Virus record (IMG/VR): IMGVR_UViG_3300042330_000349
Location: 1 to 22,294 of that record
Length of the DNA: 22,294 nucleotides
Reading direction: 5' to 3' (one strand)
Source: a virus
A program made the translations under genes and the position numbers. Every line of letters starts with the position of its first letter. The stretch's first letter is position 1. The notes below the pieces were generated by a model. That model did not search any database. It was not told the origin of the DNA and saw nothing but the letters and a program-made list of their open reading frames with translations. Positions 1 through 22,294 of the stretch are shown here, piece after piece.

Positions 1-627
1 ACCGCCACGCGTCTTGGCTGCCGTCTGCAGCTTGTCGATCAGCAGCAGGGTCATCTTGTCGGTAGACGCCAGCGAGGCCTTGCTGGTCGCGGCGCCGCCA
101 TACAGCGTGTGCGCGGCGTCCGGCGCCTGGAACACCTGCGTGTCCGGAATACCGGTGTAGTCGAGGCCTTCGATGAAATCCTCGTTGATGCCACGCGCAC
201 CGGCTGCTGTCATTGAGTGCAGCTCGTCGTTCCAGCGGCCCCACCACTCGGACATGCGGGCGCGGGCAACCTGGCGCAGGTCGTGCAGCACGCGCTTACG
301 GCTCATCCGGCCGCCGGCCGAAGCGCCGAAACGCACCTGATTGATCAGCAGCGAGTCCTGAGCGAAGCGCAGGGCTTCCTCTTTGCCGTCGAGCCGGTCA
401 TCGCCGTAGGTGGCACGGCCGCGGAGCTGCTTGCTCAGGTCGAAGCGGATGGTGTCGCCCGCCTCGCTGGCCAGATCGGTCAGCACCTGAATGGGGGTAT
501 TGGGGGTCTGCCCGGCACCCTCGAAGCGCGAGCCGAAGTAGCTTTCGCGCACCTGGTCGACGTAGAGAGTGGCAGAGAAACGCTTGACAGCCTGCGGGCT
601 GTTGACGCCATGTGTAGTCGTGGCCAT
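1..627 (-). CDS. Major capsid protein, N4 gp56-like family (C-terminus outside window)
   Basis: Main shell protein of the virus head. Reading the minus strand from the ATG at 627 gives 209 open codons that run off the window at base 1, so the C-terminal part is missing. The translated stretch has the pattern of the N4-gp56-type major capsid family: an early segment with AGDTIRFDLSKQLRG, then GDDRLDGKEEALRF, then a basic helix with MSRKRVLHDLRQVARARM and the aromatic SEWWGRWNDE (residues from about 63 to 138). The start is set by a strong AAGGAG ribosome site 7 bases before the ATG. It follows portal and scaffold genes, the normal head-gene order. Family assignment is from remembered motifs, not a search. 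Confidence 0.85.
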   Translation of the reverse strand, partial: MATTTHGVNSPQAVKRFSATLYVDQVRESYFGSRFEGAGQTPNTPIQVLTDLASEAGDTIRFDLSKQLRGRATYGDDRLDGKEEALRFAQDSLLINQVRFGASAGGRMSRKRVLHDLRQVARARMSEWWGRWNDELHSMTAAGARGINEDFIEGLDYTGIPDTQVFQAPDAAHTLYGGAATSKASLASTDKMTLLLIDKLQTAAKTRGG

Positions 628-632
628 GAATG

Positions 633-700
633 GACTCCTTGAGGGAACAGGGGTCGGCACTCATGCGCCAGATTGATTGGCACCGCGCGCTCATGCGCAC
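633..700 (-). promoter_or_regulatory. Structured leader of the capsid gene: twin AUGA stem-loops plus a ribosome-site hairpin
   Basis: The 87 bases between the CsrA-like stop (715) and the capsid ATG (627) hold two similar short stem-loops on the minus strand. The first is GTGCGC-ATGA-GCGCGC (700 to 685). The second is TGGCGC-ATGA-GTGCCG (670 to 655). Each has a 6-pair stem, counting G-U pairs, and the same ATGA loop, and they are 30 bases apart. A third, imperfect hairpin (655 to 633, one mismatch) would hide part of the AAGGAG ribosome site of the capsid gene. Pairing is seen by eye. A regulatory or RNA-processing role is inferred. No convincing promoter or T-tract terminator is visible here. 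Confidence 0.45.
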
Positions 701-714
701 GGAGTGGCACCAGC

Positions 715-960
715 TTACCCGAAATTGAGCGCGGGTACAGCCAGCTGTGTGGGTTTTGCCGCAGTCGCCATCTGCTTGGGGGCAGATGGCGCTGCAGGCT
801 TGGCGATCTCTGCGCCAGCATCTTCGGCTCGAATGACCCGAACATCGTCGGGGCTGTCGATCTTCAGGCGCGCGCGGGCGCCCGACTTTGCCTCCACGGT
901 GATGACTGCCGCGCCGATCTGGATGGAGTCACCCGGCCGAAGATCCTGATACATCGCCAT
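715..960 (-). CDS. CsrA-like small RNA-binding protein (phage-encoded)
   Basis: An 81-residue protein whose first ~48 residues follow the CsrA/RsmA pattern: an R-P-G-D turn, I-x-I-G, a strand with VITVEAKSG, then ARLKIDSPDDVRVIRAED. This matches CsrA's VGE-xxxIG, TVLGVKG and RIGVNAPKEVAVHREE. The arginine matching CsrA R44 is kept. The usual N-terminal LTRR strand is changed, with Leu and Arg at the R6/R7 positions. CsrA proteins are dimers that bind GGA-containing hairpin loops in mRNA and control translation. The tail (residues 52 to 81) is an Ala/Pro-rich extension absent from ordinary CsrA. The gene lies between scaffold and capsid, so a target among head-gene mRNAs is plausible but unproven. 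A second ATG at 954 could be the start; neither has a strong ribosome site. Confidence 0.72.
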   Translation of the reverse strand: MAMYQDLRPGDSIQIGAAVITVEAKSGARARLKIDSPDDVRVIRAEDAGAEIAKPAAPSAPKQMATAAKPTQLAVPALNFG

Positions 961-970
961 GTCGGTCTAC

Positions 971-1915
971 TCAGTTCCGGCCAGCACGCGGGTGGTCGCG
1001 GAGTCCGCCTTCGGCATCGGCGAGGTATTCCTCCAGCTCCTTGTCGTTCATCCGCGCAATGCGGTGCTCCAGCTCTTCCACCGGCAGGTTGTCGAGCTCG
1101 GCCGTTTTGCCCGTCGACAGCGCCGCAGCGGCCGGCATGTCGGCCAGCGTCGGGCTGGGCCGGCCTTCGGGCGCGCGCGCCGCTGTTGCCTTGGCGATGG
1201 CTTCGGCTTTGTTCGCGGCTGATGGCAGCGCCACGCCGATCTGCTGGAACACCTGCTCGCGCGCCTGCGCCAGCGCATCGGTGTAGGTCCGCCCCTGCCG
1301 TACCAGATCGATCGTGATCGCGTCGAATCCGGGCTTGAGCGCAGGCGATGCCAGCCGCTCGTTGATTGCAGCCTCGGCGCCCGAGAAGAACTCGGTGTAG
1401 GCGCCCGCGAACGCAGCCTGAGCCTGGGCCTGCGACTGTTGCGCCTGCTCCTGCTCGCGTGCGGCGCGGTCCTGCTCGAACCGCTGCACGATCTTGGCCT
1501 CGCGGATATCGTCGCGCTGCTCCATATACTCCGCTAGCTCCAAACCGCCGCCTTCGTAGCGCTCTTTCAGCGCTTCCAGTTCGGCCGCGAAGTCGCGGGG
1601 CTTGGCTTCGGGCTGTGCGGGCTGTGCGGGCTCTGCTGCTGCTGGCTGGGCCTGCGTGCGCAAGGCCTGCGCTGCTTCCGTCAGCGCGTGCGCTGCCTCG
1701 CGCAGCTCGCTTACGCTGTCATCGCGGTCGACCACCGCCGCAGCAGCTGCTGGGGGCACGTCCTCCGCCTTGGCCGCGGCAGGCGCTGCTGCCTGCGCTG
1801 GCGTCGCGTTGCCTTGGTCATCATCGCCCTCGATTGCGGCGCGCTCGGCGTCGCTCAAGTCGTCGTGGTCCAGTCGGTCATCGCGGCTGGTGTCATTCTC
1901 GGGTTCGGTGCTCAT
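971..1915 (-). CDS. Head scaffolding protein
   Basis: A 314-residue acidic, Ala/Gln/Glu-rich protein with predicted long helices and coiled coil, as expected for an internal scaffold that shapes the procapsid and is then released. The first 35 residues are strongly acidic (DD and EE clusters). Residues about 60 to 165 are low-complexity helical sequence with repeated AQAL, QPA and QEQAQ blocks. The C-terminus has charged helices (NLPVEELEHRIARMNDKELE). No catalytic motif is visible. It starts 6 bases after the portal stop with a GAGG ribosome site, and its position between portal and coat genes is the main reason for the call. Sequence alone would not separate scaffold from another coiled-coil head protein. 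Confidence 0.7.
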   Translation of the reverse strand: MSTEPENDTSRDDRLDHDDLSDAERAAIEGDDDQGNATPAQAAAPAAAKAEDVPPAAAAAVVDRDDSVSELREAAHALTEAAQALRTQAQPAAAEPAQPAQPEAKPRDFAAELEALKERYEGGGLELAEYMEQRDDIREAKIVQRFEQDRAAREQEQAQQSQAQAQAAFAGAYTEFFSGAEAAINERLASPALKPGFDAITIDLVRQGRTYTDALAQAREQVFQQIGVALPSAANKAEAIAKATAARAPEGRPSPTLADMPAAAALSTGKTAELDNLPVEELEHRIARMNDKELEEYLADAEGGLRDHPRAGRN

Positions 1916-1921
1916 ACGGCC

Positions 1922-4099
1922 TCACTGCTGGAAGGTGGGTTGCGGTTGAATCTGCGGCGGCTCATAGAGCCTATCCGCTGCGGGCACCAGCGGCACGGCC
2001 GCGGCTGCCAGTCCTGCCAAGTCGAGAGCCTTGCCACGGCCCTCAACACGCTTCTGGGCGGCCTGCGCCCGTAGATTCTCGGCCGCAGCGCGCTCCTTGT
2101 CCGTCTTGGCTGCCAGCAGCGCATCCTGCGCTTGCTGCGCCTGCTGCGCGGCCTGCTGCTGCGCTGTCCGCTCGGCCGCTGCGTTCGGATCTTCGGGCGG
2201 CGCATCGGTGCCATTCATGGCCCGAATGCGGCGGATGAACTCGGCCTTGTTGGGGATGTCGCTCAGCTCGATCGGCAGGTCCATCAGCATGATGGCCATC
2301 TCCGGCGGCAGGCGGCCGATCATCTCGAACAGCTGCTCAGCCATCGCCATGCGCTGCGTTTCTCGGTAGTCCTGCTGGTCGACCACGAAATCCGCGATGC
2401 CGCGGGTGACGTCGTTGCGGAACCACACCTGCCCCGTCTCCGCGTCGAACACGGGCTCGTTGAGCATCAGGAACTCGGCGCCACCGGTGGGCCCAAGGAT
2501 GCGGATCTGCTTCGGCATGGACACAAACTGCTCCATGATGCTGACCACTTTCTGTCCAGACAGCTGGATCGCGAGGCGGTAGTTGTCGAACACCTCAGCG
2601 GTCACCACCGCGCCCTGCTGCTGCTTTGCCAGGATGGCCCGGCCGCTGGTGGCGCCGCTCTCCTGCCCCAGGTTGTCCCGCGTGACGCCCGACGTCTCCA
2701 GAATCTGGGTCTTGCTCTGCTCCGCCAGCTCCAGATGGCCCTTGGCCACATCAGCCATGGTCTTGATTTCGATCTTCGCGAGGCCGCCAGAAGCCAGCCG
2801 CACCTGCCCATTGGGCATGGTGGCCTGCTCCAGCATCTCGTCCTCATCGTCCTCGTGGAATGCGCTGTCCTCGTACAGCACTTGATGCGTCGACATCGCA
2901 AACAGCGCCTTGCCGCGGCGCTTGTTGTAGTCCTCTTGCGGGTCGCGGACCATGCGGATCAGGCCATACGGCATGCCGTCGCGCTCGCGGCGGTAGCACC
3001 AGATCGGCGTGAACGGGAACTGGTTGTGCCTGTACGTGCTGGGCCGCGACTGCAGCAGCACGCCCGGAATCCAGAACGCGCACCACATGGTGTCCGTCAG
3101 CGAGTCGACCAGGCTGATCACACCACGGTCCTTGGCACGCTGGATCTCGTCGGGCAGCGGCTCGGCCGGGTCGAAGGCGGCGCCGTTGAGGTCCGAGAAG
3201 TCCTCAATCAGCGCGCGCACGCGGCGCTGCACCTTCGGCCGCTTGAACCACGTCTCATGCACGCGCACCCGCGTCCGCCAGCGGTTGCTGTTGCCAGTCA
3301 CGCCTAGGAAGCGGCGCCGCGGGTCATCGCGGCGGTCGGCCGTCATGAAGATGCCCGGCAGATCCCACTCGTCTACCTTGTCTTCTTCGGCCTCCGCGAA
3401 CTGCACAGCCGCCGCGCGGAGCGCATCCGCGTGCTGCGGCCACATGGCGATCGCGTAGTCGAGGTCGAGGTACTTGTTCCGGTCGATCCACCGGCAATCG
3501 CGCATGTCCGGGTCGCGTGAGAACGGGTCCCACCACATTTCCTGCCAGCGCTGATGCCGGATGCCCACCTCTTCCTCCAGCGCATCCGTGCGCAGGAACT
3601 CTTCAGTCCAGCCCACGCCCACGCGCACGCTGTCCTTGAACGCCGCGCTGCGCTTCCAGCCGGCCGAGTTGGCATCGCTCACGTACTTCAGCAGGCTGGT
3701 CTTGGCGCCGGCGGCTTCCACGTCCTCGCTGCCGCGGGGAAGCACCTTCCAATCGATCCTGGTCCGGCGCTCGGTGCCCACCACCCACTGGATCGTCGGG
3801 TGCACGATGTTGTAGACCAGAGGCGCCTGGTTGCGTTCTTCGAGCTCAGCGCGTGTTTCCGGGTCGAACTGGTCGCCGTCGTAGAAATCGCTGTCGATGA
3901 ACTGCTCGCGGCGGTTGTCCGCGTGCATGTCGCGGCCCTCGCTCCAGTAGTCCGTGACCAGCCGCAGGATATCGCGGGCCTCTTCCTCGGCTTTGCGCGA
4001 GGGCGTGGCCTCACCGGCCAGCGATTCGACCCGCACACCGCTTTTCGGGTTGTACCGGCTGTCTGGGTCAAACGCTGAGTCGGTGCGGACGTTATCCAT
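1922..4099 (-). CDS. Portal protein, P22-like family
   Basis: Forms the dodecameric ring at one head vertex through which DNA is packaged and ejected. The 725-residue length equals that of the P22 portal. The P22-type N-terminal pattern is clear: the FYDGDQFDPETRAELEERNQ segment (about residues 72 to 91) followed by APLVYNIVHPTIQWVVGTER and R-I-D-W-K-V-L-P-R-G. Later segments such as GATSGRAILAKQQQGA also fit. The last ~80 residues are an Ala/Gln-rich helix that could form the C-terminal barrel known from P22. The start at 4099 overlaps the upstream stop by 8 bases, as elsewhere in this operon. In-frame ATGs at 4105 and 4114 are alternatives, and none has a good ribosome site. Confidence 0.9.
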   Translation of the reverse strand: MDNVRTDSAFDPDSRYNPKSGVRVESLAGEATPSRKAEEEARDILRLVTDYWSEGRDMHADNRREQFIDSDFYDGDQFDPETRAELEERNQAPLVYNIVHPTIQWVVGTERRTRIDWKVLPRGSEDVEAAGAKTSLLKYVSDANSAGWKRSAAFKDSVRVGVGWTEEFLRTDALEEEVGIRHQRWQEMWWDPFSRDPDMRDCRWIDRNKYLDLDYAIAMWPQHADALRAAAVQFAEAEEDKVDEWDLPGIFMTADRRDDPRRRFLGVTGNSNRWRTRVRVHETWFKRPKVQRRVRALIEDFSDLNGAAFDPAEPLPDEIQRAKDRGVISLVDSLTDTMWCAFWIPGVLLQSRPSTYRHNQFPFTPIWCYRRERDGMPYGLIRMVRDPQEDYNKRRGKALFAMSTHQVLYEDSAFHEDDEDEMLEQATMPNGQVRLASGGLAKIEIKTMADVAKGHLELAEQSKTQILETSGVTRDNLGQESGATSGRAILAKQQQGAVVTAEVFDNYRLAIQLSGQKVVSIMEQFVSMPKQIRILGPTGGAEFLMLNEPVFDAETGQVWFRNDVTRGIADFVVDQQDYRETQRMAMAEQLFEMIGRLPPEMAIMLMDLPIELSDIPNKAEFIRRIRAMNGTDAPPEDPNAAAERTAQQQAAQQAQQAQDALLAAKTDKERAAAENLRAQAAQKRVEGRGKALDLAGLAAAAVPLVPAADRLYEPPQIQPQPTFQQ

Positions 4100-4607
4100 T
4101 GGCATCAGGCCCATAGCTGTGCGTCACGGTCAGGCCATCTTCCTCGCACGCATCCAGCCACTGGCGCGCCGTCATGCGCGGGTCGGGCGGGGTACGCACT
4201 AGGTCTTCCGCGAACTCGAACAGGCAGTCCAGCACGCGGTGCGCATCGTCCTTGGTGGCGAATCCGTAGATCTGGTTGGCGATTTTCATCGCTGCAGACA
4301 CTGCCTGATCGCCCTCGCGGATGATCCACAGCGATTCAAGCGGGAACCATACGTGCGAGGTGGCTGGGTCGCGTCGGCGGGCCAGCAGCATGGCCGGCCG
4401 CGCACCCATGCCGAAATCCTTGTAGGCCCGGAACAGCAGCAGATCGCCCTTGCTCCCGATCGCCTTGGCTTGGCTGAGGTCCAGCTTCAACGCGGCCAGT
4501 GTGGGCATCACCTCGGCGTCGAGCACCGCCTGCGCCTCTTGCCCAGGTCGGGCGGCCGCGGCGGACGCGCTGGCGAGGTGTGAACCTGGAACGAAGATCG
4601 TGCTCAT
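4092..4607 (-). CDS. Hypothetical protein between large terminase and portal
   Basis: A 171-residue protein with no motif I recognise. It has a low-complexity N-terminus (ASASAAAARPG), a central part with DLLLFRAYKDFGMGARPAML and HVWFPLESLWIIREGD, and a helical C-terminal half ending near SYGPDANG. No membrane segment or signal peptide is visible. Its ATG overlaps the terminase stop by 4 bases (ATGA) and its stop overlaps the portal start, so it is translated in step with packaging and head proteins. A packaging-accessory or head-completion role is only inferred from place. Confidence 0.75.
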   Translation of the reverse strand: MSTIFVPGSHLASASAAAARPGQEAQAVLDAEVMPTLAALKLDLSQAKAIGSKGDLLLFRAYKDFGMGARPAMLLARRRDPATSHVWFPLESLWIIREGDQAVSAAMKIANQIYGFATKDDAHRVLDCLFEFAEDLVRTPPDPRMTARQWLDACEEDGLTVTHSYGPDANG

Positions 4608-6067
4608 GCGGATTTCCAGCTGCCTTTTTTGGTGGCGCGGCGCCGTGGGCGGCCCTCGCGTGCTTCGTTGGTGACCGTCGCCCGATGCCGATGGCGGGGG
4701 AAGTATCCCTCACCGAACTGCCTGAACGCATCTGCATAGTTGGAGAAACGGTCGTGCTCGGGCTCGTCGGTCCACGATTCGGTGCGTTGGTTCCACTTCT
4801 TGCGGTAGGCATCGAGCGCTGCGATGCCGTCAGCGCAGCCCTGGCGATCCATCCACACATGCGGGAACGCCACTCGTGTTTGCTGGATGCCTAGGGTCAC
4901 ACTTGGCGTCCGTGGAAGCACCTCGAACCGATGCCCAGGCAGTGCCTCTTGAAGCACCATCTTTGCCGTCTTGCCTGTGTGTAGGCTTCGGTTGTCTGCG
5001 TCGTGTGGCAGATAGTGCGTGCCGTAGACGATGCCGTGCTCTTTGGCCACTGCCTGCAGGAAGTTCACGTAGTGCTGCAGCGTCTCTCCGCTGTTCTCGT
5101 ATGCCAGCGGGAACCGATGCGCCAGGGCGGCGAACTGATGAAACCAGATTGATGTCGCATCGTTCATGCCCAGATCCCAGAAGGTGTTCACCGGCACGTC
5201 CACCAGCCAAGGCACGCGCGTGATTCGGTCCTCCTGGCGCACCTTCGCCATCTGGTTGGCGTAGTAGGCGCCCTTGACCGCGTTGCCGCGCCACAGGCCC
5301 AGCAGCAGCGCCTCGCGCACCTCAGGCGGTCGGTCGAGCAGGTTCTCGCGGTAGCCCGTACCGCGCAGGTGTTTGTTGTCGACCAGCTTGGCTGGAATGA
5401 AGGTGATTGCGGTGACCGCCGGCCGCTCGACGTACTCCCCGGCCGCCTCGTCCCAGAACTCGCGATTAATTGTGCGGGTCTGTCGGGTCGGCCCGCCCTG
5501 TTCGTCGATGCCGAAGCGCTCCATGACCCACTTCTGACCGGGCCCGTCCGGGTTGGTGGTGCCCCTGATCACCTGCGGCAGCCGCGGGTCGGTGGTACGA
5601 ATGCGCGTGATCAGGTATTCCCAGCAAAGATCAGTCGACCAGAGCGTCAGCTCATCGAAGCCGACCCAGTTGTATGCGCGGCCGCGGTGCTTGTACCGGT
5701 CGGTGTCGTGCTGAAGGTGGCTCAGAAACACCTTGCCGCCGCCTGGCAGCGTCCAACAGCTCTTTTGCTCGTTGTACTTCGCCCCGGGCATCGCTGCCGG
5801 GTACAGCTCATGGCTGCGGTCGATCAGGTCGGCCAGTTCGGGCGACGTGCGCCGGAAGATGATGGCGCGCCACTTTGGGTTTTGCGGGCCGCCGTACGGG
5901 ATGCCCAATGCATCGATCAGCAGCGCGTCTGACTTGCCGCCGCCAGCCGCGCCGCCGTACAGCACCTCGAAGTCTGAGCACGCCAGGAATTCGGCTTGCT
6001 TTGGCAGCGGCTGCCAGATGATGGGTGGTGCCGCTGGTTTAGTCGTCTCCGTCATCGACTTCGACAT
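4604..6067 (-). CDS. terL: Terminase large subunit (packaging ATPase and nuclease)
   Basis: Motor protein that pumps DNA into the procapsid and cuts the concatemer. It has 487 residues. ATPase motifs: Walker A GGAAGGGKS (38 to 46), Walker B NWVGFDE (133 to 139) and a coupling-type motif GTTNP (169 to 173). The RNase H-like nuclease acids fit Asp298 in FWDLG, Asp356/Asp358 in LPHDADN, and Asp446 in NYADAFR. The basic tail (PRHRHRAT, RPRRRATKKG) may contact DNA. It overlaps the small subunit gene by 29 bases. The start at 6067 is preferred because GAAGG lies just upstream; the ATG at 6055 has a weaker site. All expected active-site residues seem intact. Confidence 0.95.
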   Translation of the reverse strand: MSKSMTETTKPAAPPIIWQPLPKQAEFLACSDFEVLYGGAAGGGKSDALLIDALGIPYGGPQNPKWRAIIFRRTSPELADLIDRSHELYPAAMPGAKYNEQKSCWTLPGGGKVFLSHLQHDTDRYKHRGRAYNWVGFDELTLWSTDLCWEYLITRIRTTDPRLPQVIRGTTNPDGPGQKWVMERFGIDEQGGPTRQTRTINREFWDEAAGEYVERPAVTAITFIPAKLVDNKHLRGTGYRENLLDRPPEVREALLLGLWRGNAVKGAYYANQMAKVRQEDRITRVPWLVDVPVNTFWDLGMNDATSIWFHQFAALAHRFPLAYENSGETLQHYVNFLQAVAKEHGIVYGTHYLPHDADNRSLHTGKTAKMVLQEALPGHRFEVLPRTPSVTLGIQQTRVAFPHVWMDRQGCADGIAALDAYRKKWNQRTESWTDEPEHDRFSNYADAFRQFGEGYFPRHRHRATVTNEAREGRPRRRATKKGSWKSA

Positions 6068-6650
6068 GCGCCTTCACTTCCTGCGGGATGTCGTTCGGCG
6101 CCACCTTTGCCGGCACCACGATGAATCCGACCGGCCCCTCACCAGCCCCGGCCACCTCCAGCTGCTGCTTGAACATCCCGATCTGCTTGCCCATCAGCTC
6201 CAGCGCGTTGACCTTGCTCATGAGCTTGATCCTGATCCCGTGCGCGCCTTCACTGACTTCCACGATCCCGCGCCGCTTGGCCTTGTCCAGCTTCGCCGAA
6301 TCCTTGAGCCGAACGCCCTTCTTGTCCCACTCCACGAAGTCCGTGATGTCGGCGAAGCCGCCCAGTGCCAGCTCGTCCATGATCCGCTCGACCGTCACCT
6401 CAGCGCGTGCCGCGCCCGCCATCGTAATCCGCTTGATCTCAGCCTGGACCGCAGGCTCCGTCAGCAGCTTCGACGCCCGCGACTCGGCGTTGCTCTCCAC
6501 ATACCCGGCCGCGATCGCCGCAGCCTTGCCCTGCCCGCCATTGGCCGCATAGGCGGCGGCGAACGCGGCTTGCTTCAGATTCAGCCCGTTTTGGAGCCGA
6601 CTGCTGTTGCGCAGCTTCTGATGCGGATTGGGTCGCCCACCTCGTGCCAC
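6039..6650 (-). CDS. terS: Terminase small subunit (DNA recognition)
   Basis: Recognises the packaging start site and delivers DNA to the large subunit. The 203-residue protein carries the Terminase_2-type helix-turn-helix pattern at residues about 24 to 72: LKQAAFAAAYAANGG, GKAAAIAAGY, SRASKLLTEPAVQ. This is followed by a helical oligomerisation region with MDELALGGFADITDFVEWD. The C-terminus is acidic (EVDDGDD). The start codon is GTG at 6650, chosen because AAGGAG sits 6 bases upstream; that ribosome site overlaps the end of the Rz1-like gene. It is placed directly before the large subunit, as is usual. Confidence 0.9.
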   Translation of the reverse strand: MARGGRPNPHQKLRNSSRLQNGLNLKQAAFAAAYAANGGQGKAAAIAAGYVESNAESRASKLLTEPAVQAEIKRITMAGAARAEVTVERIMDELALGGFADITDFVEWDKKGVRLKDSAKLDKAKRRGIVEVSEGAHGIRIKLMSKVNALELMGKQIGMFKQQLEVAGAGEGPVGFIVVPAKVAPNDIPQEVKAHVEVDDGDD

Positions 6651-6653
6651 GGT

Positions 6654-6986
6654 CTACTCCTTGGCTTTGCAGTCCATCACGGTCCCGCATGTCGCGCCCG
6701 CAGTTTCTGCGCGCTCAATGCACGCAAAGCACGCCTGCCGCTTCACCTCGCAGCGCTCCGCCAGCTCAATCAGGGGGTTGGTGACCTGCTCCTGTTGCTG
6801 GTCCCAGCACTCGCCGGCATCAGGGTTGCTGCATGTCCACTTCGCCACCGCGGCAGCGTCATCGCAAGGCTTCTTGCACGCGTCCTCGCACACGATCGGC
6901 GTCGGCGGCTTGTCTTCGACCACCGTCTGGATCGTCTCGCACCCGGCCAGCAGCATCGCCAACAGCCCCACGATCAGCCTACTCAT
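6654..6986 (-). CDS. Rz1-like outer-membrane spanin lipoprotein, cysteine-rich
   Basis: A 110-residue lipoprotein with a short signal peptide and lipobox LLAGC, lipid-bearing Cys at residue 16. In lysis, o-spanins join the inner-membrane Rz partner and fuse the two membranes. The gene overlaps the end of the Rz-like gene by 8 bases, the classic context. It is odd in having ten further cysteines (33, 37, 41, 52, 60, 79, 86, 89, 100, 106) and a glutamine-rich centre, whereas many Rz1 proteins are proline-rich. The ATG at 6986 is chosen because GGGG sits 7 bases upstream; the ATG at 6992 adds Met-Ala. The Rz1 role rests on lipobox plus position. Confidence 0.75.
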   Translation of the reverse strand: MSRLIVGLLAMLLAGCETIQTVVEDKPPTPIVCEDACKKPCDDAAAVAKWTCSNPDAGECWDQQQEQVTNPLIELAERCEVKRQACFACIERAETAGATCGTVMDCKAKE

Positions 6987-7332
6987 GGCCATGCCCCAGC
7001 ATCTCGTTGGTAGCGTCGAGCCGATCCTGCCCAGGCCCGCACGTCGGCACGGGCAACGGCCGGTCACGCCAGCGCGTCACCCGCTCCTGCGCTCTTTCGG
7101 CTACCGCATCCAGCCGCGCGAAGGTCGCCTCCGTGTCCCGCGCACCCTGCTGCACCAGCCACTCCAGCATGCCCGCGCGCGCGCCGTAAGCCTCGGCCTG
7201 TGCCTTGGCCGCAGCCAGTTCGCACGCTGCCTTGTGCCGCCCACTCTCGCCCAGCTTGTCGATCGCGAACCATCCATTGGCTGCGACCGACCCGGCTAGC
7301 AGCGCGTACGTGATCAGTGCGCGGGTGATCAT
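6979..7332 (-). CDS. Rz-like inner-membrane spanin
   Basis: A 117-residue protein with one N-terminal membrane segment (ITRALITYALLAGSVAAN, about residues 2 to 19), then a long charged helix likely to form a periplasmic coiled coil (residues 25 to 95), and a short end segment PVPTCGPGQDRLDATNEML. The last part resembles Rz C-termini, which touch the o-spanin partner. Rz proteins span the periplasm and disrupt the outer membrane in the last step of lysis. Its start overlaps the gp49-family gene stop as ATGA and its end overlaps the lipoprotein partner. Confidence 0.75.
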   Translation of the reverse strand: MITRALITYALLAGSVAANGWFAIDKLGESGRHKAACELAAAKAQAEAYGARAGMLEWLVQQGARDTEATFARLDAVAERAQERVTRWRDRPLPVPTCGPGQDRLDATNEMLGHGHE

Positions 7333-7769
7333 GCTGGTGTTTCCGGCGACGAGAATGAAGACCAATCCGGCCGTGGCGTGCCTGCCAGATCAGCAGCAGC
7401 ATCCGCCTCAGTCAGCACGCCGATTGCAAGCTGATCTCGCAGCCGGAACCCGACCAGCGGCCAGACCTGCCGAATGGCGTCTGCGCGTGCATCGCGTCGG
7501 CCGTGTTCTTTATCGAAGTTGGTTCGATCGACCGGGCCGTAGTTGATCCCGATCACCTTGCACCCATTGCGCAGCACGAGGACGCAGAACGTCACATCGT
7601 CCATCGCGTGCCACTTCGGGAGAGCAAGGGCGGCTCCCAGCCCAGAGCACCCATGCACGCCGTGAAAAGCTGAGAAGTAGTGCTCGCCCACGATCTCGGC
7701 CTCAACATCAGCCGGCGTCACCCGCGATGCAGTCAGGCTCTTGGCCTGGATCTCGTCTTCGATGCTCAC
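7329..7769 (-). CDS. Phage protein of the N4 gp49 / Sf6 gp66 family
   Basis: A 146-residue protein matching the remembered pattern of the N4 gp49/Sf6 gene 66 family: VTPADVEAEIVGEHYFSA near residues 17 to 34, DDVTFCVLVLRNGCKVIG near 65 to 82, then NFDKEHGRRDARADAIRQVW and LVGFRLRDQL. The biochemical role of the family is not established to my knowledge. Members occur widely in phages, often as small accessory genes. The start is GTG at 7769, which overlaps the lipoprotein stop as GTGA; the longer reading upstream would run through the lipoprotein gene and is not needed. Confidence 0.8.
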   Translation of the reverse strand: MSIEDEIQAKSLTASRVTPADVEAEIVGEHYFSAFHGVHGCSGLGAALALPKWHAMDDVTFCVLVLRNGCKVIGINYGPVDRTNFDKEHGRRDARADAIRQVWPLVGFRLRDQLAIGVLTEADAAADLAGTPRPDWSSFSSPETPA

Positions 7770-8554
7770 TCGCCTTCCTCTTCGTCTTCCAACTCCGGCA
7801 GCGGCACGCGCTGACACCCAGGCCCAACGCAGCCGGCCCCATCGTTGTTCCCTGTCCACGGCCCTGGCGCGTTCTGCCGGCCGTTGCCAATCTGTCCGGC
7901 TCCGATCACGCCACCGGTGTTGACGGTGCCCGTGTTGATCGGCCCGCTGTGGCCAACCTGCGAGCCGTCGCGCACGTTGTCGTGTCCGGCCTGGTCGCCG
8001 ATGTTCATGGATCCGAGCGACATCGGTCCACCCGACGTGTAGGTCTGCGTCGGCGCCAGCCCAGGCAGCGCGCCTGCGTACGCCTCGCCCAGCCGTCCGC
8101 CAGACTCGACCGCGGCTGCCGCCAGCCCGAACGACGCCAACCCGGTCGCCGTTCGCCCTCGCTCCTGCTCGATCGACAGATCACGCATGTGCTCAGACCG
8201 CGTGGTAGCGCCGTATTCGCGGATTCCATCGCGCAGGCCCATCCCGAAGATGTCGAGCAACCGCCACGCCGGGTGCTCCTGCTGTACGTGCACCGGCACG
8301 GCCGAGCCGCCACCACTGACCCCCATGCCCAGCATCGTCATCGCCGCGAAGGCCTTGGTGTTCTCCACGCACCGCGCATCGGTTCCGCACGCGGTCGCGT
8401 CCGCCAGCTTCTGCATGGCCGTTGACACCTGCGTCTGCTGGTGCACGAACGCATCCGTGGACGCCTTGTGGTTTTCGTTGAGCTTCGTCGTCGCACACCC
8501 TGCCAGCGCCAGTACCGCCACCAGCATCACACCCACCACTCCGATCCGCTTCAT
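7766..8554 (-). CDS. Phage lipoprotein with Gly/Asn-rich C-terminal region
   Basis: A 262-residue protein with a clear lipoprotein signal: MKRIG, a hydrophobic run, and lipobox LAGC with the lipid cysteine at residue 20. It is therefore expected at the outer or inner membrane facing the periplasm. Residues 25 to 75 are helical and hold two cysteines (56, 62). Residues 175 to 235 form a Gly/Asn/Thr-rich stretch with repeating short units (MNIGDQAGHDN, GSQVGHSG, INTGTVNTGG), which could be a beta-rich fold. The tail is very acidic (ELEDEEEGE). The gene sits inside the lysis cassette with an ATGA start overlap. It may assist lysis or block superinfection; the sequence does not decide. Confidence 0.7.
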   Translation of the reverse strand: MKRIGVVGVMLVAVLALAGCATTKLNENHKASTDAFVHQQTQVSTAMQKLADATACGTDARCVENTKAFAAMTMLGMGVSGGGSAVPVHVQQEHPAWRLLDIFGMGLRDGIREYGATTRSEHMRDLSIEQERGRTATGLASFGLAAAAVESGGRLGEAYAGALPGLAPTQTYTSGGPMSLGSMNIGDQAGHDNVRDGSQVGHSGPINTGTVNTGGVIGAGQIGNGRQNAPGPWTGNNDGAGCVGPGCQRVPLPELEDEEEGE

Positions 8555-8700
8555 GTCTCGCTCCCGTCGCTGTTGTTGGTGTTTCCGACTTCTGCTGCAG
8601 CAGGCGCCGGCTGATCGCTCAGCGCCGCCACAATGGCAGAGATGACCGCTGCCAGCTGTTCGGGCGGCGGCGTGATGATGATGATAGTGGGACGGCTCAT
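8551..8700 (-). CDS. Small 49-residue protein in the lysis cassette
   Basis: A short open frame joined to both neighbours by 4-base ATGA overlaps (8697 to 8700 and 8551 to 8554), which strongly supports it being translated. It begins MSRPTIIIITPPPEQ, continues with the hydrophobic helix LAAVISAIVAAL (16 to 27), and ends in a polar Asn/Ser-rich tail. The helix is too short for an ordinary membrane span. I do not recognise a family. It might be a minor membrane-active or regulatory lysis peptide, but this is only suggested by position. Confidence 0.65.
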   Translation of the reverse strand: MSRPTIIIITPPPEQLAAVISAIVAALSDQPAPAAAEVGNTNNSDGSET

Positions 8701-8981
8701 TGCTCTGGTTCCTTTGGCTTGAGGTGTGGGGCCTGCATGTAGATGGCGCTGAGATAGTCATTCAAGGTCTGCACATCGTCGCGTAGATCGCTGATTTCTT
8801 TGTCCTGGCGAGCCACATCTTTGGCGCGTTCACTGGCGGTCACGACAGACACCACGCAGACCACGAGCAATGCAGTCAAGCACAGCCAGACGCCTACGCC
8901 GCCGGCGTTGACGTTGACGGTCGTGGTGTTGTTCCCGCCGCGCAGGGCGCGCAACAGTAGGCTGTCCTCGCGATCATCCAT
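8697..8981 (-). CDS. Small single-pass membrane protein, holin-like candidate
   Basis: A 94-residue protein with a short charged N-terminus, the polar block NNTTTVNVNAGG (17 to 28), one strong membrane segment (VWLCLTALLVVCVVSVV, about 31 to 47), then a charged helix (ERAKDVARQDKEISDLRDDV) and a Pro/Lys-rich end. It overlaps the upstream coiled-coil membrane gene by 8 bases. Size, single span and place next to the muralytic enzyme suit a lysis membrane protein, possibly a holin or its regulator. The long C-terminal coil would also suit a spanin-like or scaffold role. Confidence 0.65.
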   Translation of the reverse strand: MDDREDSLLLRALRGGNNTTTVNVNAGGVGVWLCLTALLVVCVVSVVTASERAKDVARQDKEISDLRDDVQTLNDYLSAIYMQAPHLKPKEPEQ

Positions 8982-9297
8982 TCGATCTCGCCTTTGCTCG
9001 TGTGTTCGGCCCCTCGTAGCCAACATCCGTGAGCCCTTCCCGATCAGCAAGCACCGCCAACTGTCGCTTGATCGGCTCCAGATCCTGCTCGATCTCCTTG
9101 AACCGTTTGTCAAGGTAGTCGCGCAGTTCGCGCATTGCGGTCACCAGCTCCGGAGTCTTGACGCTGGTGTCTTCCTGTCGCTGCACGCGCTTGTCGAGCT
9201 CGTGCAGTCGTCGCTGCAGGACCAGCACCCATCCGACGATGGTGCCGATGATCGCGACGAGCCCTGATGTCAATGAGATGAACGCGGTCACTTCCAT
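8974..9297 (-). CDS. Small membrane protein with coiled coil, lysis-associated
   Basis: A 107-residue protein with one N-terminal membrane segment (FISLTSGLVAIIGTIVGWVLVL, about 6 to 27) followed by a long charged amphipathic helix with heptad-like spacing (HELDKRVQRQ, MRELRDYLDKRFKEIEQ, up to about residue 87). The start has an AAGGAG ribosome site 8 bases upstream, the first gene after the muralytic enzyme with its own strong signal. Single span plus coil resembles both phage holin-associated proteins and haemolysin-XhlA-like proteins. No enzyme motif is seen. Confidence 0.65.
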   Translation of the reverse strand: MEVTAFISLTSGLVAIIGTIVGWVLVLQRRLHELDKRVQRQEDTSVKTPELVTAMRELRDYLDKRFKEIEQDLEPIKRQLAVLADREGLTDVGYEGPNTRAKARSNG

Positions 9298-9337
9298 GCC
9301 GATCTCTCCTTGGCGCCCCTTGCCTCACCCCGCCCCA

Positions 9338-10027
9338 TCACTCAACGCCCTGCCGGCGCTGCCACCAGCGATAGGCTAGCAGGCCTACGGCGGCGGCCAC
9401 TGTGAGCGTCAGCGCCCATCCGCCGATCATGGACATCAGCGGCAGCGCTTCGCTCAACAGGTCCGATTGCTCGGCGACTTCAGCCGCTTCACTCGACCCG
9501 GCGACACGGCTGGCCATCTCGGCGCCGGCGCCGGCCAGCGCGACCGCGCCACCAACATTCACCGGGTCGCGGCTCGCGGGCTTCGCCTTCGCTGGCACCA
9601 CACCAGCCAGGCGCAGGCCTTCGTCAATGACTGCGCCGCTGTACGGCTGCTGGCCGTTCTCGTGGGTGATGATCGCCACCACCAGCTCGCGCATGACGTC
9701 GTACTCGTGGACGCTGATCGCCTCATCCGGCGCCACGCCGATCTTCCGCGCCACTGCCTGGATGTAGGCTTCGGTGTTGTTCTCGACCGGCGGTGCCCAG
9801 CGGTCAATGATCTCGCGCACGCTGGCCAGCTCGTGCTTGTCCTGGTACGTGATCAGCGTACGGCAGATTGCCCGGATGCCCCATTTCGCGTGCTCGAACT
9901 GTTCGAAGCGTGGGTCGGTCAGCTGGTCGGCCGGAACTTGACCCTGCCACGGCGTGCGTTTCGGCTTGGTTCGATCGATATTGCCCGGGTTGTTGTTGCG
10001 GATGCCACGGGGCTGGCTCTTGCTCAT
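9338..10027 (-). CDS. Muralytic enzyme-like protein with C-terminal membrane anchor
   Basis: A 229-residue protein opening with the motif RGIRNNNPGNI (7 to 17), typical of phage 'structural protein / lytic transglycosylase-like' cell-wall enzymes, with supporting FEQFEHAKWGIRA (41 to 53), an Asn-Asn-Thr-Glu-Ala-Tyr loop (83 to 88) and YSGAVIDEGLRLAGV (129 to 143). A flexible Ala-rich linker (about 145 to 190) leads to a single membrane segment (196 to 219) followed by basic RWWQRR. It should cut peptidoglycan from a membrane-held position, either as endolysin or as a virion enzyme. Start ATG at 10027 has TGGAG 7 bases upstream. It is the first gene after the terminator, at the head of the late/lysis operon. 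Confidence 0.7.
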   Translation of the reverse strand: MSKSQPRGIRNNNPGNIDRTKPKRTPWQGQVPADQLTDPRFEQFEHAKWGIRAICRTLITYQDKHELASVREIIDRWAPPVENNTEAYIQAVARKIGVAPDEAISVHEYDVMRELVVAIITHENGQQPYSGAVIDEGLRLAGVVPAKAKPASRDPVNVGGAVALAGAGAEMASRVAGSSEAAEVAEQSDLLSEALPLMSMIGGWALTLTVAAAVGLLAYRWWQRRQGVE

Positions 10028-10041
10028 GGGATGCTCCAAAG

Positions 10042-10070
10042 AAAAAGCCCCGCGGGGTTAGCGCGGGGCT
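10042..10070 (-). terminator. Rho-independent terminator just before the lysis operon
   Basis: On the minus strand a perfect 9-pair GC-rich stem (AGCCCCGCG, 7-base loop, CGCGGGGCT) is followed at once by TTTTTCTTT. This is a textbook intrinsic terminator for leftward transcription. It lies 15 bases before the ATG of the muralytic enzyme gene, so late genes can be reached from upstream only by read-through or antitermination. Confidence 0.9.
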
Positions 10071-10096
10071 CAGGGCAGGGAACGGACAGGATGGGG

Positions 10097-10127
10097 AATT
10101 TAGGGGGTAAAAACCCCCATTTGTCAA
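10097..10127 (-). promoter_or_regulatory. Candidate leftward promoter upstream of terminator
   Basis: On the minus strand a perfect TTGACA (10127 to 10122) is followed after 19 bases by TAAATT (10102 to 10097), a 4 of 6 match to the -10 box. The spacer is longer than ideal. It contains an inverted repeat, GGGGG-TTTTTA-CCCCC (10118 to 10103). The site starts right after the stop of the ribbon-helix-helix gene and lies about 27 bases before the terminator stem. It could be the late promoter, but the weak -10 box makes this uncertain. Confidence 0.4.
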
Positions 10128-10128
10128 C

Positions 10129-10359
10129 TCACCTTGCGGGCGTTGTGATGTGCGGCAGCAGCCGGGCCGCGTCGTGCACAGCTCGGCGGATCATGTCGGC
10201 GTCTGTCACGCCGTAGCCCGAGGCGCGCAGCACGGAAAGCCGGACCAGATCCTCAGCGGTGAACACCACCTCGATGCGCTTCGCGCCACCGTCGATTCGC
10301 TTCGCGCGGGCGGCGAGCGTCACGGCTGATGCCTTGCGGATCGTGCGTTTCCTGCTCAT
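10129..10359 (-). CDS. Small basic protein, ribbon-helix-helix-like DNA-binding candidate
   Basis: A 76-residue protein. A basic N-terminus (SRKRTIRKAS) precedes a strand-like KRIEVVFT (27 to 34), a helix AEDLVRLSVLRASG (35 to 48) and a second helix DADMIRRAVHDAARLL (53 to 68). Strand-helix-helix with this spacing fits the Arc/CopG ribbon-helix-helix fold, which dimerises to insert its strands in the DNA groove. It is the last gene before the candidate promoter and terminator at 10042 to 10127, so it might act on that region. The fold call is from pattern only. Confidence 0.6.
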   Translation of the reverse strand: MSRKRTIRKASAVTLAARAKRIDGGAKRIEVVFTAEDLVRLSVLRASGYGVTDADMIRRAVHDAARLLPHITTPAR

Positions 10360-10580
10360 GCCGCGCCGCCCTTGGTGCGGACGTGGACGTAATCAGCAAG
10401 GGCGTTGATCACGTCGAGTAACGGCCCGGCAGGGCACGAACTCGCCGCGGTGCATTCGAGCGTCGCGTTTGCCAAAGCATCCGCTGCGACTTCCATGCGC
10501 TGCAGCTGCAGGTGTTCCTCGCCGGGCTTTGCCGGGCTCGGCGTTGTGGGCAGAGCTGCGATCTGTGCTGAAAGGCTCAT
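10356..10580 (-). CDS. Hypothetical small protein
   Basis: A 74-residue protein with ATGA overlaps at both ends, which supports translation. It has a Pro-rich start (ALPTTPSPAKPGEE), a helix around LQRMEVAADALANATLECTA, and a second helix LLDVINALADYVHVR. I see no motif, membrane span or signal peptide and recognise no family. It resembles the small helical early accessory proteins common in phages. Confidence 0.6.
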   Translation of the reverse strand: MSLSAQIAALPTTPSPAKPGEEHLQLQRMEVAADALANATLECTAASSCPAGPLLDVINALADYVHVRTKGGAA

Positions 10581-10822
10581 GGGGTCACTCCGAAGAATTG
10601 GCCAACGCGCCGCCAGAATGACGGGCGCGGCTCGGGCTGTTGGGGTTGGCTGTAGCAGGCCGCCAGCGCGCCTTGCGCGTCAGCGCACTGGCGGCAGGCC
10701 TCTGCCAGCCGCAGATAAAGCGGGTAGCCAGTGCGGGCGTGGCCTTTCGCCCACTGTATCTGCGCGGCGCGGTTCGCGGCGGCGCGCTGGGCCGCCATTG
10801 TGGCGCGGGCGGTGTCATCCAT
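10577..10822 (-). CDS. Hypothetical small protein, helical
   Basis: An 81-residue protein, Ala/Gln/Arg-rich at its N-terminus (MAAQRAAANRAAQIQWAKGH) with three cysteines in the middle (RLAEACRQCADAQGALAACY) and a basic amphipathic end (FWRRVGQFFGV) that could touch a membrane or protein surface. The ATG at 10822 overlaps the upstream stop by 8 bases. No known family is recognised. Confidence 0.6.
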   Translation of the reverse strand: MDDTARATMAAQRAAANRAAQIQWAKGHARTGYPLYLRLAEACRQCADAQGALAACYSQPQQPEPRPSFWRRVGQFFGVTP

Positions 10823-11162
10823 GGGTCTGGTGCTCCATTGGCCGCATCTGGTACTCGACCACTTCAATCGCACCTGCCAGCACTTCGGCGTCTACCGCAT
10901 CCTGCTCTTCGTCCGGCGACAGCGTGCGCAGCCCGTCCATGATCAGCAGCATCAGGCTCTGGTCGCTGGTTTCCAGCCGTAGCTCGCGACGGGCCGTGGC
11001 GATGAATCCCTTCAGTGCTTCGGCGAAGGTAAGCGCGCGACGTTTGGCCTGCCGCGCTTCTTTCCGCGCTGCAAACTCAGCATCTTTTCCCCGGCGCTGC
11101 GCCTTGCGCGCATCTTCGTATGCGACTTGCGCCTCAAGCCGGCTGTAATCGTCGGTGCTCAT
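10815..11162 (-). CDS. Hypothetical small protein, charged coiled-coil N-terminus
   Basis: A 115-residue protein. Residues 5 to 50 are a very charged helix rich in Ala, Arg, Lys and Glu (EDARKAQRRGKDAEFAARKE). The second half has helices ALKGFIATARRELRLE and SLMLLIMDGLRTLSPDEEQD with a final helix AGAIEVVEYQM. Its ATG overlaps the previous stop by 4 bases. Basic coil plus acidic tail might suggest nucleic-acid or protein binding, but no family is recognised. Confidence 0.65.
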   Translation of the reverse strand: MSTDDYSRLEAQVAYEDARKAQRRGKDAEFAARKEARQAKRRALTFAEALKGFIATARRELRLETSDQSLMLLIMDGLRTLSPDEEQDAVDAEVLAGAIEVVEYQMRPMEHQTHG

Positions 11163-11464
11163 GCTCGCGAATCCTTCATGCCGGGGTGCCCCATCGCACG
11201 CAGCGCGCGGTTCACGATGTTCGCGTCTCGCGGCTGATAGCCGGCTGAAACCGCTTCCTCGAAGGCCTCCATGCCTTCGGCCGACAGGTGCTTGTCGCGC
11301 ACTGTCGCCACCTGCCGGATGCCCGCGCGGTCTTTGTAGGTGTAGGTCACGGGCTTGCCGCCGACCGTTTCAGCAGCGAGGCGGAAGCCGTCGCCGTCTT
11401 TGTAGACTGCCACCTGCTTGCCGCCCAGTGCGCAGCCGCCGAGGAACTTCACAAACTCGCTCAT
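11159..11464 (-). CDS. Hypothetical small protein
   Basis: A 101-residue protein starting at an ATGA overlap (11464). It has a Gly-rich opening (FLGGCALGGKQVAVYKDGDG), beta-like central segments with VTYTYKDRAG and QVATVRDK, and a helical end (MEAFEEAVSAGY, VNRALRAMGH). No motif allows a function call. An in-frame extension to 11485 is possible but not supported by the overlap pattern. Confidence 0.65.
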   Translation of the reverse strand: MSEFVKFLGGCALGGKQVAVYKDGDGFRLAAETVGGKPVTYTYKDRAGIRQVATVRDKHLSAEGMEAFEEAVSAGYQPRDANIVNRALRAMGHPGMKDSRA

Positions 11465-11724
11465 GACACCACTCCTGCGGAGCAAGTAGCGCAGCGGCAG
11501 CTGGCCTCGCCCAGATGGACTCGGAGAAGCGCAGCGGCATCTTCAGCGCTTTGCGTAGTTGGGTGAACCTCGCGGGAATAGAGCGGCCCGCTGTAGGCGC
11601 CTACGTACCTCAGCTCGACGGTGCGCCCACCGTTGCCATTGTTGGCGTAGGCATTCCAGTCATGGACGTGTGCCGTCAGCTTTTCTTCTGATGCCGCCAG
11701 CAGTTCCAACAACTTAGTGATCAT
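11461..11724 (-). CDS. Hypothetical small protein, first gene after the palindrome region
   Basis: An 87-residue protein with an N-terminal helix (ITKLLELLAASEEKLTAHVH), a Gly/Asn turn (NNGNGG), a beta-like RTVELRYVGAYSGPLY, and a C-terminal CRCATC cluster. Its ATG has a GGAGA ribosome site 7 bases upstream, unlike the ATGA-coupled genes around it, so it can be translated independently. It opens the block of six small genes that ends at the terminator. No family is recognised. Confidence 0.65.
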   Translation of the reverse strand: MITKLLELLAASEEKLTAHVHDWNAYANNGNGGRTVELRYVGAYSGPLYSREVHPTTQSAEDAAALLRVHLGEASCRCATCSAGVVS

Positions 11725-11774
11725 TTTGCGTCTCCAACCCGGCCCCTTGCCGGCTTGAGAGCATCATCCCACGT

Positions 11775-11800
11775 CAAACCGGATTGCGCAATCCGGTTTG
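11775..11800. repeat. Perfect 26-base palindrome in the intergenic gap
   Basis: The half-site CAAACCGGATTGC is followed directly by its exact reverse complement, with no spacer. It lies in the 95-base gap between the Q-like gene stop (11820) and the next ATG (11724). There is no T-tract on either side, so it is not a normal terminator. Perfect symmetry with no loop is more like a binding site for a dimeric protein, though the RNA could also fold. A weaker stem (CCGGC, 5-base loop, GCCGG; 11739 to 11753) lies nearby. Confidence 0.85.
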
Positions 11801-11819
11801 CTCTGCCGTCGACAATTGT

Positions 11820-12413
11820 TTACGCCCCGACGGTCTTTGCCAGCACCCGCTCACCCTCGCGCTGGTGCTGCTCGATGTAGCGCACTAGCCACGCATGGGC
11901 ATCAGCGCAGCTGCGCGCCCAGGTGCTTTCACTGCGCACGCCTGCGGCCCGGCGCCGCTTGCTCTCCGTCCACCGCCTGAGCCCTGTGCCGTCGCAATGC
12001 CGGCAGGGCTGCGGCACGCGTACGAGCGCGCCGGCGGCTGGCAGGCTACGGCCTTCTCCTACGCACGCGCGGCACACGCGCTCGGGGCTCGTTGTCTCGG
12101 CTACCGCGGCGCGCACGATGCCGGCCTGGTGCAGCAGCCTGCGCGTCCAGTGCGGTTCCTTCTGACGGCGCTGCTGCAGCTCTGTCAGCAGGTGCAGGTG
12201 GTAGACGGAGCTCTCCGACTCGTGCACCAGGTCAGGCAGGTGCCGCAGCAGCAGGGCCGTGCACAGCACGCGCGGCCGCATCGACTCCAGCGCTGCGCGC
12301 ACCTGCATGGCATCCGTGCGGAGCGGGCTGGTGCTGCTGGCGCCTTCGAGCAAGCGCGCGGGGTCGAGGCTCTGCGGGCTGAGCATGCACAGCATCCGCT
12401 CGGCGGCGCTCAT
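11820..12413 (-). CDS. Q-like late antitermination protein candidate with DnaJ-type zinc motif
   Basis: A 197-residue protein. The C-terminal half has a DnaJ-like zinc site: CRACVGEG (Cys114, Cys117) and CRHCDGTG (Cys137, Cys140), followed by a basic segment (RRWTESKRRRAAG) and a helix (DAHAWLVRYIEQHQREGER). This layout matches one class of phage Q antitermination proteins, which load onto RNA polymerase at the late promoter and let it pass terminators. The position at the end of the replication operon, upstream of a promoter-terminator pair and lysis genes, fits. The N-terminal half is helical with no clear motif. A generic zinc-binding phage protein is the alternative. Confidence 0.55.
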   Translation of the reverse strand: MSAAERMLCMLSPQSLDPARLLEGASSTSPLRTDAMQVRAALESMRPRVLCTALLLRHLPDLVHESESSVYHLHLLTELQQRRQKEPHWTRRLLHQAGIVRAAVAETTSPERVCRACVGEGRSLPAAGALVRVPQPCRHCDGTGLRRWTESKRRRAAGVRSESTWARSCADAHAWLVRYIEQHQREGERVLAKTVGA

Positions 12414-12889
12414 GGCTGCACATCCTGAGGGGCGCGCGCTGGCTTCTCCCGCTTCTTTCTGGCCGCAAACTCGAAGCTCTTCGACGTCTGCGCCAGGCCG
12501 TTCACCACGTCCTCGGGAAGGATCGCGCGTGTGCAGTGCGGGCAGAGCGGCGCCATCGTGGTGCTGCGCCAATACTCATCCATTCGCTTTGCCGCCCGGC
12601 TGCGCAGGGCGAATGCCTCGGCCTCGGCAAGCTCCTGCCTGCGCCTTTCGATGCTGCCCTGGGCGGCTGAGAAGTGCCCGACGATCTGAACGAAGGCGTC
12701 GAACGCCTCAACCTCCGTTTCGCAGTCCGTGCACCAGACGCGGCGCTCGCGCTCGTCGTAGACCAGGTGCGCATGCCGGCACGAAGAATGCGGGCGTCGT
12801 GTCATGCCGCGTGCGACACGCAGGTCGCCGATATCGACCACCTTCGGCCCGTGGAGGAAATCCTGCGGCTCGATCGGCGCTTGGCTCAT
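12410..12889 (-). CDS. Zinc-ribbon-like hypothetical protein
   Basis: A 159-residue protein with likely metal ligands in two clusters: CRHAH (37 to 41) with CTDC (53 to 56), and CPHC (116 to 119). Between them lies a long helical stretch (about 66 to 108) rich in Ala, Glu and Arg. The end is basic (AARKKREKPARAP). The first cluster resembles a small zinc ribbon. It is coupled by ATGA overlaps to the RusA-like gene upstream and the Q-like gene downstream. A nucleic-acid-binding role is likely in general, with no specific function visible. Confidence 0.65.
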   Translation of the reverse strand: MSQAPIEPQDFLHGPKVVDIGDLRVARGMTRRPHSSCRHAHLVYDERERRVWCTDCETEVEAFDAFVQIVGHFSAAQGSIERRRQELAEAEAFALRSRAAKRMDEYWRSTTMAPLCPHCTRAILPEDVVNGLAQTSKSFEFAARKKREKPARAPQDVQP

Positions 12890-13245
12890 GTCGGCAAGTC
12901 CTTGCCGTTGCTGATCCGCACGCGCACGCCTTCCTCGCCGCGCTTGCAGCGGGCCTGTGCGTACTCCCAGCGCGCGGCCGTGGTGTCGCCGTCGTCAATG
13001 CCGAGCGCCTGAGCAATGCCGTCTCGGATGGATTTCAGGCTCGCGCCAAGGTTGTCGTCGTCCATGACGCGCACGCCCAGGCGCGTCATGTGGACGATGC
13101 ACGGGGCGCGCATGCGCCGAGGCGTCAGCGCCCACGCCATTTTCTTCTGCTTTTTGCGCGTCGCGGACACCTTCGTCCAGTGCTCGCGGTTGCCGTTGAG
13201 CGGGTTCTTGGTCTTGCAGGGGATCAGGTATTCAGCGATTGCCAT
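12886..13245 (-). CDS. RusA-like Holliday junction resolvase
   Basis: A 119-residue protein with the RusA pattern: a basic N-terminal part (NPLNGNREHWTKVSATRKKQ, residues 14 to 33), then the acidic centre MDDDNL (61 to 66), Lys71, Asp75 and IDDGD (83 to 87). In RusA, Asp residues at such positions bind metal and cut four-way DNA junctions, resolving recombination or replication intermediates before packaging. Length fits the family (about 120). It overlaps the upstream gene by 14 bases and lies two genes after the helicase, in a normal replication context. Confidence 0.72.
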   Translation of the reverse strand: MAIAEYLIPCKTKNPLNGNREHWTKVSATRKKQKKMAWALTPRRMRAPCIVHMTRLGVRVMDDDNLGASLKSIRDGIAQALGIDDGDTTAARWEYAQARCKRGEEGVRVRISNGKDLPT

Positions 13246-13603
13246 CGGCGGTAGCTCCTGTGCTCACGTTGTGGGCTGCTCCAGCTCGCTCGCTGCGCCA
13301 CATTTCGAACAGCTGAACCGCCTCTTGGAACTCATTGTAGGATCGGCAATTCCAGTCCGGGAACAGATTCACGAGTTCGAATTCCCAGCGAGAAGGAATC
13401 TCCAGAACAAGATGATCCGGGCGGCACGGGTGGACTTGTCCCAACAGATTCACCGCAACGTCCTCGTACTTCACGTCATCACCCTCGAAGCGGGTCATCG
13501 TCGCAATCAGCCGTTTGGCCCCACGGATGTCTTCCAGCATCAGCGGCGTGAGCGCGCGGATGGTGATCAGGCTCAGGTTCTTGTCGACCAGGTAGGCAAT
13601 CAT
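13232..13603 (-). CDS. Hypothetical protein between helicase and resolvase genes
   Basis: A 123-residue protein starting at the ATGA overlap with the helicase stop (MIAYLVDKNLSLITIRAL). It has a mixed alpha/beta look, aromatic residues in RWEFELVNLFPDWNCRSYNEF (79 to 99), and a polar tail. No motif is recognised. Its DNA, mainly 13300 to 13500, looks less GC-rich by eye than its neighbours, which may mean a more recent origin. The phrase RFEGDDVKYEDVAVNLLG could be a beta segment. Confidence 0.7.
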   Translation of the reverse strand: MIAYLVDKNLSLITIRALTPLMLEDIRGAKRLIATMTRFEGDDVKYEDVAVNLLGQVHPCRPDHLVLEIPSRWEFELVNLFPDWNCRSYNEFQEAVQLFEMWRSERAGAAHNVSTGATADGNR

Positions 13604-15075
13604 TCTTCGTCCTGTCGTGCTATCGCCTTGGATCCGCGCCGGCCCCATGACCGGGCGGGCTCGCGGGGCGTGGTGGGCTCGGGGGCTGGCTCGGGTGGGC
13701 CGTCTTCGCCCCACTCTTCCAGCCGCATCTGGTCGTAGCGGTCGCGGAGCACCGTGGTGTCACCAGCGGGCAGGCCGCGGCCCTTGCCCCAGATCACTTC
13801 CGTGCGGTGCGTCTTCGGCGTGCCGGGCGGCTGGTAGTAGTCATCGCGGTGCAGCAGCAACACCACGTCCGAATCCTGCTCGATAGCGCCCGAGTCGCGC
13901 AGATCGGCCATCGTTGGGCGCTTGTCGGGCCGCTGGGTGTTGCCGCGGTTGAGCTGCGCCAGCGCCATCACTGGGATATTCAGCCGCTTTGCAAGCCGCT
14001 TCAGGCCCCCGCTGACCTTGCCCAGCGCGTCGGCCTTGTTCTGGTTGCTCTTCTGCTCGATGTCGGTCAGGTGCAGGTGGTCGAGCACGATCAGCGCCAG
14101 CGGCTCTTCCATGTGCGCGCGCTCGGCCCGCGATTCGATCTGCCCGATCGTCAGGCTAGGGGTTTCGTCGATCAGGATCTTCGATTGCGCCATGTCGCCG
14201 GCGATCGTCGCGGTGCGCGCCCAGAACTCTTCATCGTCGCCGCCGCGCCAGGCACGCGGGCTGCGCAGGAAGTCCCACGGCACCCGGCCACGGCTGGAGA
14301 CGCTGCGCTGCACAAGCTCGTCACCGCCCATCTCAAGCGAGAAGATCGCCGCTCGCTTGCCTTGCGCGCCGGTGTGCACCGCCTGCTCCCAGCCGAAGAT
14401 GGATTTGCCCATGCCCGGCCGGCCGGCGACTGTGATCAGGTGCTTGGGCTGCCAGCCGAAGGTCTTCGCGTCGATGATCGCCCAGGGGCTGCACAGGCCC
14501 GTGATCGTCTCGCCGCGCTCGTATCGCCCCTGCAGGTCGTGGAACCAGCTGCGCACGAACTCTTTCATGGGCCGCAGCCCGCCACTACGCTCCGCGCGGC
14601 CGGTGATGTGCACCGTGGCCTGATGCACCTTCGCGGCGATCTCGGCGGCGCCACGCGTGCGGTCGGAATACAGCGACTCGATCCCCTGCATGTATGCGCT
14701 GATCAGCTGCCGCTTGGCTGAGTGCTCGCGGATGATGTCGGCGTAGGCGCGGATGTTGGCCGCGCTGGGCGTGTGGGTCATCAGGTCGACCAGCTCAACC
14801 GGCGTCCATCCCCACTGCGTGTGCAGCTCGGTGCCTTCGATGCGATCGCCCAGGGTCCAGCAGTCCATGGTCTGGCTGCCGTCGGCAGGAAGCTCGGCCA
14901 CGGCCTGCCGGATTGCGGCGTACAGCAGTCCGTGGCCGCGGTTGTAGAAGTCTTCCGGCTGCAGGAACTCTGCGACCTTCGGTAGCGCGGTAGGCGCCAG
15001 CAGCAGCGCGCCGAGTACCGCTTCCTCGGCGTCGCGGCTGAAGGGCGGCTGGCGCAGTAGCTCGGTGGGGTCCAT
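13600..15075 (-). CDS. dnaB: Replicative DNA helicase, DnaB-type
   Basis: A 491-residue ring helicase that unwinds DNA at the phage fork. The N-terminal domain (about 8 to 150) has the DnaB pattern: SRDAEEAVLGALLL, EDFYNRGHGLLYAAI and TPSAANIRAYADIIRE. The RecA-like motor has Walker A GRPGMGKS (218 to 225), SLEMGGDELVQR (246 to 257), Walker B LIVLDHL (328 to 334), ALAQLNR (371 to 377) and DLRDSGAIEQDSD (391 to 403). The Pro-rich tail is not typical and may be a phage addition. The start at 15075 shares one base with the previous stop (TGATG). The protein probably works with the replication-organiser candidate encoded at 18906 to 19919. Confidence 0.95.
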   Translation of the reverse strand: MDPTELLRQPPFSRDAEEAVLGALLLAPTALPKVAEFLQPEDFYNRGHGLLYAAIRQAVAELPADGSQTMDCWTLGDRIEGTELHTQWGWTPVELVDLMTHTPSAANIRAYADIIREHSAKRQLISAYMQGIESLYSDRTRGAAEIAAKVHQATVHITGRAERSGGLRPMKEFVRSWFHDLQGRYERGETITGLCSPWAIIDAKTFGWQPKHLITVAGRPGMGKSIFGWEQAVHTGAQGKRAAIFSLEMGGDELVQRSVSSRGRVPWDFLRSPRAWRGGDDEEFWARTATIAGDMAQSKILIDETPSLTIGQIESRAERAHMEEPLALIVLDHLHLTDIEQKSNQNKADALGKVSGGLKRLAKRLNIPVMALAQLNRGNTQRPDKRPTMADLRDSGAIEQDSDVVLLLHRDDYYQPPGTPKTHRTEVIWGKGRGLPAGDTTVLRDRYDQMRLEEWGEDGPPEPAPEPTTPREPARSWGRRGSKAIARQDEE

Positions 15076-17117
15076 CAGTCCCCCTGCTTGCCGAAGCGGG
15101 CTTCGTAGCGGTCGACTGCATCGGCCAAGCGCGTGACCGCGTGCACCGCGTCTTCGTCGTTTTCCGACCAATCGTAGGCCCCCACTGCGCGCGCGCGCTT
15201 CAGCACCTCGCGTAGCAGTTTCGTTTCGGCTGCGGCGAGATCTTCCGGAGACGGCTGCGTCACTTCGTGGGTGAACACCACCTCCCCGGCCTTCACGTCG
15301 CGGTCAACGTGCGCTGTGAAGGCCTGCGGACCAACCGCTGTGGTGCGCAGCTCTTGGGGGCGGCGCTCAATGGTCACTCCGTCGGGCAGCAGGTTGTGCC
15401 CAGCAGGGGCAGTTCTGCCGCCATCTGCGGACGTCCAACGCCCGAAGTCGAACAGGCCGGGGGGTTCCTTCTCGTGGAATGCACACGCCCGCCTGTCGTT
15501 CTTGGGATTCTGCGTCAGCCACTCAGCCCATTCCGGGGCGTTCTTCCAGCGCTCAAACCGCTTGGCGTGTTCGCCCGCCGGAGCTGGGGCGGGGACATCA
15601 GCGGACCGAAGCTCCTGCGGGCGGGGGCTGCATGCAACACGGCCCATCTTGCCGTCCTTCATGGCGCGGCGCAGGAACGTCGTCCCGTGATCCGCCCACC
15701 ACAACCCGTCCTTGAGCGGCGGCCGATTGCCGCGCCAGTAGTGGCATGCGCCGGCCTTGTCCTCGGTCAGCCAGTCCGCATCAGCAGGGGCGTCCTTCCA
15801 TAGCGCCAAACGCGCGTTGCGCTCGGCAAACAGGCCTGCGCGCTGTTTCCGGATGTCGTCGGGCAGGTCCACGTCGACGGCGGCGAGGTCTTCAGCCGTG
15901 CAGTCCACCGTGACTAGCGGCCGATCGGGCCATGGCAGTTTAGCCGGTGTTGCTGGCTGTGGGCGGGGCTCGCAGCGGACGGAGCCGAGGATGCCTTGGG
16001 GCGCTGGCTCTGACCTGCCTTCCTCGATGTGCCAGCCGACAATGATGTGGTTGAGAGGCTTTCTGTCAAACCACGCCGCCGCGCCGTCATCGTCCTGTCC
16101 AAGCCACATCGCCCAATCCGGCGCCCCCTCCCACCGCCGCAGATACGCGGCGCGCTCGGGGTCTTCGGCGGGCGAGGGCTGCGGGTTCGGGTTGCAGCAC
16201 CCGGCGCCGTTGTTCTCAGGGCAGTTCCCGGGGTCGCCGGTGCAGCGCAACGGTATCCCATCGCGCGCCGCGCCTGCCAGCATTTCGGCGCGTGCGCCTT
16301 TGTACCACTCTGACACTGCCGCGCTTTTGAACGGCGAAGCTGGCTTCTCGACCACCGCTTCGCCGATCTCGACCGCGCTCCGCAGCGCACCGAACGTGGG
16401 GCCGTAGTCAACCCGCCAGTCACCCAACGGACCCTTGTATACGCGCCCGCCCAGGCCGCTAGCTCTGCATCGGATCTCATCGCCCTCCATGATTCTGGTG
16501 CCGGCGAAGTCGAAGAATGGCGTCTCCTGTGCGTCCGCGCGCTGCATCGCGACGAACTGAACATCTTCGCGGGCGCGGTTGAGCTGGTGCCGCGCTGCCT
16601 TGATCTGCTCGGCAAGCGCAGTGTCGAAGTTGCTGACACCGGGTTCCAGCGGCTTGCCCAGGTCGATGCCGACCCAGGTTGGCTGCAGCCACGTCGTGCG
16701 GTCATCGCCCTGCGGGTAGGTGCGGGCGTAGGTGCTCAGCATCACGAGGTTCGCCATGGCGTGCGCCAGGTGCGGCAGGCCGCTCTCGGCATCGTTGTTT
16801 TCGCCGGCCTGCCAGGCGCTCATATGGCGCAGCAGGCAACCCAGCGGGGCCGACCAGGGCATGCCCTTGGCCCAGTTCCATTCCGCGTACTTCTTTCGGC
16901 CGTAGTCGAAGACGCGCGCGCAGTCCTCGAAGGCGATCAGGGGCACGAGCTCGAAGGTGGGTTTCCCTGCGTTGAAGCGCGCGCCGCTGCCGGGCTCGTT
17001 GCTGTTGACGTCGCCGAGGCCGGCGGGCTGCTGTGGGTCTGTGGGCATGTCGGTTCTCCGTGGGGTGGTTGGGCGGGTGCCGGTGTCGTAGCTGCACTGC
17101 TTTCGCATGTCGCTCAT
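15075..17117 (-). CDS. dATP/dGTP diphosphohydrolase-type domain fused to a triple-repeat region
   Basis: A 680-residue multidomain protein. Residues 45 to 135 match the N-terminal domain family of phage dATP/dGTP diphosphohydrolases (GSGARFNAGKP, DYGRKKYAEWNWAKG, LLRHMSAWQAGE, LPHLAHAMANLVML), so it may hydrolyse purine deoxynucleotides. Residues 165 to 195 look coiled, and 204 to 257 resemble the YopX-like small domain (GTRIMEGDEIRC). Three ~65-residue repeats follow (about 328 to 386, 439 to 503, 523 to 591), each with W-x-x-A-P near the start, W-L after it, and ending in R-P-Q. The C-terminal 70 residues are helical. The start at 17117 overlaps the upstream stop and has GGAG 8 bases before; the ATG at 17048, also with GGAG, is equally possible. 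Confidence 0.7.
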   Translation of the reverse strand: MSDMRKQCSYDTGTRPTTPRRTDMPTDPQQPAGLGDVNSNEPGSGARFNAGKPTFELVPLIAFEDCARVFDYGRKKYAEWNWAKGMPWSAPLGCLLRHMSAWQAGENNDAESGLPHLAHAMANLVMLSTYARTYPQGDDRTTWLQPTWVGIDLGKPLEPGVSNFDTALAEQIKAARHQLNRAREDVQFVAMQRADAQETPFFDFAGTRIMEGDEIRCRASGLGGRVYKGPLGDWRVDYGPTFGALRSAVEIGEAVVEKPASPFKSAAVSEWYKGARAEMLAGAARDGIPLRCTGDPGNCPENNGAGCCNPNPQPSPAEDPERAAYLRRWEGAPDWAMWLGQDDDGAAAWFDRKPLNHIIVGWHIEEGRSEPAPQGILGSVRCEPRPQPATPAKLPWPDRPLVTVDCTAEDLAAVDVDLPDDIRKQRAGLFAERNARLALWKDAPADADWLTEDKAGACHYWRGNRPPLKDGLWWADHGTTFLRRAMKDGKMGRVACSPRPQELRSADVPAPAPAGEHAKRFERWKNAPEWAEWLTQNPKNDRRACAFHEKEPPGLFDFGRWTSADGGRTAPAGHNLLPDGVTIERRPQELRTTAVGPQAFTAHVDRDVKAGEVVFTHEVTQPSPEDLAAAETKLLREVLKRARAVGAYDWSENDEDAVHAVTRLADAVDRYEARFGKQGD

Positions 17118-17788
17118 GGCTGCGGCTCCAGGTAGTGGGGGAATCCATCGCTGTCCTCGCACAGGTGCGAAGCCATGCGGGTTGTGGCTCTCAGCTCGTC
17201 GGACATGTCGTTCCATCCGTCGATCGCGCGGAAGCGGGCGCAGCAGGCGCGCACGGCGCAGGTCTTGGCATCTGCCGCAGGGCGGCGGCCGACGCAGCGT
17301 GTGGGCGAGCCTCGGCCGGCGGGCAGGGCGGCGGGGGTGTTGGTTGTTGGACGCATCCACCAGCTGTGCGGGCGACCGCGGCGGCCAGTCTCGCCGAAGT
17401 GCTGAATCGCGCCTGCTGCCGTGAGCTCGCGGCAATGCTTCGCCACCGTCGTCATGTCGCACAGCACCTGGTCGGCGATCTGCCGCGCAGAGACTGGCTT
17501 GGGCGATGCGGTGATCACCCGCAGGATCTGGGCGCGGATAGGGCCGCCGACATCGAGCAACCCCGCCTGTTTCAGCTCAAACTCCACATCGCCGGTGAAC
17601 TCTTCGAGCGACGGCAGCGGCTGGGTGTAGCGCGCCACCAGCGTGCGTTCTTCGGGCATGCGCGGCCGGACGCCCACAATCAGGCACTTTCGCGGCGTCA
17701 GCCATACCGGCACCGGTTCGTGCCAGCGCTTGCGGCCCTGCAGTAGCTCATAGGCGGCGTGGATGCGGTCGAGCACTTCGGGGGTCAT
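17114..17788 (-). CDS. Winged-helix DNA-binding protein candidate
   Basis: A 224-residue protein. Residues about 84 to 146 fit a winged helix: PIRAQILRVITASPKPVS, ARQIADQVLCDMTTVAKHCRELTAAG, then a basic wing with GETGRRGRPHSWW. This suggests DNA binding, as regulator or replication helper. The N-terminal part (VPVWLTPRKCLIVGVRPRM) is unrecognised. The C-terminal 75 residues are Cys/Arg-rich (KTCAVRACCARFRA) and may be a separate small domain. It overlaps both neighbours by ATGA. Confidence 0.6.
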   Translation of the reverse strand: MTPEVLDRIHAAYELLQGRKRWHEPVPVWLTPRKCLIVGVRPRMPEERTLVARYTQPLPSLEEFTGDVEFELKQAGLLDVGGPIRAQILRVITASPKPVSARQIADQVLCDMTTVAKHCRELTAAGAIQHFGETGRRGRPHSWWMRPTTNTPAALPAGRGSPTRCVGRRPAADAKTCAVRACCARFRAIDGWNDMSDELRATTRMASHLCEDSDGFPHYLEPQP

Positions 17789-18909
17789 GGCGTTGCCTCG
17801 AACAGGTCAGGGTGCGGGCGCTCTGCCCGGATGCGTGCGTCAGCCATCGCGGAGTACTCGGGCTTGATCTCCAGCAGCACCGCGTCGCGCCCGTTGCGCT
17901 GGCACACCAGCCCGGTAGTGCCAGCACCGGCGAACGTGTCGAGCACCTTGCCGCCCTTGGGGCAGCCGGCCAGCACGCACGGCTCGATCAGGGCAGGCGG
18001 GAAGGTGGCGAAGTGGGCGCCCTTGAATGGGCGGGTGGCGACAGTCCAGACGCTGCGGCGGTTGCGGGTTTCGGTATCGAACTCCGATTCAGCGCGGTCA
18101 GGCCGATGCGTCCCGACCGATTGCCCAGGGATCGCCTGCGCACGCTTGCTGCCTTCGCGCTTGAAGGTGTCGCGCTTGCTGCGCGGCCTCCACGGCTCGC
18201 TGCTGCCGGCGCCGCCAGACATGGGCATGTGAGCCGCCCCGCCCTGTCTGCCCGCGAATCCGTTGCCCGCTGGCGTCTGAGCAACCGCAGGCTCCCGCAT
18301 CGCCTCAGCGTCGAAGTAGTACCTCGGCGACTTCGACAGCAGGAACAGGTACTCGTGCGCCTTCGTGCAGCGATCGGTGACGCTCTCCGGCATCGGGTTG
18401 GGCTTGGCCCAGATGATGTCCTGCCGCAGATACCAGCCGTCCGCCTGCAGGGCGAAGGCGACGCGCCAGGGGATGCCCATCATGTCCTTGGGCTTGAGGC
18501 CGGTTTGCGCCTTCGTGCGGCCGATTCCGGTGTCCCCATGCAGGGCGCGTGCGTGCTTACCGCCACTGCTGCCGCCCCACTTGCCGTCGTTGGCATAGCT
18601 ATCCCCGAAGTTTACCCACAGCGTGCCGTCGGCCCGGAGTACTCGACGCACTTCGCGGAACACCGCGACGATGTGGCCGATGAAGGCCCACGGGTCGGAT
18701 TCCAGGCCGAGGCAGCAGGCCTGCGCCGGCACCGCGATCACTGGGAGGCCGGGCATCGGGCTGAACTCAACAGCCGGCCAATGCGTCGGCGGCAGGCCGT
18801 AGTCGCGCAGACCGAAGTACGGCGGGCTCGTGATGCAGCAGTGCACGGACTCTGCCGGCAGCGTGCGCAGGGTGTTGAGGCAGTCGCCGGTGATGATCTC
18901 GACGGTCAT
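17785..18909 (-). CDS. Orphan DNA methyltransferase (N4-cytosine or N6-adenine, beta-type order)
   Basis: A 374-residue site-specific methyltransferase that moves a methyl group from S-adenosylmethionine to an exocyclic amino group in DNA. The catalytic motif IV is TSPPY (27 to 31) and the AdoMet-binding motif I is FAGAGTTG (326 to 333), giving the catalytic-first order of beta-type enzymes. The central segment with IWAKPNPMPESVTDR and HEYLFLLSKSPRYYFD is also typical. No restriction nuclease is next to it, so it probably protects phage DNA from host restriction or marks it. SPPY favours cytosine-N4 but does not exclude adenine. The start at 18909 overlaps the replication gene stop as ATGA. 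Confidence 0.9.
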   Translation of the reverse strand: MTVEIITGDCLNTLRTLPAESVHCCITSPPYFGLRDYGLPPTHWPAVEFSPMPGLPVIAVPAQACCLGLESDPWAFIGHIVAVFREVRRVLRADGTLWVNFGDSYANDGKWGGSSGGKHARALHGDTGIGRTKAQTGLKPKDMMGIPWRVAFALQADGWYLRQDIIWAKPNPMPESVTDRCTKAHEYLFLLSKSPRYYFDAEAMREPAVAQTPAGNGFAGRQGGAAHMPMSGGAGSSEPWRPRSKRDTFKREGSKRAQAIPGQSVGTHRPDRAESEFDTETRNRRSVWTVATRPFKGAHFATFPPALIEPCVLAGCPKGGKVLDTFAGAGTTGLVCQRNGRDAVLLEIKPEYSAMADARIRAERPHPDLFEATP

Positions 18910-19919
18910 GCGCCTGGCTCCAGTGGCTCGTCGGACACGGTGCGCTCGAAGATGCGCGTCATGACGTCGGGGTGGGTGAGGTTCTTGAAGTCGGGGGTCC
19001 ATCCCTCGTGCCCGCGACCAGGCGGAGCGCGGCCGGACCAGAACGGATCCTGGGCGCAGGCGTCGAAGTAGGTCGCCCAGAAGTCGGGCGTGATGCGCTT
19101 GCTGCCGTTCATCTTTTCGCAGATCAGCGTCGCGACACCGATGCAGCGCTTCACCTGCTTGCGGCGCTGTGGCGTCAGCAACACCACGGCCGGCAGCAGC
19201 CCGGTGGGTTTCGCCAGCGCTGCGTTGTATGCCGCGATCGCCTCGGCCGTGATCTCGTGGGCCCTGCGCTCTTTCGGGTCTGCAGGCAGATCTGCCGGCC
19301 GTTCGCTGTCATCGGCTCCGTCCGATGACGAATCTGAGCGAAGCGAAGATAGCTCTTGCTCTTGCTTTGGAGACGGAGACGGAGACGGAGACGGAGACGG
19401 AGACGGAGACGGAGACGGAGACGGAGACGGGGCACTGCTAGAAGAGTGCTCAGGAGTGCTACTAGCACTTTCTGGCACTGCTAGATTGGTGCCAGGAGGG
19501 TGCGTGTCGCTTCCTTCGAGCAAGCGCGCGGCATACTCCGGCATCAGTCGAGCAGCCTCGCGGCGTCCTCGTTGCTTGCACAGAGCAGCCCACCTGGCCT
19601 TTTCGGATCGCGCCTCAGAGCCGGCCGCCCACGGGTTGTGCTCGGCCCAGTCGTGCAGCCGGCGCTCGCCGATATCGCCTTCAAGAAAGCGGACCTCGAC
19701 CAGGGTTTTTACCAGCGTTCCGGGCTCGCCTTTCCAGTCAACGGCGTCCTCGATGTCCTCGTCTTCCATGCCGGCCAAGTCGCCGTCTGGGCGGTGCTGC
19801 GCGGCGTACAAGAACAGCCAGACCAGGGCGAGAACACCCGAATCCCCCAGCCGGCGCTTCAACTTCTTCGTCTTGTGGTGCCCCGGCAGGCCCACTGCGA
19901 TACGGGCGTCGTCATTCAC
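18906..19919 (-). CDS. Replication-organiser / helicase-loader candidate with Pro-Ser repeat linker
   Basis: A 337-residue protein in three parts. The N-terminal ~135 residues look like the winged-helix part of phage replication initiators (GLPGHHKTKKLKRRLGDSG, VWLFLYAAQHRPDGDLAG). The middle is a flexible Ser-rich linker containing ten Pro-Ser pairs coded by a tandem hexanucleotide. The C-terminal ~110 residues include ITPDFWATYFDACAQDPFWSG and HEGWTPDFKNLTHPDVMTRIFE, recalling the end domain of helicase-loading proteins. Such proteins bind the origin and recruit the helicase, here the DnaB-type protein. The start is GTG at 19919, after a GGGGA element. The specific function is inferred. Confidence 0.65.
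   Translation of the reverse strand: MNDDARIAVGLPGHHKTKKLKRRLGDSGVLALVWLFLYAAQHRPDGDLAGMEDEDIEDAVDWKGEPGTLVKTLVEVRFLEGDIGERRLHDWAEHNPWAAGSEARSEKARWAALCKQRGRREAARLMPEYAARLLEGSDTHPPGTNLAVPESASSTPEHSSSSAPSPSPSPSPSPSPSPSPSPSPKQEQELSSLRSDSSSDGADDSERPADLPADPKERRAHEITAEAIAAYNAALAKPTGLLPAVVLLTPQRRKQVKRCIGVATLICEKMNGSKRITPDFWATYFDACAQDPFWSGRAPPGRGHEGWTPDFKNLTHPDVMTRIFERTVSDEPLEPGA
19369..19428. repeat. Tandem hexanucleotide repeat, GGAGAC x10
   Basis: Ten perfect copies of GGAGAC (plus strand) in a row, followed by a partial GG. On the minus strand the same array reads GTCTCC and encodes Pro-Ser pairs in the linker of the replication-organiser candidate. The 6-base unit keeps the reading frame, so copy number changes would alter linker length, not disrupt the gene. 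The neighbouring sequence is also Ser-rich. Confidence 0.95.
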
Positions 19920-19939
19920 GGTGTCACGGTCCCCGGTGG

Positions 19940-20110
19940 TTACTCGGCCGGCAGCAGCTCCAGCTGCTCAGGGTCGGGTAGGTGGTGCTCTCGGTCGAGC
20001 GCGCGCGCGGCGGCGCGGATCTCGTCGTCTGTGTGCTCGATGTCCGCGATCTGCTGGCACCTAGCCATCCAAGCCAGGTGCCGCAGGTCAGTGGGCGTCA
20101 AGCGGTACAT
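19940..20110 (-). CDS. Small hypothetical protein, 56 residues
   Basis: A short open frame read directly from the minus strand: ATG at 20110, TAA at 19942 to 19940, no internal stop. The product begins MYRLTPTDLRHLAWMARCQQ, continues with IADIEHTDDEIRAAARALDR and ends PEQLELLPAE. It is helical and acidic, with no known motif. It fills the space between the 76-residue gene (3 bases upstream) and the replication-organiser candidate (20 bases downstream), which in this tightly packed operon supports it being real. Confidence 0.65.
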   Translation of the reverse strand: MYRLTPTDLRHLAWMARCQQIADIEHTDDEIRAAARALDREHHLPDPEQLELLPAE

Positions 20111-20113
20111 GTG

Positions 20114-20344
20114 CTACAGCGGCAGCGACTTCAGATGGGCGATCAGCTCCTGGCACCGCAGCCGCCGCTGCTCGTCCAGTCGGTAGCCCGGGAAGATCGC
20201 CCGAGCATCTGCGCTGGTCATCCGCTCTGTGCGGCGAATGCTGGCCAGACCCTGGTCAATCTGCGCCACCTTCAGCGTCAACGCTTCGTGTAGCAGGGGA
20301 ATATCAGATCGGGCGAAGCCGATGGTGTGGGTGGGCTCAGCCAT
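20114..20344 (-). CDS. Small hypothetical early protein
   Basis: A 76-residue helical protein (MAEPTHTIGFARSDIPLLHE, then KVAQIDQGLASIRR and LDEQRRLRCQELIAHLKSL). The start at 20344 overlaps the previous stop by 8 bases; a longer in-frame reading to 20380 would run inside the upstream gene. Helix-rich and charged, with no recognised family. Confidence 0.65.
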   Translation of the reverse strand: MAEPTHTIGFARSDIPLLHEALTLKVAQIDQGLASIRRTERMTSADARAIFPGYRLDEQRRLRCQELIAHLKSLPL

Positions 20345-20804
20345 TGGGCGCTCCGGCGGTCGCGTTGTGGTGCTTGGCAAGGTCCATCAGGAACGTCTGC
20401 AGCAGCTGCCACTCGTGGTTTCGGTAGCCGCTCTCCACGTACAGGCGGTGCCTCTCTCCGTGGCGCCGATTCATGTTCTCGACCATCGCCTTGGCTGCCT
20501 CAATCGACAGGAAGACGTCAACGAACTCCCAGGTGACCAGGAACCCGCACCGCTTGTAGCGCTCAGGGATCTCCCACCCTCGGCGGTGCCGGCGCTCCAG
20601 CCTGGCCGACAGCGCAGCGTCGCACTCTTCGCCATCCTCAATCCACACTGCCCCGTCTTCGCCATCCTCGACCCAATACACCCGGTGCTCTTTCTGCACC
20701 GTGTAAATCGGGTCCGCGGTGCAGTGCGTGTTGTCCTTGCGATCAGCCAGCAGGCTCTGGCCGATCGCGAACAGCTCTGGTGGGATTGGCGGCGCGGCGC
20801 TCAC
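20337..20804 (-). CDS. Hypothetical early protein with repeated acidic motif
   Basis: A 155-residue protein. A duplicated acidic phrase, YWVEDGEDG and VWIEDGEEC (43 to 60), follows a Thr-rich segment. A basic helix SARLERRHRRGWEIPERYKR comes next, then an aromatic segment (FLVTWEFVDVFLSIEAAKAM) and HRLYVESGYRNHEWQLL. The start overlaps the upstream stop by ATGA. No family is recognised; the acidic stretch could mimic nucleic acid, but that is speculation. Confidence 0.7.
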   Translation of the reverse strand: MSAAPPIPPELFAIGQSLLADRKDNTHCTADPIYTVQKEHRVYWVEDGEDGAVWIEDGEECDAALSARLERRHRRGWEIPERYKRCGFLVTWEFVDVFLSIEAAKAMVENMNRRHGERHRLYVESGYRNHEWQLLQTFLMDLAKHHNATAGAPNG

Positions 20805-21679
20805 TGCGGCGGGCTCCCCTCGGGCTTCTCGATCAGCTCGTCGTTCAGGGCGTCGCGGAGCTGTTGCCGGGCCGCCATCTTGGCACTGAGCACCGCAGCA
20901 TCTGCACGCACTTTGTCTGGGTCATCCACCGTAACCTCGAAAGCGTGCAATCCGAAACGTGAACGGACCTCGGTCCGAGCAGTGAACGCCTCCGCGCGGC
21001 CGTCTTCTTCATAGGGTCGAATTCGCGGATAGTGCGTGATCCGGGTGCTGTCCGTTTGTTCAATGATCTCGCGGCGCACCTCGCCGTCCAGCACCTGCTC
21101 AATGCTCCCACGCGGCACCAGCACAGGCGGGCCTGGGTCAACGGCGCGGCAGCTGGCTTCGGGTGTCTCGCCTGCGTTGGCGTAGCCGAACGAACTGCTG
21201 GCGCCGCCGCTTACGAGGGTTGTCCGCTGGGGGGTGTTCCAGGCAACGCCTGCGCCCTCGTGCGCTGGAGTGGGGCGCCCCGCACCGCTGCTGCATGCGG
21301 CGCCCAAGGCCGTGGCGGCTTCAGCGCTCTGGGCAAGGGCCGAAGGCTCGGTAAGGTCAACCTTTACCATCTCTTCGCCCAGCTGTTTGCGCAGCACCTC
21401 AATGGCCCCAGCGCGAGCTTGCCGGCGGCCGGTATCCCAATCTTCCGCTGAAACGGAGAATGGCCCGACAGATGCCATCCAACTCGCGGTGATAGGGCCT
21501 GCGTGCAGGGTGCACCGGACAACGCTGAGCTGCCCCAATTGCCCGGAGAGCACCAGCGGCTCGTCATACACGCAAGTGTAGATCTCAGTGACGATTGCGC
21601 GTTCAACATCGTCGTCGTTGACTGGGCCAAGGTCCGCGCGACGGATGTTGCCGATGGTGTTGTTGGCTGTGTCATTCAT
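20801..21679 (-). CDS. Hypothetical early protein, 292 residues
   Basis: The largest unassigned early gene. The start at 21679 overlaps the previous stop as ATGA. Residues 30 to 115 look folded (IVTEIYTCVYDEPLVLSGQL, SWMASVGPFSVSAEDWDTG, AIEVLRKQLGEEM). A low-complexity Ala/Gly/Ser/Pro region (about 118 to 185) follows, then a second domain (about 190 to 285) with VLDGEVRREIIEQTDSTRIT and RFGLHAFEVTVDDPDKV. No signal peptide, membrane span or known motif is visible. Confidence 0.7.
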   Translation of the reverse strand: MNDTANNTIGNIRRADLGPVNDDDVERAIVTEIYTCVYDEPLVLSGQLGQLSVVRCTLHAGPITASWMASVGPFSVSAEDWDTGRRQARAGAIEVLRKQLGEEMVKVDLTEPSALAQSAEAATALGAACSSGAGRPTPAHEGAGVAWNTPQRTTLVSGGASSSFGYANAGETPEASCRAVDPGPPVLVPRGSIEQVLDGEVRREIIEQTDSTRITHYPRIRPYEEDGRAEAFTARTEVRSRFGLHAFEVTVDDPDKVRADAAVLSAKMAARQQLRDALNDELIEKPEGSPPQ

Positions 21680-21858
21680 GTGGTTTCGTCCAGGTTGATC
21701 GCCGCGGTCATCCGCGGCATCGTGTGCCCGGTCCGTGCCAGCCAATCGCTGACTCCGGCCAGGATCAAAGGCCGCTCGCTCTCGCGCTCGACCCGTAGGG
21801 CGCCCCGAATGGCGTGCAGCAGCTGCAGCTCGGGGACGTAGACAGCGCGCTCAGCCAT
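21676..21858 (-). CDS. Small hypothetical early protein, 60 residues
   Basis: A 60-residue frame overlapping its upstream neighbour by 8 bases and its downstream neighbour by ATGA. The product has helices (VPELQLLHAIRGALRVERES, LILAGVSDWLART) and ends in NLDETT. No family is recognised. The overlap at both ends is the main support. Confidence 0.6.
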   Translation of the reverse strand: MAERAVYVPELQLLHAIRGALRVERESERPLILAGVSDWLARTGHTMPRMTAAINLDETT

Positions 21859-22153
21859 CGTTGCGCACCCAGGCGTACATCAGCAGGTGCTCGGACGGGA
21901 TGACGCGGACCTTGCCTGCCTTGATCAGCTCGCGCAGCAGGCGGTCAACGGCGTGGTATGCCTCGATCAGAAGCTTCCGCTCGGTGTGGATGATCTTCGC
22001 GTCGATCAGGTGACGGCACATGTCGCCCACCGTCCAGCTCTTGCGCTCGTACAGCCAGCTCATCGCCTTCGCGTGCTGGGCCTTGTCCAGCCGGGCGCGG
22101 AAGTCGCTGATCTCCGGCAGGGTCTGCGGCAGTGCTCTGGGGTTACGTGCCAT
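21851..22153 (-). CDS. Hypothetical early protein, possible helical DNA-binding fold
   Basis: A 100-residue basic protein. Residues 25 to 98 read like a winged-helix-sized unit: HAKAMSWLYERKSWTVGDMC, RHLIDAKIIHTERKLLIEAY, VDRLLRELIKAGKVRVIPSE, then a possible wing (HLLMYAWVRNDG). This is only a shape match, not a family hit. The ATG at 22153 has GGAGA 5 bases upstream and overlaps the stop of the gene entering from the right. Confidence 0.65.
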   Translation of the reverse strand: MARNPRALPQTLPEISDFRARLDKAQHAKAMSWLYERKSWTVGDMCRHLIDAKIIHTERKLLIEAYHAVDRLLRELIKAGKVRVIPSEHLLMYAWVRNDG

Positions 22154-22294
22154 GGGGTTCTCCGGTGGCTGCAGCGATGAATGCGTTTTGGATGATCAGC
22201 AGCTCGGTGTCGCTGCCGAATTCTGCGTGTAGATCGCGCGGCGATTCCAGGAGGCTGCCGCCGAGGTTCTTGCGGCACCATGCGTGCGATCGGC
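22143..22294 (-). CDS. Partial gene entering from the right edge (C-terminus only)
   Basis: The last ~50 codons of a gene whose start is outside the window. The open frame ends at TAA (22145 to 22143) inside the start of the next gene, the same overlap style as the rest of the operon. The visible end reads SHAWCRKNLGGSLLESPRDL, then HAEFGSDTELLIIQNAFIAA and a short tail. The neighbouring frames are a worse fit. No function can be assigned from this fragment. Confidence 0.55.
   Translation of the reverse strand, partial: RSHAWCRKNLGGSLLESPRDLHAEFGSDTELLIIQNAFIAAATGEPHGT

Follow-up and report, generated by a model that had tools for sequence, protein, structure and literature searches.

In CsrA, the LTRR stretch of strand 1 and the region of R44 have roles in contacting RNA. 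Concerning phages, small loop-specific RNA hairpins at the starts of transcription units are found in the nut/boxB-N system of phage lambda and in put of HK022, where they act on termination. In E. coli and P. aeruginosa, CsrA and RsmA activate ymdA and phz2, respectively, by undoing or preventing a structure that masks the Shine-Dalgarno (SD) sequence (PMC7652899). Phages also carry csrA genes, classed in earlier work as genes of unknown role, either "moron" or host-manipulating (PMC9144972, PMC7366521). In coliphage PTXU04, a member of another group, knock-down of the csrA homologue leads to smaller plaques, the role of the gene having previously been untested according to the authors (PMC11879866), and in Burkholderia phage JC1 CsrA was detected in virions on a single peptide (PMC9144972), so that, if this is real, the protein could be delivered with the DNA.

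The capsid-gene leader of the window

The window is the whole stretch of 22,294 nucleotides analysed here (positions 1 to 22,294 of IMG/VR record IMGVR_UViG_3300042330_000349). Its genes all lie on the minus strand, in the order terminase, portal, a further head gene, CsrA-like gene (960-715) and major capsid gene (from 627), hence the relevant RNA is the reverse complement; folding the leader of the plus strand, which is the wrong one, gives no signal (z -0.8). Elsewhere in the window, 18906-19919 (minus strand) contains a tandem repeat that gives the predicted protein a long Pro-Ser repeat (PSPSPS...), and 17785-19002 (minus strand) is an ORF with a TSPPYFGLRDYG stretch that resembles a DNA methyltransferase. 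The features of the leader and its two flanking genes are as follows.

715-960, minus strand: CsrA-like gene, 81 aa, candidate hairpin binder (PHROG "CsrA-like regulator", E 4e-12)
628-714, minus strand: capsid-gene leader, 87 nt, from the stop of the CsrA-like gene (715) to the capsid ATG (627-625), from ORF coordinates
683-702, minus strand: distal hairpin CCGUGCGC-AUGA-GCGCGCGG, 8 bp, loop 691-694 (fold, and covariation in 10 phages)
655-670, minus strand: proximal hairpin, the conserved "A form", UGGCGC-AUGA-GUGCCG with loop 661-664; one G-U and one U-G pair among its 6 bp (fold and relatives)
635-640, minus strand: Shine-Dalgarno AAGGAG of the capsid gene (sequence)
1-627, minus strand: 5' part of the major capsid protein gene, which runs off the window (Pfam Phage_capsid_3, PF13252, E 8.9e-31)

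The two AUGA-loop hairpins that a preliminary description placed between the CsrA-like gene and the capsid ATG are confirmed by coordinates and fold: both lie inside the 87-nt gap with their loops 30 nt apart, and segment 650-705 (minus strand) alone folds into both of them at -24.3 kcal/mol (z -2.7, 2 of 200 shuffles as good). The string GCATGAGYGC occurs in the window at the two hairpin sites only, and GCGCANGAGYGC with one mismatch shows no enrichment within the window (9 occurrences against 7.5 expected). Since the fold score and the one-mismatch count are only moderate statistics, the leader was compared with those of relatives; the window by itself is modest evidence, and it is the cross-phage comparison that is decisive.

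A conserved hairpin across related phages

Relatives were collected through IMG/VR scans with the capsid of the window and the capsids of three relatives, together with two named phage records, which yielded 217 loci where the capsid start could be placed, with 132 distinct leaders among them. A hairpin was scored when at least 4 bp closed an ANGA or ANGAN loop through a C-G pair within 95 nt of the ATG. By this rule, the C[ANGA(N)]G hairpin is present in 106 of the 132 distinct capsid leaders, the next-best of the 64 loop classes tested reaching 10, and dinucleotide shuffles give on average 1.5 leaders with the hairpin, with a maximum of 6. Several of the 26 leaders that fail this strict rule carry variants, and the CsrA-like gene is still found in 21 of the 26.

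The usual proximal stem is GCGC/GUGC with a kept G-U pair, and the letters of the A-N-G-A loop are constant. In divergent phages the stem is rebuilt as GGAGC/GUUCC, GGGC/GUCC or GUUC/GGAC. The alignment of relatives thus yields the pattern that the preliminary description had suggested looking for, i.e. a loop that is fixed (as ANGA) while the stems covary, and the compensatory stem changes, together with the G-U pairs, point to an element that acts as RNA. Loop types tend to be common to one genome and different between genomes, which makes these phages a candidate case for co-evolution of an RNA-binding protein with its loop sequence. In one relative (L004), both loops upstream of the capsid gene depart from ANGA together, reading AUAC and AUAG, which may reflect a change of specificity in this phage.

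Rfam returned no match for the window leader at E<=5 and none for 12 related loci at gathering scores, so that the RNA element, although widespread, is absent from Rfam; no description of it was found in the literature searched. Concerning promoters, 47 of the 106 capsid leaders of related loci have a sigma70-like -35/-10 pair ahead of the hairpin, at a distance of 10-17 nt; in the window's own leader none is obvious by eye.

Two ANGA hairpins by the same rule are found in 8 of the 132 distinct leaders, namely in the clade of the window and some others. Among the distal hairpins of 10 phages, six of the eight pairs change on both sides, and 85% of the cells are paired against 59% after shuffling and 21-52% in slid controls, a comparison in which three of the ten were added by eye and most were chosen as hairpins, which favours the inner four pairs and affects the outer ones less. 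The second hairpin is therefore real but a minority feature. Twin hairpins as a rule, and with them the matched pair gripped by one CsrA dimer that the preliminary description had brought into play, are not supported as a general rule; in the phage of the window, the distal ANGA hairpin would probably add a second docking site for a CsrA-like dimer.

A competing fold predicted to mask the capsid start

If the capsid start is included in the fold of the window leader, a long-range pairing, or "B form", is predicted to replace the proximal hairpin. It is made of the following parts.

658-665, minus strand: 5' strand of the long-range helix, CAUGAGUG (folds of 625-714 and 600-720; constrained folding)
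653-655, minus strand: inner 5' part of the helix, GAC (constrained fold)
633-635, minus strand: inner 3' part of the helix, GUC, overlapping the last SD base (constrained fold)
625-632, minus strand: 3' strand of the long-range helix, CAUUCAUG, which includes the capsid start codon 627-625 (folds; complementarity across phages)

The bases that immediately precede the capsid ATG are complementary to the loop and the 3' arm of the hairpin; in the window, the complementarity extends to part of the ATG. Constrained folding of the window leader gives -24.3 kcal/mol for B and -18.8 kcal/mol for A. As both forms use the same bases, they are mutually exclusive.

The pairing was evaluated in a divergent sample of 41 representatives with less than 75% capsid identity. 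Pairing of the hairpin with the phage's own start averages -11.5 kcal/mol, against -8.3 kcal/mol when the partners are permuted among phages (z -8.8, 0 of 2000 permutations as good, n=41), while shuffled 3' segments and other gene starts in the same loci reach -6.3 and -5.6 kcal/mol, respectively. Altered arms come with altered partners: GGAUGUGCC with GGCACAUCC (L020), GGAAGUGC with GCACUUCC (L009), GGAGCGCC with GGCGCUCC (L015 and L061) and GGAUGGGCUC with GAGCCCAUCC (L048). In L015 and L061, for example, the 3' arm has become GCGC jointly with a change of the sequence before the AUG to GCGC. B is predicted to be more stable than A in 33 of the 41 representatives, by a median of 6.1 kcal/mol, B not being the more stable one in the remaining 8. 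The leaders hence combine what characterizes a switch that masks the ribosome-binding site (RBS): two mutually exclusive folds, one of them masking the RBS, and covariation. It should be noted that the pairing that can mask the capsid start does not appear in the preliminary description, nor does the spread of the hairpin to other late genes.

Copies before other late genes and co-occurrence with a CsrA-like gene

The motif recurs across 40 large related contigs. In several relatives, genes matching endolysin, holin, head protein, tail-fibre, internal virion protein and DarB families have a copy 21-32 nt ahead of their start, mostly with the SD in between. These copies, too, pair with the start regions of their own genes better than with permuted ones (0 of 5000). 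In Sinorhizobium phage PBC5, AUGA hairpins with different stems precede the capsid gene, the endolysin gene, a virion gene and DarB. In the record of the window and in a near-identical relative of 63.6 kb, the full motif takes up a leader position before the capsid gene only. Copies inside ORFs (L259, L262, L292, L295, L297 and L298) were judged to be chance occurrences. In PBC5 (L224), the divergent endolysin and capsid genes lie back to back, each with its own ANGA hairpin, at 3861-3877 (minus strand) and 3949-3960 (plus strand), and the same paired arrangement is seen in relatives of the L016/L034 type.

Each of the 40 large contigs encodes one CsrA-like protein, in some of them kilobases away from the capsid gene. 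In BcepMigl, DC1, PEp14, Itty13, Parlo and ZX1 the capsid leader has the hairpin, and the CsrA-like gene either directly precedes the capsid gene or is separated from it by one small gene; in PBC5 the CsrA-like gene is gp26, 30 kb from the capsid gene. A hairpin tied to an adjacent csrA gene was therefore rejected, given the distances in PBC5 and its relatives. The viral collection was also scanned independently of the capsid, with GCGCAUGAGUGC plus SD as the pattern and AUCA as control loop: among the matches listed, a CsrA-like protein is encoded in 27 of 44 leader-context contigs against 1 of 50 control-loop contigs, two sets that were filtered differently, as the 44 were pre-selected for leader context and the 50 controls were not. 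The 17 contigs with no CsrA-like protein among the matches listed hold mostly copies inside ORFs or are fragments. The neighbourhood of hairpin and CsrA-like gene, which had been remarked on for the window as a coincidence, thus extends to an association throughout a large phage group.

Two phages considered as further members, PTXU04 and F116, were discarded, as their capsid leaders have no hairpin and their csrA genes are elsewhere. F116 (L309) has AGGA-loop hairpins before two genes, in the leaders at 33981 and 39487 of its record, and its csrA-like p47 is not beside the capsid gene.

The CsrA-like protein

The protein of the window matches Pfam CsrA with E 1.3e-5 and 25.4 bits, just under the curated cut-off of 27, and the same Pfam family matches 41 of 52 phage relatives. 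A profile built from these 52 relatives finds RsmE (2jpp) in the PDB with E 1.6e-11. The AlphaFold monomer model (pLDDT 77.6) has only CsrA or RsmE structures among its top 15 PDB matches, with probabilities of 0.91-1.00 and E values of 6e-3 or weaker. By profile and predicted fold, then, the phage protein family belongs with CsrA.

At the first Arg of the E. coli LTRR in strand 1 most phage proteins have a hydrophobic residue, while Arg or Lys is kept at the next position; the Arg at position 44 is kept in many of them, not in all. As most are devoid of an N-terminal Arg of bacterial CsrA, RNA binding by the phage proteins cannot be assumed. The same replacement, together with a loop of the form C-ANGA(N)-G where CsrA has C-A(N)GGAX-G, fits the changed specificity that the preliminary description had offered as one explanation for the loops.

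Proposed mechanism and alternatives

We propose that late phage genes are controlled through the proximal hairpin, a conserved RNA element whose reader would be the CsrA-like protein that the phage itself encodes. Form A would contain the 5' hairpin GCGC-ANGA-GUGC and leave the ribosome site open; form B would mask this site, its loop and 3' arm sequence (ANGAGUGC) being paired with a stretch that immediately precedes the AUG or includes it. With B predicted to be more stable, the mRNA would be largely off in the absence of the protein. A CsrA-like dimer that binds the ANGA loop could bind form A only, and so would hold the hairpin and switch translation on; capsid synthesis could in this way be coordinated with that of endolysin, holin, DarB and other late proteins. 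Since the loop can be bound only in the hairpin form and the competing form masks the site, activation is the simplest reading. Its direction is deduced from predicted energies and the mutual exclusivity of the folds, and to the reading as a whole, in which we infer both binding and activation, we give a probability of about 0.6. The more specific proposal, that a diverged phage CsrA with a code of its own, C-ANGA-G, activates translation of capsid, lysis and DarB genes through the hairpin/RBS-masking switch and does not serve to rewire the host, stands at even odds.

Against activation stand the 8 of 41 representatives in which B is not more stable, the 26 of 132 leaders that fail the strict rule and the fact that CsrA represses more often than it activates. 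The same element and binder could indeed work with the opposite sign, a dimer bridging the hairpin and the AGGA of the SD (or the twin hairpins) and repressing until it is titrated, e.g. by packaging into virions. Repression through binding at two sites is generally known as the commonest mode of CsrA action (reviewed in PMC7652899), the SDs of these leaders contain GGA, and JC1 virions may contain CsrA (one peptide, PMC9144972); nevertheless we consider repression unlikely, as it gives no account of a kept, covarying B fold that already masks the start, and late genes must be strongly expressed. Neither does the fixed ANGA loop on varying stems agree with a hairpin that works independently of any protein, either as a 5'-terminal stabilizer of the mRNA or as part of a purely kinetic or temperature-driven A-B switch. 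This reading would profit from the promoter-like pairs found upstream in 47 of 106 leaders, which put the hairpin near the mRNA 5' end, and from the formation of A before the B partner is transcribed, but it is quite improbable given also that the hairpin accompanies the CsrA-like gene (27/44 against 1/50 among the matches listed, with the sets filtered differently as described).

Covariation with the bases just before the AUG would not be predicted for a nut- or put-like antitermination RNA that stands at the 5' end of each late transcription unit and equips RNA polymerase with a factor, and the candidate protein is predicted to have a CsrA fold. That copies head late units behind promoter-like sequences, and that loop-specific reading by a small phage protein resembles boxB/N, leaves such a role very improbable all the same. 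Least credible are roles as a DNA operator, as a site of RNase processing or as the target of an RNA-binding protein of the host: GCGCANGAGYGC is near-palindromic, but the compensatory stem changes and G-U pairs point to RNA, and the distance from the -10 to the hairpin varies, which also disfavours a DNA element at fixed promoter spacing. Host CsrA as the reader is opposed by the lack of a chromosomal csrA in two hosts of phages in the group, B. cenocepacia and S. meliloti (PMC7366521), and this argues that in those hosts phage RNAs are the targets. Activation by the phage's own CsrA-like protein would suggest a job for phage csrA genes, with the phages' own late mRNAs as a concrete set of targets.

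Comparison with known systems

The CsrA/RsmE consensus, an A(N)GGAX hexaloop, and the phage element are both short C-G-closed hairpins with a loop that starts with A and has a purine-A core. The phage loop is one G shorter, C-ANGA-G or C-ANGAN-G. The loops of the window are AUGA and, across the phages, the GGA that a canonical CsrA site has in its hairpin loop is contained only in loops of AGGA type; the ANGA hairpin is thus not a canonical CsrA site, yet it may work like one. From lambda nut and HK022 put, as generally described, it differs in that the leader covaries with the start-codon region and that the candidate binder is CsrA-like.

E. coli flhDC also has CsrA sites near the mRNA 5' end and a leader with two sites (PMC7652899), but acts via protection from RNase E, whereas the covarying partner in the phages is the ribosome-binding region. 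Comparable, too, are ymdA and phz2, with a CsrA-family protein, a leader that can mask the SD and an open form that is favoured or allowed by binding (PMC7652899). In these two systems, CsrA works at GGA sites to undo or prevent the masking, while the phage leaders have a dedicated competing 5' ANGA hairpin, reused before several late genes, and a putative binder. The element is hence best described as a putative variant of Csr-type translational control, its membership being limited by the non-canonical loop.

Follow-up and report, generated by a model that had tools for sequence, protein, structure and literature searches.

The window analysed here, a 22,294-nucleotide stretch of viral DNA (positions 1 to 22,294 of IMG/VR record IMGVR_UViG_3300042330_000349), encodes a small CsrA-like protein directly upstream of the major capsid gene, and the leader between the two genes carries a conserved hairpin, P1, with a small GA-containing loop. 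This protein probably binds and controls such leaders, whether it activates or represses them. The relevant features, numbered by position in the window, are as follows.

1 to 627, minus strand: start of the major capsid protein gene (complete in L005 at 5334-6443, PF13252 Phage_capsid_3)
625 to 632, minus strand: 3' strand of the alternative helix P2, CAUUCAUG, covering the capsid start codon (627-625)
635 to 640, minus strand: AAGGAG, the capsid gene's ribosome-binding site
655 to 670, minus strand: hairpin B of the leader, the family-wide P1, UGGCGC-[AUGA]-GUGCCG
658 to 665, minus strand: 5' strand of P2, CAUGAGUG, overlapping the loop and the 3' arm of hairpin B
683 to 702, minus strand: leader hairpin A, CCGUGCGC-[AUGA]-GCGCGCGG, 8 bp
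715 to 960, minus strand: CsrA-like protein gene, 81 amino acids, ATG to TGA, with profile matches and a predicted fold
971 to 1915, minus strand: scaffold-like protein, phrog_8246, preceding the CsrA-like gene
1922 to 4114, minus strand: portal protein, phrog_156

An earlier note had proposed an 81-residue protein of CsrA type at this site; the open reading frame is genuine, its strand can now be given as minus (960-715), and the profile matches and the fold search agree on its identity. The window protein matches PHROG 8397 'CsrA-like regulator' with E = 4e-12 and Pfam CsrA (PF02599) with E = 1.3e-5 and 25.4 bits, slightly below the 27-bit cut-off, which is exceeded by the family members L003, L009, L010, L073, L083, L092, and L121. 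The family profile matches RsmE (PDB accession number 2jpp; E = 1.8e-9) and E. coli CsrA (1y00; E = 2.9e-7). The scores against the NCBIfam equivalog models NF002469 and TIGR00202 are below their cut-offs (18.2 of 73 and 13.9 of 70.1 bits, respectively), so the protein is a divergent member of the family and not an ortholog of true CsrA. In the AlphaFold2 monomer, residues 1 to 40 have pLDDT values of 90-94 and the tail has values below 65; a search of the PDB with this predicted monomer gave CsrA, RsmE, or RsmA chains as all of the best 15 matches. Homology to CsrA is therefore secure on the basis of PHROG, the family profile, the sister proteins, and the fold search. Alignment with E. coli CsrA confirmed that the N-terminal RNA-contacting strand is altered (L4 to Q, T5 to D, and R6 to L) and that R44 is kept, as is R7. 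R44 is lost in some relatives, i.e., it is replaced by C in SopranoGao, G in Itty13, and V in L077. The Ala/Pro tail (residues ~47-81) is common only to the window protein and its close sister in L049. When loci were searched with the window protein alone, the sole match was a copy of the same phage, and family alignments were required.

The placement of the gene between the scaffold and capsid genes was also correctly described (phrog_8246 on one side and the PF13252-type capsid gene on the other). The order of portal, hypothetical/scaffold, CsrA-like gene, short gap, and capsid recurs in Lessievirus, Pavtokvirus, Parlovirus, Ittyvirus, Lastavirus, and Skulduggeryvirus; relatives of the CsrA-like gene were found by tblastn in 25 phage records, and of 76 capsid-anchored loci, 56 have a CsrA-like ORF before the capsid gene, mostly at a distance of 85-130 nt. 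The combination of a PHROG 8397 profile match and a scaffold/capsid position is that of the Bcep22-like phages, in which BcepIL02 gp49, JC1 gp47, CSP3 orf23, and PEp14 gp9 belong to the same family, with the portal-scaffold-CsrA-capsid order and a similar gap before the capsid gene, whereas the window protein shares 27-38% identity with these named proteins and has a longer Ala/Pro tail. The gene is classed as a moron in the papers on JC1 (PMC9144972) and CSP3 (PMC10269572), and a review of CsrA tabulates phage csrA alleles and mentions Burkholderia hosts without csrA (PMC7366521). The gene order in the named genera and these papers thus indicate that the gene and its pre-capsid position in Bcep22-like phages are already described. 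No RNA target of the Bcep22-like regulators is named in the JC1 and CSP3 literature, and searches of the open-licence literature gave no phage CsrA acting on a capsid gene or another late gene. The novelty appears to be the likely target, a conserved hairpin in the capsid-mRNA leader; the hairpins and the wider set of late-gene leaders are absent from the earlier note. The CsrA-like gene of Erwinia phage Stean (L014 2998-3189) is unannotated in its record.

The consensus capsid-leader hairpin on the sense strand is GCGC-ANGA(N)-GYGC. Its core is present in 60 of 64 distinct leaders, with CGC-N-N-GA located 34-69 nt upstream of the capsid start, and the remaining four have GGGC/GGUGC-AUGGAN hexaloops (ANGGAN), which is the classical CsrA form. 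The loop varies in length from 4 to 6 nucleotides; G3 and A4 are constant, and N2 is variable. The window contains two AUGA hairpins in tandem (683-702 and 655-670), and the same pair is found in L049, where hairpin A is CCGCGCGC-[AUGA]-GCGCGCGG; a U-G pair of the window stem is C-G in this sister, i.e., pairing is preserved. L050, L051, and L247 also have two hairpins each, the first with an AUCA or AAGA loop. The outer stem pairs of P1 covary across 39 clusters (cognate score, 1.97 vs 1.27 for swapped arms; sd, 0.13; 0/20000 permutations). Of 85 leaders, 72 contain the motif, compared with 54 matches in the remainder of 1.31 Mb; since leaders served to define the motif, this figure is descriptive. 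The predicted folding of the window leader is barely better than that of shuffled versions of it (z = -1.63). Rfam gave no match for window positions 500-1100 at E<=1 and, at the gathering threshold, none in the leaders of ten relatives, and no canonical ANGGAN hairpin was seen at the leader position in nine csrA-positive genomes scanned. A loose scan for any 5-bp stem with an ANGA loop was too noisy, and the CGC/GYG core was therefore required.

An inverted repeat in this position might also be a DNA operator for late transcription, as could be suspected from the promoter-like TTGCAT-N17-GATAAT directly upstream in many leaders. We regard this as extremely unlikely, because the G-U wobble conserved at the second stem pair (33/36) argues for RNA, and the loop length of 4-6, the sense-strand orientation, the fixed distance to the start codon, and the pairing with the start region described below are likewise at odds with an operator. 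The promoter-like box directly precedes the hairpin in L001, L009-L011, and others; in the window leader it is not evident by eye.

The CsrA-like protein most likely binds the P1 loop (A-N-G-A or A-N-G-A-N on a CGC/GYG stem) before the capsid gene, and the tandem hairpins of the window would suit a two-site dimer, which might bridge them. The full GGA of classical CsrA sites is missing from many loops, AUGA of the window among them, and the contact residues L4, R6, and in some cases R44 differ; the specificity of binding would therefore have to be altered. Membership in the CsrA family follows from homology, and that phage late mRNAs are the targets is what we infer. The proposal in the earlier note that the protein tunes capsid translation is thus indirectly well supported as far as a conserved, covarying leader hairpin that tracks the gene is concerned, and binding is the presumed part.

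The loop and 3' arm of P1 can alternatively pair with the final bases before the start codon, and through the codon in the AUGA class, to form P2. Cognate partners score 17.1 in this pairing vs 11.6 for swapped ones (sd, 0.61; 0/20000 permutations), and the signal persists within loop classes (0/20000). P1 and P2 are mutually exclusive in all 24 clusters examined; in 23 of them, P2 has the greater predicted stability; in the window, P2 has only 8 bp, including one G-U pair. The mutual exclusion and the predicted stability of P2 lead us to a mild preference for activation over repression, which rests on prediction: protein on P1 would keep the start region open and permit translation of the capsid gene after synthesis of the portal-scaffold-csrA message.

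It is possible, though we think doubtful, that the dimer instead bridges P1 and the GGA of the ribosome site (or a second hairpin) and blocks the ribosome, as B. subtilis CsrA does on flagellin mRNA, with release upon titration of the protein, perhaps by assembling capsids. The spacing of ~20-30 nt between the loop and the ribosome-site GGA, the tandem hairpins in the window group, a hairpin of phage USP_25 that contains GGAG right before a start, and the presence of JC1 gp47 in virions, detected by one peptide (PMC9144972), are all compatible with such a block. However, the conserved P2 already closes the start region, which binding to P1 would open.

The hairpin largely accompanies the gene. 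It is carried by 21 csrA-positive genomes, and six capsid relatives (five distant ones and the L106 type) have neither a CsrA-like gene nor a capsid-leader hairpin. Most prophages that apparently lack csrA carry it at a distance from the capsid gene, and both hairpin and csrA are retained in prophages in which the two genes are separated. In such split loci (L055, L058, L066-L069, L078, L086, L138, and L139), csrA follows portal-scaffold, and the capsid gene lies elsewhere, adjoining a divergent endolysin gene whose leader bears the same hairpin; in several of them, a tRNA and an extra hairpin are located 3' of csrA, which suggests integration between the csrA and capsid genes. Bacterial genomes were scanned with a capsid profile, a CsrA profile with very divergent members being unusable, and P1 was found in 30 of 34 prophage leaders, a few of which belong to elements also in the viral set. 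At csrA-anchored loci, P1 occurs shortly downstream in 26 of 31; of the other five, two (L041 and L047) have a CsrA gene of a different type, and three are non-adjacent to a capsid gene or cut off. L257 has a CsrA-like gene and no hairpin, and Mwe-JY07 has the hairpin and a CsrA-like ORF with E = 0.16 only.

The type of loop also follows the type of protein. R44 is found in 15 of 20 clusters of GGA-loop partners vs 2 of 13 with other loops (p = 0.0013); this association, like the co-occurrence of gene and hairpin, carries no correction for phylogeny. The K-x-G motif is present in the partner proteins of short loops and missing from those of the four hexaloops, and in four phages, a CsrA closer to the canonical type goes with canonical ANGGAN hairpins. 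It is unlikely, on these grounds, that the hairpins are a regulatory or stabilising RNA element read by another factor (a host protein, an RNase, or the ribosome) and that csrA is an unrelated neighbour, a moron: hairpin and gene co-occur across genomes even when physically separated, and canonical loops go with more canonical proteins. Vibrio phage douglas 12A4 would fit such a factor, since its 9-bp P1-like hairpin (L147 ~4567-4577; AAGA loop; 37 nt upstream of the virion gene that follows the capsid gene) occurs without a detectable CsrA-like gene. The same correspondence makes it very unlikely that the protein has given up RNA for a role in the virion or its assembly, a loss that the earlier note had considered and that the RNA partner disfavours, yet the loss of R44 in some members, the head genes as neighbours, and the single JC1 gp47 virion peptide, which the JC1 authors themselves call weak (PMC9144972), would fit such a role. 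A conserved matching RNA element that covaries in loop type with the protein speaks against it.

The hairpin is not confined to capsid leaders. A genome-wide pattern search of 31 records gave 40 inspected non-capsid hits, 26 of which are in a leader position (28-45 nt before a start, with a ribosome site and an ORF of 90+ amino acids) vs 1.9% of random positions (p = 2e-35); these 26 sit 31-42 nt upstream of the gene starts. The downstream genes include those for a virion structural protein (phrog_8003), a protein internal to the virion (phrog_511), virion proteins of the cell-wall-hydrolase type (phrog_938), and a muramidase endolysin. In the split loci, the divergent endolysin genes that adjoin the capsid gene have clearly different sequences and the hairpin in common. 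The non-capsid leaders pair with the start region above swapped ones (19/20000 permutations as high). In phage USP_25, the CsrA-like gene is 3' of the structural genes, two hairpins precede the genes just downstream of csrA, and a GGAG directly before a start lies inside one of them. The late region of the window phage, 23.7-43.6 kb in the full-length copy, was found to contain no additional leader hairpin. The hairpins before virion and endolysin genes in relatives suggest that the protein would act on late-gene translation beyond the capsid gene.

The host genomes that carry such prophages mostly lack a CsrA of their own: it is absent in 18 of 19, Luteimonas being the sole exception, and other matches are weak or the prophage gene itself. 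Takeover of host Csr/Rsm targets, which the earlier note had raised, is thus unsupported for most hosts examined and cannot be a general role. Pseudomonas, Erwinia, and Klebsiella are members of groups known for CsrA. That these are among the hosts, together with the CsrA homology, leaves some room for a protein that acts on host Csr/Rsm RNAs and reprograms the host; we consider this quite unlikely in view of the 18 genomes without CsrA and the capsid-adjacent position preserved across genera. It is reasonably likely that the CsrA-like protein serves a private, post-transcriptional late-gene regulon (capsid, virion proteins, and endolysin) with a two-state leader and a shift from ANGGA to ANGA loops, in hosts mostly without CsrA.

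In its predicted fold, in R7 and R44 of the window protein, and in the small GA-loop hairpin near the ribosome site, the phage system resembles bacterial CsrA/RsmA/RsmE, and four relatives have true ANGGAN loops. It differs in that most phage loops fall short of the bacterial ones by one or two bases (ANGA/ANGAN), D/E and L/I usually stand in place of T5 and R6, the K-x-G turn is fixed, and the targets would be phage late genes. CsrA of B. subtilis represses hag, which encodes flagellin, through classical GGA sites; in contrast, the phages have ANGA loops and an alternative helix that sequesters the start. In both systems, the leader concerned belongs to a protein that is made in bulk and assembles itself (PMC6529632). 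A FliW partner, as in B. subtilis, was not found here. Phage late genes are usually viewed as transcriptionally switched, and a viral RNA-binding protein that sets capsid and lysis translation through a common hairpin would, if true, be an unusual layer of control. A gene hitherto termed a moron gains a testable job, and the loops ANGGAN, ANGAN, and ANGA with matching protein changes offer a natural series for the evolution of CsrA specificity.

In the IMG/VR contig L047, a canonical-looking csrA lies directly 5' of a flagellin gene, a bacterial parallel to the csrA-capsid arrangement. Elsewhere in the window, positions 18906-19919 (minus strand) encode a predicted protein of 337 amino acids that includes a long Pro-Ser (PSPSPS...) repeat.
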